In this document: piece by piece, positions 1-64,000 of the stretch
Layout: every line of letters begins with the position of its first letter
Position numbering within the stretch: position 1 is the stretch's first letter
From: Paenibacillus odorifer
Lineage (GTDB): Bacteria; Bacillota; Bacilli; Paenibacillales; Paenibacillaceae
DNA: 64,000 bases
Direction of reading: 5' to 3'
Assembly (NCBI RefSeq): GCF_000758725.1
Contig: NZ_CP009428.1
Location: 372,001 to 436,000, forward strand
Program-made: the position numbers and the translations under genes
Notes under the pieces: model-generated
Databases searched by the model: none
The model's input: only the letters and a program-made list of their open reading frames with translations
Told to the model about the DNA's origin: nothing

Positions 1-554
1 GGATTGATCTTACCAAGACTAATCCGGGTTTGACTAAGGTAGTAGTAGGATTGGGCTGGGATACTAATAAGTATAGCGGCGGCCAAGATTTTGACCTTGA
101 TGCTTCAGCCTTTCTACTGCATGAAGATGGTAAAGCCAAGGGCTCCGATGATTTTGTATTCTACAATAATCCCTCGGGTGGCGCAGGTTCTTTGACTCAT
201 ACGGGGGATAACCGTACGGGTGAGGGGGACGGAGATGATGAGCAGATTGTTGTTGACTTCAGCAAAATCCCTGCTCATATTCAGCGCATCGGAATAACGG
301 TAACGATCTATGATTACGAAACTCGGGCACAAAACTTTGGACAAGTCTCCAATGCCTTTGTACGTGTGGTAGATGCTTCTAATGATCGTGAAGTGCTTCG
401 CTTTGATCTGGGTGAAGACTTCTCAACTGAAACAGCTGTTGTATTCTGTGAGTTCTACCGCAATGGTGCGGATTGGAAGTTCCAGGCGATTGGAAGTGGC
501 TTTGCCGGCGGTCTAAGCGCTTTATGCAGAAACTATGGACTGGACGCGCAATAG
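1..554 (+). CDS. TerD family stress protein, 5' end outside window
   Basis: The reading frame is open from base 3 to the TAG at 552-554, and its first visible residues ([10 protein letters not shown]) are the usual second block of TerD proteins, so only about ten N-terminal residues are missing. TerD proteins are small cytoplasmic beta-sandwich proteins that bind calcium and act in tellurite, phage and general stress resistance. The acidic segment [11 protein letters not shown] and the Asp-rich [13 protein letters not shown] stretch are the family metal-binding features. It is followed closely by a second TerD-type gene and by terC, so it belongs to a ter operon whose start lies to the left. 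The family call is secure; the metal and the stress are not visible from sequence. Confidence 0.93.
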
Positions 555-687
555 CATCCAAGTGGGCGGGGTCATTACCGATCCTGCCCTTTTTCTAAAT
601 ATTTAGAGCAGTACAGACTCCACTTTGTGGGGTTCTTTTTTACAAAATTATGGGTTGGTTTACTCCATTTATAAAGGTGGCGTAAGA

Positions 688-1968
688 ATGAGTGTTAACG
701 TAGTCAAAGGGCAAAAAGCTGATCTGACCAAAGGCAATGCTGGACTTCATTCTATAATCGTAGAAATCGGCTGGAATGCTCCGGCTGCTCTGGAGATTGA
801 TAGCTCTGCTTTCCTGCTTGGATCAGAGGGTAAGGTAAGTAAAGACGAGGATTTAATATTTTATAATAATCCAGCCACTTCTTATATTAGGTATAAGGAT
901 GTGCCAGGATTCAATGACCGCAAGCAATTCGAAGTTCAATTGGATAAGATTCCTTCCGATGTGATGAAGATTGCCTTTACACTTACCATCTATGATGGGG
1001 AGAAAAGGGGTCAAAGTTTTGGGCAAGTAAGTCAGGCCTATTTTCGGATTCTGAATCAAGTAACAGGTGCGGAACTGCTCCGATGTGATCTCGACAATCT
1101 TTTCTCCGTGGAAACGGCCATTGTGGTAGGGGAATTATATAGATATAACAGTGAATGGAAGTTCAGTGCCATTGCAGCGGGGTTTGCCGGAGGTTTGAAA
1201 GAGATATGCAGCAACTTTGGTATTGAAGCGAATGAGGAGCCTGCTCCTGCTGCTCCACAGCCGGAGGTTAAGCCGCAGATTCCACCACAAATCTTCGCAA
1301 CGCCGCCTGCGCAGCCAGTGAAACGTGAAGAGAGCCCTCCACCCACACCTCCGCCTTCGCCAATAAATCTCAACTTGAAGAAAATCGAGCTGAAGAAAAA
1401 AGGCGATTCCATCAATTTGAAAAAATCAGCCAGTGGTGATTTAGGGGAAGTGTTGATTAATCTCAACTGGAACCAGAAACAGGGCGGACTCTTTAGTCGT
1501 AAAAATGGCGTAGATCTAGATCTTGCTTGTCTGTATGAACTGAAGAATGGCAGTAAAGGAGTGGTACAAGCGTTAGGCAATGCCTTTGGCTCCTTAAATC
1601 AACCTCCTTATGTCATGCTTGATGGGGATGATCGTACAGGCTCCGTAACTACTGGTGAGAATTTGCGTATAAATGGTATCAAAATTTCCGAGATTGAACG
1701 CATTCTAGTGTTTTCCTTTATTTATAAAGGGGTAACCAACTGGTCGGAGGCCGATGGGGTTGTCACCATCAAACAAGGCGGAGGACCTGATATCATTGTA
1801 AATTTGGACGAGCATAACAACCGAAAAGGGATGTGTGCCATTGCGTTATTCCGGAATGTAAGCAATGAAACATTTAGTGTTGAACGGCTGGTGCAATATT
1901 ACAGTGGTCATCGTGAGATGGATGAAGCCTATGGATGGGGGCTGCGCTGGGTTGCGGGCAGCAAATAA
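688..1968 (+). CDS. Tandem TerD-domain protein (TerA-like)
   Basis: A 426-residue protein with two TerD-type domains joined by a proline-rich linker (about residues 183-230). The start at 688 follows AAAGGTGG; an upstream in-frame ATG at 625 has no ribosome binding site. The first domain begins like a normal TerD (MSVNVVKGQKADLTKG) but its metal loop reads ALEIDSSAFLL instead of [11 protein letters not shown], so calcium ligands are partly lost. The second domain keeps the loop (GVDLDLACLYEL) and a GDDRTG motif. This architecture resembles TerA-type members of ter operons. It probably works with the adjacent TerD and TerC at the membrane; the exact role is unknown. Confidence 0.87.
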   Translation: MSVNVVKGQKADLTKGNAGLHSIIVEIGWNAPAALEIDSSAFLLGSEGKVSKDEDLIFYNNPATSYIRYKDVPGFNDRKQFEVQLDKIPSDVMKIAFTLTIYDGEKRGQSFGQVSQAYFRILNQVTGAELLRCDLDNLFSVETAIVVGELYRYNSEWKFSAIAAGFAGGLKEICSNFGIEANEEPAPAAPQPEVKPQIPPQIFATPPAQPVKREESPPPTPPPSPINLNLKKIELKKKGDSINLKKSASGDLGEVLINLNWNQKQGGLFSRKNGVDLDLACLYELKNGSKGVVQALGNAFGSLNQPPYVMLDGDDRTGSVTTGENLRINGIKISEIERILVFSFIYKGVTNWSEADGVVTIKQGGGPDIIVNLDEHNNRKGMCAIALFRNVSNETFSVERLVQYYSGHREMDEAYGWGLRWVAGSK

Positions 1969-1995
1969 TCGATTTTACCGGAGGCGCAAAGTGTA

Positions 1996-2736
1996 ATGGA
2001 TTGGTTCGCAGATTTTTTTAGAAATATTAGTGAGAATTACGGGCATTTTTTCTCATGGAGTGATGTAGTAGGCACGCTCTCTGATCCTGTGAGCTGGGGG
2101 ATTATCGGAAGCTTAATTCTACTAGAAGGTTTGCTCTCTGCAGATAATGCGCTTGTGCTTGCCGTTATGGTTAAGCATCTACCTAAGGAGCAGCAGAAAA
2201 AGGCACTTTTCTACGGTATCTTAGGGGCTTATTTGTTCAGATTCCTGGCCATTGGACTAGGGACATTTCTTATTAAGTTTACTTTGGTTAAGGTTCTTGG
2301 TGCACTGTATCTCTTTTATATCGCATATAAAGGTTTATTTAAGGGCAGTGGCGAAGAGCATACGGAGAATAAAGGCACTTCTTTTTGGAAGACGGTTCTC
2401 CTTGTTGAATTAATGGATATTGCTTTCAGTATTGACAGTGTCATTGCTGCATTTGGACTTAGCGATCAGGTTTGGGTTCTCTTTATGGGTGGTATATTAG
2501 GAGTTCTGATGATGCGCGGAGTGGCGCAGGTATTCTTGAAGCTTATTGATAAATTCCCTGAATTGGAACAGGCAGCGTTCCTGCTTATCGCCATTATTGC
2601 GGGTAAGATGCTAGCGGGTGCTTTTGGCTTTGAATTGCCGCATGTCGTATTCTTTACAATCCTTATAGCGGTATTCGTGGGTACGATCCTCTACAGTGCT
2701 AGACGTAAGAAAAAAGATGCCCACAAAAGTGCATGA
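1996..2736 (+). CDS. TerC family integral membrane protein
   Basis: A 246-residue polytopic membrane protein. Two family signatures are visible: the segment with LLSADNALVLAVMV near residue 45 and the later ELMDIAFSIDSVIAAFGL, which supply conserved Asp and Asn residues inside membrane helices. TerC proteins (YceF/YkoY type in Bacillus) are linked to manganese efflux and to metalation of exported proteins, and in ter operons they form the membrane anchor for TerD-type proteins. The gene follows the TerA-like gene by 27 bp with GGAGG upstream, so the two are co-transcribed. The lysine-rich tail should be cytoplasmic. Whether this member moves manganese or only scaffolds Ter proteins cannot be decided here. 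Confidence 0.92.
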   Translation: MDWFADFFRNISENYGHFFSWSDVVGTLSDPVSWGIIGSLILLEGLLSADNALVLAVMVKHLPKEQQKKALFYGILGAYLFRFLAIGLGTFLIKFTLVKVLGALYLFYIAYKGLFKGSGEEHTENKGTSFWKTVLLVELMDIAFSIDSVIAAFGLSDQVWVLFMGGILGVLMMRGVAQVFLKLIDKFPELEQAAFLLIAIIAGKMLAGAFGFELPHVVFFTILIAVFVGTILYSARRKKKDAHKSA

Positions 2737-2960
2737 TTAAAAAAGTAATTGCACCATAGAGAAGTCGGAGCCGATCATGCAAGAATAGAAACGCCTGCTT
2801 CTTTCAGGTAATCGTATATGTTATAGCGTAGGCCTTCACTTATATTTGAGAGAGCCAAGATGCCATCCCAAGGGACAGTATTGCCGGTTCTGACACTCTC
2901 TATGAGGAGAGGTCTACGCTTGTTTTGCTTGGCTTCGCAAAACTATAAGGGGGAACCGAT
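2737..2960 (+). promoter_or_regulatory. Structured leader between terC and the lyase gene
   Basis: This 224-bp gap holds no gene but shows clear secondary structure. A ten-pair stem joins 2826-2835 to 2910-2919 (one G-U pair). Inside it, AGAGAG at 2849-2854 pairs with CTCTCT at 2896-2901. A further hairpin, GTTTTGC 2922-2928 with GCAAAAC 2937-2943, ends four bases before the ribosome binding site AAGGGGG (2947-2953) of the next gene. There is no U-tract terminator. It fits an internal 5' leader or processing element that separates expression of terD/terA/terC from the enzyme half of the operon. It does not match the yybP-ykoY manganese riboswitch often found near terC genes. Confidence 0.5.
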
Positions 2961-4169
2961 TTGAGATACTTCGATTACCTGACGAAAGAACAAGAAAACT
3001 CTTTGTTTTACACTCCGCCTATCTCATTTGATCATACCACGAACAAGGAACTGCTAGCCTACGCTGTCGGCGCTGCCCTCTATATGCCGGCTACCCGTGC
3101 AAGTGTTGCAGAAGACATCATTAAGCTCAAGAATGCAGGTCTGGTGACGGTTATTATAGATCTGGAGGACGCAATCGGAGATGACCAGGTTGACAATGCA
3201 GAGGAGTCTATTATCCAGCATCTTATTTATCTAGCTGCTTACGCAGAAAATGAGCTGGATTCGGCAAACAGCCTCCCGCTTCTTTTTATACGAGTACGTA
3301 ACCCGGACCAACTCCGGCAAATGATTTTCCGCTTGGGATCCTTGGTAACGATGTTAACAGGGTTTGTTTTTCCTAAGTTCTCTGTGGACAATGGAATTCA
3401 ATATTTTGAAACGTTAGCTGAGTACAACAATACGCGTGGTTATAATGATCCTGTGCTTTACGGGATGCCAATCTTGGAAACTGCACCTATTATTTATCGG
3501 GAAAGTCGAGTGGACAGTCTGCTATCTATCCGTGATTTACTCCGTAATTACCGTGAACTTGTCCTAAACGTTAGAATTGGGGCAACGGATTTCTCCAGTC
3601 TGTTCGGACTGCGTCGCAGTCCTGATGTTAGTATTTATGATCTTACTCCTATTCGTGACTGTATCTCGGACATTATCAATGTGTTTGGGCGGGTTGAAGA
3701 GGGATATGTGATCTCAGGACCCGTCTGGGAGTATTTTGCGAATAAAGGCCATCGAGTTCTCCGGCCGCAGCTACGGCAGACGCCATTTGAGGATACTTAC
3801 GGCAAAAACGGCCGTGATATGCGGAATAGCTATATTTCGAGCAGTGTAGACGGGCTAATTCGTGAGGTTATTTTAGATAAAGAGAATGGAATTGTAGGCA
3901 AGACGATTATCCATCCTTCTCACCTCAGACCTGTTCAGGCGATGTATACGGTTATGCATGAGGAATACGTTGATGCTTTAAGCATTGTAGAAAGTAATGA
4001 TGGCAGTTTGGGCGTGTTTAAGAGTCAATATTTTAATAAAATGAATGAAATTAAGCCCCATCTCAATTGGGCAAGACGAACTTTACTACGATCTCAAATA
4101 TACGGGGTGTTACATGAACAACAGCATTTTGTCGGATTATTACCCGAAAACGAATTTACGCACGTATAA
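2961..4169 (+). CDS. HpcH/HpaI aldolase / CitE-like lyase of the Ter operon
   Basis: A 402-residue protein starting with TTG behind AAGGGGG. It has features of the citrate-lyase-beta/HpcH TIM barrel: ALYMPATRAS near the N terminus, the acidic segment VIIDLEDAIGDD that in this family binds the metal and CoA-linked substrate, PILETAPII with the second acidic ligand, and GKTIIHPSHLRPVQAM near the end. Such proteins make or cleave C-C bonds of small keto acids or acyl-CoA. In ter operons of this kind the lyase occurs with PRTase, HAD and ATP-grasp enzymes, a set proposed by Anantharaman and colleagues to make a nucleoside-like metabolite. It overlaps the next gene by 56 bp, which suggests translational coupling. 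The substrate is unknown. Confidence 0.85.
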   Translation: MRYFDYLTKEQENSLFYTPPISFDHTTNKELLAYAVGAALYMPATRASVAEDIIKLKNAGLVTVIIDLEDAIGDDQVDNAEESIIQHLIYLAAYAENELDSANSLPLLFIRVRNPDQLRQMIFRLGSLVTMLTGFVFPKFSVDNGIQYFETLAEYNNTRGYNDPVLYGMPILETAPIIYRESRVDSLLSIRDLLRNYRELVLNVRIGATDFSSLFGLRRSPDVSIYDLTPIRDCISDIINVFGRVEEGYVISGPVWEYFANKGHRVLRPQLRQTPFEDTYGKNGRDMRNSYISSSVDGLIREVILDKENGIVGKTIIHPSHLRPVQAMYTVMHEEYVDALSIVESNDGSLGVFKSQYFNKMNEIKPHLNWARRTLLRSQIYGVLHEQQHFVGLLPENEFTHV

Positions 4170-5556
4170 CATAGTCGAGAACCTGCAAGTGAATGTAACC
4201 GAAACCTTTAACCCCTTTCATATGCCTCTGGATTCTTTATTCTCTATGGCGGCGCGAATTAATAAAAAGCGGACTTTTCTGTTTGTCAGTAAGGTGCTTG
4301 GCAAGCATATCCCCGTCGATCCGTATACTTCACTTCTAAGCGGAGCAGCGTTGGCGCTGCTGTTATATCAGGAGATGAACGGTGATTCCGTGGACAGTGA
4401 TCGTATGACAGAGTTATTGGATATGGCGGTTCATGGGCTGATTCATCCTGAATTTGCTAAGGAAGCCTATCAACATTTGCTAGCGGCCCAGCTGGTTTTG
4501 CCCAAGCCTGTGGTTTTTATTGGATTCGCAGAAACGGCAACTGCACTGGGTCACAGTGTGTACAACATCTTTGCTGAGCAGGCATCATATATTCATACTA
4601 CGCGTGAGCATATTCCTGATTTGGAGTCTGTTGTAAGTTTTGTAGAAGAACATTCTCATGCGGTTGATCATCTATGTTATGCCTTGGATACCGAACTATT
4701 ATCTGGGACAGAGCCTATTATATTGGTAGATGACGAGATTACGACTGGGAAAACCGCGATCAATACGATTCGGGATATTCAGTCAAAGTTCCCGCGAGAG
4801 GAATATGTGGTAGTCTCCCTTTTGGACTGGAGAAGCGGCAGCAATCTTCAACACTATAGTGATCTTGAGCAGGAGCTGGGGATTCGCATTAAGTCGTTAT
4901 GTCTGCTGCAAGGGAATATTGAAGTGATAGGTTCACCAGTATTTAATAAGGATACAGAGCAGCTGGATAGAGAGGCTGCTTTAGAGTGTGAGGTTGTAAC
5001 CACTTATGCTCCAGATGGAATGGAACGACTGGAGGTATCCTCTATCGATTCATATGGTGAGATTAACACAGCGCCGTATATGAAATATAGTGGACGTTTC
5101 GGAATTGTGTCGCAGGATAATCCGGGGCTTGATCAGGGTGTGAAGCGAATAGCTGAACAGCTGCGGCAATTGCGTAGAGGACCGAAAGCCTTGGTAATGG
5201 GCGTAGGGGAATTTATGTATCTTCCGATGAGAGTGGCGGCGGAAATGGGGGAAGGGATTGCTTATCAGTCTTCCACTAGAAGTCCAATCCACCCTGAGCG
5301 TCGACCGGATTATGGGGTGCATAGTGCTGCTGCCTATCCTTCAGCCGGCGACCCGGAGATCACAAACTTTATCTATAATGTAGCTCCTGATCAATACGAT
5401 GATATATTTGTGCTGATTGAGCGTGATGTACCGCATGAACGTATGAAACCTATGCTTGATATACTGAAGAAACTGGCCCGCCATAAAGTGCATCTTATTG
5501 TACTGACCTCGGAAAGAAGAAGTGGAGGCCCTACCAATGAAGGGAACAGTAACTGA
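4114..5556 (+). CDS. Phosphoribosyltransferase with TRSP domain (PRTase_2-TRSP)
   Basis: A 480-residue protein, start chosen at the ATG behind ACGGGGTGTTAC; a longer frame from 4045 would overlap the previous gene far more. The middle holds an orotate-PRTase-like fold with the PRPP-binding loop ILVDDEITTGKT near residues 203-215 and an upstream VVFIGFAETATALG strand-turn. The C-terminal part carries STRSPIHP near residue 386, the signature that names the TRSP domain, fused C-terminal to this PRTase class. The fusion is typical of the Ter-linked biosynthetic operon, where it is thought to attach ribose-phosphate to a base-like compound. It sits between the lyase and StiP-type genes with overlapping reading frames. 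Domain assignment is strong; product chemistry is inferred. Confidence 0.87.
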   Translation: MNNSILSDYYPKTNLRTYNIVENLQVNVTETFNPFHMPLDSLFSMAARINKKRTFLFVSKVLGKHIPVDPYTSLLSGAALALLLYQEMNGDSVDSDRMTELLDMAVHGLIHPEFAKEAYQHLLAAQLVLPKPVVFIGFAETATALGHSVYNIFAEQASYIHTTREHIPDLESVVSFVEEHSHAVDHLCYALDTELLSGTEPIILVDDEITTGKTAINTIRDIQSKFPREEYVVVSLLDWRSGSNLQHYSDLEQELGIRIKSLCLLQGNIEVIGSPVFNKDTEQLDREAALECEVVTTYAPDGMERLEVSSIDSYGEINTAPYMKYSGRFGIVSQDNPGLDQGVKRIAEQLRQLRRGPKALVMGVGEFMYLPMRVAAEMGEGIAYQSSTRSPIHPERRPDYGVHSAAAYPSAGDPEITNFIYNVAPDQYDDIFVLIERDVPHERMKPMLDILKKLARHKVHLIVLTSERRSGGPTNEGNSN

Positions 5557-6688
5557 AGAAATTCTAAACAGAAGTATAGCCGAACCGGTTCCGCTAGGCA
5601 GCTATTCTCCATCAGATGTTATATTTTTGCTTAAGGATCTGAGTGATGTTTCACTGGAGCGGGCGACTGACGAAAGAGAGGCCGCCATTCAATCAGGTGT
5701 ACATTACTCTGAGATGCTGCCCGTGGAATATCAGCCTACTGAGCAGTATATTGAGTTATTTCACGAGACGCTGGAGCAATCTGCGGAGAAGGTCGCTCTA
5801 GCAGTAGCGGTAGTCTCTGAGATGATTGTCGCTCAACGGGGACTTGATACGGTGTTAGTCTCTTTGGCAAGAGCGGGAACACCAATTGGTGTACTGATTA
5901 AGCGTTATATCCAAGAGCGATATGATGCTGATTTGCCGCATTATAGTATCTCTATCATTCGGGGCAAGGGGATTGATGAGAACGCAATCCTCTATATTCT
6001 GCAAAAGCACGGGCTTGACGCTGATTTGCAGTTTGTCGATGGATGGACGGGGAAAGGAGCTATTCGCCAGGTATTGATTGAAGCGTGCAACAGCCTGTAT
6101 GAGAAATATGGCATTCGGCTAAATGATGACCTGGCCGTATTGGCTGATCCCGGGAATTGTTCAGGCACGTTCGGTACTAGAGAGGATTATCTTATTCCTA
6201 GTGCATGCCTCAATTCTACGGTGTCAGGGCTGATGAGCCGGACAGTGCTGCGCGATGATTTAATCGGTCCGGAAGAATTCCATGGGGCTAAATTCTACAA
6301 GGAATGGCTCGATACGGATGTATCTAATGTATTCATTGCGGCGATCTGCCCGTATTTCTCCTCCGTTGCGGAAGAAGCACAAGGGATTGCTGAACAGATG
6401 CAGCAATCCCCGCCAGAAATTACATGGCAGGGGCTGCGTGATATTCAGAGTATTCAAGAAGTGTTCGGCATAGATAACATCAATTTGGTCAAGCCCGGAG
6501 TCGGAGAAACAACCCGAGTGCTGCTGCGCAGAGTACCGTGGAAGATTCTTGTCGATACTATGGATAATCCAAATCTCCGTCATATTATTCTCTTAGCAGA
6601 GGATAGGGGGGTTCCAGTAGAAGTATTCCCTGGACTCACCTATTCCTGTTGCGGGATTATTAAACCGCTGAGAGGTGAGACGGAATGA
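5537..6688 (+). CDS. StiP/PRTase_1-like protein with C-terminal PELOTA domain
   Basis: A 383-residue protein. The start at 5537 is preceded by GGAGG at the right distance and lies inside the end of the previous gene; a GTG at 5522 is possible but worse placed. The first 270 residues match the family called cysteine protease StiP or PRTase_1, with VLVSLARAGTPIGVLI near residue 110 and IIRGKGID. The last 80 residues (from about IDNINLVKPGVGETTRVLLRR) form a PELOTA-type, L7Ae-like RNA-binding domain. In Ter operons this fusion accompanies the TRSP-PRTase. The name protease is historical; an enzyme of nucleoside-like metabolite synthesis is a better guess. It overlaps the next gene by 4 bp (ATGA). 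Confidence 0.83.
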   Translation: MKGTVTEEILNRSIAEPVPLGSYSPSDVIFLLKDLSDVSLERATDEREAAIQSGVHYSEMLPVEYQPTEQYIELFHETLEQSAEKVALAVAVVSEMIVAQRGLDTVLVSLARAGTPIGVLIKRYIQERYDADLPHYSISIIRGKGIDENAILYILQKHGLDADLQFVDGWTGKGAIRQVLIEACNSLYEKYGIRLNDDLAVLADPGNCSGTFGTREDYLIPSACLNSTVSGLMSRTVLRDDLIGPEEFHGAKFYKEWLDTDVSNVFIAAICPYFSSVAEEAQGIAEQMQQSPPEITWQGLRDIQSIQEVFGIDNINLVKPGVGETTRVLLRRVPWKILVDTMDNPNLRHIILLAEDRGVPVEVFPGLTYSCCGIIKPLRGETE

Positions 6689-7518
6689 TCTATGCCAGTG
6701 ATTTGGACCGAACGTTAATCTATTCCCTAAATGCAATCGGTGTCCCGGAGAATACTCCGGGCCTGGTTCCTGCGGAGGTTGTGGATGGCAAGACGGTTTC
6801 ATACATTTCCCAAAAAGCATTGGCTGATCTGATGGAGCTTACTTCCCGTATTATCTTTATGCCCGTTACAACACGTACAATCGCGCAGTATAAGCGTATT
6901 AATCTGTTTCAAGACACGATTATTCCAGACTACGCGATTACTAGTAATGGCGGGAATATTCTGATTGGTGGCGAAGTGGATAAGAGCTGGAGAGCTTCTG
7001 TGGGCAGGCTTGTTCAAAATGAATCGGCTGCGGCAGAAGAAGTTAGAATGCACGTTAGGTCTGTAGTGCACGAGGAATGGATCATTAGTGAGCGGTATTG
7101 TGATGATTTATTCTATACCTTTGTGGTAGTGCGTGATTTATTACCTATGGATGAGATTACGAATCTGGCAGAGCGATTATACGATTTGGGCTGGCGGGTA
7201 TCCTTACAAGGGCGCAAGCTATATGTCGTTCCTGCCGCTGTAAATAAAAGTGATGCGATTGTTTATGTACGCCGGACGGTTCGGTCAGAACCGATGGTAG
7301 CATCGGGAGATTCCTTGTTGGATAAGAGTTTACTAGAAAGTGCGGACTATGCGATTGCTCCTTGTCATGGAGAAATATTTGCAGAGCAGCAGAGTGGTCT
7401 TGTAAAATCAAGGTATCCCTTTACGAAGCAAGCGGGTGTTTTTGCTGGTGATGAAATTCTACAGTATGTAAACATGATCTATAATAACTTAACCGTATTG
7501 GGAGTTGGGCCACTATGA
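6685..7518 (+). CDS. HAD superfamily phosphatase of the Ter operon
   Basis: A 277-residue cytoplasmic HAD hydrolase. The nucleophile motif DLDRT is at residues 6-10, motif II at the VTTRT segment near residue 60, and motif IV is seen as GDSLLDK near residues 208-214. The size and cap arrangement resemble sucrose-phosphate or Cof-type phosphatases (C2 cap). It overlaps both neighbours by 4 bp (ATGA junctions at 6685 and 7515), so it is tightly coupled to the StiP-PELOTA and ATP-grasp genes. It probably removes phosphate from the product of the PRTases; this is inference from operon context. Confidence 0.88.
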   Translation: MIYASDLDRTLIYSLNAIGVPENTPGLVPAEVVDGKTVSYISQKALADLMELTSRIIFMPVTTRTIAQYKRINLFQDTIIPDYAITSNGGNILIGGEVDKSWRASVGRLVQNESAAAEEVRMHVRSVVHEEWIISERYCDDLFYTFVVVRDLLPMDEITNLAERLYDLGWRVSLQGRKLYVVPAAVNKSDAIVYVRRTVRSEPMVASGDSLLDKSLLESADYAIAPCHGEIFAEQQSGLVKSRYPFTKQAGVFAGDEILQYVNMIYNNLTVLGVGPL

Positions 7519-8570
7519 AAAAGGTAAACATTTATTTCAATCGCTGGTTTTCCGTCGCTTACCATTATATGAATCTCATCCGCAATAATGAGGATGGCGT
7601 TCCTGTACAAATCTTCGCCACGCACCCAGATATTCACCATATGTCACTTCAAGGGGCTGATGTTGCTGGGACTGAACCGGCACTGACTGGAATAGAATAT
7701 GTTCAATTTTGTGTGGATTTCTGTCGCCGCAATGAGATCGATATCTTTATTCCACGGTTACATATGCTGGATATAGCTTTGCATGCTGCTATGTTTGATG
7801 CGATTGGTACCAAGGTTCTGGTCTGTAGAGATTTGGACTTGTTGGAGACCATCATGGATAAGGGTAAGTTCTACGAAAGTGTTAAGGAAACCGGGATTAT
7901 GACAATTCCTGATTATCATGTGGTCAGTACAGCAGAGCAGTTCAAAGAGGCTTATCATGATCTTGTAGCCAAAGGGCATCGCGTATGCTTTAAACCTACG
8001 GAGACAGAGGGGGGCCTCGGCTTCCGTATCATTGATAACACACGTAGTCCTCTGCAGGAGCTGTTTGGTCATGTAACACCGCTGATATCCTTCGAAGAGG
8101 CTTATCGTATTCTGGGAAGTGAAGCTACATTCCCTGAACTTATGGTGATGGAATTGCTGGAAGGTTATGAATACAGTATAGATTGCTTGTCAGATGAGAA
8201 CGGCAGACTGTTAGCGGCTGTGCCCCGTCGTAAAGCTGGCGGCCGTCTGCGGCTGATGGAGCATATTCCGGAGCTGGAGGAGATCGCTTCTCGGGTAGCA
8301 GAGGTATATAAAATACCTTTCAATTTCAATATTCAAATGAAGTATAGTGGTGGAATTCCTAAACTGCTGGAGATTAACCCCCGGATGTCTGGAGGTCTTC
8401 ATATTTCTTGTCTGTCTGGAATTAACTTTCCATACCTGGCTGTCAAAAGTGCACTCGGCGGAGAGGTACAGCCTGCGGAGTTCGGCGATAATGTGCTTGC
8501 CAGCCATGTAGAGCAGCCGCTAATTATGAAAATAAACGGCGAATCCGTAATTTCGGATCCCGTGAATTGA
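7515..8570 (+). CDS. ATP-grasp ligase of the Ter operon
   Basis: A 351-residue ATP-grasp enzyme. Visible features are CFKPTETEGGLGFR (ATP phosphate-binding lysine and glycine loop), VMELLEGYEYSIDCL, and KLLEINPRMSGG, whose Glu and Asn bind magnesium. ATP-grasp enzymes form amide or ester bonds through an acyl-phosphate. In Ter operons this ligase is thought to add an amino acid or similar group to the nucleoside-like compound made by the PRTases. The ATG at 7515 overlaps the HAD gene end. The family is clear; the carboxylate and acceptor are unknown. Confidence 0.9.
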   Translation: MKKVNIYFNRWFSVAYHYMNLIRNNEDGVPVQIFATHPDIHHMSLQGADVAGTEPALTGIEYVQFCVDFCRRNEIDIFIPRLHMLDIALHAAMFDAIGTKVLVCRDLDLLETIMDKGKFYESVKETGIMTIPDYHVVSTAEQFKEAYHDLVAKGHRVCFKPTETEGGLGFRIIDNTRSPLQELFGHVTPLISFEEAYRILGSEATFPELMVMELLEGYEYSIDCLSDENGRLLAAVPRRKAGGRLRLMEHIPELEEIASRVAEVYKIPFNFNIQMKYSGGIPKLLEINPRMSGGLHISCLSGINFPYLAVKSALGGEVQPAEFGDNVLASHVEQPLIMKINGESVISDPVN

Positions 8571-8595
8571 GCGTTCGCAATCTCGCTCACAAGAG

Positions 8596-9312
8596 GTGAG
8601 AAAAATTAAATTTAAATCGAAAATATTGCTGTATGCCGGTATTGGCTATGTTGTCGCTGTATTAACGAGCTCTTTTCTGCCTGAGTTACTCTCCTTGCTG
8701 TTGCCTGTAGCAGGTGCTGCTGTAGGGGTTCTTGCAACGAGAAGTCCGAGAACCAACCTTCCGGCTGAGGTGCTGCCAGCAGGTCCAGAGACGGTACCTA
8801 TTGCTCCAGCTCCCTCTGCAAATGCTCCGCAATTAAATAGTGCGGCAAATAATGCTGCACCATTTAATCCGGGCAATAGTGGTAGAACTGAGGCCGAACC
8901 GACGAAGATTGGACCGGAATTTGCTCCGGTAGTTGAGTATCTTAGCATTCTGGAAGATATGATTATCTCCGAAGGGCAGAAGGATACACTGGACAATGAA
9001 ATTGTCGAGAAATCACTGGCGCTTTTTGCGAGACTTCAACGTGTAATTCCGCTGCTGCAGGAGCTCAATAATGGCGATATTAATCACACGGTCCGCAGAT
9101 TGATTCTGAAGGATTTGAATGGTGTGATTAACCCATTTTTGCGCCTAAGTGGTGAAGCAAAGACGAAGAATCGGAGAACGCTGCTGAACGGTCTAAGAGA
9201 TGTTGATTCCAAAATATCGGATATTGCTTCGACGATCGAACATAAAGACCTGATGGAACTTCAGACGAAGGCGGAACTGATTCATCAGCGGTATAGCAGT
9301 TCCGAATTATAG
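8596..9312 (+). CDS. XpaC-like membrane protein upstream of telA
   Basis: About 235-238 residues: a hydrophobic N terminus with one or two membrane segments (residues 10-45), an Ala/Pro-rich linker (about 50-105), then a helical domain. In Bacillus an XpaC-type protein of similar plan sits directly upstream of a TelA homologue (xpaC-yaaN), and this gene occupies the same place. The start is odd. GTG 8596 is the only conventional codon but lies inside the best ribosome binding site, AAGAGGTGAG (8591-8600). The in-frame ATT at 8605 is ideally spaced behind that site, so initiation may be at AUU. Function unknown; annotation as a phosphate-indolyl hydrolase would be name transfer only. Confidence 0.75.
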   Translation: MRKIKFKSKILLYAGIGYVVAVLTSSFLPELLSLLLPVAGAAVGVLATRSPRTNLPAEVLPAGPETVPIAPAPSANAPQLNSAANNAAPFNPGNSGRTEAEPTKIGPEFAPVVEYLSILEDMIISEGQKDTLDNEIVEKSLALFARLQRVIPLLQELNNGDINHTVRRLILKDLNGVINPFLRLSGEAKTKNRRTLLNGLRDVDSKISDIASTIEHKDLMELQTKAELIHQRYSSSEL

Positions 9313-9323
9313 GAGGGAAACCC

Positions 9324-10424
9324 ATGTCCACGCAGTTGATCCAATTAAAAAAAGAAGATGAACAAAAGGTAGTCGAAGAAGCGGCACAATTGATCGAGAA
9401 GGTATCCCAAACAGATACAGTCACGTTGGATTCTTTAATGGATGATATCGGGAAGCTTGGGGTGAAGACGCAGGAGAAAGCAGGCCAAACCCTCAAACTT
9501 CTGGATCGTCCGGTAAATGACCTGATGTCCGGTAAGCGTGTTGAAGTGCCTAACATGATTATGAAGCTGCGGAATGAGTGTGAAAATCTGCAACAGAGTA
9601 AGAATGTTAGCTTTTTCGGCAAAATGCTGCGGAAGAGTCCGATGAAGAACTATGTGTACAAATATCAGTCTGTCCGCACGAATATTGATGCGATTGTTAC
9701 CGGTCTACGCGACGGCAGGGATACCCTCGAAGAGAGTATTGTAAATATGCGCCAGCTGAAACGTACCTCTATGGAGGAGATCTATAACCTGCAGACCAAA
9801 ATTGCCTTCGGCAATAAGCTAAAAGAGCTGTTCGAGGTGGAGATTGCGAAGCCTGAGAATGAGTTCCGTAAAGCTTATCTGGAGCGTGGTCTACGTAAAG
9901 TGATGGTTCGTATTCAGTCCATGACAGAGATGATTCTATTGTACAATCAAGCGATCGCTGCTACAGATATCATCAATGACAATAATGATAAACTGATCGA
10001 TTCCGTGAATAATGCGATTGATAAGACCTCTAATCTGATCACAGTGTCGGCAATGATTGCGATGTCGCTGGCCGATCAGGAGAATGTTATCAATGCTGTA
10101 GAAGCAACAAATAAGACGATTGAAGATCAGTTTAAAGAAAATGCACGCTTGCTGCGTACGACTACAGAAAAAACGACCGAGCTTCTATCCAAACCTTCCA
10201 TGTCTATGGAAGCCGTGAATCAAGCGATCGGCGATCTGCTTAGCGCATTAGACACTTCGGAACAGTCAAACCGTCGTATTATCGAGAGCTGCCAGGATTA
10301 TACATCCAAAATGACGACGATCAATACCCAATTGGGCAATCGTCTAGGTCTCAATGAAGCGGACAAGCCTGAGGCGCTGAAACAAGGTGTAGCAGAGAGC
10401 CAACTGAGCAGTTTCTTGAACTAA
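9324..10424 (+). CDS. TelA family toxic anion resistance protein
   Basis: A 366-residue, mostly alpha-helical, highly charged protein of the TelA/KlaA (YaaN, YceH) family. It has the expected length and the typical segments SMEEIYNLQTKIAFGN near the middle and ITVSAMIAMSLADQENVINAV in the second half. The ATG follows AGGAGGG, 11 bp after the previous stop. TelA-type proteins occur at the end of ter operons and raise resistance to tellurite, nisin and other cell-envelope stresses, probably as coiled-coil partners of Ter membrane complexes. It is the last gene of the operon: a strong terminator begins 29 bp downstream. Confidence 0.92.
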   Translation: MSTQLIQLKKEDEQKVVEEAAQLIEKVSQTDTVTLDSLMDDIGKLGVKTQEKAGQTLKLLDRPVNDLMSGKRVEVPNMIMKLRNECENLQQSKNVSFFGKMLRKSPMKNYVYKYQSVRTNIDAIVTGLRDGRDTLEESIVNMRQLKRTSMEEIYNLQTKIAFGNKLKELFEVEIAKPENEFRKAYLERGLRKVMVRIQSMTEMILLYNQAIAATDIINDNNDKLIDSVNNAIDKTSNLITVSAMIAMSLADQENVINAVEATNKTIEDQFKENARLLRTTTEKTTELLSKPSMSMEAVNQAIGDLLSALDTSEQSNRRIIESCQDYTSKMTTINTQLGNRLGLNEADKPEALKQGVAESQLSSFLN

Positions 10425-10452
10425 TTAGTTAAAAAAAGACCGTAAAAATATA

Positions 10453-10501
10453 GCAGAGCAGTGAGCCTTCGTTTCTGGGGGCTCGCTGCTCTGCTTTTTT
10501 T
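10453..10501 (+). terminator. Terminator of the ter operon
   Basis: A 15-pair stem joins 10453-10467 with 10480-10494 (one G-U pair), and is followed by seven T residues. It directly follows telA. Confidence 0.9.
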
Positions 10502-10598
10502 GGTCTAATCAAATGAAGTTTGCTGTAGCCAAACATAAAGCCCTATCCACATACATAAGTTGTCACAAGACTACATGTGGAGGAAGTGGGGATAGGCT

Positions 10599-10688
10599 AT
10601 GGTTTTAGGCTGTTTGATACTCGTGCTTATCATCGTCGCCAGCAGTGAAAAAGCAGAAGCCATTGCTAAAATGAATGAAGACAATTAG
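10599..10688 (+). CDS. Possible 29-residue membrane peptide
   Basis: A short open frame between the ter terminator and the next leader encodes MVLGCLILVLIIVASSEKAE followed by a charged tail AIAKMNEDN. One hydrophobic helix plus a charged tail is typical of small bacterial membrane proteins. GGAGGAAG lies upstream but about 15 bases from the ATG, which is too far for a good start, so the evidence is mainly the amino-acid pattern. No family recognised. Confidence 0.33.
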   Translation: MVLGCLILVLIIVASSEKAEAIAKMNEDN

Positions 10689-10720
10689 CAAGAGGTAGCT
10701 TCGCTTCCCCGTAAGTATTC

Positions 10721-10836
10721 AGGGATTTTTTGGCGTGAATTGGTTCAAGTAATTTCCAGCGGGTTATTGGGTATAATAACGCAAGGCTGTACGATTAGCC
10801 CATAATCAGCTGGAAATACCAAAATCCCTAAGGAGG
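10721..10836 (+). promoter_or_regulatory. Nested stem-loop leader of the formate/nitrite channel gene
   Basis: Two perfect nine-base inverted repeats are nested: AGGGATTTT 10721-10729 with AAAATCCCT 10821-10829, and ATTTCCAGC 10752-10760 with GCTGGAAAT 10809-10817. The inner loop holds GTTATT/AATAAC (10763-10768/10775-10780) and GGCT/AGCC (10785-10788/10797-10800). The outer 3' strand ends one base before the ribosome binding site AAGGAGGT. The plan is that of a riboswitch or protein-bound leader controlling translation. I cannot match it to a known class. Confidence 0.5.
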
Positions 10837-10840
10837 TCAC

Positions 10841-11629
10841 ATGGAGAACGAGGCGCTGCTTCAGGTTGAACATTTAGCACTTAAGAAACAGAAGATATTC
10901 CGGCAAAGCGTAATGCGCTATATTGCCAGAGCCATGCTGGCCAGTATGTTTATCGGATTCGGTGTAATTGTAGCCTTTAAGACAGGCAACTATTTCTTTA
11001 TGGAGCAATCCCCCTTTGCATATCCAATGGCTGCGATAACTTTCGGAGCGGCTATTATTCTAATTTCTTTTGGTGGTGGGGATTTATTCACCGGAGATAC
11101 TTTTTATTACACATACACGGCACTAAGACGGAAAATGAAATGGTCTGAGGTTGTCCGCATGTGGATCATGAGTTATATCGGTAATATTCTTGGAGCTGCC
11201 GTTTTTGCCTTGCTGATTTTTTTGACAGGACTGTTCTATAGCTCAGATGTAAACGGATTTTTGTTATATGTAGTGGAGCATAAGATGGAAGCCCCGGCAG
11301 GTCAGCTTTTCTTTCGGGCCATTCTTTGTAACTGGCTCGTTTGTATGGCTTTTTTTATACCCATGAATATGAAAGGCGATGGGGCCAAAATGTTCGCAAT
11401 GGTCTTATTCGTATTCTGTTTTTTCATCTCCGGCTATGAGCATAGTATTGCCAATATGTGTACCTTTGCGATTGCGCTTGTACTTGATCATCCCGGAACG
11501 GTATCGTGGTATGGAGTGTTCCATAACCTTGTCCCCGTTACGATCGGTAATTTAATTGGCGGTGGCGTACTGATGGGGGTAATGTATTATTATGTGAATA
11601 AACCTTTTTTGGATGACACTAAGCATTAA
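10841..11629 (+). CDS. Formate/nitrite transporter (FNT) family channel
   Basis: A 262-residue inner-membrane protein with about six hydrophobic helices. FNT features include the GGGDLFTGDTFYYTY segment near residue 80, NWLVCMAFFIP near residue 167, and the helix FVFCFFISGYEHSIANM that corresponds to the second conserved half-helix motif. FNT proteins are pentameric channels for formate, nitrite, hydrosulfide or related small anions. The gene is monocistronic, with AAGGAGGT at the ideal distance, a structured leader upstream and a terminator downstream. Which anion it moves cannot be read from the sequence, and no nitrate or formate enzymes lie nearby to help. Confidence 0.88.
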   Translation: MENEALLQVEHLALKKQKIFRQSVMRYIARAMLASMFIGFGVIVAFKTGNYFFMEQSPFAYPMAAITFGAAIILISFGGGDLFTGDTFYYTYTALRRKMKWSEVVRMWIMSYIGNILGAAVFALLIFLTGLFYSSDVNGFLLYVVEHKMEAPAGQLFFRAILCNWLVCMAFFIPMNMKGDGAKMFAMVLFVFCFFISGYEHSIANMCTFAIALVLDHPGTVSWYGVFHNLVPVTIGNLIGGGVLMGVMYYYVNKPFLDDTKH

Positions 11630-11656
11630 CAGAAAAACAGAAAATAATAATCCTCC

Positions 11657-11691
11657 AAAACTTCGCTCTTTTACAGGGGTGGAGTTTTTTT
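11657..11691 (+). terminator. Terminator of the FNT gene
   Basis: AAAACTTCGC 11657-11666 pairs with GTGGAGTTTT 11679-11688 (two G-U pairs), and the T tract of the right arm continues to 11691. Confidence 0.65.
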
Positions 11692-11821
11692 GTGCAGAAA
11701 GTTATTTTTTAACATTGGGATTATTTGATTTTTAAGGATTGAAAAGGATTAGAGGGAGAGAGGTAGAATACATAATTATGCAATGCAAAATTGAAGATTC
11801 ATACAGAATGGGGTAAGGGCT

Positions 11822-13438
11822 TTGGATGAGACAACAGGGATACTGACGGATGAGACCATTATTAAGGCTTCCAATCAGCATTGTATAGACCAAGGAATTG
11901 ATCCTGAGCAACCGCCTGTCTTTGCAAAGGGATATTCTGCTGATGAATTGGGAGCGCAGCTTAGCGTATATAGTGAAGTGATTGAGGTTATCGAATTTTT
12001 TGTCAAAAAATTTCTGTCCTCAGTAAAGGGGAACCCGATCCTAATTACGATTTCGGATGATGCAGGTTATCTATTGGCGTTCCAGGGAGATGCGACGATT
12101 ATTGATCTCGTAGGACAGGTAGGCATCAAAGAAGGCGTGCAGATGAACAAAGAGGTGGGTACCAATTCAATCGCTTTAGCCCTTGAATATCAGAGGCCAT
12201 TCCAGCTGACAGGACGAGACCATTTCCATCATATTTTGCATCATTTAGTATGCTGTACGGCTCCATTTTATAAAGAAAATGGGCAGGAAATCTTAGGTAC
12301 AATTTCATTTATGGCAGATATAGATGTAGCCCATCCCCATTTGCTGCCTCTGCTCTGTACGATGGCTGACTCGATTGAACGTGAGATTTTGTTGCGGAGA
12401 GGAAATTCTCAGCTGCAATTATTAAATCGGATTTTGCTAGAGACCAATTACTTAGGGGTAATCATAACAGATCAATTCGGAACAGTCGTGAATATAAATG
12501 AGAACGGTTTAGCCATGCTTCATTTGGGTGGTGAGCATCAAGAGTCTGTTGTTGGAACTAGTGTCTTTGAAATTAGGAATGTGGGCGCATACTTTCAACA
12601 TGTCATCATACATCATGTCGCATGTGCCGGGTTAGAAGTGATTCAGGAGAAAAACGGGTTGTTCGAGCATTATATGTTAGATGTACTACCCGTTTACGAT
12701 GCGAATGGTTACTTAGCGCGTGTGATTGGAAGTTTGCGCAACATCACGGAGATGAAAAGAACGGAAGAAGTGCTGCGCAATACAGAAAAGCTAGTGGTCG
12801 CAGGACAACTGGCCATGAGCATTGCACATGAGATCCGCAATCCCCTGACTACGGTGAAAGGGATGCTTCAACTGGCTAATAAAGATTCACGTCTGCTGCA
12901 TTATGATCTCATTATGTCAGAAGTGGAAAGAATGAATCTCATTGTGAGCGAGTTTCTTATTCTGGGTAAGCCGCAGGCTGCGCATTATATGACTGAACAA
13001 TGTAGTACGATCCTTCTGGAAGTATTGAATATCTTCGCGATTCAGGTGGAGATGAATAATATAGCGTTGAATACAAAGATCCATTATGATGCTGAGATCG
13101 AATGTGACCGCAATCAGATTAAGCAGATTTTCCTGAATATCCTAAGAAATTCAATGGAAGCTTTGCCTTTTGGCGGGAGCATTACAGTAACTCTTGATGT
13201 GAAGGATGAATTCCAGGTGATTACCTTTACCGATAATGGAGAGGGTATGAACAAGGAAGTTCTGGAGAAATTAGGGGAGCCCTTTCACACGACCAGAGGC
13301 GATGGGAATGGACTTGGCTTCATGATTGTCAAAAAAATCGTGACTGCCCACAGAGGATATGTGGCAATAGCTAGTGAAAAGGGAGTGGGCACAGCCGTTA
13401 CAATTTATCTTCCAATGGCACATTCATACCACAAATGA
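11822..13438 (+). CDS. Orphan GAF-PAS histidine kinase
   Basis: A 538-residue soluble-looking kinase starting at TTG behind GGGGTAAGGG. Residues 1-185 resemble the sensory GAF-like domain of AcoR/DhaR-type regulators (KEVGTNSIALALEYQRPFQLTG, a region that usually precedes sigma-54 activators). Residues 190-310 form a PAS domain. The HisKA box SIAHEIRNPLT has the phospho-acceptor His336. N, G1 and G2 boxes are clear (NILRNSMEAL, DNGEGMNKE, GNGLGFMIVKKIV). No response regulator is adjacent, so it is an orphan, perhaps a feeder of a phosphorelay such as those for sporulation. It has no membrane helix. It converges on the next gene across a shared terminator. Confidence 0.88.
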   Translation: MDETTGILTDETIIKASNQHCIDQGIDPEQPPVFAKGYSADELGAQLSVYSEVIEVIEFFVKKFLSSVKGNPILITISDDAGYLLAFQGDATIIDLVGQVGIKEGVQMNKEVGTNSIALALEYQRPFQLTGRDHFHHILHHLVCCTAPFYKENGQEILGTISFMADIDVAHPHLLPLLCTMADSIEREILLRRGNSQLQLLNRILLETNYLGVIITDQFGTVVNINENGLAMLHLGGEHQESVVGTSVFEIRNVGAYFQHVIIHHVACAGLEVIQEKNGLFEHYMLDVLPVYDANGYLARVIGSLRNITEMKRTEEVLRNTEKLVVAGQLAMSIAHEIRNPLTTVKGMLQLANKDSRLLHYDLIMSEVERMNLIVSEFLILGKPQAAHYMTEQCSTILLEVLNIFAIQVEMNNIALNTKIHYDAEIECDRNQIKQIFLNILRNSMEALPFGGSITVTLDVKDEFQVITFTDNGEGMNKEVLEKLGEPFHTTRGDGNGLGFMIVKKIVTAHRGYVAIASEKGVGTAVTIYLPMAHSYHK

Positions 13439-13458
13439 AACAGCAATAATTCATAATT

Positions 13459-13499
13459 AAAAAGACTCTTCCGCCCGGTATAGGCGAAAGAGTCTTTTT
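13459..13499. terminator. Bidirectional terminator
   Basis: AAAAAGACTCTT 13459-13470 pairs perfectly with AAGAGTCTTTTT 13488-13499, with an inner CGCC/GGCG stem. A and T runs on both sides let it serve the kinase gene and the convergent TPM gene. Confidence 0.9.
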
Positions 13500-13529
13500 G
13501 TATATCCATTTGCATCTAATGGTGAGGAA

Positions 13530-15812
13530 TCACCACTTTGAGCCACCCGATGAATTTCCACCGGATTTGCCGCCGCCACCGCCCCAAGAAGAACCGCCGG
13601 AGGATTTGCCGCCACTGCCGCCTCCGCCCCAGGAAGAGCCGCCGGAGGAACGTCCCCCACCGAATCCGCCTGAAGAAGGAGGACCAGAGGACATTCGTTT
13701 ACGGGCTTGTGCACGCCGCTGTTGCTCTCTCATCATGGCTAGCTGGGCCAGCCGTTCTTCCTCTTCCTTTTGGCGAATGATTCGGTTCGCTTCATTCACA
13801 AAGGAAGTGATCTGAGCGTCATAAGCGCGGCCAATCGATTCCAGTTCCTCTAGGTTGTAAGGTCGGGATGACAGCCGTTGCTCCAACTGGCTATATTCCG
13901 GCAATAAGGACAACTCAAAGCGGATTCTGGAAGACAAGCCTCTGCTGTGCAGCATTCGCTGGGTCGTCTCTACCCGGCTTTGTCCTTCGGAGAAGAGACG
14001 TTGTACTTTATCAAGTCTTTCATTTAATGCATTTAGACTTTCAGAGACACCGTCATATTGCCGGCCAGCTTCATCCTGCAATGACAGCAAGCGCTCCAGC
14101 GCATCGTGGGCCTTGTCATATTCGCCCCGTTCATCACTGGTCCAGTTCTCAATTTGCGCCACTTCACCTGCGCCTTCCCGAAGACGTGTGCTACACTCCG
14201 TCAGAATATTCTCTATAGTAACTACATGCTGTTCTTCGAAATGTACACGTGCTTCTGTAATTCGTGCCTGCAGCTCGTCTCGCCGCTGTTTCAAATGGCT
14301 CCATGTGGTGCGGAATGTCTCTAGATCTCTACGGTTATTCTGCCGCAGCAGTGCTTGTTGCTCTGTCATAGCAATAGCTTCATCCAGAAGAAGGTCTAGA
14401 CTGGCGCCGATTCTGCGCACCTCATCCATATCTCCTATACGCAGTGGCGCTTCAAGAGTCAACGATTCTGCGCGGGCCTGCTCCAGGTGATCATATGGCT
14501 TAACCTTCATGTTGTGCAGTGAATTCTGTTCAATGATCCCGGTGATTTTGGCACGTGCCGCAGCTAATACCGTAGGAAATTTATTTAGCTTATCATCGTA
14601 GAGATCAACATCCTTCAGATCCTGTTCGATTTTTTCCTGACGTTCCTGTGCATCCTCGGTAACCTCTTGTGCAGCAATGGGATCAAAAAGCTCTAATTGG
14701 TCTGCCTTAGCTGTCTCCTCCGCAAGCTCCTTAAGTTCTTCTACAATTTCTTGAAGTTCATATCCGGTTTCTTTAACTGCACCTTGCAGTTGCTCTTCAA
14801 GCTCCGGCGTATCCTCTTTCAGCTCTGTAATACGCTGTTTGACATTGCGGTCAGCTTCGCTGATGACAGCAATGTGTTTCTCTTCCTCTTCAAGCGCTGC
14901 GCGGAAGGAAGCTTCGGTCTGCTGTAATTGTTTCACAGCTGTCTTGAGGGCAGCCAAGCGATAAAATGCCGGCTGAACGCCTTGACCTTCGCTTTGTAGT
15001 GCAGAGATTTCAACGAGCTTGGCAGACAGCCGCTTAGAAATACCCTCGACTAGCTCTCCCGTCTTGCCTTGAACGATCCCTTGAAAAGGATTTAGCGATT
15101 CCAGTGCCCGATTTGCCTGGACCATTAAATTAGATAACTGTTTCTGTTGCTCGCTAAGCTGCTTGCGGCGACGCAGGCCCGTAACCACTACAAAGAGTAG
15201 AAGGAGGATTAGAAGGGCTCCGATAAGAATCGCTGCAATCATAAACATGGAGCTGCTGGAGCGGTTTACACCATTCCCGGCGCCGACTGCGCTCCCGCTT
15301 CCTGCGGTTCCTCCAGTATTGCCGGCACGATCTCCAATAGAATGGATGGCATTAATCAAAGTCTTTGTCCCGCCAGCGAAGTCCCCTTTTTTGGCATAAG
15401 GAATGAAATAAGTGTCGAGCAGTTTTTGGATGGCTGAACTTCCCGAGGACCCTCCCTGATTCTTAGACCAAGTATTTAACGAGCTTTGAAAGTCTGGATT
15501 TAAGAAATTTAGCTCAATGGACTGGTCACCAGCGGAGATCAGCAGTAGAAGATCCCGCGTGGACAGTTTCCACGAGTCGTAAACCTTGTCTGCATACTTA
15601 TCAGCTGGAGTACCGTCTGTGGAATCTACAGTGAGTACGTGGATGGTCAGGAGTTCTCCAGTAGCGGTAGCAGAAATAGACGCGGCTTCTGCGGAACTGA
15701 ACATTTCAGCGTTATCGGTAACGAATCCCTGCTGTGCAGGAATTCCAGCGGCATATGCACCGGGTATCCATAACAGGCTGAGCATTAAGAATAAAGCTAT
15801 ATACTTTTTCAA
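13530..15812 (-). CDS. TPM-domain membrane protein with coiled coil and Gly/Ser-rich tail
   Basis: A 760-residue protein starting at TTG behind CGGAG. Residues 1-22 are a signal peptide ending AYAAG. Residues 25-170 form a TPM domain (QQGFVTDNAEMFSSAEA at its start), facing outside. A membrane helix follows near 186-212 with basic residues after it, so the rest is cytoplasmic: about 480 residues rich in Glu, Gln and Leu that should form long coiled coils. The last 50 residues are a Gly/Ser/Trp repeat (SSGGSSWGGGG units). TPM proteins of the YgcG type are envelope proteins of uncertain function linked to phosphatase or membrane-repair roles. The low-complexity tail could anchor to other proteins. 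Confidence 0.8.
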   Translation of the reverse strand: MKKYIALFLMLSLLWIPGAYAAGIPAQQGFVTDNAEMFSSAEAASISATATGELLTIHVLTVDSTDGTPADKYADKVYDSWKLSTRDLLLLISAGDQSIELNFLNPDFQSSLNTWSKNQGGSSGSSAIQKLLDTYFIPYAKKGDFAGGTKTLINAIHSIGDRAGNTGGTAGSGSAVGAGNGVNRSSSSMFMIAAILIGALLILLLLFVVVTGLRRRKQLSEQQKQLSNLMVQANRALESLNPFQGIVQGKTGELVEGISKRLSAKLVEISALQSEGQGVQPAFYRLAALKTAVKQLQQTEASFRAALEEEEKHIAVISEADRNVKQRITELKEDTPELEEQLQGAVKETGYELQEIVEELKELAEETAKADQLELFDPIAAQEVTEDAQERQEKIEQDLKDVDLYDDKLNKFPTVLAAARAKITGIIEQNSLHNMKVKPYDHLEQARAESLTLEAPLRIGDMDEVRRIGASLDLLLDEAIAMTEQQALLRQNNRRDLETFRTTWSHLKQRRDELQARITEARVHFEEQHVVTIENILTECSTRLREGAGEVAQIENWTSDERGEYDKAHDALERLLSLQDEAGRQYDGVSESLNALNERLDKVQRLFSEGQSRVETTQRMLHSRGLSSRIRFELSLLPEYSQLEQRLSSRPYNLEELESIGRAYDAQITSFVNEANRIIRQKEEEERLAQLAMMREQQRRAQARKRMSSGPPSSGGFGGGRSSGGSSWGGGGSGGKSSGGSSWGGGGGKSGGNSSGGSKW

Positions 15813-15936
15813 GCTGACACGCTCCGATCTGAAGGGCTTTTTATTCTATATATTATGCTGATAATTATACTATATCATTAACCATCAGGTGACCTGGAGA
15901 TACTCCTATTATTATATAGTATGTCGGCATACCAAC

Positions 15937-15970
15937 AAAAAAAGCCATGCTCCCAATAAGGGAACACGGC
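15937..15970 (-). terminator. Terminator of the 47-residue gene
   Basis: On the minus strand, an 11-pair stem (15970-15960 with 15954-15944, two G-U pairs) around TTATT is followed by seven T residues. It lies 16 bp beyond the small gene and supports that gene being real. Confidence 0.85.
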
Positions 15971-15985
15971 GTATATTCAGAAGCA

Positions 15986-16129
15986 TTATCTTGTCGGCAG
16001 ACAGAGAATGTATTGCAGTCTGGATTTAATTTCTTTTTGCCATTTCAAATCTCCAACTTTAACGGCAAGATTGAGCAGATCCAGATAATCGTCAACCTGT
16101 AATGTTGTTCGGGTAGAGGTAACGTTCAT
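15986..16129 (-). CDS. 47-residue protein under a Fur box
   Basis: A short gene on the minus strand encodes MNVTSTRTTLQVDDYLDLLN and then AVKVGDLKWQKEIKSRLQ, ending CLPTR. It has an ATG behind AAAGGAG, no internal stop, its own terminator and an upstream Fur box, so it is very likely real although short. The sequence predicts a soluble, amphipathic helical protein with no signal peptide. Small Fur-controlled proteins (FbpA, FbpB, FbpC) help the iron-sparing response in Bacillus; this protein has the same size and control but I see no clear sequence match to them. Function unknown. Confidence 0.75.
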   Translation of the reverse strand: MNVTSTRTTLQVDDYLDLLNLAVKVGDLKWQKEIKSRLQYILCLPTR

Positions 16130-16185
16130 GGGTGATCAGTCTCCTTTTAACTTAAATATAGTAAATTGAAATTATTAACGCTTAT

Positions 16186-16204
16186 AATAATGATAATCAT
16201 TATC
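16186..16204. promoter_or_regulatory. Fur box
   Basis: AATAATGATAATCATTATC matches the classic 19-bp Fur consensus (GATAATGATAATCATTATC) at 18 positions, differing only in the first base. It lies 57 bp upstream of the minus-strand 47-residue gene, overlapping where its promoter should be. The plus-strand sensor gene starts 230 bp away, so control of that gene is less likely. Confidence 0.85.
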
Positions 16205-16435
16205 ATCGTTTTGTCGTTATTGCTATTATCCACATTTTCTATGTAAAAAGCAATATAAAAATCAAGACTTCGTAACTTTTATCATTTACAAATAAAAGAG
16301 TCCATCGAAAGATGGGGATTTGCGTATAATGTGTGGTTTTAGGAAAGAATTAGCAGGAATCTTACCATATTTTGTCGAATACTTTTTAGAATAATGCTTT
16401 AAATTCTAAATTTTTGCAAAAAGGGGAATTGGGCA

Positions 16436-19400
16436 ATGAAGCGGTGCACAATGTTGCTTCTGATTATTTTTCTGCTTTTGCTCGTACCTCCTACAGCCGC
16501 TCACGCCGAAAGAGAGGATATAAGGTACCAAGTAGAACTGGAATATCCACCGTATAAATATGTAGAAAATGGGTATTTGACCGGGTTTGATATTAATTTG
16601 AGCACGATGATTTTTGAGAAGCAGGATTATCTTATTCACTACAGTACTGGGCAATGGGATGAAGTTTACAGTCGGCTGATTCAAGGAGATATTGAGATAG
16701 CAGGTCTTATGGCAATTACGGAGTCGCGTAACCAAGAGGTGTTATTTTCAGATCCGGTTATTAAAAACTATATTTCCATCTATGCAAGGCGAGAGCTTGA
16801 GGATGAGATCGATTTAAAGACGTTGGGAAGTTATAAGATTGGGTTAGGGAATGGACAGTATTCTGCAACCGTGCTGAACAGCAAGGTGGGGATTACAAAT
16901 TACATAGAGTATGCAACGACTCCTGAAGCTTTAAAGGCTCTTGAAAAAGGGGAAATCGACCTTCTATTTGAGAATCAGGAAGTGATCGATTATCTGATTG
17001 CTGAACAGAAATTGAAGGGGAGTATTATCAAAAAAATGAGCAATCTCTACCCTAGGGATGTTGCTTTTGCAATAAGTAAATCCGCTCCGGAGCTAGTAAC
17101 TTATGTTAACGAGAGATTGGATCGCCTGCATCGTTCCGGTGCTTTTGAAGAGCTGTATCAGCACTATTTCTACGTTCATTCAGATTATTATAAAGTTATG
17201 ATGCGCAATAGATTTATTGTGGGAGCCATTATTCTGCTTGGTCTTCTAATCATTAGTGCGGTTTTGCTAAAAATGTATATTAATCACTTACGGCGTGCGG
17301 TTTATTCGGAACAGCAATTTTTTGAGGATGTAATAGAGCATAGCGGTATGGTGGTTTGGGCTGTGCAGGCGGATAAAAAGGTAGTTCGGTTTAACAATTA
17401 CGCTGAGCGAATGACGGGCCTATGCGAGAATGAAGTAGTGGGCAAAAACATTGCGGATATGGAGGGTCTGACAGGCAGTACGGCGGCTATTCGGAATCTG
17501 CTGGAAAGAGCCGTACAGCTTGACTATGTTGATAATATCGAGCATAAACTTCCGGACAATTCGCCAGCAGCGCGGTATTTTTCATTTCGGACCACCTTGT
17601 TAAAAGGATTGGATAAGCAGGCAGCTGATATTTTTGTGCTTGTAGGAGTGGATATCGATGAGCGCAAACAAAATGAGCTAAGGCTTCAGCAAAGTTATGA
17701 GGAACTGGAAGCTACTTACGAAGAGCTGTCAGCGACAGAGGTCGAGCTACAGGAGCAATTTGCTAAGCTGCAGGTAGGTGAACGACGGTTCAGTCTCGCG
17801 ACAGAGGGTTCTGGTGCTTACATGTGGGAGCTTGATTGGGAGACAGGACTGTATAATCTATCGGATCGCTGGTACAAGCTCATGGGCTATACGGAGGATG
17901 AAATCAATTCATTCGAAAATGGGGTGCTTAGTATTATTCATCCCGATGACCAGCCATCATCCCAAAAGGCAAGACATGATCATCTGGCAGGTTTAACACC
18001 TATCTACGAGACGGAATACCGCATGCGGACCAAAGATAATCAATTCGTCTGGTTTGAGGTAAGTGGTAAAGCTATCGTTGATCCAAAGGATGAAGTTGTG
18101 TTATTTATCGGTTCACTGATTGATATTAGTAAGCGGAAGCAGGTAGAGCTAAAGCTGAGCAACAGTTATCAGGAGCTTGAGGCAACCTATGAACAGCTAA
18201 CAGCCACACAGCAGGAGCTTGTAGAGCAATACGATATGCTGGTGGAGAATCAAAAACACATGCATCGTTTAGCTTATGTGGATGAGCTTAGTAATTTACC
18301 CAACCGTGTATGTCTACTGGAATCTATGGAGAAATATCTGCAATGTTCAGGAGGCAAGGCGGCGCTGTTGTTCGTAGATACCGATAATTTTAAATACATC
18401 AATGATACCTTAGGGCATAAATCCGGTGATGTTCTCATTCAGAAGGCTAGCAAAAGGCTGCAGTCGTTGGTGCGTGAAGGGGATATGCTCTCTCGGCTCG
18501 GTGGGGATGAATTCGTGATTTTTATTAAGGATATAGAAAACCACGAGGATGTGTTAGACCTGGCGGAGCGTATCATGAGAGCATTCAGGCAGTCCTTTTT
18601 AATCGGAGAGAGTTATTTGTACGTTTCCGTAAGCATCGGAATTTCCTTTTATCCGGAAGATGGGGAGACCACCGAGCAAATCTTAAAAAATGCGGATGTC
18701 GCTATGTACCGGGCGAAAGAGGATGGCAAGGGGACTTATGTGGTATATGACAAATCCATGCATACTGCGTTTAATGAACGGATGAATATAGAGAAGCATT
18801 TGCGCAGTGCCATGAATAATAATGAGTTTGAGCTATATTATCAACCGCAGGTGGATATCCAGTCTGGATTAATCTCTGGTTTTGAGGCTTTAATTCGCTG
18901 GAATAGTCCAACGCTGGGCTTTGTATCTCCACTTTCCTTTATCAAAATCGCCGAGGATTCCAGGCTGATTATTTATATTGGAGAATGGGTGCTTAGGGAA
19001 TCGTGCATCTTTATGAAGGGCATTCAAGATCGTATGGGCATTCCTTACAAGATATCAGTTAATATTTCCATTATTCAACTATTGCAGGATGATTTCGTCG
19101 AGATGGTGCAGGAAAGTCTGGCTGAAAGCGGGCTAAAGCCTAGTTGTCTTGAACTGGAAATCACCGAGTCTATTTTTATGGAATCGTTTGAGAGTATCGT
19201 GAATAAGCTTCAATTCCTCAAATCCCAAGGCATTCGTATTGCGCTGGATGATTTCGGAACGGGGTACTCATCTCTTAGTTATTTGCAGCAATTGCCGATT
19301 TCTACGCTTAAAATGGATAAAACCTTTATCGATTCGCTTTCGGAAAAAGCTTACAGCCAGTCTTTTGTGCAGACCATTATACAGCTGGGACACAATATGG

Positions 19401-19558
19401 GGCTGGAGGTCGTTGCGGAGGGAGTGGAAGAGATCAGCCAGATGGATTTCCTCAGAAAATCGGGCTGCGATAAGGTACAGGGGTATCTGGTTAGCAGACC
19501 TGTTCCGAAGCAGGAAGTGGTGGAGCTTTTGGAACCGCAGAAGCGTTACGGAATATAG
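16436..19558 (+). CDS. SBP-PAS-PAS-GGDEF-EAL c-di-GMP enzyme
   Basis: A 1040-residue membrane sensor. A signal peptide (1-24, ending AHAE) precedes a type-3 solute-binding domain outside the cell (about 28-245), a membrane helix (about 262-283), two PAS domains (about 300-415 and 445-560) separated by short coiled coils, then GGDEF (about 615-770) and EAL (about 785-1035). The cyclase motif GGDEF is intact at 689-693, with a product-inhibition site RxxD (REGD) five residues before it. The EAL motif is intact (FEALIRW at 816), as are ITES, DDFGTGYSS and the EGVE loop, so both activities are possible. The outer domain probably binds an amino acid or other small solute. Confidence 0.93.
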   Translation: MKRCTMLLLIIFLLLLVPPTAAHAEREDIRYQVELEYPPYKYVENGYLTGFDINLSTMIFEKQDYLIHYSTGQWDEVYSRLIQGDIEIAGLMAITESRNQEVLFSDPVIKNYISIYARRELEDEIDLKTLGSYKIGLGNGQYSATVLNSKVGITNYIEYATTPEALKALEKGEIDLLFENQEVIDYLIAEQKLKGSIIKKMSNLYPRDVAFAISKSAPELVTYVNERLDRLHRSGAFEELYQHYFYVHSDYYKVMMRNRFIVGAIILLGLLIISAVLLKMYINHLRRAVYSEQQFFEDVIEHSGMVVWAVQADKKVVRFNNYAERMTGLCENEVVGKNIADMEGLTGSTAAIRNLLERAVQLDYVDNIEHKLPDNSPAARYFSFRTTLLKGLDKQAADIFVLVGVDIDERKQNELRLQQSYEELEATYEELSATEVELQEQFAKLQVGERRFSLATEGSGAYMWELDWETGLYNLSDRWYKLMGYTEDEINSFENGVLSIIHPDDQPSSQKARHDHLAGLTPIYETEYRMRTKDNQFVWFEVSGKAIVDPKDEVVLFIGSLIDISKRKQVELKLSNSYQELEATYEQLTATQQELVEQYDMLVENQKHMHRLAYVDELSNLPNRVCLLESMEKYLQCSGGKAALLFVDTDNFKYINDTLGHKSGDVLIQKASKRLQSLVREGDMLSRLGGDEFVIFIKDIENHEDVLDLAERIMRAFRQSFLIGESYLYVSVSIGISFYPEDGETTEQILKNADVAMYRAKEDGKGTYVVYDKSMHTAFNERMNIEKHLRSAMNNNEFELYYQPQVDIQSGLISGFEALIRWNSPTLGFVSPLSFIKIAEDSRLIIYIGEWVLRESCIFMKGIQDRMGIPYKISVNISIIQLLQDDFVEMVQESLAESGLKPSCLELEITESIFMESFESIVNKLQFLKSQGIRIALDDFGTGYSSLSYLQQLPISTLKMDKTFIDSLSEKAYSQSFVQTIIQLGHNMGLEVVAEGVEEISQMDFLRKSGCDKVQGYLVSRPVPKQEVVELLEPQKRYGI

Positions 19559-19572
19559 CAGTTGATACACAG

Positions 19573-19598
19573 CCCTCATCTACAAGGTGGGGGTTTTT
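19573..19598 (+). terminator. Terminator of the GGDEF-EAL gene
   Basis: CCCTCATC 19573-19580 pairs with GGTGGGGG 19586-19593 (two G-U pairs), followed by five T residues. Confidence 0.65.
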
Positions 19599-19630
19599 GG
19601 TGTGTAATGCTTCTGAGATTAAGTCTTTGC

Positions 19631-19674
19631 AAAAAAACAAGCTCCGACAGATAAACAGTGTCTGTGGAGCTTGT
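19631..19674 (-). terminator. Terminator of the membrane GGDEF gene
   Basis: A long stem joins 19638-19650 with 19662-19673 (one bulge), and on the minus strand it is followed by seven T residues. Confidence 0.85.
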
Positions 19675-19676
19675 CA

Positions 19677-20771
19677 CTAGCTGATGACAATTTTATTCTT
19701 CCCGGTGTTTTTAGCTTCGTAAAGTGCATCATCAGCCTGCTGAAAAGTGGAATTTTTGGAGTCTGCGCCTGTGTAATCATGCATCCCGATACTGACGGTT
19801 ATGCTTTTACCTTCCATTTCGGCAAAAGGGGTATCGGCTACTTTGGCTAGAATTTGTTGCATGATTTCATAGGATCGCTCAAAGGTTTTGGTAGTCAAAA
19901 TGACAATGAATTCCTCGCCACCGTACCGCGCGGCGAAATCATCAGGACCGATATACTCGAGCAGAATCGCTGCGACTTTTTGTAATACGATATCTCCAAC
20001 GGAGTGTCCATAGCAATCATTTACTTTTTTGAAATTATCGATATCCATAACGGCAAGCTGCATGGAGAATGGATTACTCTGCTGATGCTCAATTAGCCAA
20101 CCTAAATATTCGTGAAAAGTCTTGTGATTATACAGATCAGTCAGGGGGTCTATCTTAGATAGACGATCCATAATTATATTCTGAATGCGTAATTCCTGTT
20201 CTGACTTAACGGAGTTCTGCAGGGATTGCATCAAATCACGTCCACGAACGATTACTGCAAAACCTGCCAAAGCAGTGCCTGCAAAAATAAGAGCGATAAT
20301 GATAGTTTGGGTGATCGGTAAGTACTCGTGAATGGGTGTCCTGATGAATAAAATGATCGTGTACAGTAGAGAAATAGCAGAAGTGGCTATCATATAACTG
20401 CTCTTCAGATAGATCATCGAGACTAGTAGCGGGAACAGCATAATTAATGATTTAACATGCAACTCATCGCTGAGATTGACGATAATCAAAACCGCAAATA
20501 GATGGCTTGCAACCGTAATGGCGAGTTGGGCCCACAGAGGCCTCCATCTATAGATTACTTCTAGAATAATGATCAAACTCACTATGATGGAATCAGAAAT
20601 CAACGAGTGCTCAATATAATCGTTCCTGGTTGGGGTTTCCGGACGCTGGCTCCATAAGGATAGAGAAACAATGAACTGAATACTTAAATACACAATCAGG
20701 ATGATCCAGAATGAATTGAGAAGCACACGATTCCAATAGGTCTGACGAGGAGTTTGAGGTGTGGCGCGCAT
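19677..20771 (-). CDS. Membrane diguanylate cyclase (GGEEF)
   Basis: A 364-residue protein with about six N-terminal membrane helices (residues 15-175, MASE-like) and a C-terminal GGDEF domain. The active site reads ARYGGEEF, a functional variant. The residues five positions before it read GPDD rather than RxxD, so the inhibitory site is missing and the enzyme may lack feedback control. Substrate-binding segments DPLTDLYNHKTFHEYL and VMDIDNFKKVNDCYGH are present. It converges on the GGDEF-EAL gene. The pair suggests local clustering of c-di-GMP enzymes in a genome that also carries a c-di-GMP riboswitch at 55.9 kb. Confidence 0.92.
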   Translation of the reverse strand: MRATPQTPRQTYWNRVLLNSFWIILIVYLSIQFIVSLSLWSQRPETPTRNDYIEHSLISDSIIVSLIIILEVIYRWRPLWAQLAITVASHLFAVLIIVNLSDELHVKSLIMLFPLLVSMIYLKSSYMIATSAISLLYTIILFIRTPIHEYLPITQTIIIALIFAGTALAGFAVIVRGRDLMQSLQNSVKSEQELRIQNIIMDRLSKIDPLTDLYNHKTFHEYLGWLIEHQQSNPFSMQLAVMDIDNFKKVNDCYGHSVGDIVLQKVAAILLEYIGPDDFAARYGGEEFIVILTTKTFERSYEIMQQILAKVADTPFAEMEGKSITVSIGMHDYTGADSKNSTFQQADDALYEAKNTGKNKIVIS

Positions 20772-20953
20772 AATGTGATCCTCTTTTCCAGTGGCAATAT
20801 GCTTATATATTCGACAATAAGCTCAGGTTTCCTCTTGATGGCTTTCTTGGAAGCGGGAGTTCAACAAGCATCTTTATAAGGGGAGATTGCCTGGCCCGGG
20901 GAATGATTGAACGAAAAGGAATACTATAGAAAGTATTTCCTTTAATTAACTCT

Positions 20954-20964
20954 GCTGATATAAT
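20954..20964 (+). promoter_or_regulatory. Promoter -10 of the chemoreceptor gene
   Basis: The sequence GCTGATATAAT contains an extended -10 for the main sigma factor (TGATATAAT) and also resembles a sigma-D -10 (GCCGATAT). No convincing -35 of either type (TTGACA or TAAA) lies at the right distance, so the sigma factor is open. Confidence 0.45.
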
Positions 20965-21005
20965 GTTAGAATACATAACATCAATCGAGTGGAGTGGAAT
21001 TGAAG

Positions 21006-22520
21006 ATGCAGATCCGTCCAAACCAGATTTTTGTAGTCGTCCTGTTGCTTCTTGTCAGTGTGTACAGCTTATTGATTGACATGCTCTGGATTCATAAGCT
21101 GGTGATTATTCTGTTTATGGGTTCTCTAGGATGGTTCTCGCTGAATACATCCCGCTACGGTTATCGCAAAGAAGCGCTGCTGAAGGAGTCACAGAACAAA
21201 GTGGAGCTTCTTGGCAATGAGATTGTAGTTACCTCGGATCGGCTGCATGGTGCACTTGAAGAAATCAGCCGCCATACAGAGCAGCTGCAGCAGACAGCGG
21301 ATTATTCACACGCGTATGAAACGGATTTAAGGATTCGCAGCAACGAAGCTAAAGCCAATATTGAAGGGGCCTATCAGACGATGGGCGGTGTAGCTTCAGT
21401 TACAGCACATATCGAAGAATTGACGGAAAAACTAGGCTCGAATATGCAATATGCCCGGCAAGGAATGACAGCAATGGTAGATTCCCTGAGCATTGCAGAT
21501 GGGGTGATGAAGGATCTGCAAACACAGAGTGGGGACATGTTAGCTAAGTTTACTACCCTGAGTAATCATATTGCGATGGTAGAGGAGATCAATACATTGA
21601 TTAACTCCATTGTGAATGAGACCTCATTGCTCGCGCTGAATGCTTCTATTGAAGCGGCCCGGGCCGGTGAACAGGGCCGCGGATTTGCAGTAGTGGCCAG
21701 CCGGATTCGGCAGCTGGCTGATCAAAGCAAGAGCTCGGTAGAACGCTCCTCAGGCATCTTGCTTGACATTAATAATGGAGTACAGCAGGTGCTGGAATCC
21801 GTTACGAAAGAGCAAGTCTCAGTGGAGCGTGGGGTGAACGAGGTCGGCACGGTGAAGCTTCGACTCGATGATATCGCGTCGAGAGTAGATGAAGTAGGCA
21901 GCGCCGTGACGGAAACAATCGATGCTGCCGCGAAGCAGGGCAAGCTGATTGTAGAAGTGACAACGGAGCTGAGCGGTGCGGTGGCGATCGTGAATGAGAC
22001 GATTGCCAATGTAGACCTTACGCTGGAGCAGGTGACACGGCAGCGGGATCAAATTGGGCAGCTGAACGAAGTCAGCGCCAATCTGTTAGCGGAGTCGCAA
22101 TCCTTGCAGCAATCGGTTACTAGCATTGCGGGCAGAGCGGAAATTGAGATGAGCCAATATGCAGCCCGGCTTCAGGAAATGCAGAGTCTCTTGGAGACGA
22201 TTTCCGCCAAGGAAGAACTTTACGCTCCAGATACTGAAGTTCATCAAGGTGTTTTGAACGCTTACATTAAGAAAATTCCAGATGTACAAGCCATTTGGTC
22301 TAATCGGACGGATGGAACCTTTATCTACTCCGAGCCAGCGGCTGGCTTGTTGAATGCTAAGCGGCGTGATTGGTGGAATGGGGCCATGAATGAAGGTGAA
22401 TATGTCTCTAAACCTTACGTATCTGCGATTACGAAACGTTCTTGTATTACATTATCTAGAGCAATCCGGAATCGTCAGGGAGATGTAGTAGGCGTGGTGG
22501 GTATTGATTTAGCGGTGTAA
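21006..22520 (+). CDS. Methyl-accepting chemotaxis protein with C-terminal sensor domain
   Basis: About 504 residues. The ATG at 21006 is preceded by GGAGTGG; TTG at 21000 and GTG at 20994 are alternatives. Two adjacent hydrophobic segments (about residues 10-45) form a short hairpin in the membrane with almost nothing outside, and there is no HAMP domain. A coiled-coil signalling domain follows, with the conserved tip [20 protein letters not shown] and [15 protein letters not shown]. After it, residues about 410-504 ([31 protein letters not shown]) look like a Cache/PAS-type sensor placed at the C terminus. So it seems to sense an internal signal. No chemotaxis genes are adjacent; the gene is monocistronic. 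Confidence 0.88.
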
Positions 22521-22531
22521 TAAAGCAACAG

Positions 22532-22570
22532 CAGCAAGCCCTTCTGTAGCAGAGGCTTGCTGTTTTTTTT
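22532..22570 (+). terminator. Terminator of the chemoreceptor gene
   Basis: CAGCAAGCC 22532-22540 pairs perfectly with GGCTTGCTG 22554-22562, followed by eight T residues. Confidence 0.9.
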
Positions 22571-22595
22571 ATTCCGATGCTAACACAACTTAGCT

Positions 22596-23168
22596 TTAGG
22601 TAGCGCTGACCTGCAATTGCTTCCACGTTGCCTGCCAGTTTTTTTGTGCAATTCGTTTTTCATAAATAGGGAGTAAGCTTGGATTATTGTTGAAATGAGG
22701 GGTAGCCCGCAACACTACATTAATAACATCCGCAATCCCATGCGGAGCGGTTAGGATAACCTTACCGTATTCATCTAAGGAAAGCCCAAGCGCTGTAGCT
22801 GTTTCCGGAAACTTGGAGATGGCATCTACAGATGACGTATAGGGTGCAAGGTTGTTAATGGTATGCATTCTTGCTTCATTCTTAACGGACCATGGCACAT
22901 GGGGATTTAAATCTCTTAGTTTTGCCTCCCATTGCTTTTCCACTTCCTCATGAAGATTGCTGCCGTCATAATAAATAACATCAATATCTGGCAAAGGGGT
23001 CCGTTCTTCAAATCCATGTAAGGTATCCCAGATTTTTGAACGTACAAACCCCGCACAAACCCACCAGTCAGGTAACTGTAGCGATCTGGCATTTTCTAAA
23101 ATATCCATCATCCAGGGATCATTATGTACAAGCTGAATGATATCTGCCTCGTGTTCTATCTTGCGCAA
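22596..23168 (-). CDS. Nucleotidyltransferase-like protein (DUF925/NTP_transf_6 type)
   Basis: A 190-residue cytoplasmic protein starting at TTG behind AGGAGGTGG. It shows the family segments DWWVCAGFVRSKIWD near residue 35 and LPDIDVIYYD near residue 60. The latter provides the paired acidic residues of a polymerase-beta-like nucleotidyltransferase fold, and APHGIADVINVVLRATPHF closes the domain. Members are widespread, often annotated only as nucleotidyltransferase family protein, and no substrate is known. It stands alone between the chemoreceptor and the LytS-type kinase, transcribed away from the latter. Confidence 0.85.
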   Translation of the reverse strand: MRKIEHEADIIQLVHNDPWMMDILENARSLQLPDWWVCAGFVRSKIWDTLHGFEERTPLPDIDVIYYDGSNLHEEVEKQWEAKLRDLNPHVPWSVKNEARMHTINNLAPYTSSVDAISKFPETATALGLSLDEYGKVILTAPHGIADVINVVLRATPHFNNNPSLLPIYEKRIAQKNWQATWKQLQVSAT

Positions 23169-23315
23169 ACTGCCACCTCCTAATATTCATGCTTCCAATC
23201 TGTTAATATCATACAACAAGAGTTTCAATAGAGGTATAAAGGGACAGGCTGAATGGACAGAGGCATGAACTATCTTTATAATGAATCGACATCGAGACCT
23301 TTGGAGGCGGTGACC

Positions 23316-24977
23316 GTGCAATATACGTTTACTATATTACTGCAATTGTTGGAAAGAGCTGCGTTATTGCTGATGTGTCTATTTGTATTGACTCGTCTGC
23401 CGCGGTTTAAAGAGGTTTTTCAAAAAGGGAGTTACGCTCCGCAAGAGCTTGCTATTGCAACGATGATCTTCAGCTTATTTGCCATTTTCGGCACTTATAG
23501 CGGAATTAATGTGGAAGGTTCGCTTGTGAATGTACGAATTATCGCCATCGTATCTGGCGGGATTTTGTTCGGGCCATGGGTTGGACTTATAACAGGCATC
23601 ATCTCAGGGGTTCACCGTTTTCTGATTGATATCGGAGGGGTAACCTCTCTTCCTTGTCTGATTACGAGTATCACCGCGGGCATAGTGTCTGGGATAATCT
23701 ATCGCCGCACCTCTGGTGAGCGTCGCTGGATAGCAGGCATCTTGGCGGGAATGGCCTGTGAGGCACTGACGATGCTGCTCATTCTAGCGATGGCTCAGCC
23801 GATGTCGCTGGGTGTGGATATCGTGTCCAAGATCGCTTTTCCGATGATTATGAGCCAGATTAGTGTCGGCCTGATTGTCGTGTTAGTGCAGAGCGTGGAA
23901 GGTGAGAAGGAACGGATTGCGGCTAAGCAGTCCAAGCTGGCGCTTGATATTGCCAATAAGACCTTGCCGTATTTTCGCAATATTAACCAGGAGTCGCTGC
24001 ACACCATCTGCCAGATCATCAAAGAGGATATCGGTGCAGACGCTGTAGCGATTACTGATACTCGGTTTATTCGTGCCTATGTTGGTGTGGGTGAGGAGGA
24101 TTATGAGACAACTAACGATATTATCAGTGAGGAAACTAAAGTAACGTTGTCCAGTGGTGAAATTACCATCCGTAATGATGATAGTGATTACGTGAATCCG
24201 CAGATCAAGTCGCTGATCATTATTCCTTTAAAGGAAAAGGGTGAGGTGACGGGAGCGCTCAAAATCTATTACACCAAAGCCCACAAGATTACCTACTCAC
24301 TTCAAGCTATGGCCGTGGGTCTGTCGCAAATGATCTCTACCTTGATGGAAGTGTCGCGGGTGGAAGGCATTAAGGAAATGGCGAACAAAGCGGAGCTGAA
24401 GGCACTGCAGACCAGCATTAACCCGCATTTTTTATTCAATGCACTGAATGCGATTGCGTCCTCGATTCGAATTAATCCGGATAAGGCGCGTGAGCTGATT
24501 GTGAATCTGTCCGGTTATATGAGATACAATCTGGAGCTTACCGATGAATTCATTGATATCAAACGAGAGCTACAGCAGGTCCAGCAATACGTAGAGATCG
24601 AAAAGGCGCGTTTTGGAAGCCGGCTTAACGTGCTTTATGATATTGATGAGGTTCAGGTTCGGATTCCGAGTCTGATCATTCAGCCGCTTGTAGAAAATGC
24701 GATTATACATGGCATACTGAAGGTAAGAGGGACAGGAACAGTAACGATTTCTGTAAAAGACCACGGGGATACCGTACGGGTGGGCATTCGCGATACCGGA
24801 GCTGGCATCAGCGAGGAAACGATAGAGAAAGTCTATACTGGCGATATGCCGGAGAATAAAATCGGGCTGTTTAATGTACACCAACGGGTAAAGCTGATCT
24901 ATGGGACTGGACTTACCATTCAGAGATTGGATAAAGGGACGAACATCTTTTTTGATGTTAAAAAGGAGGACCAATGA
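23316..24977 (+). CDS. LytS/YpdA-type sensor histidine kinase
   Basis: A 553-residue membrane kinase. The GTG at 23316 follows GGAGGCGG at the right distance and places the start just before the first helix; an ATG at 23253 is an alternative. Five to six helices form a 5TMR-LYT domain (about 1-185, with the conserved [20 protein letters not shown]). A GAF-like domain follows (about 205-335), then a HisKA of the LytS class ([12 protein letters not shown], His371) and an HATPase domain ([19 protein letters not shown]). Relatives in E. coli (BtsS, YpdA) sense pyruvate. It overlaps the response-regulator gene by 4 bp, and a YhjX-like transporter follows, as in the YpdAB system. Confidence 0.92.
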
Positions 24978-25702
24978 GAGCGATCATCGTAGAGGATGAA
25001 GAGCTGGCAAGACAGGAGCTGGCTTATTTAATAGAGACGCACAGCGGGATCGATATAACGGCACAGTTTGAAGATGGGCTGGACGCACTTAAATTTTTGC
25101 AGAGTGATACGGTAGATGTGATTTTTCTGGATATTAATATTCCCTCTATCGATGGGGTGCTGTTGGCACAGAATATCAGTAGATTCTCGGTAAAACCCTA
25201 CATAGTGTTCATCACTGCGTATAAGGAGCATGCCGCTGAGGCGTTTGAGATTGAAGCTTTTGACTATATTCTTAAGCCGTATAGCGAGGTTCGCATTAAA
25301 GCCATGCTGCACAAGCTGGAAAATGCGGTTGCCAGCCGTGGACGACAGGGGGAAGAGGAGCGTAATCCGGTGAGTGACAAGGTCAATCTGTGGAAAAATG
25401 AAAAGATTATCGTAGTGAATGCCGACGATATTTATTACGCCTCCGCGCAGGAAAAAAGTACAAGTGTGATGACTAAAGGTGAGGAATACAGCATGGCACT
25501 TAGTATTAGCGATTTCTTTCAGCGGCTGCCGCAGGATCGTTTTTTTCGCTGCCATCGTTCCTATATTGTTAACCTGTCCAAGATCAAGGAAATCATCCCG
25601 TGGTTCAACAATACGTATTTGCTGCGCCTGCATGATTTAGATTTTGAAGTGCCGGTAAGTCGTAGTAAGGTAAAAGAATTCAGGCAGATTATGCGCTTAT
25701 AA
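24974..25702 (+). CDS. LytTR response regulator (YpdB/LytR-type)
   Basis: A 242-residue regulator: receiver domain at 1-120 with the acidic pocket EDEE and phospho-acceptor Asp53 in [13 protein letters not shown], and a LytTR DNA-binding domain at about 137-242 ([27 protein letters not shown]). The ATG overlaps the kinase stop. LytTR proteins bind pairs of short direct repeats two helical turns apart; such a pair is present at 25719-25744, just before the transporter gene. The likely target is therefore the neighbouring YhjX-like gene. Confidence 0.93.
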
Positions 25703-25717
25703 ATGCAATTCATTCTT

Positions 25718-25772
25718 CATTTCCGTCATCTCATGCCGGATTTCTCTCAACATCGGCTGGTTTAGCTACAAT
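25718..25772 (+). promoter_or_regulatory. Candidate LytTR binding site and promoter of the transporter gene
   Basis: Two copies of ATTTC (25719-25723 and 25740-25744) repeat exactly 21 bp apart, with further matches nearby. The known E. coli YpdB site is two GGCATTTCAT boxes with the same 21-bp period. A -10-like TACAAT lies at 25767-25772 without a good -35, as expected when an activator sits over that position. Confidence 0.5.
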
Positions 25773-25828
25773 AAAGAGGCGATAGAAGCTCTTGTAGCAG
25801 ACAACGAGAGAGAAAGAAGGAAAAGACC

Positions 25829-27085
25829 ATGACTACGACAATGGACAGCAAAAGCACCAAACGGTGGCTAATCGTATTAGGTACAGTAATTATGCAAATG
25901 GGTCTAGGTACCATCTATACATGGAGTTTATTTAATGCGCATCTGGTAACAAAATTTGGCTGGGAGCTTAACTCCGTTTCGATTACTTTTTCTATAACGA
26001 GCTTTGCACTCGCTTTCGCGACCTTGTTCGCAGGGAAGCTGCAGGATCGTTTCGGGCTTCGCCGTTTGACTGCTACTGCTGGGATTGTGCTCGGACTAGG
26101 ATTGATCCTTAGCTCGCAGGCCAATTCACTCTTCATGTTCTATTTATTGGTTGGGGTGATCGTTGGTTTTGCGGATGGGACAGCTTATATCACTTCATTA
26201 TCTAATTTAATTAAATGGTTTCCGAATAATAAAGGTTTAATCTCCGGCGTATCCGTTGGTGCTTATGGAACAGGGAGTTTGATCTTTAAATATATTAACG
26301 GCGGGTTGATTGACTCAGTGGGTGTGTCTAATACATTTATGTATTGGGGTTTGATTGTTATGGGCATGATTGTAATCGGTTCCTTGCTCGTAAGAGAAGC
26401 CCCGGTTCAAGCGGCCCCAGCACCAGCGGGTTCAACGACAGCTGCAGTAATGAGTTCACCGAAAGACTATACGGTCAAAGAAATGCTGCGGACAAAAGAA
26501 GCGTATCTGCTATTTATCATCTTTTTCACCGCCTGTATGTGTGGTCTGTATTTGATCGGTATTGTAAAAGATATCGGCGTGCAGCTGGCTGGACTTGATG
26601 TACAGACTGCAGCTAGTGCGGTGGCTATGATTGCGATCTTTAATACAGCGGGACGTTTAATTCTGGGTGCTTTATCTGACAAAATGAGTCGCTTGAAGCT
26701 GGTAGGCGCATCACTTGCTGTAACTGCGGCGGCTATGCTGACCCTCAGCTACGCGACCCTGAATTTCGGACTTTTCTTCACTTGTGTAGCAGCCATTGCG
26801 TTCTGCTTTGGCGGGAATATCACGGTGTTCCCGGCCATTGTCAGCGACTTCTTCGGACTGAAAAATCACAGTAAGAACTACGGAATCGTCTACCAAGGTT
26901 TTGGTATTGGTGCCCTTTCCGGTTCGTTTATCGCCGTCTTCCTAGGCGGGTTCAAACCAACCTTTGTTATCTTTGGCCTCTTGTGCCTGCTGGCCTGCAT
27001 CATCGCGATTTCTCTGAAACCGCCAGTGGCGAAGTCGAAAGAGAAAAAAGCGCTGCGTCTCAAAGCAACGGAACGTACAGCTTAA
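25829..27085 (+). CDS. YhjX-like MFS transporter (OFA family)
   Basis: A 418-residue MFS protein with twelve predicted helices. It resembles E. coli YhjX along its whole length as recalled: LGTIYTWSLFNAHL near the start, GKLQDRFGLRR between helices 2 and 3, IKWFPNNKGLISGVSVGAYG, ACMCGLYLIGIVKDI and GGNITVFPAIVSDFFGLKN. YhjX is induced by pyruvate through YpdAB. The OFA family moves small mono- and dicarboxylates such as oxalate or formate. The gene lies 126 bp behind the LytTR regulator and ends in a strong terminator. Pyruvate or a related acid is the best substrate guess. Confidence 0.9.
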   Translation: MTTTMDSKSTKRWLIVLGTVIMQMGLGTIYTWSLFNAHLVTKFGWELNSVSITFSITSFALAFATLFAGKLQDRFGLRRLTATAGIVLGLGLILSSQANSLFMFYLLVGVIVGFADGTAYITSLSNLIKWFPNNKGLISGVSVGAYGTGSLIFKYINGGLIDSVGVSNTFMYWGLIVMGMIVIGSLLVREAPVQAAPAPAGSTTAAVMSSPKDYTVKEMLRTKEAYLLFIIFFTACMCGLYLIGIVKDIGVQLAGLDVQTAASAVAMIAIFNTAGRLILGALSDKMSRLKLVGASLAVTAAAMLTLSYATLNFGLFFTCVAAIAFCFGGNITVFPAIVSDFFGLKNHSKNYGIVYQGFGIGALSGSFIAVFLGGFKPTFVIFGLLCLLACIIAISLKPPVAKSKEKKALRLKATERTA

Positions 27086-27105
27086 GGTGTAATTGAAGTT
27101 AGAGC

Positions 27106-27151
27106 CAGGCAGCGATTCTCCGGTTAGTGGAGAATCGCTGCCTGTTTTTTT
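27106..27151 (+). terminator. Terminator of the YhjX-like gene
   Basis: A perfect 16-pair stem (27106-27121 with 27129-27144, loop GGTTAGT) is followed by seven T residues. Confidence 0.95.
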
Positions 27152-27235
27152 GATTTGCGGTGGCTTGCTGAGCTGAGACTTGTTTGGGCGGATTATCTTC
27201 AATTGGGAGAAGGAGTTTTGCTGGGATCTGAGAAG

Positions 27236-27420
27236 TAACTGCATTCTGTGCAACTATTCCGTATGAAATAGTGAATCTTCGGATTTTAGCTGTATTCTGT
27301 ACAACTAAAACCTCGAGATGTTGCTTAGAGGCGAAAAAACCAAGGAAATAGTTGCACCAAATACAGCTATATCTAATGGTGGCGTGATGCGTGAAAAAAT
27401 AGTTGTATGAAATACAGTTA
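27236..27420. repeat. Four-palindrome repeat element, copy 1
   Basis: Four 21-bp imperfect palindromes start at 27236, 27287, 27349 and 27400, so the spacings are 51, 62 and 51 bp. Read in one orientation all fit TARCTGYATT, two variable bases, then RTRCAACTA. The first two units are in the forward sense and the last two are inverted. The sequence between units is unique. A second copy with the same spacing is at 50965-51150. No gene is visible in 27152-27874; this element and the hexamer array fill most of it. Confidence 0.8.
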
Positions 27421-27436
27421 AACGTGACTACCCTTG

Positions 27437-27635
27437 CACCAGCACCAGCACCAGCACCAGCACCAGCACCAGCACCAGCACCAGCACCAGCACCAGCACC
27501 AGCACCAGCACCAGCACCAGCACCAGCACCAGCACCAGCACCAGCACCAGCACCAGCACCAGCACCAGCACCAGCACCAGCACCAGCACCAGCACCAGCA
27601 CCAGCACCAGCACCAGCACCAGCACCAGCACCAGC
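27437..27635. repeat. Hexanucleotide array, about 33 copies of CACCAG
   Basis: An uninterrupted 199-bp microsatellite with period six begins 16 bp after the palindrome element. From 27636 to about 27735 it decays into imperfect related copies (ACCTA and CACC motifs). Open frames run through it on both strands (Ala-Pro on plus, Ala-Gly on minus), but only because a six-base repeat cannot make stops; none has a ribosome binding site or unique domain, so no gene is called. Confidence 0.95.
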
Positions 27636-27874
27636 TACATCACTAGGAGCACCTAGCACCTATATCACTACAGGCACCTACACCAGCACCTACATCAGTA
27701 CCAGCATCTGTACCAACGTCTGTGGGCCTGCACCATCACTTTTGCCATTCCTTTCCCTTCGTCTCTCTTTTGCGTCTAAACATTGCCTCCGTTACTGCTC
27801 AATATGTTTATTTAGAGGGTGGATAGATTTGTCGGACGCACAGCGGATTTTTTGTAACTAGGTAAGCAAGTACA

Positions 27875-28786
27875 TCAATAGGACAGTGTGGTCGAAGCAG
27901 TGTTGGATGTGATCTGATTCTTGCGGAACTCGGATGGGGAGACCCCGCTAAGTTTATTGAATATGCGGTTGAACTGGGAGAAACTGTTGAATCCGCATTG
28001 CCCGGCGATCTCGGAAATCTTCAGGCGGGTGTAAATCAGCAATTGCTGGGCATTACGGACCCGGGTCATCTGAATATATTCTGTCAGCGTGGAGCCGGTA
28101 ATTAACTTAAATTGGTGTGATAAATAATAGGAGCTGATAAAGAACTCTTTAGCGAGGAAATCAAGGGATAACTCGCTGTTGTAATGGCTATGGATGTATG
28201 CGGTGATCGAGTAGATTTTTTGCATAATGGCATTTCCGATCTCCTCTGGGACATAGCTGTTCTGATCCCTGCGCTGGTATAAAGCACATAGAAACTGTTG
28301 GAAAAGGCTGTGAATCAGTACTGGATTTAATGGTGAAGTGCTGTGTGATAAGGTGAAGATAGCGTTAAGAGGATCAAACACGGCTTTGCGCAACTCTTTT
28401 GGCAAACGGTAGATCGGTATTTCTTCCCAAAATGAGAGAAACATACTTTTGTAAGCGTTCTCTAAACCGGGTATATCCTTGGGCATGGCGAAGTTTATGA
28501 TCAGCCGCTTAAACGGCGGCCCTTCCGGATATTGTGTCTTATGCATCCGATAAGGACGCAGGAGCACGATGTCATACTGCTGGAGGGCGCAGACATTCCC
28601 ATCGATAATATGAGTGGCTCGGGAATCCATTAAGATATGAATCTCGTAAAAATCATGAAAATGCTGAAACTCCATATTGATATCGTGAGAACGCTGGTCA
28701 TAATCAAAATAGTAAAAAAGGGGATCAACGGGCGTGTTGATACGTACGCTATATCCTTGTTCGTACAGTAAGTCGCTTTCAAGCAA
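27875..28786 (-). CDS. AraC family transcriptional regulator
   Basis: A 303-residue regulator starting at TTG behind GGTGAG. The N-terminal half is a cupin-type sensor domain (FHDFYEIHILMDSRATHIIDG), and the C-terminal 100 residues carry two helix-turn-helix motifs (LDFLAKEFFISSYYLSHQFK and ISEIAGQCGFNSFSQFNRIF). It is divergent from the GH105 gene, with 190 bp of shared promoter region. By analogy with rhamnogalacturonan operons it probably activates that gene in response to a sugar product. Confidence 0.9.
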   Translation of the reverse strand: MLESDLLYEQGYSVRINTPVDPLFYYFDYDQRSHDINMEFQHFHDFYEIHILMDSRATHIIDGNVCALQQYDIVLLRPYRMHKTQYPEGPPFKRLIINFAMPKDIPGLENAYKSMFLSFWEEIPIYRLPKELRKAVFDPLNAIFTLSHSTSPLNPVLIHSLFQQFLCALYQRRDQNSYVPEEIGNAIMQKIYSITAYIHSHYNSELSLDFLAKEFFISSYYLSHQFKLITGSTLTEYIQMTRVRNAQQLLIYTRLKISEIAGQCGFNSFSQFNRIFNKLSGVSPSEFRKNQITSNTASTTLSY

Positions 28787-28976
28787 ATGCTCTCACCGCC
28801 TTATTCTGTAATATGCACTTATTATATGTTCAGAAAAGCAAGATTTGCAATATATGAGGGTTATTACAGCAAATATAAAGTAGTTTTTGTATGGAATGGT
28901 TTGATATATTACGGGTGAATGGAACTAGCCAACATGAGGGAAGACCCAAAATGGCAGGCGAAGGGGCGGAAAACAG

Positions 28977-30092
28977 ATGAACAACAGCCGGATTAGTAAA
29001 GTTGAGATCATTGAAAAGCTGAACCGCGTGACGGATAAGCTGCTGAAGCTGGAGCGGCCGGAAAACGAAGCCGAACTGCAAAATTTAGGGGAGGATGCGG
29101 GACGACGGGGGTATTTTGCTCGTGATTTTGGCATGGAGGAATGGGATTGGCCGCAGGGAGTGGGGCTTTACGGACTTCAAAAACTTGAGCAGCATTTCAA
29201 GGATGAGCGTTATCAAGAATATGCCAAGCTTTGGATGAGCAAGCAGCTGGGCAAGGGGCTGCCGAGCCGGAATATCAATACAACAGCGCCGTTGCTGTCA
29301 TTGATGGAACTGAAGGAATCGGAGGAATTAAGCCTGGAATGGGTACAGTGGTTGATGCATGGCCTGCCGCGGACGAAGGAGTCTGGTTATCAGCATGTCA
29401 CAACAGGAGCGAGCAAGGATGAAGTTACGCTCAACGATAATGAAATCTGGATTGATACGTTATTTATGGCTATTTTGTTCACGGCAAAAATGGGTGTGAA
29501 ATACGATAATTCCGCATGGCGGCAAGCGTCGCTTTACCAACTGCTGCTGCATATCAAATACCTGTATGATAAAAAGACAGGGCTGTTTTTTCATGGCTGG
29601 CATTTTGGCGGCCGGCATAATTTCAGCGAAGCCTTCTGGTGCCGGGGTAATAGCTGGTTTACACTCGGCCTGCCTGAATACCTGGATTTGATGGGGCCGT
29701 ATCTGGACAGTGGAGTGTTTGAATATCTTCAACAGATCCTGAACGCACAGGCAACAGCTTTATTAGCCTGCCAGAGCGGAGATGGATTGTGGCATACGCT
29801 GCTGGACGACTCTAGCAGTTATACTGAAACGTCAGGCTCAGCAGCTATCGCAGCGGGTATTTTGCATAGCGTACGCAGGGGGTTGTTGCCGGAATCGTAT
29901 GCAGGTCATGCCCTGAAAGCGATCCGGGCGGTGCTGGACAGAATTGACGATGAAGGCACGGTGCTTGGTGTATCCGGCGGTACTCCGATTGGTGCTGCAA
30001 AAGAAGATTATAAGCAAATCATTATTGCCCCTATGGCCTACGGGCAGGCCATGGTTTTAGTCGCACTAGGTGAAGCGTTACATTACTGTTGA
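28977..30092 (+). CDS. GH105 unsaturated rhamnogalacturonyl hydrolase (YteR/YesR-like)
   Basis: A 371-residue cytoplasmic alpha/alpha-barrel enzyme without a signal peptide. Family landmarks are DFGMEEWDWPQGVGLYGL near residue 50, NEIWIDTLFMAILFTAKMG with the likely catalytic Asp, GRHNFSEAFWCRGNSWF, and ETSGSAAIAAGIL near residue 282. GH105 enzymes remove the unsaturated uronic acid left by pectin lyases, by hydration of the double bond. It stands alone with a divergent AraC regulator, so the transporter and lyases for its substrate must lie elsewhere or include the operon at 42-49 kb. An ATG at 28977 follows a GGGGCGGA sequence. Confidence 0.88.
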   Translation: MNNSRISKVEIIEKLNRVTDKLLKLERPENEAELQNLGEDAGRRGYFARDFGMEEWDWPQGVGLYGLQKLEQHFKDERYQEYAKLWMSKQLGKGLPSRNINTTAPLLSLMELKESEELSLEWVQWLMHGLPRTKESGYQHVTTGASKDEVTLNDNEIWIDTLFMAILFTAKMGVKYDNSAWRQASLYQLLLHIKYLYDKKTGLFFHGWHFGGRHNFSEAFWCRGNSWFTLGLPEYLDLMGPYLDSGVFEYLQQILNAQATALLACQSGDGLWHTLLDDSSSYTETSGSAAIAAGILHSVRRGLLPESYAGHALKAIRAVLDRIDDEGTVLGVSGGTPIGAAKEDYKQIIIAPMAYGQAMVLVALGEALHYC

Positions 30093-30143
30093 GGTTGAGT
30101 AAATAGCTAAGGCGAGAGTCAAAAAAGCTGGAGAAATATTTGC

Positions 30144-30199
30144 TTGTAACTTCGCTGGTGCTTGGAGTATACTATTTTCGGGATGGTTAAGCGCTTACC
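30144..30199 (+). promoter_or_regulatory. iolG promoter with LacI-type operator
   Basis: TTGTAA (30144-30149), an 18-bp spacer and TATACT (30168-30173) form a promoter. The operator GGTTAAGCGCTTACC at 30185-30199, with the perfect core TAAGCGCTTA, begins 12 bp after the -10. The iolC promoter has the same operator at the same distance, so both should be repressed together. Confidence 0.8.
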
Positions 30200-30219
30200 T
30201 CGAAGGAGGATAAGCAAAC

Positions 30220-31266
30220 ATGGTAAATCCGATCGTAGTTGGCATTATTGGGGCAGGCAGAATTGGCCGGCTTCATGCAGATAATCTGCGTGTGATGCCG
30301 TCGTTTAAGTTGAAATCCATTGCGGAGGCTGTGGTAAGTGAGGAATTGCTGGTCTGGGCAGAGAGCCGGAATCTTGGCTCTGCATTTGTGAATGGGCAAG
30401 ACCTTCTGAATGACCCTGAGATCGAGGCTGTGTTTATCTGCACACCTACGGATACCCACGCCTCATGGATTGAGCTAGCAGCCCGGGCTGGGAAACATAT
30501 TTTCTGTGAAAAGCCGATCAGCCTGTCGTCAGAGTTTACCCACCAGGCACTGAAGATAGTGGAGGATGAGGGTGTATTGCTACAGGTCGGCTTCAACCGG
30601 CGAATGGACCCTAGCTTCCGCAAACTTAAGCAACTGGTTCAGTCAGGAGAGCTAGGCAGTCCACATGTTGTGAAGATCACATCACGTGATCCGCAGCCTC
30701 CGGGTGAGGCTTATGTGCGGTCTTCCGGCGGGATGTTTATGGATATGACGATTCACGATTTTGATATGGCCCGTTATCTGATGGGTGAGGAAGTAACAGA
30801 AGTTTATACCCGAGGTGCCAATCTCGTTGATCCGATGTTTGGGCGCTGCGATGATGTGGATACAGCTGTCATCACGCTGACCTTTGCCAGTGGCGCAATC
30901 TGCGTCATTGATAACAGCCGTAAGGCTGTATATGGTTATGATCAACGTGTGGAGGTGTTCGGTTCCTGCGGCTCAGCCACCGCCGACAACTGCCGTCCAA
31001 CAACTGTAGAGGTTTCAACCGCTGCTTCGGTCACACGCGATCAGCCGCTTCATTTCTTTCTCGAGCGGTATAACCAGGCTTTCGTGGAAGAGGTTGCCGC
31101 ATTTGCCCGGGCAATCCGCTTGCAGGAGCCTATCATTTGCAGCGGGCTTGATGGGCAACAGGCGGAACGGATTGCCGAAGCCGCTAAAGAATCCTATCTT
31201 ACCGGGCTTCCGGTCAAGTTGTCTTCTTGTGCCGGAGAGGGAATATCGGCGACACATGCTTTGTAA
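30220..31266 (+). CDS. iolG: Inositol 2-dehydrogenase
   Basis: A 348-residue Gfo/Idh/MocA oxidoreductase. The Rossmann motif GIIGAGRIGRLHADNL is near the N terminus, the catalytic lysine lies in the CEKP segment near residue 96, and GGMFMDMTIHDFDMARYLMG is the hallmark of inositol dehydrogenases. It oxidises myo-inositol (often also scyllo- or chiro-inositol) with NAD to the inosose that IolE then dehydrates. The ATG follows AAGGAGGATAAGCAAAC. It is the first gene of a two-gene unit with iolB and has the operator described at 30185. Confidence 0.93.
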   Translation: MVNPIVVGIIGAGRIGRLHADNLRVMPSFKLKSIAEAVVSEELLVWAESRNLGSAFVNGQDLLNDPEIEAVFICTPTDTHASWIELAARAGKHIFCEKPISLSSEFTHQALKIVEDEGVLLQVGFNRRMDPSFRKLKQLVQSGELGSPHVVKITSRDPQPPGEAYVRSSGGMFMDMTIHDFDMARYLMGEEVTEVYTRGANLVDPMFGRCDDVDTAVITLTFASGAICVIDNSRKAVYGYDQRVEVFGSCGSATADNCRPTTVEVSTAASVTRDQPLHFFLERYNQAFVEEVAAFARAIRLQEPIICSGLDGQQAERIAEAAKESYLTGLPVKLSSCAGEGISATHAL

Positions 31267-31304
31267 GCGGATGCAGATGCTGAAGATGGGGGAGGTCTGT
31301 GAAG

Positions 31305-32135
31305 ATGTCCAATCTAATCATAAAAGCCGGAGCACCCGGCAAAGATGGACTTGTAGCGGCAGTTAGCAAGGAGAGCGCTGGATGGGAGTATGTAGGTTTT
31401 GAAGTGTACCAGCTGCAGGTTGGGGATACGCTGAGCCGCAGCGCGGAAGGGAATGAAATCTGTCTGGTGCTGCTGGCGGGCAAGGCGGATGTGAGAGCAG
31501 GCGCCCAGTTGTTCGCCGGGATCGGTGAACGTATGTCTGTATTTGAGGATTTGCCGCCGTATGCGGTGTATATTCCGGCGGGAGGGCATTATGAAGTTAC
31601 GGCCTTGACGGAGCTGGAACTTGCGGTTTGCCTTGCACCAGGAACGGGCAAATATGCGCCACGTTTGATCACTCCGTGCGATACTGTAGCCGAAGCCCGC
31701 GGTTCTGGCAGCATGTCACGGCGAGTGGTCAACATTTTGCCTGAGCAGAGTGAAGCCGAGAGCCTGCTGGTCGTGGAAGTGCGTACGGGTGGCGGCAATT
31801 GGTCCAGCTATCCTCCGCACAAGCATGACTGTGACAATCTACCTGCTGAGTCTTATCTGGAAGAGACATACTACCACCGGGTTAACCCGGCTCATGGTTT
31901 TGTAGTGCAGCGGGTGTATAATGATGACCGCAGCCTCGATGAGACGATGGCGGTGTCTGACCGCAGTATTGTATTGGTTCCGGAGGGCTATCATCCTGTA
32001 TCGGCACCGCCGGGTTATGATTCTTATTATCTCAATGTGATGGCAGGTCCGGTCCGCACATGGGTTTTTCATAATGATCCGGAACATGAATGGCTGTTCG
32101 AGATGCAGCAACACCAGAAGGATAAGAAGGAATAG
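31305..32135 (+). CDS. iolB: 5-deoxy-glucuronate isomerase
   Basis: A 276-residue bicupin. The ATG at 31305 is well spaced behind GGGGGAGGT; a GTG two codons earlier is too close to it. Diagnostic segments are NILPEQSEAESLLVVEV, GNWSSYPPHKHD and LEETYYHRVNPAHGFVVQRVY, the last two giving metal-binding His and Glu residues, plus YYLNVMAGPVRTWVFHNDPEHEW at the end. IolB converts 5-deoxy-glucuronate to 2-deoxy-5-keto-gluconate, the substrate of IolC. The gene lies 38 bp after iolG. Confidence 0.95.
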   Translation: MSNLIIKAGAPGKDGLVAAVSKESAGWEYVGFEVYQLQVGDTLSRSAEGNEICLVLLAGKADVRAGAQLFAGIGERMSVFEDLPPYAVYIPAGGHYEVTALTELELAVCLAPGTGKYAPRLITPCDTVAEARGSGSMSRRVVNILPEQSEAESLLVVEVRTGGGNWSSYPPHKHDCDNLPAESYLEETYYHRVNPAHGFVVQRVYNDDRSLDETMAVSDRSIVLVPEGYHPVSAPPGYDSYYLNVMAGPVRTWVFHNDPEHEWLFEMQQHQKDKKE

Positions 32136-32147
32136 TGTAGCAGCACG

Positions 32148-32187
32148 CACGAAAAGGGGGCTTCCGCAAGGCGGAGGCTCCTTCTTT
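32148..32187 (+). terminator. Weak terminator after iolB
   Basis: A GC-rich hairpin formed by GGGGGC-TTCCGC and GCGGAGGCTCC is followed by TTCTTTG. The T tract is short, so termination may be partial. Confidence 0.55.
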
Positions 32188-32244
32188 GTGTCGATGTATT
32201 GACCAAATGTTCGCCACAGTAACAGAGTCCCTTGCACCGCTTAA

Positions 32245-32273
32245 TAGACACTGTCAGAAGAGTTCCTTATAAT
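32245..32273 (+). promoter_or_regulatory. Promoter of the LacI gene
   Basis: TAGACA (32245-32250), a 17-bp spacer and a perfect TATAAT (32268-32273) lie about 50 bp upstream of the repressor gene. No copy of the TAAGCGCTTA operator is seen here, so the repressor is probably not autoregulated by that site. Confidence 0.75.
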
Positions 32274-32320
32274 CTAGGTATAGGATTGATTGTACGAACG
32301 TAAAGGCGGGCTCACTAACG

Positions 32321-33331
32321 ATGAAACCTACGATATATGATGTGGCACGGGAAGCGGGAGTCTCCATCGCTACGGTGTCCAAGGTGTTGAACAAGAACGG
32401 GAGAATTAGCGATAAGACACGGGAGAAGGTTCATCGGATCATGGAGGAGCTGAATTACCAGCCGAGTCTGGTGGCCTCTGCGCTGACGAGTCGCCGAACG
32501 GGAACAATCGGGCTGATGATTCCCGATATTTCTAACCCCTTTTTTGCTGAGGCGGCCCGAGGTATTGAGGATTATGCTCAGGAGCAGGGAAGCGACTTAA
32601 TTGTATGCAGTACAGACCGGGATGATGAGAAGGCGGCCCGGTATATCTCACTGCTCCTGCGCAAACGGGTGGACGGTATAATCATTGCTTCTCATACAGG
32701 GAATCCGGATATGGTCCGCCGCCTGCTGGCTGATCACGTGCCGCTTGTGTTATTTTCGGCTGATATCCGGACGATGGAGAGTAACAGCGTCACGGTGGAT
32801 GACTATAAGGGAGGCTATCAGGCGACAGAATATCTGTTGTCCTTGGGCCATCGCAGGCTCGGCGTTATCTCTGACAATTTACCGGGGAGTAAGCTGCGCG
32901 TGGAAGGCTTTATGGATGCGCTCAAGGCAGCAGGTGTTGGCTTTGACAATCCGGCTAATCTCACGCATACCTCAGCCACGCTGGAGAACGGCCGCAAAGC
33001 GGCTGCCGCGATGCTGGCTCAGGCGCAGGAAGACCGGCCGACCGCGATATTCGCTTGCAACGATCTGCTCGCGATTGGGATATTGAAGGAGGCGCGCAGC
33101 GCAGGCTTGTCAATTCCCCGTGATCTGTCCGTAGTGGGTTTTGACAATACAATGCTGGCTGAAATTTGCCATCCTACCTTGACCAGCATTGCTCAGCCTC
33201 TGCGTGAGATGACGGAACAGGCGATGATTCTGCTGAACGAATCTATCGACAATCCCGATAGTCCTAAGCGCAAGATCATGCTGATGCCGGAACTGATAGT
33301 CCGCCATTCCACTGGACCGGCACCGCATTAG
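32321..33331 (+). CDS. LacI family repressor, probable regulator of inositol genes
   Basis: A 336-residue repressor. The helix-turn-helix TIYDVAREAGVSIATVSKVLN is at residues 3-23, the hinge helix YQPSLVASALTSRRT near 46-60, and the rest is a periplasmic-binding-protein-like effector domain (TGTIGLMIPDISNPFFAEAARG onward). LacI proteins bind palindromes with a central CG step, which fits the operators TAAGCGCTTA at iolG and iolC on either side of this gene. Bacillus subtilis uses the DeoR-type IolR for the same pathway, so control here differs. The effector is not visible; an IolC product such as 2-deoxy-5-keto-gluconate phosphate would be typical. Confidence 0.93.
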   Translation: MKPTIYDVAREAGVSIATVSKVLNKNGRISDKTREKVHRIMEELNYQPSLVASALTSRRTGTIGLMIPDISNPFFAEAARGIEDYAQEQGSDLIVCSTDRDDEKAARYISLLLRKRVDGIIIASHTGNPDMVRRLLADHVPLVLFSADIRTMESNSVTVDDYKGGYQATEYLLSLGHRRLGVISDNLPGSKLRVEGFMDALKAAGVGFDNPANLTHTSATLENGRKAAAAMLAQAQEDRPTAIFACNDLLAIGILKEARSAGLSIPRDLSVVGFDNTMLAEICHPTLTSIAQPLREMTEQAMILLNESIDNPDSPKRKIMLMPELIVRHSTGPAPH

Positions 33332-33380
33332 GAAGACACAAACTCTACAAACGGAGTAAGAACGCCGACTCCTATCTGAA

Positions 33381-33427
33381 GACCTGTACTTCGCTTAGCG
33401 GCGAGGAACAGGTCTTTTCTTTGTTTT
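33381..33427 (+). terminator. Terminator of the LacI gene
   Basis: A 13-pair stem with one mismatch joins 33381-33394 with 33401-33414 and is followed by TTTTCTTTG and a T tract. Confidence 0.85.
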
Positions 33428-33472
33428 TTTCTGGTACATGAGTTCAGATCCCAACTTCGTTTAAGTTCAGGA

Positions 33473-33528
33473 TTGCCAAACTCCAATTTCTAAACTATAC
33501 TAATGGAAATTAGGTTAAGCGCTTAACC
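33473..33528 (+). promoter_or_regulatory. iolC promoter with perfect palindromic operator
   Basis: TTGCCA (33473-33478), a 17-bp spacer and TATACT (33496-33501) form the promoter. GGTTAAGCGCTTAACC at 33513-33528 is a perfect 16-bp palindrome starting 12 bp after the -10, the same geometry as at iolG. Confidence 0.85.
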
Positions 33529-33593
33529 CACCCCCGATGATTGTTGTATCTCATTAATCCATTTCACTGAAGTTTTCTCAAGGAGGCGTCATA

Positions 33594-34604
33594 ATGAACG
33601 GTTTACAGTTCGATCCTGCACGACCGCTGGATTTAATCGCTGTCGGTCGGCTCTGTATTGACTTGAACGCTAATGAAACCGGAAGACCAATGGAAGAGAC
33701 ACTGACCTTTACCAAATATGTTGGCGGCTCTCCTGCCAATATCATAATTGGAGCAGCACGGCTAGGGATGCGCACTGGCTTTATCGGTAAGATATCCGAT
33801 GATCAGATGGGCCGTTTTATCCGAACTTATCTGCAAAGGAATGGCATTGACGATAGCCAGGTGAGTGTTGACCAGACTGGTGCAGTGACTGGGCTTGCTT
33901 TTACTGAAATAAAGAGCCCTCAGGAGTGCAGCATTCTGATGTACCGGGATCATGTGGCTGATTTGCTGCTGAGTACGGAGGAGATCTCGGAAGAGTATAT
34001 TCGGAAGTCCAAGGCACTGCTGATCTCAGGTACTGCACTGGCACAAAGTCCGTCCCGTGAGGCTGTGTTTGTCGCTTTGGAGTTCGCCCGCAAGCACAAT
34101 GTCACTGTATTTTTTGATCTCGATTACCGCCCCTATACGTGGAAGTCAGCCGCAGAAACAGCGGTTTATTATAATCTGGCAGCTGAGAAATGCGATTGTA
34201 TCATCGGTACCCGTGAGGAATTTAATATGATGGAGAGCCTGTACAATGTAACAGATGCAGATGACGAAGCAACAGTTAACCGCTGGTTCTCGCACCAAGC
34301 AAAGCTGGTCGTTATCAAGCATGGCGGGAGTGGTTCAATCTCCTACACGGCGGATGGGCAGAAGCATCGGAGTGGTATTTTTCCCGCTAAAGTATTGAAG
34401 ACATTTGGAGCCGGAGATTCTTACGCCTCAGCCTTTATTCACAGTCTAATGCGGGGGGAAAGCGTGGGTGAGGCCATGCGCCGCGGCAGCGCGTCGGCAT
34501 CCATTGTCATCTCCCGCCACAGCTGTTCGGATGCCATGCCAACCTTGGATGAATTGGAAGCGTTTTTATTGTCTAACGAGGAAATCACTTCAGGTGCAGA
34601 GTAA
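33594..34604 (+). CDS. iolC: 5-dehydro-2-deoxygluconokinase
   Basis: A 336-residue PfkB-family sugar kinase. It shows KYVGGSPANIIIGAARLG near residue 43 (substrate glycines), FFDLDYRPYTW, and the catalytic signature TFGAGDSYASAFIHSL near residue 268 with the catalytic Asp. IolC phosphorylates 2-deoxy-5-keto-gluconate at C6; the product is then split by the aldolase IolJ. The ATG follows CAAGGAGG. It heads the second inositol unit (iolC, iolA, iolD, iolE). Confidence 0.94.
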   Translation: MNGLQFDPARPLDLIAVGRLCIDLNANETGRPMEETLTFTKYVGGSPANIIIGAARLGMRTGFIGKISDDQMGRFIRTYLQRNGIDDSQVSVDQTGAVTGLAFTEIKSPQECSILMYRDHVADLLLSTEEISEEYIRKSKALLISGTALAQSPSREAVFVALEFARKHNVTVFFDLDYRPYTWKSAAETAVYYNLAAEKCDCIIGTREEFNMMESLYNVTDADDEATVNRWFSHQAKLVVIKHGGSGSISYTADGQKHRSGIFPAKVLKTFGAGDSYASAFIHSLMRGESVGEAMRRGSASASIVISRHSCSDAMPTLDELEAFLLSNEEITSGAE

Positions 34605-34714
34605 GTAGGCGGAGGTTGGAGAGGACACAACTCAAACAACCCCAGATCGAATAGCTATGCAAGATTAGATTACATTCGCGGGATCGCATTAATAGAGATG
34701 AAGGAGTGAGTAGA

Positions 34715-36175
34715 ATGGCACAGCAAACCGTGCAAGTGCTGAACAACTATATTGACGGGCAGTGGGTAGAGGCGGCTGCGGAGCAGACAGAAACGGTATA
34801 CAATCCAGCGTCTGGTGAGGAGATGGCAAGTGTTCCGCTGTCCAGCAGAGTCGATGTTGATCGGGCAGTGGCGGCGGCAAAGGCGGCTTTTGCAGGCTGG
34901 TCCAAGACACCGGTGCCGCGCAGAGCGCGGATCTTGTTCAAATATCAGCAGCTGCTGATGGACCATTGGGATGAACTGGCGAAGACGATCACGCTGGAGA
35001 ATGGAAAAAGCTTCAAAGAGGCCTACGGAGAGGTGCAGCGCGGCATTGAGTGTGTGGAATTTGCGGCAGGTGCGCCGACGCTGATGATGGGTCGGCAGCT
35101 GCCCGACATCGCGACAGGCATCGAGTCTGGGATGTATCGCTATCCCATCGGTGTAGTCGGCGGGATCACACCGTTTAATTTTCCGATGATGGTGCCTTGC
35201 TGGATGTTCCCGTTGGCCATCGCCTGTGGAAATACCTTTGTGCTGAAGCCCTCCGAACGCACACCGCTGCTGGCAGCGCGTTTGGTCGAATTGCTAGAGG
35301 AAGCCGGGCTTCCGAAAGGCGTGCTCAATCTGGTTAACGGTGCGCATGAGGTGGTAAACGGCCTGCTGGAGCATCCTGATGTGAAGGCGATTTCCTTCGT
35401 TGGCTCACAGCCAGTGGCCGAATATGTCTACAAGAAGGGTACGGCGTGTTTGAAGCGGGTTCAGGCGTTGGCAGGGGCGAAAAATCACTCTATCGTGTTG
35501 GCAGACGCGAATCTTGAGGCTTCGGCAACACAGATTGTCAACGCAGCCTTCGGCTCGGCGGGAGAGCGCTGTATGGCTTGCTCCGTGGTAACGGTGCAGG
35601 AAGAGGTTGCTGATGAGCTGATCTCCATCCTCCTGAGGGAATGTGAGCAGATGAACATCGGCAATGGTTTAGACGACGACACGTTTCTTGGGCCGGTTAT
35701 CCGCCAAAGTCACAAAGACAAAACGGTCGCTTATATTGAACAAGGCGTGGCTGAGGGTGCTAAGTTGCTAAGGGACGGCCGGGCGGATGCCGCGGTGCAG
35801 GGACAGGGTTATTTTATCGGCCCAACCTTGTTTGATGGAGTGACCCGGGAAATGAAAATCTGGCAGGAGGAAATCTTCGCGCCTGTCCTGGCAGTGATCC
35901 GTGTCAAGGATGTAGAAGAGGCGATTGAAATTGCCAATACCTCTCGTTTTGCCAACGGGGCATGTATTTTTACGAATGACGGCGGGAAAGTGCGCTATTT
36001 CCGGGAAAATATCGAGTCAGGCATGTTGGGTGTCAATGTCGGAGTGCCAGCACCGATGGCCTTTTTCCCTTTCTCCGGCTGGAAGGATTCCTTCTATGGC
36101 GATCTGCATGCGAATGGAAGCGACGGGGTTGAATTTTATACACGCAAAAAAGTCGTCACTGCCCGCTGGCAGTAA
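34715..36175 (+). CDS. mmsA/iolA: Methylmalonate-semialdehyde dehydrogenase (CoA-acylating)
   Basis: A 486-residue aldehyde dehydrogenase. The ATG at 34715 is chosen because AAGGAG sits eight bases before it; GTG 34706 overlaps that site. The NAD-binding and glycine segment ([17 protein letters not shown]) and the catalytic Cys in [13 protein letters not shown] are intact, and [20 protein letters not shown] is typical of the MMSDH class. It converts malonate semialdehyde from inositol breakdown to acetyl-CoA and CO2. It lies between iolC and iolD in one operon. Confidence 0.94.
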
Positions 36176-36201
36176 CAAAAACGGCGAAAGGGAGGCTTCA
36201 T

Positions 36202-38175
36202 GTGGATACGATTAGATTAACGACGGCGCAGGCGCTGGTGAAATTTCTGAACCAGCAATATGTGGACTTTGGCAATGGACCGGAGCGTTTTGTACACGGT
36301 ATATTCACCGTTTTCGGCCACGGCAATGTACTTGGTTTGGGGCAGGCACTTCAGGAGGCGCCGGGTGAGTTGACGGTCTATCAGGGGAGAAATGAGCAAG
36401 GAATGGTTCATACGGCGACTGCCTTCGCGAAGCAGAGCCGCAGACGGCGAATCATGGCCTGCACCGCTTCGGTAGGGCCGGGTTCAGCCAATATGCTGAC
36501 AGCCGCTGCCACTGCGACGGCGAATCAGATTCCCGTGCTGCTGCTCCCCGGCGATACCTTTGCCACCCGTCAACCGGACCCGGTACTTCAGCAAATGGAG
36601 CACACCTACAATCTGTCGATAACGGTCAACGATGCCTTCAAAGCGGTGAGCAAATATTGGGACCGGATTTATCGGCCAGAGCAACTGATGACAGCATTGC
36701 TGAACGCGATGCGTGTGCTGACTGATCAGGCAGATACCGGGGCAGTCACGATTGCGCTGCCGCAGGATGTGCAAGGGGAGGCCTGGGACTATCCACTTGA
36801 GTTCTTCCGCAAGCGCATCCATCGGATCGTTTCCCGTACTCCGCATCCGGATGAGCTTGCTGCGGCAGCTGATCTTATTGCCAGCAAACAGCGACCTCTG
36901 CTGGTCTGTGGGGGTGGAGTCCGGTATGCAGATGCAGGGATGGAATTACGTGCATTTGCAGAGAAATTCGCCATCCCATTCGGTGAGACGCAAGCCGGAA
37001 AAAGTGCCGTGGCAAGCGACTGTGCCTACAATCTCGGTGGCATAGGAGTTACCGGGAATGGCTGTGCTAATACGTTGGCCGCAGAAGCGGATCTGGTGAT
37101 CGGTGTGGGTACCCGGTTTACGGACTTCACGACAGGTTCGAAGAGTTTGTTCGCCCATCCCGAGGTGGAGTTCCTGACAATTAACGCTTCCCTTTACCAT
37201 GCCTCCAAGCTGGATGCGCTGGCTGTGGTCTGTGATGCTGCCGAAGGTCTTAGAGCGCTGTCTGCCACGTTAGAGGAGCGCGGTTACCGCACCGCTTATA
37301 CAGATGAAATTGTAGTGGCAAAAAGGGCATGGGAAGTGGAAAGAAAGCGTCTATCTGACGTGGAGTATACGGTGAATCAGAAGGCAGATCGTTCAGATCG
37401 TCCAGATCGTTCTTCAGTTTCCTTCGTGCCGGAAGTTGCCGGACATCTTGACGAGAAGCTATCTGAATATGCGGCGAAGTTGAACACTTCGCTGGCGCAA
37501 ACACAGGTACTCGGGATTCTCAATGAATATCTTCCGAAAGACGCCATTGTGATAGGAGCCGCAGGCAGCTTACCGGGCGACATGCAGCGGATGTGGAATT
37601 CCACTGTGCCGGATACTTACCATATGGAATATGGCTTTTCGTGTATGGGGTATGAAATCTCCGGTGCACTCGGTGTGAAATTGGCGGAGCCGGACCGGGA
37701 GGTATATGCATTGGTGGGCGATGGCAGCTATCAAATGCTGCATTCAGAACTAGTGACGAGCCTTCAGGAGAACAAGAAGATCAACGTCATTCTGCTAGAT
37801 AACATGGGGTTTGGCTGCATTAACAACCTGCAGATGGAGCAAGGACTGGATAGCATGGCGACTGAATTCCGCTACCGGGGCCCGGAAGGTCAGCTGAGCG
37901 GCGAACTGATAGGCATAGATTATGCAGCAAGTGCCGCGGGATATGGAGTGAAGACCTTCCGTGCGTCAACGGCTGAGCAGCTGCGTGACGCTTTGAGGGA
38001 GGCTCAGCTGCAGGATCGTTCCACCCTAATCGACATTAAGGTGCTGCCCAAGACAATGACACATGGTTACGGAGCCTGGTGGAATGTTGGTGTTCCAGAA
38101 GTGTCCGGCAGTGAGGCCGTTCGGGCTGCCCACGAGCAGAAGCTTGAACAGCTTGGAAAGGCCCGCAGTTATTAG
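36202..38175 (+). CDS. iolD: 3D-(3,5/4)-trihydroxycyclohexane-1,2-dione hydrolase
   Basis: A 657-residue thiamine-diphosphate enzyme with the three-domain plan of acetolactate synthases. The N-terminal domain carries the activating Glu region ([19 protein letters not shown]). The C-terminal domain has the ThDP-magnesium motif [11 protein letters not shown] followed by [11 protein letters not shown]. The end [16 protein letters not shown] is typical of IolD. The enzyme opens the six-membered ring to give 5-deoxy-glucuronate for IolB. GTG start behind AAAGGGAGG. A small Asp/Arg repeat ([10 protein letters not shown]) near residue 397 is a linker. Confidence 0.95.
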
Positions 38176-38211
38176 TATTAGTAATACTGTGAAACGGAAG
38201 GGGTAGAATCG

Positions 38212-39111
38212 ATGATGTTCAAAGAACATGCGGTCAAGCTGGCGATTGCTCCTATCGCTTGGACTAATGATGATATGCCTGAACTGGGAAAAGACAATAC
38301 CTTTGAACAGTGCATTAGCGAAATGGCGCTTGCCGGGTTTCAGGGAAGCGAGGTGGGCAACAAGTATCCACGCTCTCCGGAACGGCTGCGCCGGGCACTG
38401 GAGCTTCGTGGACTTGAGATTGCCAGCGCTTGGTTCAGCGCGTATCTGACTGTGCGGCCATATGAGGAGACAGCGGAGGCTTTTTGCGCGCATCGTGATT
38501 TTTTATATGAGATGGGTGCGAAGGTGATTGTCGTCTCAGAGCAAGGGCGGAGTATTCAGGGACAAATGGATACGCCGCTATTTGCTAATAAACCTGTATT
38601 CACAGAAGCGGAGTGGGCCGCACTTGCCGATGGACTGGGTGGGCTTGGCCGGCTGGCTGCTGAAAAAGGTATGGCGCTTGTATACCATCATCATATGGGG
38701 ACAGGGGTGCAGACTGGGGGCGAAATTGCTAAGCTAATGGAGCTCACGGAACCGGAAGAGGTGTCCCTGCTGTTCGATACCGGTCATCTAGCTTTTGCCG
38801 GTGAGAATCCCTTAGAGGTGCTGCGCATCCATCTACCTCGGATTAAACATGTCCATTTGAAGGATATACGTCCGGAGGTTGTTCAGCGTGTGCTGCGGGA
38901 TCAGCTCAGTTTTCTCCAGGCTGTAAAAGCGGGCGCATTCACCGTACCTGGCGATGGATGTATATCCTTTGCGGAGATTTTCACCGAATTGGCAAGTTAC
39001 TCTTATACGGGATGGTTTGTAGTGGAAGCGGAGCAGGATCCGGCACTTGCCGATCCACTGGAATATGCGATCAAGGCGCGCCGTTATATCAGAGATCTGA
39101 GTGGTTTATAG
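38212..39111 (+). CDS. iolE: Myo-inosose-2 dehydratase
   Basis: A 299-residue TIM-barrel protein of the AP-endonuclease-2/xylose-isomerase-like fold. It has [15 protein letters not shown] at the start (typical of IolE), [23 protein letters not shown] and [11 protein letters not shown] as metal-binding segments. IolE dehydrates 2-keto-myo-inositol to the diketone used by IolD. It starts 36 bp after iolD and is the last gene of the unit. The aldolase IolJ and an inositol transporter, needed to finish the pathway, are not in this window. Confidence 0.94.
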
Positions 39112-39162
39112 GCCGAGGAGGGCTACCACTTGGTGCTTGGCGGCTGCTCGGACAGATTTATA

Positions 39163-39206
39163 TGCGGGGGTTCACGGCTATGGCTGTGCGCACCTCGCCT
39201 TTTTAA
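39163..39206 (+). terminator. Possible terminator after iolE
   Basis: GCGGGGGTTCAC and GTGCGCACCTCGC can form an imperfect stem followed by CTTTTT (39200-39205). The remaining gap to 39392 holds a -10-like TATAAT at 39261-39266 that probably serves the next gene, and nothing else I can identify. Confidence 0.5.
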
Positions 39207-39392
39207 TGAGCGGGTGTAAAATACGAATGGCTTCGTTGGTCGGGTTCATGTTGTATGTGTTATAATGGCAGCAAATTAGGCGGAAGAGTTTCCATTTCCA
39301 TGATGGTGCAGCCAAATATCTATGAACTACTCGTGCATTAACGGCTAAACCGTGGCCGGGTATCCTAACGGTTGTACAGAGGGGGTTATCTA

Positions 39393-41642
39393 TTGTTCCG
39401 TTCCTGGTATCGCCGATTACTGCTGTCCTACTTTCCTATTTTTTTGCTTACTGTGACGATACTGATTTTTGCCTCTTTTGTATTTATTAATGATATTTCA
39501 CGAATGGAAACCAAAAAAGCGGACCGTATCACCGCCAGCTATCTTATGGATAATGTGGACCGAACGATCAAGGAAGCTGAATTGTCAGTGCTGGAGGCTG
39601 CTGAACGCAGCGATGCTTATAAACGTTATTTTAACAATCAAGGCCAGATTGATATGGCGACCGTCTACGCTGTTGCCCAGAATCTACGCAGCTTGACGCG
39701 TGAATCGCCCTATATTCAGTCCATCTATCTTTATGACAAGAGAAATGAAAGCGTTTTAACAGAAACTGGATTAAAGGACCTTTCAGGATTTGTAGACGAG
39801 GATTGGATTGGCCGCATCACCTCCGGCTCTTTATCGGAAGGCTGGCAGCCTGTTAGGGAATACAAAGATGAATTTCAGCGTACGTCTATACGTGTGCTTA
39901 CCATAAATAAAGGAATGCCGCTGCCCTTCGGCTCGGAGGGAGTGCTCGTAATCAATCTCAAGATGAGCGGAATGGAACAGATCGTCGACGGTATGGTCAA
40001 CGAACAGTTGTCCTTTCTGACCATCTTTGGCGCAGATGGACAGGTGGTCTATCAGGCCCATTCGGACAGTGAAGGTGCCAAGAATGGGAAGCAGTTGAAC
40101 ACTTTATATATGGAAAGGCTTGGCTGGACGTTTTCCAGCGGGATCAAAACGGGCAGTCTATTCAGCTGGGTGTCGGTGATTTCTTACCTTTGGGTAGCTA
40201 TTGCCTTAGGTACGGTTGTGTGCGCGATTTTTTACCTGATCTATGTTACGCGGCGGAACTATAAACCAATTCAGGTGATTATGAACCGGATTGAAGGCCA
40301 TCAAATTCGCAAGCTGGACCAATCCAACGACAGACCGGACGAAATGATGCTCATTGACGGGGTGCTGGAAGATCTAATCAACCATATGACGGATTATGAT
40401 AAGAAAAGCAGAGAGAATCTGCTGTTACAGCGCAGCAAGCTTTTCAACGATCTCTTGCAAAGCGAACGGTTGGACAATGTCGTCCAGCGGATGGAAGAGC
40501 TGTCGCCGCTCTCCGGAGCTCATTCCACATCCCGCTTTATGGTTGTGCTAAGCGAAATCAACCGCTACGACAAGGTTTTTCAAGATCGGTATACAAGGGG
40601 CGATCAGAACACGCTTAAATTTGCCCTGATGAATGTCTTTCAAGAATTGGCGCGGAGTGCGGAATTGCAGGCTTGGGCGGAGTGGATTGGGACTGACCGG
40701 GCGGCAATTCTCTTCCTGACCACAGGAAGTGATGAAGAGATGGCAGAGAAAATCCGTGTATTCGCTGAGGACTGCCGCACCTGGGTGGAGCAGAATTTGC
40801 GCCTCTCCCTAAGCTTCGCTATCGGGCCAGTGGCGGCTGGGCCAGGGGAGATTCGCGATTCCTATGCGGCAGCGGAGAATGTGATGCAGCACAAGCTTTT
40901 AATGTACGAAGACATCGCTTTAACGGAATTTGGAGAAACGCGCCAGCCGCTTCTTGAGACATTCAAGTATCTACAAATGATTGCTGAGTTTGTTAAGCAG
41001 TTCCGGATGTCGAGCGGCCAATGGCGGGAACTGCTGGAAGGTGTTTTTGATGGTTTTAAACAGGATTATTTACAAGATGATGATATTCGCTCTCTAATTC
41101 AGGCCATGCTACAGATGCTGAGCCGGGAAGTGGCTGTCATGTCTGAGCAGCTGCAGGATGAGCTGTCAGCGGAAAATGCGGAGAAGCAGCTGAAGCGGCT
41201 GGAAGAGGCAGAATCCATAGATGAAATGAAGGGGATTTTGTTTGAGTATTTGACTGATTTATTCCGCACTTATGTTTCTGTCAGTGAGACTAAAAGCTAC
41301 CGGGCGATGGTAACCGAGATGAAGAACTATATAGAAGAGAATTTTACAAATCCCGATCTCTCCTTAAAGCATTTGAGCGACCGGTTTCAGGTATCCGGCA
41401 AATATGCCAGCTATCTATTTAAAACAGAATTTAAAATGAAATTTGTTGATTTTCTAACAGAGCTACGCATGAAGGAAGCCGAAAAGCTTTTAGTGGAAAC
41501 GGAATGTTCGCTGCAGGATATTGCACTCCAGGTGGGGTATGCGAATGCAATTACATTCGGCAGGGTATTCAAACGAGTATTAGGAATCACGCCGGGTGAC
41601 TACCGTTCTTTAAAGCGCGGGCGCGGGACCTCCAGACTATAG
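39393..41642 (+). CDS. Membrane-bound AraC family regulator with Cache-type sensor
   Basis: A 749-residue regulator. TTG at 39393 follows AGAGGGGG; a TTG at 39372 lies upstream of that site. Two membrane helices (about 8-30 and 262-285) enclose an extracellular sensor of the double-Cache type. A cytoplasmic region with a degenerate GGDEF-like fold (LSFAIGPVAAGPGEIRDSYAAAENVM) leads to the C-terminal AraC DNA-binding domain (LSLKHLSDRFQVSGKYASYLFK, LQDIALQVGYANAITFGRVFKRVLGITPGDYR). Paenibacilli carry many such one-component regulators, nearly always beside LplA-type sugar transport operons, as here. It probably activates the operon that starts at 42022 when an outside sugar binds. Confidence 0.9.
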   Translation: MFRSWYRRLLLSYFPIFLLTVTILIFASFVFINDISRMETKKADRITASYLMDNVDRTIKEAELSVLEAAERSDAYKRYFNNQGQIDMATVYAVAQNLRSLTRESPYIQSIYLYDKRNESVLTETGLKDLSGFVDEDWIGRITSGSLSEGWQPVREYKDEFQRTSIRVLTINKGMPLPFGSEGVLVINLKMSGMEQIVDGMVNEQLSFLTIFGADGQVVYQAHSDSEGAKNGKQLNTLYMERLGWTFSSGIKTGSLFSWVSVISYLWVAIALGTVVCAIFYLIYVTRRNYKPIQVIMNRIEGHQIRKLDQSNDRPDEMMLIDGVLEDLINHMTDYDKKSRENLLLQRSKLFNDLLQSERLDNVVQRMEELSPLSGAHSTSRFMVVLSEINRYDKVFQDRYTRGDQNTLKFALMNVFQELARSAELQAWAEWIGTDRAAILFLTTGSDEEMAEKIRVFAEDCRTWVEQNLRLSLSFAIGPVAAGPGEIRDSYAAAENVMQHKLLMYEDIALTEFGETRQPLLETFKYLQMIAEFVKQFRMSSGQWRELLEGVFDGFKQDYLQDDDIRSLIQAMLQMLSREVAVMSEQLQDELSAENAEKQLKRLEEAESIDEMKGILFEYLTDLFRTYVSVSETKSYRAMVTEMKNYIEENFTNPDLSLKHLSDRFQVSGKYASYLFKTEFKMKFVDFLTELRMKEAEKLLVETECSLQDIALQVGYANAITFGRVFKRVLGITPGDYRSLKRGRGTSRL

Positions 41643-41690
41643 GCTGCCGACTTTATTAATCCAATAGCAAGTGAACAATAGTTTTTTATA

Positions 41691-41751
41691 ACCGCATCTG
41701 TGCACGCCAACCTCTATGATGGGGGCGCGAACACCGATGCGGTCTTTATTT
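41691..41751 (+). terminator. Terminator of the AraC gene
   Basis: ACCGCATC 41691-41698 pairs with GATGCGGT 41736-41743, with further inner pairing, followed by CTTTATTTT. Confidence 0.75.
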
Positions 41752-41760
41752 TCACACTTT

Positions 41761-41774
41761 TGAAAGCGGTTTAT
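41761..41774. promoter_or_regulatory. Possible catabolite-repression (cre) site
   Basis: TGAAAGCGGTTTAT matches the CcpA consensus TGWAANCGNTNWCA except for the last two bases. It lies 248 bp upstream of the sugar-binding lipoprotein gene in an otherwise featureless gap (41752-42021), so glucose repression of that operon is plausible. Confidence 0.4.
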
Positions 41775-42021
41775 TCTACGAAAATGGTTTGTATAGATAA
41801 ACCGGAAGTCCGATTTTGCTGGGATATGAGCATCCGAAAGAGGTTTATTGTCAGACTGCCGAAATTCGTGAAATACTGTGGGCATCCAGAACAACAAGCG
41901 ACCCAGTAGCACGGCAGTAAAAAGCATCACGAGCTATGGATTCCGCTGGGGATGGATAGAGTTAAGGCTAGGGGATCATAAATACACCATTAAAGCCTGC
42001 AAGGGCGAAGGGGATGGAAAA

Positions 42022-43632
42022 ATGACAGTGAACGTACATCAAGGAGTTCTGAAGAAAGCAATCGGGATCGGATTAACCGCAATAATGGGCGTTTCTCTGC
42101 TAGCAGGCTGTTCCAATGATTCTAAAAACAACACAGCATCCGAGGGTGCCGCAGCCGGCGAAAGTGCCAAGCGCGTTACATTAAAGGTGGAAGTGTTTGA
42201 TCGCGGCAACAGCCCAGCCCCTCATACCATTACCAATAACTACTTAACTAAACTAGTGCAGGAAAAGTTCGGAGATCCGAATAACATTGATGTGGAATTT
42301 GTACCTATCCAACGTTCTGAGGAAGTTACCAAGCTGAATGTTTTGATGGCGAGCAATACGGATGTGCCCGATATCGTATTTACGTATGATTCCAGTGTGT
42401 TTTATCGGTATGCCCAGCAAGGTGGCTTGACTGATGTCGGAGAAATTCTCGATGAATATGGCCCGAATCTGAAAAAGTTTATTGGCGAGGATACGCTGGC
42501 GTTCGGCCAGCTTGAAGGCCAACAGTATGCGATCCCTGGTAAACGGGCGATCACAGGCCGTTATAGCTCCTACATCCGTCAGGATTGGTTAGATAAATTA
42601 GGATTGCCTGTGCCAACGACGACCGATGAGCTGTACACCACTTTGAAAGCGTTTAAAGAAAAGGATCCGGGCAATCTCGGCAGCAAAAACATCCCGATGG
42701 GCATGGCACTGGCACCAGCCCAATTCGAGACGTTGATTTTCTCTTTCATGAAGCCGATCAGCGGCGATCTGACCTACAGCCAACGTTATGAGCTGCCGCT
42801 GCATGAGGGCTTTAAGGATGCCCTGCAATTTCTTAATAAGCTCTACAATGAAGGGATGATCAGTAAGGACTTCAGTCTGGACGAGGATAAAACACAGTTG
42901 GCCAAGGATATCCAGAACGGCAATGTAGGCTACTGGTCGGAGGATGTGGATGTCTTGTTCTATGCCGATGGTACCCTAGATAATCTCTACAAAAATGTAG
43001 AGGGAAGCAAGGTGCTGCCGGTAGACGTCTTAACCAACGCCAACGTTGATAACAAGCACATTAAATCCCGGTATGCCTCCAACGGCATGTACATCATGAT
43101 TCCGAAGAGTAGTAAACGCGCCGTGGAAGCCGTTAAGTATCTCGATTGGATGGCTTCGGATAATAATCTGATTGATATCCAAAATGGCGTTGAAGGTGAA
43201 AACTACGATCTGGTAGACGGTATTCCAGTGGCTAAAACAGATGTTTCCCAGGAGTTCGCCGATCGTCTGTTTAACGCGGGTGACATGGCCATTATCTCCA
43301 ACGGCAAAAACATTGGTGATCAGGCCACTAATGAAAAAGCATGGGCGCTGGGCTTCCCGGAACGTAACCGGGAGATGCTGACTCAATCAATCGCTATCGC
43401 CAACGCTGACACGGTGGGTCCGCTCGTCTTCGGCAAGCCGATAGAAGCGGAATCCCAATATGGCACAACGCTTAAAGATAAGCTCAACGTAATTATTGTA
43501 AAGACAGCAATGGCCAAACCGGAGCAATTTGAAGCGGTTTACGAGCAGGAAATGAAAGATTATATGACTTTGGGCGGAACCAAGCTGAAAGAGGAACTGG
43601 AGAAGTCGTTTAAGGAACTTTCAGCTCAATAA
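42022..43632 (+). CDS. Extracellular sugar-binding lipoprotein (LplA-like)
   Basis: A 536-residue solute-binding protein. The ATG at 42022 follows GGGGATGGAAAA; the open frame reaches back to 41878 but has no site there. The signal peptide ends in the lipobox LLAGC with Cys30 as the lipid anchor. The mature part (from SNDSKNN) has the two-lobed family 1 architecture seen in LplA and related oligosaccharide receptors (FDRGNSPAPHTITNNYLTK, ASNTDVPDIVFTYD, KRAVEAVKYLDWMAS). It delivers a sugar to the two permeases that follow. The ATPase is missing, as is usual for systems that share an MsmX-type ATPase. Confidence 0.9.
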   Translation: MTVNVHQGVLKKAIGIGLTAIMGVSLLAGCSNDSKNNTASEGAAAGESAKRVTLKVEVFDRGNSPAPHTITNNYLTKLVQEKFGDPNNIDVEFVPIQRSEEVTKLNVLMASNTDVPDIVFTYDSSVFYRYAQQGGLTDVGEILDEYGPNLKKFIGEDTLAFGQLEGQQYAIPGKRAITGRYSSYIRQDWLDKLGLPVPTTTDELYTTLKAFKEKDPGNLGSKNIPMGMALAPAQFETLIFSFMKPISGDLTYSQRYELPLHEGFKDALQFLNKLYNEGMISKDFSLDEDKTQLAKDIQNGNVGYWSEDVDVLFYADGTLDNLYKNVEGSKVLPVDVLTNANVDNKHIKSRYASNGMYIMIPKSSKRAVEAVKYLDWMASDNNLIDIQNGVEGENYDLVDGIPVAKTDVSQEFADRLFNAGDMAIISNGKNIGDQATNEKAWALGFPERNREMLTQSIAIANADTVGPLVFGKPIEAESQYGTTLKDKLNVIIVKTAMAKPEQFEAVYEQEMKDYMTLGGTKLKEELEKSFKELSAQ

Positions 43633-43646
43633 ACAAATATATAGTG

Positions 43647-43688
43647 AAAACCGGGGGGAGATGGTGCTGCGCTCCACCCGGTTTTTCT
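43647..43688 (+). terminator. Intercistronic hairpin after the lipoprotein gene
   Basis: AAAACCGGG and CCCGGTTTT pair with extra inner pairs and are followed by TTCTCC. Such leaky hairpins lower expression of the permeases relative to the abundant binding protein. Confidence 0.65.
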
Positions 43689-43706
43689 CCTTAGGAGGAA
43701 AACGAC

Positions 43707-44609
43707 TTGAGCAAAGCGACATACTTTAGACGGTATTGGCAATTGTACGCGCTGCTTTCGCTGCCTATTATTTATTTCCTGATCTTCCGCTATGGTCCGA
43801 TGTATGGTGTGCAGATTGCTTTTAAGGATTTCAATTTGTTTCAAGGGATTGGAGGCAGCGAGTGGATCGGCTTTGATGCGTTCCGCGAGGTTTTTGGAAT
43901 GAGAGAGTTCTATACCACCTTGCGCAATACCTTTATGCTGAATTTTCTGGATTTGCTGGTCTCTTTTCCGGCTCCGATTATCCTGGCGATTATGCTGTTC
44001 GAAATTCGTTCGGTGTGGTTCAAGAAAATATCGCAGACGATTTTGTATATCCCCCACTTTATTTCCTGGGTGATCATCGGGGGGATTGTGTATCAATTAT
44101 TCGGCAACCAGTCCGGTATGGTGAACGGTGTGCTGGAGAGCTTAGGCCTTACTCCCATTCCGTTTCTGACTGAAAAAAATCCCTGGCTGATCACTTACTT
44201 ATTCACAGGCGTCTGGCAAAGTGCTGGTTGGGGGACTATCCTTTATCTGGCGGCGTTAACCGGTGTCAACCGAGAGCTGTTTGAAGCTGCTGAAGTGGAT
44301 GGAGCGACAAGGCTGAAGAAAATCCGTTACATTACGCTTCCCAGTATAAAACCAACTATCGTGACGCTGCTTATCCTCAATCTGGGGAAGATGGTCAGCA
44401 TCGGTTTTGACCGTCCTTACATTATCGGTAACACTGCTGTGCGTGAGTATTCTGATGTGCTTAGTACCTTTGTGTACCGGGTGGGTCTAGAATCCGGACA
44501 ATATACGTTGGCTACCGTAGTCGGATTGTTCCAGGCTGTGGTGGGACTGGTGTTTATTTTTGGCTCCAACTATATTTCGAAAAAAGTGACCGGAGACGGT
44601 ATTTTATGA
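43707..44609 (+). CDS. Sugar ABC transporter permease (LplB-like)
   Basis: A 300-residue permease with six helices. The EAA loop EAAEVDGATRLKKIRYITLP near residue 190 contacts the ATPase. It starts at TTG behind TTAGGAGG. YGVQIAFKDFNLFQGI near the N terminus is common to the LplB/YtcP class, which transports oligosaccharides, often uronic-acid or pectin fragments. It forms the membrane channel with the next gene product. Confidence 0.92.
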   Translation: MSKATYFRRYWQLYALLSLPIIYFLIFRYGPMYGVQIAFKDFNLFQGIGGSEWIGFDAFREVFGMREFYTTLRNTFMLNFLDLLVSFPAPIILAIMLFEIRSVWFKKISQTILYIPHFISWVIIGGIVYQLFGNQSGMVNGVLESLGLTPIPFLTEKNPWLITYLFTGVWQSAGWGTILYLAALTGVNRELFEAAEVDGATRLKKIRYITLPSIKPTIVTLLILNLGKMVSIGFDRPYIIGNTAVREYSDVLSTFVYRVGLESGQYTLATVVGLFQAVVGLVFIFGSNYISKKVTGDGIL

Positions 44610-44634
44610 TAAAGAAAGAAGGAGGCGGAGTGCT

Positions 44635-45507
44635 ATGAGTGAACGTACCTCAAACCGGATATTCGATATCGTCAATATAACGTTTGTTGCCTTGTTCGTG
44701 TTGTTCTGCTTGGCTCCGTTTTTGCATGTGATTGCCGTGTCGCTTAGTTCCAACCGGGCAATTACTTCTGGAGAAGTAACGATTTTCCCCATTGAATTGA
44801 ACTGGAATGCATACATTAATGTTTTTTCCAATAATGCGATGATCCGCTCTCTTGTCTTTACGGTTATTCTGACGTTTGCCACAACGGTGCTATGTATGCT
44901 TTTCACTGTCGCAGCAGCTTATCCGCTGACCAAAAGAAAATTGAAGGGCCGCAAATTTTTTATGTATCTGATCGTTATCACCATGTTTTTCAGCGGTGGT
45001 ATTATTCCTGAATATTTGTTGATCCGTGATTTACATTTGATTAATTCGGTCTGGTCGCTTATTCTGCCAGGTCTGGTCAGCCCCTTTAACCTGATTATCC
45101 TGATCTCCTTTTTCAATAACATTCCTGCCAGCCTGGAGGAATCCGCCGAGATCGATGGCAGTTCCCATCTTCGTACACTGATGAGTATTATATTGCCGCT
45201 ATCCATGCCGGTTATGGCCACGTTGGCTCTTTTCTACGCAGTGGGAAGGTGGAACGGCTTTCAGGATTCTCTGATGTATATCAATAATCCTGATTTGTAT
45301 CCGCTCCAGCTTAAGCTGTTCCAGATGGTGCAGAACAACATGGTATCCGAACTGACACAAATGGAAGGTGCTAACCGGACCCCACTGACACCAGAGAGCC
45401 TAAAAGCGGCCACTGTTATCTTTGCAACAGTACCGATCCTTGCCGTATATCCATGGCTGCAGAAATATTTTGTCAGCGGGGTAATGCTTGGTGCCGTAAA
45501 AGGTTGA
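44635..45507 (+). CDS. Sugar ABC transporter permease (LplC/YtcP-like)
   Basis: A 290-residue second permease with six helices and the EAA loop EESAEIDGSSHLRTLMSIILPLSMP near residue 180. It starts at ATG behind GAAGGAGG, 25 bp after the first permease. The C-terminal YPWLQKYFVSGVMLGAVKG is the standard ending of this class. It pairs with the preceding permease. Confidence 0.93.
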   Translation: MSERTSNRIFDIVNITFVALFVLFCLAPFLHVIAVSLSSNRAITSGEVTIFPIELNWNAYINVFSNNAMIRSLVFTVILTFATTVLCMLFTVAAAYPLTKRKLKGRKFFMYLIVITMFFSGGIIPEYLLIRDLHLINSVWSLILPGLVSPFNLIILISFFNNIPASLEESAEIDGSSHLRTLMSIILPLSMPVMATLALFYAVGRWNGFQDSLMYINNPDLYPLQLKLFQMVQNNMVSELTQMEGANRTPLTPESLKAATVIFATVPILAVYPWLQKYFVSGVMLGAVKG

Positions 45508-45541
45508 ACCGTAAGCTGTAACAAGGGAGGAAAACATAATT

Positions 45542-46492
45542 ATGGAGAACAAAGGCATATTTTCGTTCTCAACTTGCTGGAACATTAAACGCCACACTGC
45601 CGGTGACGCCATGCTGCGGGAAATCCGCGATCTCGGCTTTCAGCGGGTGGAGCTGAACTATAATGTGACTAAGGAAATGCTGGAAACGATCGAGCCGATG
45701 CTTGAGCGGGGGGAGATGGGGATCTCCAGTGTCCACAACACCTTCCCGCATGTGCATGACTCCGATTATGGCACAGATTCCGTGCTGCTAGGTTTTGAGG
45801 ATGAGGAGAAGCGGCAGCGGGCGATTGAGCTGCTGATTGGCTCGGCTAAGTACGCTCAGCGTTACGGAGGAGAAGCCGTTGTTGTGCATCCCGGTGAGGT
45901 ACCCTTTCCAAATGATATCAGCAAAGAGCTGGAGCAAATTTATAACGGAGAGGGTAGAGATTCTAACGCTTATCGCAGCAAATGGGCGGAACTGATGGAG
46001 CGGCGGGAAGCTTACAGCGCCGGCTATGTGCAGAAAATTATTGAAAGCCTAGATGAAGTATGTAACCGGGCAGTTTCTGAGGGGCTAAACGTCCGCTTTG
46101 GTATCGAAACACGTTCCAAACCGCAGCAGATTCCGACGCTTGCGGAAGCCAAAACGATTATTAAGGCGCTAAAGGGAGCGCCTGTGGGCATATGGTATGA
46201 CACCGGGCATGCCATTATGATGGACCGTTTGGGTTTGTACGACAGTGTGGGGGAAATGGAAGGTCTGATGGATGATATTGTAGGTGTTCACATTCATGAG
46301 ACCATCGGTCTGTCTGACCACTGGTGCCCTTATGTAAACAGCGGGAATATGGAATTCTATGATGCGTATCTGCCGATGATTGAACGGGCGCAGGTCAAAG
46401 TGTATGAGCTGAAGGCAGCTTGCCAGCCGGAAGAAATTGATGAAAGTCATCGGCTGCTTATGGCCAAATTGGCGCGTAGAGGGCAGGTCTGA
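45542..46492 (+). CDS. Sugar phosphate isomerase/epimerase (TIM barrel)
   Basis: A 316-residue member of the xylose-isomerase-like TIM-barrel family. FSFSTCWNIKRHTAGDAML begins the barrel, and metal-binding segments are VVVHPGEVPFP, RFGIETRSKPQQIPT, GIWYDTGHAIMMDRLG and GVHIHETIGLSDHW. It is cytoplasmic and follows the permeases in one operon, so it should act on the imported sugar, as a ketose-aldose isomerase or epimerase. The stop shares its A with the ATG of the next gene (46492), showing tight coupling. The exact substrate is unknown; it is not a standard IolI. Confidence 0.83.
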   Translation: MENKGIFSFSTCWNIKRHTAGDAMLREIRDLGFQRVELNYNVTKEMLETIEPMLERGEMGISSVHNTFPHVHDSDYGTDSVLLGFEDEEKRQRAIELLIGSAKYAQRYGGEAVVVHPGEVPFPNDISKELEQIYNGEGRDSNAYRSKWAELMERREAYSAGYVQKIIESLDEVCNRAVSEGLNVRFGIETRSKPQQIPTLAEAKTIIKALKGAPVGIWYDTGHAIMMDRLGLYDSVGEMEGLMDDIVGVHIHETIGLSDHWCPYVNSGNMEFYDAYLPMIERAQVKVYELKAACQPEEIDESHRLLMAKLARRGQV

Positions 46493-47178
46493 TGTTGAAC
46501 GATGAAGACCGTAGGTTAGCTATGAAGTATGCTCCGCGCTTATTTTTCGATCAGAACGAGCCGTTTTTTCCGGTACGTCTCGGTATAACGGTGATGCGGC
46601 AGGAGGAGGAGTCTCCTTCCTTCCGGCGCCGTCTAGCTGTGAAGCATCCGGATGTGCAGTTCGTTGTGGAATACGCGATTTATTACGATTATGATATTCA
46701 GCATTTATATGATCTGGAGCATGTGTGGGTTTACATCGGTAGAAACGGGGAAGTGGTGGATGCCGAAGCGAGCTTTCACGGGAAATTTCTTAAAGCGCTG
46801 CTGCGCGGGGGCAGCAATCTAAGCGGAACACGGGTGGACCTCTATGTCCAACCCGGCAAGCATGCCCTCGCCCCGTTCCCTGAAGTCTTTGAGCTGTTAC
46901 CAGGATTCGCATCCAGTACACAGGATGGGGCAGGTGCGGAGGGTCTGATTTATGGTGACTTTTTCCGCGATATACTGGCATCGGATGAAGAAACTGACCG
47001 TCTTGTCCACCGTTATCTGCAAACCTGCCGGTTCACGCCTTCCCTGTCCTATTCGATCTGGGAATATGCGGACCGGGAGGAATTGTTCGTTTCTTGGATT
47101 CAACTGTTCACGGAAATTCCTGAACGTATCCGACAAGAGCTGGTGCGGCTTCAGCTCCTGTTACCACCCAGACATTGA
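46492..47178 (+). CDS. Unrecognised 228-residue protein of the sugar operon
   Basis: No family is recognised with certainty. The protein is soluble, without a signal peptide or membrane helix. The segments YAPRLFFDQNEPFFPVRLG near the N terminus and EYAIYYDYDIQHLYDLEHVWVYIG near residue 65 recall the pattern APxLxFxxxEPFxP, then WEHVxV, of the Vps62/DUF946 family, whose function is also unclear. This is a pattern resemblance only. Its start overlaps the isomerase stop by one base and it is followed 28 bp later by the toroid enzyme, so it is a fixed part of the sugar pathway, perhaps a lectin-like or accessory enzyme. Confidence 0.7.
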   Translation: MLNDEDRRLAMKYAPRLFFDQNEPFFPVRLGITVMRQEEESPSFRRRLAVKHPDVQFVVEYAIYYDYDIQHLYDLEHVWVYIGRNGEVVDAEASFHGKFLKALLRGGSNLSGTRVDLYVQPGKHALAPFPEVFELLPGFASSTQDGAGAEGLIYGDFFRDILASDEETDRLVHRYLQTCRFTPSLSYSIWEYADREELFVSWIQLFTEIPERIRQELVRLQLLLPPRH

Positions 47179-47206
47179 GCAGATTGTTAACATGGAGGGA
47201 AGTATA

Positions 47207-48955
47207 ATGTACAAGCAACTGGTAGCCAGTAATGATAGAGCGTCAGTGGAGGGATTATCCCGGCAGGTACTTGATCCGACGAGCCGCTATTACGGAGGGA
47301 CAATAGATCCGGGTACTGGCGTTGCCTGGGTTAATCATACGACCGGCACACCAACCGATATGTGTTATTGGGGAGCGGCTCTGGTTAACCCGGGTTCCGC
47401 ATTCTACCGTGATGAGCTGCTTCTGGCCCGCCTGCTGCTGGCGACGGAGTTCGTGCTGCGTGCACAACATGAGGATGGCTCGATCTCTCCGGGCTGGACG
47501 AACTATCATTCTCCCCCGGACACAGCCTTTGTCATCGTCGGCTACGCTCAGCTATACCAACTGTTGGCGTCGCAGGATTGGGCACCACTGCAACAGGTGC
47601 TTGATAATATGCTTCTGTTTCTTAAGCGAACTATTCCCGTCATGCTTACAGGGGGCTGTCACACGCCGAATCACCGTTGGGTATTGTGTGCAGCACTGGG
47701 ATTTCTGCATGAACTGTTCGGACTGGAGGAGGCTGTCCAGCGGGCGGATCAGTGGTTGGCGGAAGGGATGGATATTACACCTGATGGAGAATGGACGGAA
47801 CGCAGCAACGGTATTTATAGTGCGGTCAGCGACATCATGCTGATTCATGCCGCTCGTCTGCTGGATCGGCCCCAGTTGCTGGAGCCAGTTCGTCTGAATT
47901 TACACATGATGGTCTATTTGGTGCATCCTAAGGGCGAAGTTGTGACCGATTATTCTGGGCGCCAGGATCTGGGGAGCTTTCACGACCTGTCTCCATATTA
48001 TTTACCGTACGCTATTCTGGCCCGTTTCGATAAGGAGCCATTGTTTGCGGGGATGGCCGAATGGGCAGGCAGTGCACTGGAAAATCCGGGGGTCTGCTCT
48101 GTCAACGTACTTGTACGGATGCTGCTGGAGCCGGAGCTTCAGCAACCTTTTGAAGATTCGGCAGCTCTGCCTGTAAAATATGAGAAAATACTGAACGGCG
48201 ATTTTCCGCGACACGGCTATCTGCAGGGTATGGAGAAGTCCGGCCATCAAGGGCGAATTTACCACAGCCGGCTGCATACTGATTTCGGAGCACCGGTTGC
48301 GCGCTACAGGGACGGGAACACTAGCGTGACCTTAATTACGGAGACGCCGTCTTTTTTTGCACTCCGTCACGGTGCCGTCAGGCTGCTTGCAGTGCAGCTG
48401 GCTTCTTACTTTTCTCCGGGATATGTACCGATGCAAAAAATGATCAAATTGCCGGAAGGATACCACCTGTCAGGAGAACAAAAGAAGGGGTATTACGGTC
48501 CTGTCGAAGGCGAACTGCTCCCGCAAACATCTGCGGAGCCGGTAAGCCCTTGGTATCTGCTCCCGCACCAGAGCCGCGCACTTACGCATGAACAGACATT
48601 CCGTGTGGAGACGGAGGTTCAGCGTACGGACAGAGGGTGGACCCTCCGGTTGCATGCTGAGGAGCCTAGAGAGGTTATGACACAGTTGTCTTTCGTTTTT
48701 GGACGGGAAGGATGTTTCACTTCGGGCGAATTGCAGGCTGTCGGAGAGGACCATTATCTCTGGAACGGCGGTAACCTCCGCTATAGTTGTGAAGAGGACT
48801 GGATTGAACTGACAGGGGGCGAGCTTGGCCATCTGGCGGCTACGGTGCGTGAGGCGAAGCTGCAGGATAACTGCAAGGCGGTGTTGGTCAATTTTATGAC
48901 CCCGTTCGATAAGACGATTACGATCACTCTATCTCCTTCCATGATAAGAGAGTAG
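47207..48955 (+). CDS. Predicted alpha/alpha-toroid glycan-degrading enzyme
   Basis: A 582-residue cytoplasmic protein. The ATG at 47207 follows GGAGGGAAGTATA. The first 350 residues are rich in paired helices with aromatic motifs (TPTDMCYWGAALVNPGSAFYRDE, TGGCHTPNHRWVLCAALGFL, WTERSNGIYSAVSDIMLIHAARLL, DLGSFHDLSPYYLPYA), typical of six- or seven-hairpin glycosidases and polysaccharide lyases. The C-terminal 200 residues look beta-rich, as in heparinase-type or GH154-like enzymes. NHRW and TERSNG are candidates for active-site loops. With no signal peptide it should act on imported oligosaccharides. I cannot place it in a named family with certainty. Confidence 0.72.
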   Translation: MYKQLVASNDRASVEGLSRQVLDPTSRYYGGTIDPGTGVAWVNHTTGTPTDMCYWGAALVNPGSAFYRDELLLARLLLATEFVLRAQHEDGSISPGWTNYHSPPDTAFVIVGYAQLYQLLASQDWAPLQQVLDNMLLFLKRTIPVMLTGGCHTPNHRWVLCAALGFLHELFGLEEAVQRADQWLAEGMDITPDGEWTERSNGIYSAVSDIMLIHAARLLDRPQLLEPVRLNLHMMVYLVHPKGEVVTDYSGRQDLGSFHDLSPYYLPYAILARFDKEPLFAGMAEWAGSALENPGVCSVNVLVRMLLEPELQQPFEDSAALPVKYEKILNGDFPRHGYLQGMEKSGHQGRIYHSRLHTDFGAPVARYRDGNTSVTLITETPSFFALRHGAVRLLAVQLASYFSPGYVPMQKMIKLPEGYHLSGEQKKGYYGPVEGELLPQTSAEPVSPWYLLPHQSRALTHEQTFRVETEVQRTDRGWTLRLHAEEPREVMTQLSFVFGREGCFTSGELQAVGEDHYLWNGGNLRYSCEEDWIELTGGELGHLAATVREAKLQDNCKAVLVNFMTPFDKTITITLSPSMIRE

Positions 48956-49026
48956 CCTTTGTACAATTTACAATCTAGTAGGCTTTGAAGTTACACCTCA
49001 GTCTTAGAATAATGAAGCCTTATTAA

Positions 49027-49079
49027 AAAACCTTCCATTAGAAGCAAACCTGGAGTTATCAGGTCTAATGGGAGGTTTT
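49027..49079. terminator. Strong hairpin ending the sugar operon
   Basis: A 16-pair stem (49027-49042 with 49064-49079, one G-U pair). The plus-strand T tract is short (TTTTGTT), while the minus side has six T residues. The rest of the 326-bp gap to 49281 shows no gene; no clear ECF-type promoter (AAC, then CGTC) was found before the sigma gene. Confidence 0.75.
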
Positions 49080-49281
49080 GTTATGCATCTGCTAAGCATA
49101 GACTCACCAGATTTTAACCGTGCATAATGGTATAAGTAAGAAATCCGGGCACACCAGCCGTCAGAAATTCAAATATTCTCCGAAGCTGTGATTATCACCT
49201 TTTATAAAATTTCCTTTAGTTTGGTTTACATAGGCACTTTTTTCGGCAGTCAAGTGTTATAGAGATATAAAGGTTAAGGAG

Positions 49282-49890
49282 GTGCTTACATCGCCACAGG
49301 ATTCGCTAGACTCGACAGAGTTGGAAGAGCTAATCGTTAGGATTCAGGAGGGGGATTCCGAGCAGTATGCTTTAATTGTCAGAGCATTCCAAAAGCCGAT
49401 CTATCGCTATTGCTATCGTTTGTTAGAAAACAAGCAGGATGCGGAGGACGCGGTTCAGGATATTTTGGTAAAGGGTTATCAATCTATCCAGCAATACAAA
49501 TCGCAAATGCATTTCTCGGCTTGGCTCTATCGTATCGCATATCATCATTGCTTAAATCTGCTGCGCAGGCGTCGTCTGCACAAGCAAGTCATGCGTATTT
49601 TTCGTCCGGAAGTACTGTCTGCAAGCCCTGAACAGGAGCTGGATGCTCGGTTGTATAGTCCTTCATTGTCTGCAGCTTTAGCGCGATTGTCGCTTGAGGA
49701 GAGAAACATGCTTATTCTGCGGGTGTTTGAGGAACAAACTTATGCAGAGATAAGTGAGATTCTAGGGGTCAGTCCCAATGCGCTAACTAAAAGAATGAAT
49801 CGGATCAAGCTAAAGGTTCAGGAAGCTATGAAGTCGGAGGAGGAGATCACATGGAAAGAAACAAAATCAGCAATGAATACCAAGATATAA
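49282..49890 (+). CDS. ECF RNA polymerase sigma factor
   Basis: A 202-residue sigma-70-family factor with only regions 2 and 4. Region 2 is YRYCYRLLENKQDAEDAVQDILVKGYQSI with FSAWLYRIAYHHCLNLLRRRR, and region 4 is LSLEERNMLILRVFEEQTYAEISEILGVSPNALTKRMNRIKLK. The GTG at 49282 overlaps a good ribosome binding site (AAGGAGG); AAAGG further upstream would serve it, so the start is not certain. It overlaps the downstream membrane protein gene by 40 bp, the usual arrangement of a sigma/anti-sigma pair for envelope stress. Confidence 0.9.
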   Translation: MLTSPQDSLDSTELEELIVRIQEGDSEQYALIVRAFQKPIYRYCYRLLENKQDAEDAVQDILVKGYQSIQQYKSQMHFSAWLYRIAYHHCLNLLRRRRLHKQVMRIFRPEVLSASPEQELDARLYSPSLSAALARLSLEERNMLILRVFEEQTYAEISEILGVSPNALTKRMNRIKLKVQEAMKSEEEITWKETKSAMNTKI

Positions 49891-50813
49891 TTTATGCCTC
49901 GGCTGGCAATGAACTTTTGGATGAGGTAGATGTAGAAGATAAGGTCATGGGGCGTATTACTGGCATAACAGGTCGAAAGCGATCGTTCTCGCTGCGGGTG
50001 ATGAATAAAACAACGGCAGTGGCTAGCATGTTAACGCTGTTTCTGCTGATCTCTGTGACTGCGTATGCTGCATCTGAATATATCCAAATCCGCAATAGTG
50101 AAGGAGTAGTGAAGGTTCAACATGTTGCGCCGACCGAATCTGCAGAGAGGTCTTCTTATGATAAATATGCGCAGCAAGCAGAACAGTTCGCTAAACCGGG
50201 TGAATTGATCGGCTATCTTGTGAAAAATAAAGCAGGTGCAGCAGGCTTGGCGACAGAATTGCAGTTTAAGTATAAAGAGCAGCGGATAGATGCGTATTCT
50301 GACTTTATAAAAGAAATCAAAAGAACAGGGGCGCCAATGCTTCCCGAAGCGGCAGCGGGGTACGCTTTTAAATATGGTGTAATCCATCCTAATTCTCCGA
50401 CTACGGATACAGCTAAGCTAGGTTCTCTGTATAAGGAAACATTAAATGATCTTACCGCTCAGGCAAATAAGGACAAGGGGACGCGCAATTTGTTTATGAA
50501 GGCTATACCGTGGTCCGAGCCAGGGGGGCTAAGTGTAACTTATTCGAAGAACAATGCTTTTATAGGGATCTCAGCAACGCTCATGCATGGCGGCAAGGTT
50601 TTCGTGGAACAAACATCTGAGAATCAAGCTAATAAGCTCACAGTCGCAGGCACAGAAGTTATCTATAACAAGGTAGTAAGGGAAGAAGTCAGCTATGATT
50701 ATCTGAATTGGTATAACGAGAAGCAGGACGCGTATTATACACTCACCAGCTATGGAGATGAGATTTTGACCATGGAGCAATTTTTACAGCTGGCTGAGGA
50801 GCTATTGAAGTAG
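49851..50813 (+). CDS. Membrane anti-sigma-like protein
   Basis: A 320-residue protein with a 50-residue cytoplasmic N terminus, one membrane helix (about 52-74, AVASMLTLFLLISVTAYA) and a 245-residue outside domain. The ATG follows GGAGGAGATCAC inside the end of the sigma gene, which indicates translational coupling. The N terminus (SNEYQDIIYASAGNELLDEVDVEDKVMGRI) should hold the cognate ECF sigma factor at the membrane. The outer domain has no recognised fold in my reading. A heptamer repeat array begins three bases after the stop. Confidence 0.8.
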   Translation: MERNKISNEYQDIIYASAGNELLDEVDVEDKVMGRITGITGRKRSFSLRVMNKTTAVASMLTLFLLISVTAYAASEYIQIRNSEGVVKVQHVAPTESAERSSYDKYAQQAEQFAKPGELIGYLVKNKAGAAGLATELQFKYKEQRIDAYSDFIKEIKRTGAPMLPEAAAGYAFKYGVIHPNSPTTDTAKLGSLYKETLNDLTAQANKDKGTRNLFMKAIPWSEPGGLSVTYSKNNAFIGISATLMHGGKVFVEQTSENQANKLTVAGTEVIYNKVVREEVSYDYLNWYNEKQDAYYTLTSYGDEILTMEQFLQLAEELLK

Positions 50814-50816
50814 AGT

Positions 50817-50949
50817 TTTGAAGTTTGAAGTTTGAAGTTTGAAGTTTGAAGTTTGAAGTTTGAAGTTTGAAGTTTGAAGTTTGAGGTTTGAGGTTTGAGG
50901 TTTGAAGTTAGTAGTTAGTAGTTAGTAGTTAGTAGTTAGTAGTTAGTAG
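50817..50949. repeat. Heptanucleotide array, 19 copies
   Basis: Nineteen seven-base units run in one register: nine TTTGAAG, three TTTGAGG, one TTTGAAG and six TTAGTAG. The array starts right after the anti-sigma stop and ends 15 bp before the second palindrome element. It lies in the 3' untranslated region of the sigma operon, so length changes would not alter a protein. Confidence 0.95.
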
Positions 50950-50964
50950 ATGCATGCGCTAAGT

Positions 50965-51150
50965 TAGTTGTATTATGTGCAATTAAAGTTCACCAATAGC
51001 TGTATATAGGTCGTTTAGTTGTATTTGATACAGTTATTACTGGTTAGATTAGTGGAAATAGACGTTTTTACGGATTTTAGTTGTAGAGAATGCAATTAGA
51101 GAAGAGGATATGAGCGGATCAGAAAGATATAAGTGTATAAAATACAGTTA
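50965..51150. repeat. Four-palindrome repeat element, copy 2
   Basis: Units of 21 bp start at 50965, 51016, 51078 and 51130, so spacings are 51, 62 and 52 bp, almost the same as in copy 1. They fit the copy 1 consensus with a few changes (for example CAATTA for CAACTA); a weaker half unit starts at 50997. The flank CGGATTT before the unit at 51078 is also found before the unit at 27287. The intervening sequence is otherwise diverged. Confidence 0.78.
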
Positions 51151-51189
51151 AATCGTATGCAGGGAAGGCAGCAAGTCGATCCAGATATA

Positions 51190-51233
51190 AAAGAAGGTAT
51201 CCCCAAAGCGAGAGCTGTAGGGATACCTTCTTT
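51190..51233. terminator. Bidirectional terminator between sigma operon and odhB
   Basis: A perfect 14-pair stem (51190-51203 with 51220-51233) flanked by A/T runs on both sides. Confidence 0.88.
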
Positions 51234-51265
51234 ATATTCTTATGTCGTCGAAAAGTCGAAGAGCG

Positions 51266-52552
51266 TTAGCCTTCTAACAACAGTGCTTCTGGATCTTCCA
51301 GCAATTCCTTCACTTTGACGAGGAAGCTTACCGCTTCAGAGCCGTCAACGATCCGGTGATCATAGGAAAGGGCGATGTACATCATTGGACGGTTTACGGT
51401 TCTTTCTTCGTCCAGCGCGATCGGACGCAGTTGGATCTTATGCATCCCTAGAATACCCACCTGTGGTGTATTCAGAATCGGTGTGGATAACAAGGAGCCG
51501 AATACGCCACCGTTGGTGATGGTGAATGTTCCGCCTTGCAGCTCGGAGAGGCTGAGCGTATTGGCGCGTGCTTTGGAAGCGAGCTCGCCAATTTGGCGCT
51601 CGATTTCCGGGAAGCTGAGCCGATCCGCATCACGGACTACTGGAACTACAAGTCCTTCTTTCGCTGCAACAGCAATACCGATGTCGTAGAATTTCTTAAC
51701 GACCAGATCTTCACCGTCGATCTCGGCGTTCAGCAGTGGATAGGTTTTAAGCGCACCGATCACGGCTTTGGTGAAGAAGGACATGAAGCCTAGTCCAACT
51801 TCATGTTTCTCTTTAAATGCATCCTTGCGACGCTTGCGGATGTCGAGGATCGCTGTCATGTCCACCTCGTTGAAGGTGGTAAGCATGGCCGCGGTCTGCT
51901 GCGCTTCGACCAAGCGGCTGGCAATCGTGAGCCGTCTGCGCGACATGCGCTTGCGCTCCACGTTTTTGCCCTCGTCCGGCGTGGCTTTGCTCGCTGCCGG
52001 CTTCGCTGGCTCCGGCTTGCCTTGCGGCGCCGGAGCTACCGGTGCAGCGGCCTGCGGCGCTGCTGCACCATGACCGGACACATCGGCCTGACCAATCCGG
52101 CCGATAGGATCACGGGCGCTAACCTCGCCGAGGTCGATGCCGCGCTCCCGTGCCAGCTTGCGTGCGCCCGGCGATGCCAATGCAGCGTGGCTGTCGCCAC
52201 CTGCTGCAGGCACTTCGGGCGCGGCTACAGGCGCGGCGGCTGCTACTGCGTTGCCGCCTGCCGGAGCCGCTTTAGGCGCTTCGGCTTCGCTTTCAGCGGC
52301 CTGCGGCGTACTGCCGCTTGCGGCTCCAATGATGCCGATGGCTTCGCCAACGGCTACGTTCTCGCCCGCTTGACGCAGGATGGTGGAGATGACACCCTCC
52401 ACCTCTGCACTAATTTCCAGATTGACTTTATCCGTTTCCAGCTCAGCGAGCACATCGCCTTGACCTACCGTGTCGCCTTCTTTAACCAGCCATTTGTAGA
52501 TGGTTCCTTCGGATATGGATTCTCCCAGATCGGGTACTAAGATTTCTGACAC
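51266..52552 (-). CDS. odhB: 2-oxoglutarate dehydrogenase E2 (dihydrolipoyl succinyltransferase)
   Basis: A 428-residue E2 component. GTG at 52552 is chosen because GGGGAGG lies ahead of it; the open frame extends six codons further. Domains in order: lipoyl domain with the modified Lys42 in [11 protein letters not shown], an Ala/Pro linker, the peripheral-subunit-binding domain ([19 protein letters not shown]), a second Ala/Pro linker, and the catalytic domain ending with [16 protein letters not shown], whose His is catalytic. It transfers the succinyl group to CoA in the TCA cycle. It follows odhA by 52 bp; no E3 gene is present, as usual in Bacilli. Confidence 0.96.
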
Positions 52553-52594
52553 AGGCCGTTTCCTCCCCAAACATAATGGTTTACGCTATTGTGA

Positions 52595-52618
52595 TACCGT
52601 CCTCTTAAGAGGACGGTA
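52595..52618. repeat. Perfect 24-bp palindrome over the odhA stop codon
   Basis: TACCGTCCTCTT followed by its exact reverse complement. The minus-strand stop TAA of odhA sits at the centre, so the mRNA would form a ten-pair hairpin with the stop in its loop. No T tract follows, so it is not a normal terminator; it may stabilise or process the odhA-odhB transcript. Confidence 0.8.
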
Positions 52619-55472
52619 CAGCCGCTTGTACGTTCGAATTTGATTTTAGGGCTTCTGTTACAATTCTACGTTGTTCGAAGCTATGCACATCTGCATAACC
52701 ACTGGCCGGGCTGGAACGTTCCGGACGGCCGATATATCTTACGCCGGCATTCTTTGGTGCGATGGCGCGTAACCGAGGCTCACTATAGCTCCAGCCGCCC
52801 ATATTTTTCGGCTCTTCTTGCACCCAGACAATTTCCTGAAGGGAGCTGAAGGAGTTTAAATGTTCGCTTAACTCTTGTTCCGGGAACGGATAAAGCTGCT
52901 CTAGGCGAAGAACATGCAGCCATGACCAATCCTTATCCTGTGCTGCTTCCAGTTCTGTTTGGATGTCGATAGCGACTTTACCGCTGCAGACTACGAGCCG
53001 TTTAACTTCACTTGGTTTCTGGCCAAGCAAAGATTCAGCTAATACAGGCTTGAATTGTCCTGAAGCCAGCTCGGTTCCGGCAGAAGTGCTGCGCGTATTC
53101 CGAATGAGACTTTTCGGCGTCATAATGACTAGCGGTCTAGCATCTTCCTGCCCGCATAACGCTGCTTGGCGCCGCAGCAGATGGAAATATTGCGAAGCGG
53201 TAGTCAGATTAGCGACTGTCCAGTTCTCCTCAGCGGATAGCTGCAAGAACCGTTCCAGCCTACCGCTGGAGTGCTCAGGTCCCTGTCCTTCGTAGCCATG
53301 CGGCAGCATGATGACGAGATTGCTGCGCTGTGTCCATTTGGCGCGTCCAGCCGCAATGAACTGGTCAAAAATAACCTGACCCGCATTGGCGAAATCACCA
53401 TACTGTGCTTCCCAGATTACGAAGGTTTCCGGTGCGAACACATTATAACCATATTCAAAGCCTAATACTGATGCCTCTGACAATGGACTGTTGTATACGC
53501 CAAAGGAGGCACGGGAATCGCTTAGCTGATGTAGCGGAGAGAATAAATCTCCTGTTTTACTGTCGTGCAGCACCAGATGGCGATGTGCGAAGGTTCCGCG
53601 TTGGGCATCTTGACCGCTCAGTCGGATGGGCGTCCCATTTTTCAAAATGGTAGCGAAGGCTAACGTTTCAGCCAGTGCCCAGTCGACCTTTTCACCCTCA
53701 TTCAGTGCATCTTTACGACGTTGTAAAATGCGCTCCAGCTTCGGATAAACCTGGAATCCAGCTGGAACCGTCAACAGTTCACGATTGATCTCCTGCAGGC
53801 TGGAGATGGATACCGCTGTAGTGTTTGCCGCTGCGCGGTCCGTTTGTAGAGGAATGAAGGCTTTGGGTTCTTTTTTCTTATGATTGCCTTCCTTCATATT
53901 ATCGTACGCACGCTGCAATACGCTTTCTGCTTCAGCATTCATCTTTTGCACGTCTTCGGCGGTAAGAACCTTTTCGTTTTTCAGTCTCTCTGCATAAACC
54001 TTGTAGACGGTCGGATGATTGCGAACCTTGCCGTAGACAATAGGTTGTGTGGTTTCAGGATCATCCATTTCGTTGTGACCATGACGGCGGTAGCCGATGA
54101 GATCAATTACGAAATCTTTTTTGAATTGATGGCGGTATGCGCTAGCTAAACGTACGGCTGCTACGCAGGCCTCTGGGTCATCAGCGTTGACATGGACTAT
54201 CGGGATTTCATACCCTTTGGCGATGTCACTCGCATAATGCGTAGAACGGGAATCTTCACTTTCAGTCGTAAAACCAATTCGGTTATTAACAATGATATGG
54301 ATCGTCCCACCATTTTGATAACCTTGAAGTTTGCCGATATTAAGCGTTTCTGCAACAATTCCTTCACCTGGAAAAGCAGCATCACCATGCATCAGCACCG
54401 CCATAGCTTTACTGGTATCAATCTTCGGCAGTCCTGCAGTGCTCCGATCTTCTTGTGCGGCACGAGTGAAACCTTCCACGACAGGATTGACGAATTCCAA
54501 GTGACTTGGGTTATTCGCTAGTGTTATTCTTGTGCGTACGGTTTCTCCTTCACGGACAGCACGGTCTGCACCGAGATGGTATTTCACATCACCTGTCCAG
54601 CCATAGTTAATGCCTGTGGAGCCTTCGGAAGGGAAAAGCTCCTTGTTCGGAGAATGATGAAACTCTGAAAATATGATATCATAAGGTTTGCCCAAAATAT
54701 GTGCAAGAACGTTGAGGCGACCGCGATGCGCCATGCCCATCAAAATATGCTCTGCACCGTCATGTGCAGCAGCGCGTACGATTTCGTCTAACATCGGCAC
54801 AAGAGCATCATTGCCTTCAAGACTGAAACGCTTCTGACCTACAAAAGTCTTGTGGAGGAAGGTTTCAAATTGCTCTACCTGAATCAGGCGGTTCAGGAGC
54901 TCTTTGCGTTCTGTATTATTCAGGGGTGCTGGTGAGCTGGTGGATTCTGCCTGTCTATTTAGCCATTGCAGTTCTTTTTCTTCATGCACATGCCCGAATT
55001 CATAGGCGATAGTCTTGGTGTATGCCTGACGCATACGTTGCACGGCATCCCACCCGGTATGCACATCATTCGGCGCATTTTCCCATATAAGCGTGGCAGG
55101 CAGTGCAATCAGGTCTTCGCGGGTCAGCCCATAGGTTTCAGGCTCAAGATATTTTGCCATGGGATTCTGATCGCGTACCAGCGGATCAATTTCAGCGGCC
55201 ATATGGCCATATATACGAATATTGGCGATTAGCTTGGAAGCTCTTACTGCTTTTCTAAGCCATTCGGTGTCTCCCGAGATGCGCGGCTGAGGAGCCGGTT
55301 CGCTATCCGGAGTTAGGGGAGGGGGTCCCGAATTTGTAAAAAGCTCGCGATAATTATTTTCTACGGTGGAGGGATCTTTCACAAACTGTTCATATCTTTC
55401 TTGAATGTAGCCTAAATTGGGTCCGTAATACTTACTCCAAATGGATTCGTTATAGGGCTCTTTGGCTGCCAT
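52605..55472 (-). CDS. odhA: 2-oxoglutarate dehydrogenase E1
   Basis: A 955-residue thiamine-diphosphate enzyme. The ATG at 55472 (MAAKEPYNESIWSKYYG) follows AAGGAGG; the frame is open to 55562 but lacks a site there. Landmarks are MGMAHRGRLNVLAHILGKPY, the ThDP motif HGDAAFPGEGIVAE, DLIGYRRHGHNEMDDP, and ILSGQD-like RLSGQDAQRGTFAHRH. It decarboxylates 2-oxoglutarate and passes the succinyl group to OdhB. Length and order match the Bacillus odhAB operon. The 390-bp upstream gap to the riboswitch promoter holds a 12-pair imperfect inverted repeat at 55645-55656 and 55663-55674 that may be an operator. Confidence 0.96.
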   Translation of the reverse strand: MAAKEPYNESIWSKYYGPNLGYIQERYEQFVKDPSTVENNYRELFTNSGPPPLTPDSEPAPQPRISGDTEWLRKAVRASKLIANIRIYGHMAAEIDPLVRDQNPMAKYLEPETYGLTREDLIALPATLIWENAPNDVHTGWDAVQRMRQAYTKTIAYEFGHVHEEKELQWLNRQAESTSSPAPLNNTERKELLNRLIQVEQFETFLHKTFVGQKRFSLEGNDALVPMLDEIVRAAAHDGAEHILMGMAHRGRLNVLAHILGKPYDIIFSEFHHSPNKELFPSEGSTGINYGWTGDVKYHLGADRAVREGETVRTRITLANNPSHLEFVNPVVEGFTRAAQEDRSTAGLPKIDTSKAMAVLMHGDAAFPGEGIVAETLNIGKLQGYQNGGTIHIIVNNRIGFTTESEDSRSTHYASDIAKGYEIPIVHVNADDPEACVAAVRLASAYRHQFKKDFVIDLIGYRRHGHNEMDDPETTQPIVYGKVRNHPTVYKVYAERLKNEKVLTAEDVQKMNAEAESVLQRAYDNMKEGNHKKKEPKAFIPLQTDRAAANTTAVSISSLQEINRELLTVPAGFQVYPKLERILQRRKDALNEGEKVDWALAETLAFATILKNGTPIRLSGQDAQRGTFAHRHLVLHDSKTGDLFSPLHQLSDSRASFGVYNSPLSEASVLGFEYGYNVFAPETFVIWEAQYGDFANAGQVIFDQFIAAGRAKWTQRSNLVIMLPHGYEGQGPEHSSGRLERFLQLSAEENWTVANLTTASQYFHLLRRQAALCGQEDARPLVIMTPKSLIRNTRSTSAGTELASGQFKPVLAESLLGQKPSEVKRLVVCSGKVAIDIQTELEAAQDKDWSWLHVLRLEQLYPFPEQELSEHLNSFSSLQEIVWVQEEPKNMGGWSYSEPRLRAIAPKNAGVRYIGRPERSSPASGYADVHSFEQRRIVTEALKSNSNVQAAVPSS

Positions 55473-55881
55473 GAATACATCCTCCTTAACGGATGAACTC
55501 CATACGTGACATTTTGTGTCAACGCTTACTGGAGCTGTGATGATTGCGGTTTCATTTCTCATCTTATTGTGCTACTTTCAGCCACTGTAATCAATTCATT
55601 CTTTCGTCCAATACGTTCGCAAAATGGTATAGGTTAGCTTGTTCTAATGAAAAGAAGGGTGTTTCTTCTCATTACCCATTCTAAAGGCCTATTAAAATGA
55701 TTCTATTATCCTTATTTTTAACTATTAGGTCAGTAAATATTTATTTTGCTAGTACAATTTATTTTATGTAACGGACGAGTATCGTGATAATCGGACAAGA
55801 TCTTTGAAAAAAAATCTTTTATTTTTCGTTTTTAAAATAGAAAGTAACCAGGAATCGACACACTTTTCCGCTTTCTTTTTG

Positions 55882-55887
55882 TATAAT
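55882..55887 (+). promoter_or_regulatory. -10 element of the sinI leader
   Basis: A perfect TATAAT stands about 55 bp before the riboswitch. No good -35 lies 16-18 bp upstream (TCGACA is 21 bp away), so an activator such as a phosphorylated regulator may help. Confidence 0.6.
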
Positions 55888-55941
55888 GTTATTGCAGATA
55901 GTAATTTTATAGTTTTTTAAGCAGATCCTTTCGTGAAAAGG

Positions 55942-56031
55942 GTCCAGTAAAAGGTAAACTTGCCGAAAGGCAGGGGCACAAAGTCGCGGGTCTAAGGTAG
56001 AGATACTATGACAGCCGGATTGCCTGGGGAC
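55942..56031 (+). ncRNA. c-di-GMP-I (GEMM-I) riboswitch
   Basis: The aptamer core is nearly complete. P1 joins GGTAA (55953-55957) with TTGCC (56020-56024) and can extend with GTCC/GGAC (55942-55945/56028-56031). The first hairpin CTTGCC-GAAA-GGCAGG has the GNRA tetraloop that docks on the second. Then comes GGCACAAAGTC, a variant of the ACGCAAAGC core, then GCGGGTCTAAGG and the closing GCCGG. An upstream hairpin (55924-55931 with 55937-55944) shares bases with the extended P1. Downstream, AAAATCT (56034-56040) pairs with AGATTTT (56048-56054), placing the ribosome binding site AGGGGGAG in the loop and edge of a short hairpin. Class assignment is strong; on or off direction is not decided by sequence alone. 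Confidence 0.9.
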
Positions 56032-56054
56032 GTAAAATCTTAGGGGGAGATTTT

Positions 56055-56210
56055 TTGGAAAAGTCCAACCAGGGTAGCAACAGAGAACAGCAGTTTATTG
56101 ATCTGGATCAAGAGTGGGTACATTTATTATTAGCAGCTAAGAAGGCTGGCATTAAGGCAGATGAAATCCGCCAGTTCTTTCATGAGAAAACTGTGCAGAT
56201 CGTGCAGTAA
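56055..56210 (+). CDS. sinI: SinI-like antirepressor (51 residues)
   Basis: A TTG start lies five bases after AGGGGGAG, right behind the c-di-GMP riboswitch. Residues 17-44 (LDQEWVHLLLAAKKAGIKAD and then EIRQFFHE) closely match the SinR-binding region of Bacillus SinI (LDQEWVELMVEAKEANIS, then EEIRKYL). SinI binds the C-terminal helices of SinR and releases it from DNA, which switches on matrix genes. The sinR homologue lies just downstream in convergent orientation, sharing a terminator. In Bacillus subtilis sinI responds to Spo0A; here the leader predicts direct control by c-di-GMP. No other product fits. Confidence 0.9.
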   Translation: MEKSNQGSNREQQFIDLDQEWVHLLLAAKKAGIKADEIRQFFHEKTVQIVQ

Positions 56211-56226
56211 TACATTAGAGGGGTTA

Positions 56227-56276
56227 CATATCGAAAAAGGGCACAGCGGTTCTTCGCTGTGTCCTTTTTCGATATG
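56227..56276. terminator. Bidirectional terminator between sinI and sinR
   Basis: A 22-pair stem with one G-U pair (56227-56248 with 56255-56276), containing A5 and T5 tracts so that it works for both converging genes. Confidence 0.92.
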
Positions 56277-56317
56277 ATTTAGTAGAAGAGAGGATCGTAC
56301 CAGATTAGTAGGAAGTA

Positions 56318-56659
56318 TTAATCCTTTTGATCGAGCTTCCATTTCTGATAGTCCAGAAATTCTTTGAATTCGCGTTTGCTAATGCCTGAGTCCATAGCTT
56401 CCTGCACCAATCGGAACCATTCCGAATCTAAATGTGATTCCTCTGCATCATTTGGTTCTCCATAGAGTAGGGCATGAATGGATACCTGAAGCGCGTCAGC
56501 GATCTTTTCGATAAACTGGATGGATGGATTGGATTGGATGTTTCTCTCCACGTTGCTAAGATACGACTTAGCCACATCTGCTCTGTCCGCAAGCTCAGAT
56601 AGGGAGAAACCCTTGTCTAGGCGGAGCTGCTGGATACGTTGGCCCATATTCTGTGGCAC
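56318..56659 (-). CDS. sinR: SinR-like master repressor of biofilm genes
   Basis: A 113-residue repressor starting at GTG behind GGAGGGG. The N-terminal helix-turn-helix (MGQRIQQLRLDKGFSLSELADRADVAKSYLSNVERN) and the C-terminal oligomerisation part (LDSEWFRLVQEAMDSGISKREFKEFLDYQKWK) match Bacillus SinR along the whole length. SinR represses matrix operons by binding GTTCTYT sites, which occur upstream of the operon at 59.4 kb. SinI would bind the C-terminal segment. The gene is convergent with sinI rather than downstream of it as in B. subtilis. Confidence 0.94.
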   Translation of the reverse strand: MPQNMGQRIQQLRLDKGFSLSELADRADVAKSYLSNVERNIQSNPSIQFIEKIADALQVSIHALLYGEPNDAEESHLDSEWFRLVQEAMDSGISKREFKEFLDYQKWKLDQKD

Positions 56660-56691
56660 TATGCTGACGCCCCTCCGTAATTTTTGTTATT

Positions 56692-56720
56692 AGTATAGCA
56701 AATATCAATAAATCGGACAA
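56692..56720 (-). promoter_or_regulatory. sinR promoter
   Basis: On the minus strand TTGTCC (56720-56715), a 17-bp spacer and TATACT (56697-56692) form a good vegetative promoter, independent of sinI. Confidence 0.75.
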
Positions 56721-56735
56721 AGTTTATTGTAAAGA

Positions 56736-56787
56736 GAAGAGCAGCAATCTGCTTATCCGTGGCCGGATTCAGGATCTGCTGCTCTTC
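56736..56787 (-). terminator. Hairpin downstream of tasA
   Basis: GAAGAGCAGCA 56736-56746 pairs perfectly with TGCTGCTCTTC 56777-56787. The T tract on the minus strand is poor (TCTCTTTA), so it may be a 3' stabilising hairpin as much as a terminator. Confidence 0.6.
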
Positions 56788-56816
56788 GAGTATTTTATTA
56801 AATTACTTTATTGATC

Positions 56817-57425
56817 TTAGTAGTCTTTTTTCGCACCTTGTTTAGCTACGAAATCCCAAGTCAGTGTTAAGCTATCGCCTTGGAAAATATTTTGATCTTG
56901 GTTATTTTCCACAAATTCGAATTGGACGGAGAAGCTGTCATTGGTACCGGCTTTAATACCGGATGCTTCGGTAAAGAGTTGATCCCAACCTGTATTTTTT
57001 ACGAGATCCGGATGCTGACTTTTTAAAGCAGCAAGTGTAGTCTCATAAACTACATTTTCAGGAGAGACGATAGGTACCCCTTTATCATTATTTCTAAGGA
57101 ATTTAACTTTAATGAACTCGGCTAAATCCAAGTAGTTATCTCCTTTAGCATCCGTGATTTGAGTCGATGTATTCAGAATGATAGATCCGATATCGAGCGA
57201 ACCATCGTTTTTCAATTTGAAGGATTTAGTTACAGTATCACCTGGTTTCAGGTTAGGAATATTAACGATGACAGAAGGGTCGGAGTTCAGATCGAGTGTA
57301 CCCGCTGCGAATGTAGCTGTGCTTTGCGCAGTGTCGCTAAAGTATGCGAAGGTTCCTCCGCCGATTAATGATAAACCCAGTGCTGCAGATGCTACGCCAA
57401 GACCCAATGTTTTCTTGATACCCAT
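56817..57425 (-). CDS. tasA: TasA/CalY-type matrix fibre protein
   Basis: A 202-residue secreted protein. The ATG at 57425 (MGIKKTLGLGVASAALGLSL) follows AGGAGG. The signal peptide ends in GGGTFAYFSDT, the hallmark of SipW substrates, and the mature N terminus STATFAAGTLDLNSDP matches TasA and camelysin. The NLKPGDTVTKSFKLKNDGSL stretch is the conserved start of the beta-sandwich. TasA forms the protein fibres of the biofilm matrix. It is the last gene after the TapA-position and sipW genes, the same order as in B. subtilis tapA-sipW-tasA. Its length is nearer CalY than B. subtilis TasA. Confidence 0.94.
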   Translation of the reverse strand: MGIKKTLGLGVASAALGLSLIGGGTFAYFSDTAQSTATFAAGTLDLNSDPSVIVNIPNLKPGDTVTKSFKLKNDGSLDIGSIILNTSTQITDAKGDNYLDLAEFIKVKFLRNNDKGVPIVSPENVVYETTLAALKSQHPDLVKNTGWDQLFTEASGIKAGTNDSFSVQFEFVENNQDQNIFQGDSLTLTWDFVAKQGAKKDY

Positions 57426-57515
57426 AATAAAATTCCTCCTCAAATTTGTGTTTGAATTTTTTATAAAATTTATATATTGTATCTTCCGGTTCGTAAGCGG
57501 AAGTGGACAATCAAC

Positions 57516-58106
57516 TTAGGGCTGTGTTTCTGTTGGGGACGGTGAGGCTGGCAGTAGGGCAGTATTTTTCTTTTCTAATGCAGCTACAGCCTTCCAAGAG
57601 GTATACAGAGCATAGAGCAGAAGCATCAAGCCAGGCACGATCATGAGGACTACACTTCCAGCTTTGGAAACCGCGAAATTCATAGCGTAACCGACATAGG
57701 GTACAGTGACCCCGGTATACTGAGCTACAACATTCGCAGAACTGGTTGGGTTCATGTCGGGTGCGTCGTTGTTATCGCCTTTAGTGCGATAAACAGCTTC
57801 ACCAGTAGCGTTATTGACGGTCGCTTCTACAATCCGGTGAGTAATGAGCAGATTATCTTCGTTCCTAAAGGTGATGACATCGCCTGGTTTGAAACGATTC
57901 ATATCCCCTCCGGGTTTTAATGCGACAATTGAGCCTGTCTGAATTCCTGGTTCCATCGATCCTGAGAGTACGGTTTTGATCTCATATCCGAAGAAAGCAG
58001 GTTCACCACCGGAGGCCTTGGATAACACTACGGCTGCCACCAGCAGAATAAAGATCACAAGCATTAAGCTCGATAAGGTATTATTGATAATTTTTTTAAT
58101 TCGCAT
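57516..58106 (-). CDS. sipW: SipW-type signal peptidase I
   Basis: A 196-residue membrane peptidase of the ER/archaeal class. The nucleophile Ser is in VLSGSMEPGI, and ITHRI carries a His in place of the usual general-base Lys, which defines the SipW group. KGDNNDAPDMNP is the third conserved box. Helices lie at both ends (about 12-32 and 150-172). It cleaves TasA and the TapA-type protein. ATG 58106 follows AAAGGTGGAG, directly after the stop of the previous gene. Confidence 0.94.
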   Translation of the reverse strand: MRIKKIINNTLSSLMLVIFILLVAAVVLSKASGGEPAFFGYEIKTVLSGSMEPGIQTGSIVALKPGGDMNRFKPGDVITFRNEDNLLITHRIVEATVNNATGEAVYRTKGDNNDAPDMNPTSSANVVAQYTGVTVPYVGYAMNFAVSKAGSVVLMIVPGLMLLLYALYTSWKAVAALEKKNTALLPASPSPTETQP

Positions 58107-58107
58107 C

Positions 58108-59355
58108 TTATTCTCCACCTTTCTCAGGTTGAGGGTCCGAAGGAGCTTGGGTTGCTACCGGCGGGGTAGTCGTACTGTCTTCCGCCTTTGGCGTCTCTTG
58201 TGGAGCCTCTTGCTGAGGAACATCTTTTGGAATTGTGAGCTCTTCACCAATTTCCGGCTTAACCGGGTCAGTGGCTGGGGCTTCAGGTTGTTCTTTATTT
58301 GGGGCTTCCGGAGCAGCTTCACCTGACGTTGGAGGGGTTGCCTCAGCTTTCGCTTTATCCTCGGCTTCTTGTTGCTTTTTCTCCTCAGCCAAACGTTCTT
58401 CTTCCTTCTTCGCTTCTTCTTCTTTCTTTGCTTGCTCTTCTTCTAGCCGAGCTTTTTCAAGCTCTTCTAGTTTTTGCTCGCGAGTCTGACTGATCATTTG
58501 GAGTTTATCTTGAAGGGTAGTGATACCTGAGGTTGCCGATTCTTTAAGGTTAGTCAATTCGGTATTTAGAGCTTCATAAGTGGAGGTGAGGTCGCTAGAG
58601 ATCACGCCATCTGGTTGAGTGAAGGTAATCAGGAATGGCAGCGGCTGTGGGAACTCTCCTTCGCGTAATTCAAGTTGTCCATAAACATCACTGGTAACTA
58701 CCGAAGCGAATGGAAGACCGACATCGTGTATGGAGGTTAGGTAACTAATAACTCCATTTAAGGAAGCATTCAAGGATTCCGAGATCACACCGCTTTGATT
58801 CAGGCTGCTTTGTAAATCTCTGAAAAATTGCTCATCCTTGATTTCTAGACAGTTTGAATCTAGAGAAGTCATATATCCTCCTATCTGGAAGAGTAAGGCT
58901 GCTGCTGCACTTAGCTCATTGTGGATTTGATTCCAAATTTGGCTGTTAGCCGCCAGTTGCTCGTTAACGCTATCTATTTGGGATTGAAGCGCCGCTATTT
59001 GCGAAGAAATCTCTTGTGCAGCGACATCAAGCTCTTCCAGCGACATCCCTTCTATTCCCGAAACGTCCGAGTAGTTAGCTGATGAGGAAAAGGGTTGTAG
59101 TGATTCTTTTAAAGTGAGCGCTCGATTAACATGCTCTTTGAACTCTGTAAGCAGTGCCTTGATCGAATTCGGAAATACTTCGCAAAAGCTAATCGTGCTA
59201 GTGGTTTGCGCAGCAGCTCCAAAGCCTCCATAGGTACCACCAACTTGCTGCGAGGTATATAGAAATAAGACGGAGACAGCCATTCCTGATTGCAGTATAC
59301 GTAAACCAATTTTCCTGTTTCTTCTAGGTCTTCTCCTTGCTGATCTGGGTCTCAG
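58108..59355 (-). CDS. TapA-position secreted coiled-coil protein
   Basis: About 415 residues. The start is inferred as CTG at 59355, seven bases behind AGGGGAGG; upstream ATG 59439 has no such site, and SinR boxes fall between the two. An Arg-rich N terminus leads to a helix (LQSGMAVSVLFLYTSQQVGG) ending GTYGGFGAAAQTTSTIS, like SipW-cleaved signal peptides (GTYAYFSDT type). The mature protein has long coiled coils (about 70-300) and a Glu/Lys/Ala-rich then Pro-rich tail. It lacks clear similarity to Bacillus TapA but holds its place in the operon, so it is probably a fibre assembly or anchoring protein. Confidence 0.8.
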   Translation of the reverse strand: MRPRSARRRPRRNRKIGLRILQSGMAVSVLFLYTSQQVGGTYGGFGAAAQTTSTISFCEVFPNSIKALLTEFKEHVNRALTLKESLQPFSSSANYSDVSGIEGMSLEELDVAAQEISSQIAALQSQIDSVNEQLAANSQIWNQIHNELSAAAALLFQIGGYMTSLDSNCLEIKDEQFFRDLQSSLNQSGVISESLNASLNGVISYLTSIHDVGLPFASVVTSDVYGQLELREGEFPQPLPFLITFTQPDGVISSDLTSTYEALNTELTNLKESATSGITTLQDKLQMISQTREQKLEELEKARLEEEQAKKEEEAKKEEERLAEEKKQQEAEDKAKAEATPPTSGEAAPEAPNKEQPEAPATDPVKPEIGEELTIPKDVPQQEAPQETPKAEDSTTTPPVATQAPSDPQPEKGGE

Positions 59356-59400
59356 AGGAATACCTCCCCTCAATGTCTGTTTCTTTGGTTCGTTATTATC

Positions 59401-59574
59401 GTTCTTTATTAAGAACAACTTCTGTAATGAATCATACATGGAATAAAACAAAAAGAAAACTGCCAATAACGCGCATTTGTACTCTATAAAGAACAAAAAT
59501 GATAATTTATCTCTGAATAACTCTATTTATCGCTCGATTACTAAATATATTCGCAATAAAGAACGATCTTTTAG
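59401..59574 (-). promoter_or_regulatory. SinR-type operator boxes upstream of the matrix operon
   Basis: On the minus strand, GTTCTTT occurs at 59574-59568 and 59494-59488, and GTTCTT-AATA-AAGAAC forms a perfect inverted pair at 59416-59401. The SinR consensus is GTTCTYT, often in pairs or inverted pairs. All lie within 220 bp upstream of the proposed CTG start, as expected for repression by SinR. Confidence 0.75.
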
Positions 59575-59583
59575 GGTGATTCG

Positions 59584-59625
59584 CAAAAAAATACCCGGCT
59601 CGCAGTAAAAACGCGAGCCGGGTAT
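59584..59625 (-). terminator. Terminator of the aldo/keto reductase gene
   Basis: A perfect 13-pair stem (59591-59603 with 59613-59625) is followed on the minus strand by seven T residues. Confidence 0.93.
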
Positions 59626-59662
59626 AAGTGGAGTAATGAAGTTGAGAATATAAATGTATATG

Positions 59663-60640
59663 TTACGGAAGTTTTGAACCACGTGAACTAACATACAGGT
59701 CGTACCATTCCTTACGGCTAAGCTCCAGCTTGTCCGCATCGGCACAGGCAGTAATACGCTTCGGATTCACAGTTCCAATAACAGGCTGAATGGCAGCTGG
59801 ATGTGTCATTAGCCAAGCCAATACAATGGCTTCGGGTGTTGTTCCTTTTTCATCTGCAAGCTGTTGGACCATAGCTGCTGTTTGGACGATATTCTCCGGT
59901 TGATCCTCTAATGAACGCCCGCTAAATAGACCTTGGGCGAGTGGCCCCCAGGCTTGAAGCTGAATGTTCTCCATTCGACAATGTTCAAGGGTTCCCTCAG
60001 GAAAGATGATATCCTTCCAGGGTTCACGATTTACACTGATTCCAGCATCCACCCAGCTGATCTTAGCCAAGCTCATATGCAGCTGGTTTACGATAAAAGG
60101 TTCATCGCAATAAGTCTGCAGCAGCTTGATCTGAGCGGCGCTCATATTGGAAACCCCGAAATGGCGAACCTTACCAGCGGCCTTCAGTTGATGTAATGCG
60201 GAGGCTACTTCCTCAGGATCCATTAAGGGATCGGGTCTATGCAATAGAAGAATATCAATGTATTCGGTCCCAAGTCGTGACAATATTCCATCCACGCTGT
60301 TCAGAATATGTTGGCCAGAGAAATCAAACGTATTAGTGCTGTCCCCAGGCTCCATTAGCTTAATTCCACATTTAGATTGAATTATAATTTCTTCACGTAG
60401 TCCTGGACGATCCTTAAAAATCTGACCGAATACCTTCTCCGCCTTGCCACGAGTGTAAATATCTGCATGATCAAACATGTTGATGCCGATGGAAAGTGCG
60501 GCATCGACCGCTTCATGCCCTTGTTTAACATTCTCCGCAGTAATCGGCTCATGGTCCCAGTCACCGCCTAGTCCCATGCAGCCTAAAGCAATGCGGCTTG
60601 CGGGAATCCCGCGCTTGTTTAAAGGTAACGCTTTCAACAA
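59663..60640 (-). CDS. Aldo/keto reductase
   Basis: A 325-residue NADPH-dependent reductase with TIM-barrel features: SRIALGCMGLGGDW near the start, the catalytic Asp and Tyr in MFDHADIYTRGKAEKVFG, Lys in IQSKCGIK, His in LLLHRPDPLMDPEEV, and NPKRITACADADKLELSR near the end. It resembles the YdhF group of oxidoreductases. TTG start behind AAGGAGG. It is monocistronic with its own terminator, and nothing nearby suggests a substrate. Confidence 0.92.
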   Translation of the reverse strand: MLKALPLNKRGIPASRIALGCMGLGGDWDHEPITAENVKQGHEAVDAALSIGINMFDHADIYTRGKAEKVFGQIFKDRPGLREEIIIQSKCGIKLMEPGDSTNTFDFSGQHILNSVDGILSRLGTEYIDILLLHRPDPLMDPEEVASALHQLKAAGKVRHFGVSNMSAAQIKLLQTYCDEPFIVNQLHMSLAKISWVDAGISVNREPWKDIIFPEGTLEHCRMENIQLQAWGPLAQGLFSGRSLEDQPENIVQTAAMVQQLADEKGTTPEAIVLAWLMTHPAAIQPVIGTVNPKRITACADADKLELSRKEWYDLYVSSRGSKLP

Positions 60641-60692
60641 TGTGATTCCTCCTTGGAAAATATGATTGCGTACTTGTAGTTATTGTACACTC

Positions 60693-60908
60693 TCAGAAGC
60701 CCGTATGGTATTTTTTGTCGCTGGAAGAGCGGTGTTTGGTCTCCTCTTTATTCTTTTCCTCTTGCTTTTCCAGTGTCAAATCTTCCATCGGAATCGGGTC
60801 TACATTCTGCTCACTTTCATGAAGATCAAATAGACTTTCTTTCTCTGTTGGATATTGTTCCGGGTGATCCCGTTTGCCACTATTCAGCTGATGTTTTTCT
60901 TGGGTCAT
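60693..60908 (-). CDS. Small hydrophilic protein (71 residues)
   Basis: A highly charged, probably disordered protein (MTQEKHQLNSGKRDHPEQYP at the start, many Glu, Lys and His) without a signal peptide. ATG behind GAGGCGGTAAAA. I recognise no family. Composition resembles small acidic hydrophilic proteins of spore-formers, but that is a loose likeness. It lies alone between the reductase and the PadR gene. Confidence 0.6.
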   Translation of the reverse strand: MTQEKHQLNSGKRDHPEQYPTEKESLFDLHESEQNVDPIPMEDLTLEKQEEKNKEETKHRSSSDKKYHTGF

Positions 60909-60984
60909 TTTTACCGCCTCGTCTTCCTTTGAGATTTAATGGATATTGTGCTCGTTAATAAACGTATTTTGACTCCCTTAAACA

Positions 60985-61006
60985 GAAAAAGAGGCCATTA
61001 GGCCTC
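60985..61006 (-). terminator. Terminator overlapping the PadR stop codon
   Basis: On the minus strand GAGGCC and GGCCTC form a stem whose loop holds the TAA stop, followed by TTTTT. A compact arrangement ending the exporter-PadR operon. Confidence 0.75.
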
Positions 61007-61564
61007 TAAATTCAACGGTGTCCCTATGTCTTTTAGCTTGCGTGCTACAACATCATCGTATAGGCGCTGCAGCCATTTTAGCTCAGTCAGGGTGTGCTCA
61101 TATGTACCGTACATTAGATGCAGGGCAGAACGAGGCACGATGGAGATGTGTTCCTCGTATACCTGATAAGCCAGATTAACCTGATGTTCTGTTTCCCGTA
61201 GGCGTTCCTCGAGCAGCTTCTCAACCTTGCTCTGATCGATATGACGGGACATAGCAAGCGCCATATACATCGGATGATAGAAGGGTTCGTTTTTCTTAAT
61301 TTGTTGCAGGATAAGCTGTTCGAATAAAGCTTTACCTTGCTCTGTTATGGCATAGATCGTTTTGTCCGGCCGATCACTGCTGCGGATGACCTCTAAAGCT
61401 TCTATATAACCATCTTGTGCAAGCTTATCCACAGCATAATAGAGTGATCCCATCTGCAGCTTGGTGATCCGGTCCATGGAACGTTCCTTCATCACTAATG
61501 TGATTTCATAGGGATGCATGTTCCGCTCCAGCAGTAAACCTAAAATGGCTAATTTCATGGACAT
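60998..61564 (-). CDS. PadR family transcriptional regulator
   Basis: A 188-residue regulator. The winged-helix domain (residues 1-85) reads MKLAILGLLLERNMHPYEIT, then KLQMGSLYYAVDKLAQDGYI and KTIYAITEQGKALFEQLI. The C-terminal part (about 90-180) is the helical Vir_act_alpha domain of longer PadR members and makes the dimer. It lies 5 bp after the exporter gene, so it is co-transcribed and probably represses the operon until a drug or phenolic compound binds. Confidence 0.92.
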   Translation of the reverse strand: MSMKLAILGLLLERNMHPYEITLVMKERSMDRITKLQMGSLYYAVDKLAQDGYIEALEVIRSSDRPDKTIYAITEQGKALFEQLILQQIKKNEPFYHPMYMALAMSRHIDQSKVEKLLEERLRETEHQVNLAYQVYEEHISIVPRSALHLMYGTYEHTLTELKWLQRLYDDVVARKLKDIGTPLNLEA

Positions 61565-61569
61565 AATGG

Positions 61570-63090
61570 TTACCTTTTGCCCTCTGACGCCTGAACAGCT
61601 TTAGCAGGAATGGTAAGACGGTCTTTTGGCATGAGCAGTACAAAGACTAGACCGAGCACTGCAGGAATCAAAGCCCACATAAAGGTTTGTGCAATAGAGG
61701 TGGATAACGCACTTGATATTTTCTCTAATATTTCAGCAGGGATCTTCGCTCTTGCTTCAGGTGTTAACGCAGCGCGTGGATCTCCGAAGGCTGCTGACTG
61801 TTCACTACCGCCAAAAGCATCGCTTAGACTGTTAGTAAAGCTATTCCGCTGAATAATCCCGAAGATCGTAATTCCCAGCGTCATTCCAAGGGAGCGCATG
61901 AAGGTACTGGTTGATGTTGCCGACCCCCGTTGGCGCATATCGAAATTATGGATAGCTGCCATGCTCAGCACGGAGAAGGAAAAGCCTACGCCGAACCCAG
62001 TCAGAGCCATAAATACATTAAGCATGAGGCGGGAGGTATCTGGTGATAAAGTGCTTAGGCTGTAGACCCCTGCGACAAAGCAGACTGCGGATAGGATCAT
62101 AATGTTGCGGAAGCTGGTTTTTGTTGTAAGCAGCCCCCCGGTCTGACTGCCAACGACCGTACCGATCATCATCGGCATAAGGATCAGCCCTGAGTTCGTA
62201 GCTGAGCCGCCAAATACACCCTGCACAAAGATAGGGATATAAATAGTAGCTACAATAAAAGCAGAACCATAAAATAAGCTGGTCACGCTGCTTGTTGCAA
62301 ACAACCGTTTGCGGAACATAGCGAACGAGATCACAGGTTCAGCAGCTACTCTCTCAATAAGGATAAACGCCAGCAAGAGAACAGCAAAACCTACGAATAA
62401 GCCAAGGATGGCACTGGAATCCCAAGCATATTGATTACCACCAAGTTCCAGAGCGAACATTAGGCAGATAATCGCGCCAACCAGAGTGAAGGCTCCGCCC
62501 CAGTCAATGCGCTGTTTAGCGTGGGAGATCGACTCCTTATAAGAAGTTGCAATCAGGAACAGTGCAATAATTCCTAGCGGCAGGTTAATGTAGAATACCC
62601 ACTGCCAACCAACATAGTCGGTAATATAGGCACCGAGTAAAGGTCCAAGTACACTGGAAATTCCGAAGACGGCTCCAAAGAGACCGGTCAATTTCCCTCT
62701 TTTTTCAGGCGGGTAAATGTCGAAAACGATGGTGAAGGCGATTGGCATTAGTGCACCGCCGCCGATCCCTTGAATGGCACGGTAAATGCTGAGCTGTGTG
62801 ATACTGGTGGCAGTACCGCACAGAGCCGAGCCAATCAGGAATACAATCAATCCGAAAATGAAAAAACGTTTACGTCCGTACATATCAGAGAGCTTGCCGA
62901 AGATAGGGGTTCCGGCCATTACCATTACCATGTAAGCCGAGGTGACCCATACGATTTTATCCAGACCGCCGAGATCTGAGACTATCGTTCCCATAGCTGA
63001 AGCTACAATGGTATTGTCCATTGCGGACATAAGAATACCAAGCAGCAGGCCAACTACTACGAGTTTAAGATTACTTTCTTTAGTATGCAT
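61570..63090 (-). CDS. MFS multidrug exporter (DHA2/EmrB type)
   Basis: A 506-residue transporter with fourteen predicted helices. It has the DHA2 landmarks: MSAMDNTIVASAMGTIVSDL in helix 1, GKLSDMYGRKRFF (motif A), AIQGIGGGALMPIAF (motif B) and GAVFGISSVLGPLLGAYITDYVGWQWVFYINLPLG (motif C and D2). The ATG is at 63090, after AAGAAGGAGCTGCGAAGC. Such pumps expel drugs or toxic compounds by proton exchange. The co-transcribed PadR gene is its likely regulator. The substrate cannot be told. Confidence 0.93.
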   Translation of the reverse strand: MHTKESNLKLVVVGLLLGILMSAMDNTIVASAMGTIVSDLGGLDKIVWVTSAYMVMVMAGTPIFGKLSDMYGRKRFFIFGLIVFLIGSALCGTATSITQLSIYRAIQGIGGGALMPIAFTIVFDIYPPEKRGKLTGLFGAVFGISSVLGPLLGAYITDYVGWQWVFYINLPLGIIALFLIATSYKESISHAKQRIDWGGAFTLVGAIICLMFALELGGNQYAWDSSAILGLFVGFAVLLLAFILIERVAAEPVISFAMFRKRLFATSSVTSLFYGSAFIVATIYIPIFVQGVFGGSATNSGLILMPMMIGTVVGSQTGGLLTTKTSFRNIMILSAVCFVAGVYSLSTLSPDTSRLMLNVFMALTGFGVGFSFSVLSMAAIHNFDMRQRGSATSTSTFMRSLGMTLGITIFGIIQRNSFTNSLSDAFGGSEQSAAFGDPRAALTPEARAKIPAEILEKISSALSTSIAQTFMWALIPAVLGLVFVLLMPKDRLTIPAKAVQASEGKR

Positions 63091-63297
63091 GCTTCGCAGC
63101 TCCTTCTTCTAAATAGTGATAGTTCTGTTCGAAAAATGTTCATAATTGGAAGCAAAATTTATTATATTCAAATTTGAATAGGGAGGCAATAGTTTTTTTG
63201 GAAAATAGAGATGTATAGCCAACCATAGAAGAATACGGCGGTAATAAAGGGACAAACTACCGGTGGAGATCATCTGTGGATGAATTAGGAATGCCTC

Positions 63298-63327
63298 TTG
63301 ACATACCCTACGGGGGTATATTATATT
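63298..63327 (+). promoter_or_regulatory. csoR promoter with CsoR operator
   Basis: TTGACA (63298-63303) and TATATT (63322-63327) are 18 bp apart. Between them lies ATACCCTACGGGGGTAT (63303-63319), the classic CsoR operator with GGGGGTAT, so the copper sensor blocks its own promoter. Confidence 0.9.
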
Positions 63328-63349
63328 ATAACCAAGGAGGCTGATTCTT

Positions 63350-63697
63350 ATGTCTACTGCCAAGAAAGAGCAAGCTGCAGAATCCTGCGACATAAATTGT
63401 CATTCTTCATCATCAGGAGAACGAAAAAGTCATCATTCGGCAGAATTCAAGAATAACTTGAATACGCGCCTCAACCGGATTGAAGGCCAGATCCGCGGGG
63501 TAAAGGGTATGATTGAGCGGGATACCTATTGTGATGATGTGCTCAACCAGCTCGCAGCGGTACAGGCGGCGTTAAATGGTGTCGGTAAGTTGCTGCTAGA
63601 AGGGCATATGAAAAGTTGCATTGTTGAGCGAATCGAAGCTGGCGAACATGAGGTTATCGACGAGCTCCTAATTACGGTTAACAAATTAATGAAATAA
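63350..63697 (+). CDS. csoR: CsoR copper-sensing repressor
   Basis: A 115-residue all-helical repressor of the CsoR/RcnR family. The copper ligands are visible: Cys in DTYCDDVLNQL, then His and Cys in EGHMKSCIVERI. LNRIEGQIRGVKGMIERD is the conserved basic first helix that binds DNA. The N terminus has an unusual 30-residue extension with extra Cys and His (SCDINCH, KSHHS) that could bind metal. Copper binding releases it from the operator at 63303. It leads a csoR-copZ(-copA) operon that runs out of the window. Confidence 0.94.
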   Translation: MSTAKKEQAAESCDINCHSSSSGERKSHHSAEFKNNLNTRLNRIEGQIRGVKGMIERDTYCDDVLNQLAAVQAALNGVGKLLLEGHMKSCIVERIEAGEHEVIDELLITVNKLMK

Positions 63698-63750
63698 TAA
63701 GCTAATGCTTCTAGAGCATAGCTTCACAACATTTATTGGAGGTTATATTA

Positions 63751-63951
63751 ATGTCAAACGCTACATTAAACGTTGAAGGAATGTCTTGTGGTCACTGTGT
63801 TAACTCCGTAGAGAAAGCCGTAGGCAATCTTGGAGCAACAGCTAAAGTTGATCTTGCTGCTAAGAAAGTTTCCGTCGAGTATGATGAGAACAAAGTAAGC
63901 CTTGGCGCGATTAAAGAAGCGATTGAAGATCAAGGGTATGACGTAGTTTAG
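63751..63951 (+). CDS. copZ: CopZ-type copper chaperone
   Basis: A 66-residue heavy-metal-associated domain. The ATG at 63751 follows TTGGAGG; five codons upstream in frame have no site. The metal loop GMSCGHC (MxCxxC) lies near the N terminus, and the fold ends KEAIEDQGYDVV. It carries Cu(I) to the exporter and to CsoR. It lies 53 bp after csoR. Confidence 0.95.
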   Translation: MSNATLNVEGMSCGHCVNSVEKAVGNLGATAKVDLAAKKVSVEYDENKVSLGAIKEAIEDQGYDVV

Positions 63952-63982
63952 TTTGAAGCACAGTAATAAGGCTTGGAGTGAT

Positions 63983-64000
63983 ATGGGGAAGCAACCCGAA
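63983..64000 (+). CDS. Start of a further gene, cut by the window end
   Basis: An ATG at 63983, six bases after GGAG, begins MGKQPE and runs off the window. By position after csoR-copZ it may be the copper P-type ATPase gene copA, but six residues cannot show this. Confidence 0.35.

What the first reader, a model, noticed from the sequence alone, without database searches (positions are those of the whole stretch)
55882..56210. c-di-GMP-I riboswitch directly in front of a sinI antirepressor gene
The leader of the 51-codon sinI-like gene contains a recognisable GEMM-I aptamer (GGTAAAC, a GAAA-capped hairpin, GGCACAAAGTC, GCGGGTCTAAGG, GCCGG-TTGCC) ending about 10 bases before a short hairpin around the ribosome binding site. 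Known: GEMM-I RNAs bind c-di-GMP, and SinI inactivates SinR, the repressor of matrix genes. Inferred: c-di-GMP sets SinI level and so the motile-to-biofilm choice at the RNA level. In B. subtilis this point is held by Spo0A at the promoter. I know of no description of a c-di-GMP riboswitch on sinI, but could not search.
Basis: partly seen in the sequence, partly recalled or inferred. Interest (0 to 1): 0.93.

Follow-up and report, generated by a model that had tools for sequence, protein, structure and literature searches.

The report
c-di-GMP riboswitch on biofilm antirepressor sinI
The leader of sinI, a small gene predicted to switch on biofilm matrix production, carries a c-di-GMP-type riboswitch whose folding would likely expose the start of the gene only when the signal molecule is bound, and some related bacteria carry the same kind of sensor, or an unrelated one predicted to read the same signal, on their own sinI-like genes.

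Summary
Window 55944-56028 is a class I c-di-GMP aptamer (RF01051 77.6 bits) ending 26 bases before the TTG of sinI. All 64 sinI genes found in 100 genus genomes carry it. The P1 3' strand (CCUGG-GGAC) is complementary to sinI codons 3-7 (GUCC-AA-CCAGG); codons 4-6 are identical in 64 of 64, while seven other invariant multi-codon residues each use two or more codons. Predicted mechanism: without ligand the coding strand captures the P1 strand and closes the start site; with c-di-GMP, P1 forms and sinI is translated. Outside the genus, 26 of 40 fetched family places have c-di-GMP riboswitches, 16 class I and 10 of the unrelated class II; 15 of 40 hand-chosen places in other families have class I. 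I found the bare association in print once (Bacillus methanolicus, 2015, a sentence and a table row); platform, spread and class I/II convergence were not found in my searches. Ligand binding, direction and biofilm effect are untested.

The parts
55854..55860 (+). ATCGACA, reverse strand TGTCGAT: Spo0A-box-like element upstream of the -10 box
   Evidence: CGACACA lies exactly 26 bases before TA[TC]AAT in 61 of 64 genus leaders, 3 lack it; box consensus TGTCGAA recalled; 9 of 64 leaders match it perfectly
55882..55887 (+). TATAAT, likely -10 box; no matching sigma-70 -35 hexamer on this strand
   Evidence: sequence; conserved; the consensus scan finds no + strand promoter
55924..55944 (+). Hairpin P0 in front of the aptamer; its last base overlaps P1
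   Evidence: seen in the alignment of 64 leaders with some variation; in the folds
55944..56028 (+). c-di-GMP-I (GEMM-I) aptamer; GAAA-capped P2, P3, bases GG / CAAAG / TGCC at the ligand-contact places
   Evidence: RF03167 66.9 bits, RF01051 77.6 bits
55944..55947 (+). P1 5' strand CCAG (predicted ON state)
   Evidence: cmscan alignment; pairs with 56024-56027
56023..56031 (+). Exchange strand CCTGG-GGAC: CTGG is the P1 3' strand (ON), CCTGGGGAC the 5' side of the predicted OFF helix
   Evidence: sequence; CCTGGGGAC in 63 of 64 and CCTGGGGAT in 1 of 64 leaders
56034..56054 (+). Hairpin AAAAUCUU-AGGGG-GAGAUUUU with the ribosome-binding purines 56043-56049 in loop and 3' arm
   Evidence: fold; kept with variations in the alignment of 64 leaders
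56063..56073 (+). GTCC-AA-CCAGG inside sinI codons 3-7: 3' side of the predicted OFF helix
   Evidence: 64 of 64 identical; 9 of 9 pairs possible in 64 of 64
56055..56210 (+). sinI, 51 aa, TTG start (TTG in 63 of 64, GTG in 1)
   Evidence: PF08671 40.5 bits
56318..56659 (-). sinR, convergent with sinI
   Evidence: HTH_3 plus SinI-type domain; solved SinR 1b0n_A E 7e-40
56817..57425 (-). Camelysin/TasA-type matrix gene (start at the ATG inside the listed ORF)
   Evidence: PF12389 255 bits; TIGR04088 SipW-type signal 42 bits over cut-off 19; the Bacillus TasA equivalog NF046066 is matched at 100.4 bits, below its cut-off of 450
57516..58118 (-). sipW signal peptidase gene
   Evidence: NF046067 251.9 bits, cut-off 190
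58108..59496 (-). Coiled-coil gene in the place that tapA holds in B. subtilis (order recalled); true start probably lies inside the ORF
   Evidence: ORF list; no family above its cut-off
59401..59564 (.). Three GTTCTTT sites (59401 +, 59488 -, 59558 -), SinR-box-like, at the front of this operon
   Evidence: 3 of the window's 23 matches lie in 164 bases; 16.3 expected in all 64 kb; box consensus recalled

Best explanation
The leader of sinI holds a class I c-di-GMP-type aptamer that is predicted to act as a translational ON switch by strand exchange with the sinI coding sequence. Step by step: (1) without ligand, CCUGG-GGAC at the 3' end of the aptamer would pair with GUCC-AA-CCAGG of codons 3-7, a 9-pair helix that encloses the ribosome site and the TTG start and lies within the stretch that the 30S subunit must open (recalled footprint); (2) c-di-GMP binding would stabilise P1 (CCAG with CUGG), which uses the same strand, so the coding strand is released and sinI is translated; (3) SinI would then bind SinR and free the tapA-like/sipW/tasA-type operon. 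High c-di-GMP would therefore favour matrix production, probably together with a Spo0A-dependent promoter. Shown here: aptamer match, gene identity, conservation, complementarity, frozen codons. Predicted: the two folds and the direction. Untested: ligand binding, SinI level, biofilm effect.
For: Aptamer: 64 of 64; 17 of 17. The base aligned to contact residue A47 is A in 64 of 64 and TGCC at the 3' contact is present in 64 of 64; contacts G20, A47, C92 from PMC4744006 (passages). Exchange strand: CCTGGGGAC in 63 of 64 and CCTGGGGAT (wobble) in 1; GTCCAACCAGG in 64 of 64; 9 of 9 pairs in 64 of 64. Codons 4-6 are TCC AAC CAG in 64 of 64, whereas none of 61 Ser codons from codon 9 on is TCC, and each of the seven other invariant multi-codon residues (D, E, L, A, G, R, F) uses at least 2 codons. 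The third base of codon 3 is G in 64 of 64 although the residue is Lys, Met or Gln. In genera g18/g7 the bulge AA becomes GC (Asn codon AAC to Ala GCC) in 13 of 15 scored leaders, and the same 13 keep CCAGG. The free MFE holds the OFF helix in 60 of 61 leaders folded (3 of 64 missed by my pattern). Forcing P1 costs a median 7.7 kcal/mol (63 of 64 leaders), a gap that ligand binding could plausibly pay (inference). Only 5 of 192 synonymous versions of codons 3-7, the native one included, close the start site at least as strongly. Other platforms point the same way: in 8 of 16 class I leaders of other families the P1 3' strand pairs with the SD itself, e.g. CCUGAAAUAC with GUAUUUUAGG, and in class II leaders the aptamer's 3' strand pairs with the SD region in 10 of 10. 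The genome has 17 GGDEF matches.
Against: No binding or expression data. In g18/g7 the OFF helix is less tidy: of 15 leaders scored in strict register (L153 not scorable), 7 have 9 of 9 pairs, 1 has 8, 2 have 6 and 5 have 5, and the 3' strand pairs downstream with P over 0.5 in 10 of 16, not always with the coding strand. Within the genus the helix never varies apart from one wobble, so there is no compensatory change there. In the other families 8 of 16 leaders do not show the strand pairing with the SD. The predicted drop in opening cost of the start region with P1 formed is modest (14.8 to 12.7 kcal/mol), because the inner SD hairpin remains in both states. The whole leader is not unusually stable (z -1.08). 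Vc2, a well-known class I riboswitch, is a translational OFF switch (PMC9262584 passage), so direction cannot be assumed from the class.
Confidence: 0.76

Rival explanations
1. The aptamer is a c-di-GMP riboswitch on sinI, but an OFF switch: ligand binding lowers SinI, for example by stacking the SD hairpin on P1, as in a Vc2-like repression of translation.
For: The inner SD hairpin is largely conserved and a hairpin around the SD is still present when P1 is forced in the leaders printed; Vc2 represses translation (PMC9262584 passage).
Against: The unliganded fold is the more closed one in 60 of 61 leaders, the complementary codons are frozen, and two other platform designs are also predicted to expose the SD when the aptamer forms.
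Confidence: 0.12
2. The codons TCC AAC CAG are kept for the protein or for the start of translation in general, not for pairing with P1; the riboswitch works in another way.
For: Ser-Asn-Gln is invariant as protein in the genus (64 of 64).
Against: Synonymous sites are frozen too; codon 3 keeps its third base across three residues; the residue after Ser changes in g18/g7 while CCAGG stays in 13 of 15 scored leaders. Native codons close the start rather than open it: 5 of 192 synonymous versions, native included, are at least as closed.
Confidence: 0.08
3. The switch works by transcription termination or mRNA stability between aptamer and sinI.
For: The hairpin 56034-56054 is followed by T residues; a different c-di-GMP-I riboswitch of Bacillus thuringiensis, Bc1, has dual terminators (PMC11218506 abstract).
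Against: No terminator-like site on the + strand between aptamer and sinI; the hairpin stem is mostly A-U.
Confidence: 0.07
4. The aptamer senses another ligand (3',3'-cGAMP, or whatever a GGC variant may prefer).
For: cmscan names RF03167, the GGC variant family, here and for 7 of the 17 genus leaders.
Against: RF01051 gives the higher bit score here; the GGC consensus has G where this aptamer has A (alignment), and A is found in 64 of 64; two G stand before [TC]AAA in 64 of 64 (26 counted, 38 read by eye in the output).
Confidence: 0.05

Closest known systems
c-di-GMP-I riboswitch (GEMM-I, RF01051), e.g. Vc2 and Vc1 of Vibrio cholerae
   Same: Aptamer fold and ligand-contact bases; score far above the family threshold
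   Different: Target is an antirepressor; the predicted platform pairs P1 with the coding sequence and turns translation on. Vc2 represses translation (PMC9262584 passage)
'(c-di-GMP)-sinI' of Bacillus methanolicus MGA3, BMMGA3_08510 (Irla et al. 2015, PMC4342826)
   Same: Predicted c-di-GMP riboswitch in a mapped 5' UTR of sinI (section 22 read)
sinI-sinR switch of Bacillus subtilis
   Same: SinI and SinR homologues of the solved proteins, tasA-type gene and sipW beside them
   Different: The B. subtilis control genome has SinI (control), and no control genome has an RF01051 match (control; the same 14 genomes assumed); here sinI and sinR are convergent, not tandem (tandem order recalled)
c-di-GMP-II riboswitch (RF01786)
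   Same: Found on 10 sinI-like genes of four other genera
   Different: Separate Rfam clan, unrelated fold; not present in the window
c-di-GMP riboswitch (class not seen) on the collagen-binding protein gene cbpA of Bacillus thuringiensis (PMC7423583, start of abstract in the search listing)
   Same: c-di-GMP-responsive riboswitch in a Bacillus, on a surface protein
   Different: Controls a single surface protein, not the matrix regulator

Membership tests
c-di-GMP-I riboswitch (RF01051) | Covariance-model score above the curated threshold | tested here: met
   77.6 bits, threshold 35
c-di-GMP-I riboswitch (RF01051) | Ligand-contact bases (G20, A47, C92 of Vc2) | tested here: met
   A in 64 of 64 and TGCC in 64 of 64 at the aligned places; GG before [TC]AAA in 64 of 64 (26 counted, 38 by eye); contacts from PMC4744006 (passages); the placement of G20 and C92 is by eye
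c-di-GMP-I riboswitch (RF01051) | Conserved across species upstream of the same gene | tested here: met
   64 of 64 genus sinI leaders
c-di-GMP-I riboswitch (RF01051) | Binds c-di-GMP | not testable with these tools
   needs in-line probing or calorimetry
c-di-GMP-I-GGC variant (RF03167) | Covariance-model score above the curated threshold | tested here: met
   66.9 bits, threshold 59
c-di-GMP-I-GGC variant (RF03167) | G in place of A at the base aligned to A47 (meaning of the name recalled; consensus letter) | tested here: not met
   A in 64 of 64, so it is filed under canonical class I
SinI antirepressor (PF08671) | Pfam score above cut-off | tested here: met
   40.5 bits, cut-off 31.4
Bacillus SinI equivalog (NF046031) | NCBI equivalog cut-off | tested here: not met
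   34.8 bits, cut-off 80; the model is Bacillus-specific by name
SinI antirepressor (PF08671) | Binds and inactivates SinR | not testable with these tools
   SinR homologue is adjacent; no binding test
Translational ON riboswitch | Mutually exclusive ON and OFF helices controlling access to the start site | tested here: met
   Shared strand 56023-56027; computed, not probed
Translational ON riboswitch | Ligand raises translation | not testable with these tools
   needs reporter or toeprint

The most novel reading that the evidence does not exclude
c-di-GMP is a general and repeatedly re-invented input to SinI across Bacilli: two unrelated aptamer classes and at least three platform designs have converged on ON control of sinI translation, one of them writing its regulatory strand into the codons of sinI itself, and the model B. 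subtilis, which lacks it, is the exception.
Probability: 0.6. Interest if true: 0.88.

Novelty: new variant of a known kind. Interest (0 to 1): 0.8.

Why it matters
In B. subtilis the matrix decision is understood as Spo0A to SinI to SinR (recalled; also stated in a passage of PMC8470499). A c-di-GMP sensor built into sinI would join two of the best-known bacterial lifestyle signals at one small gene, and would show how Gram-positive relatives can put matrix genes under c-di-GMP control without a protein receptor. Finding class I aptamers in some genera and the unrelated class II in others on the same kind of gene is a natural replicate: it suggests that the wiring, not the RNA, is what was selected. 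The coding-sequence platform makes sharp predictions, because synonymous changes in three codons should break the switch.

Tried and rejected
Considered and set aside: a transcription terminator (none on the + strand between aptamer and gene); the GGC variant as the true family (A at the diagnostic base); an alternative ligand; an anti-SD strand in hairpin P0 or in P3 (looked for by eye only; nothing longer than a few pairs); unusual stability of the leader as evidence (z -1.08).

Limits of the surveys. The SinI search found a match in 64 of 100 genus genomes; of the other 36, at least 19 also gave no match to the SinI profile (list cut), the rest were not examined further. From the family search (121 of 344 genomes, 77 of them outside the genus by my count of the listing) I fetched 40 places by score and genus, not at random. 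39 were scanned at the Rfam threshold: 26 positive, 13 negative. The 13 negatives and the fortieth place, L177, were scanned at E up to 0.1: none of 14 positive. From the class search (77 of 398 genomes, listing cut) I chose by hand 40 short-frame places in 36 genomes; 15 were positive, in 14 genomes and 12 families. Negatives may include SinI-like proteins that are not true SinI. Of 5 class II proteins tested against Pfam SinI, 3 pass the cut-off, 1 is just below (30.8) and 1 clearly below (24.8). The name Bacilli for the class is inferred from the genus.

Rows dropped: 3 of 64 leaders from the fold (pattern missed them), 1 of 64 (L067, whose P1 strand is ACAG), 1 of 16 (L153).

Full report
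WHAT IS THERE. The window's only Rfam match at the gathering threshold is a class I c-di-GMP aptamer at 55944-56028. Two families of one clan compete for it: RF03167 (GGC variant, 66.9 bits, threshold 59) and canonical RF01051 (77.6 bits, threshold 35, the best of 8 places in this genome). At the base that I take to separate the two families (meaning of the name recalled; consensus letter) this RNA has the canonical A, as do 64 of 64 genus leaders, itself included, so I file it under canonical class I. The aptamer ends 26 bases before the TTG start of a 51-codon gene that passes Pfam SinI. Convergent with it is sinR (E 7e-40 to solved SinR), followed by a camelysin/TasA-type gene, sipW and a gene in tapA's place. 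Three GTTCTTT sites, the recalled SinR box, lie within 164 bases at the front of that operon. The genome has 17 GGDEF matches, so it can be expected to make c-di-GMP.

CONSERVATION IN THE GENUS. SinI was found in 64 of 100 genus genomes. A covariance model built from 18 aptamers that do not lie on sinI finds an aptamer in 64 of 64 of those sinI loci, one each, E 3.7e-14 to 8.7e-9. Seventeen of them, including the eight weakest, were given to Rfam and 17 of 17 pass. The start codon is TTG in 63 and GTG in 1. In the 11 genus genomes sampled, a second, longer SinI-domain frame of SinR type lies convergent just downstream of sinI in 11 of 11 (places compared).

THE PLATFORM. The strand CCTGG-GGAC at the aptamer's 3' end (CTGG is the P1 3' strand) is complementary to GTCC-AA-CCAGG in codons 3-7. 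All 9 pairs can form in 64 of 64 leaders. Codons 4-6 read TCC AAC CAG in 64 of 64; from codon 9 on, none of 61 Ser codons is TCC, and each of the seven other invariant multi-codon residues uses two or more codons. Codon 3 is Lys, Met or Gln but always ends in G. In genera g18 and g7 the residue after Ser is mostly Ala GCC instead of Asn AAC: in 13 of 15 scored leaders the bulge changed while CCAGG stayed. The unliganded minimum-energy fold holds this helix in 60 of 61 leaders folded; forcing P1 costs a median 7.7 kcal/mol in 63 leaders. Only 5 of 192 synonymous versions of codons 3-7, native included, are as closed. I infer a translational ON switch.

RESULTS AGAINST. In g18/g7 only 7 of 15 scored leaders keep all 9 pairs in strict register; 3 of 15 carry CCCGG on the P1 side and 2 of 15 on the coding side. 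The 3' strand pairs downstream with P over 0.5 in 10 of 16. The drop in opening cost of the start region is modest (14.8 to 12.7 kcal/mol), since the inner SD hairpin persists. The leader's overall fold is ordinary in stability. Vc2, a well-known class I riboswitch, is a translational OFF switch (PMC9262584 passage).

BEYOND THE GENUS. Of 40 sinI-like places fetched from other genera of the family, 26 have a c-di-GMP riboswitch upstream at the Rfam threshold (the fortieth, L177, was scanned only, negative): 16 class I (13 in genus g18, 3 in g7) and 10 class II (6 in g17, 2 in g6, 1 in g2, 1 in g13). Class II is a different Rfam clan with an unrelated fold. In the four class II neighbourhoods examined, a SinR gene 52-58% identical to the window's is convergent with sinI in 4 of 4; by eye a UDP-glucose-epimerase-like gene is near in 3 of 4 and a glycosyltransferase-like gene in the fourth, and no match to the window's TasA-type or SipW protein was found in these 9 to 9.5 kb. 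Of 40 hand-chosen short sinI-like places from other families of the class, 15 have class I aptamers, in 12 families, and so does the Weizmannia acidilactici record L070. In 8 of these 16 leaders the strand at and after the P1 3' side pairs with the SD itself, for example CCUGAAAUAC with GUAUUUUAGG; in 13 of 16 it pairs with something downstream at P over 0.5. In class II leaders the aptamer's 3' strand pairs with the SD region in 10 of 10. So at least three designs with the same predicted ON logic exist. The B. subtilis control has SinI (control); none of the control genomes has an RF01051 match (control).

PROMOTER. CGACACA lies exactly 26 bases before the -10 box in 61 of 64 leaders (3 lack it); reversed it reads TGTCGNN, and 9 of 64 give the recalled Spo0A box TGTCGAA exactly. 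No sigma-70 promoter match is seen on this strand. A Spo0A-dependent promoter plus a c-di-GMP-dependent leader would make a two-input gate; this is inference.

PRIOR WORK. Irla et al. 2015 list a putative c-di-GMP riboswitch on sinI of B. methanolicus (PMC4342826, section 22 read; passages). No other description showed up in these searches, judged by titles and starts of abstracts except where a paper is named: riboswitch, sinI, c-di-GMP, Paenibacillus: 0 papers; sinI, riboswitch, c-di-GMP: 8 papers, passages of three seen, five not opened; 10 papers; 19 papers; 5 papers; 178 papers, 20 listed; 1 paper. Subscription journals are mostly outside that library, and Weinberg et al. 2017, which I recall as the source of the GGC variant, is not held. 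In C. difficile a sinRR' mutant has raised c-di-GMP (PMC5864091 passages), the reverse direction of control.

Noticed in passing
18272-18730 (+) and 19692-20156 (-): Two GGDEF (diguanylate cyclase-type) domains lie in the same window, about 36-38 kb from sinI.
   Followed up: no
own genome G000:C1:728533-728770 (L001, L002): Two c-di-GMP-I aptamers in tandem before an exported transglutaminase-like protein; by eye the first is followed by a T-run hairpin and the second directly by a ribosome site.
   Followed up: partly
L004, L005, L008 (own genome): Other c-di-GMP-I aptamers precede a GH26 + PA14 protein, a DUF6612 protein and a pAdhesive_15 (ice-binding-like adhesive) protein, which suggests a surface-directed regulon.
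   Followed up: partly
L006 and L007 (own genome): Two further aptamers, below the RF03167 cut-off and above RF01051's; L007 lies before a 414-aa protein with a signal-like N-terminus, and no clear target was seen for L006.
   Followed up: no
L252-L255: Class II sinI genes lie convergent with sinR beside epimerase-like or glycosyltransferase-like genes rather than tasA (names by eye); these may be the SinR targets there.
   Followed up: partly
L215 and L216 (genome G400): One genome has two sinI-like genes, each with its own class I aptamer.
   Followed up: no
36 of 100 genus genomes: No SinI match at E 0.001; whether sinI is lost or diverged, and what then controls sinR, is open.
   Followed up: no
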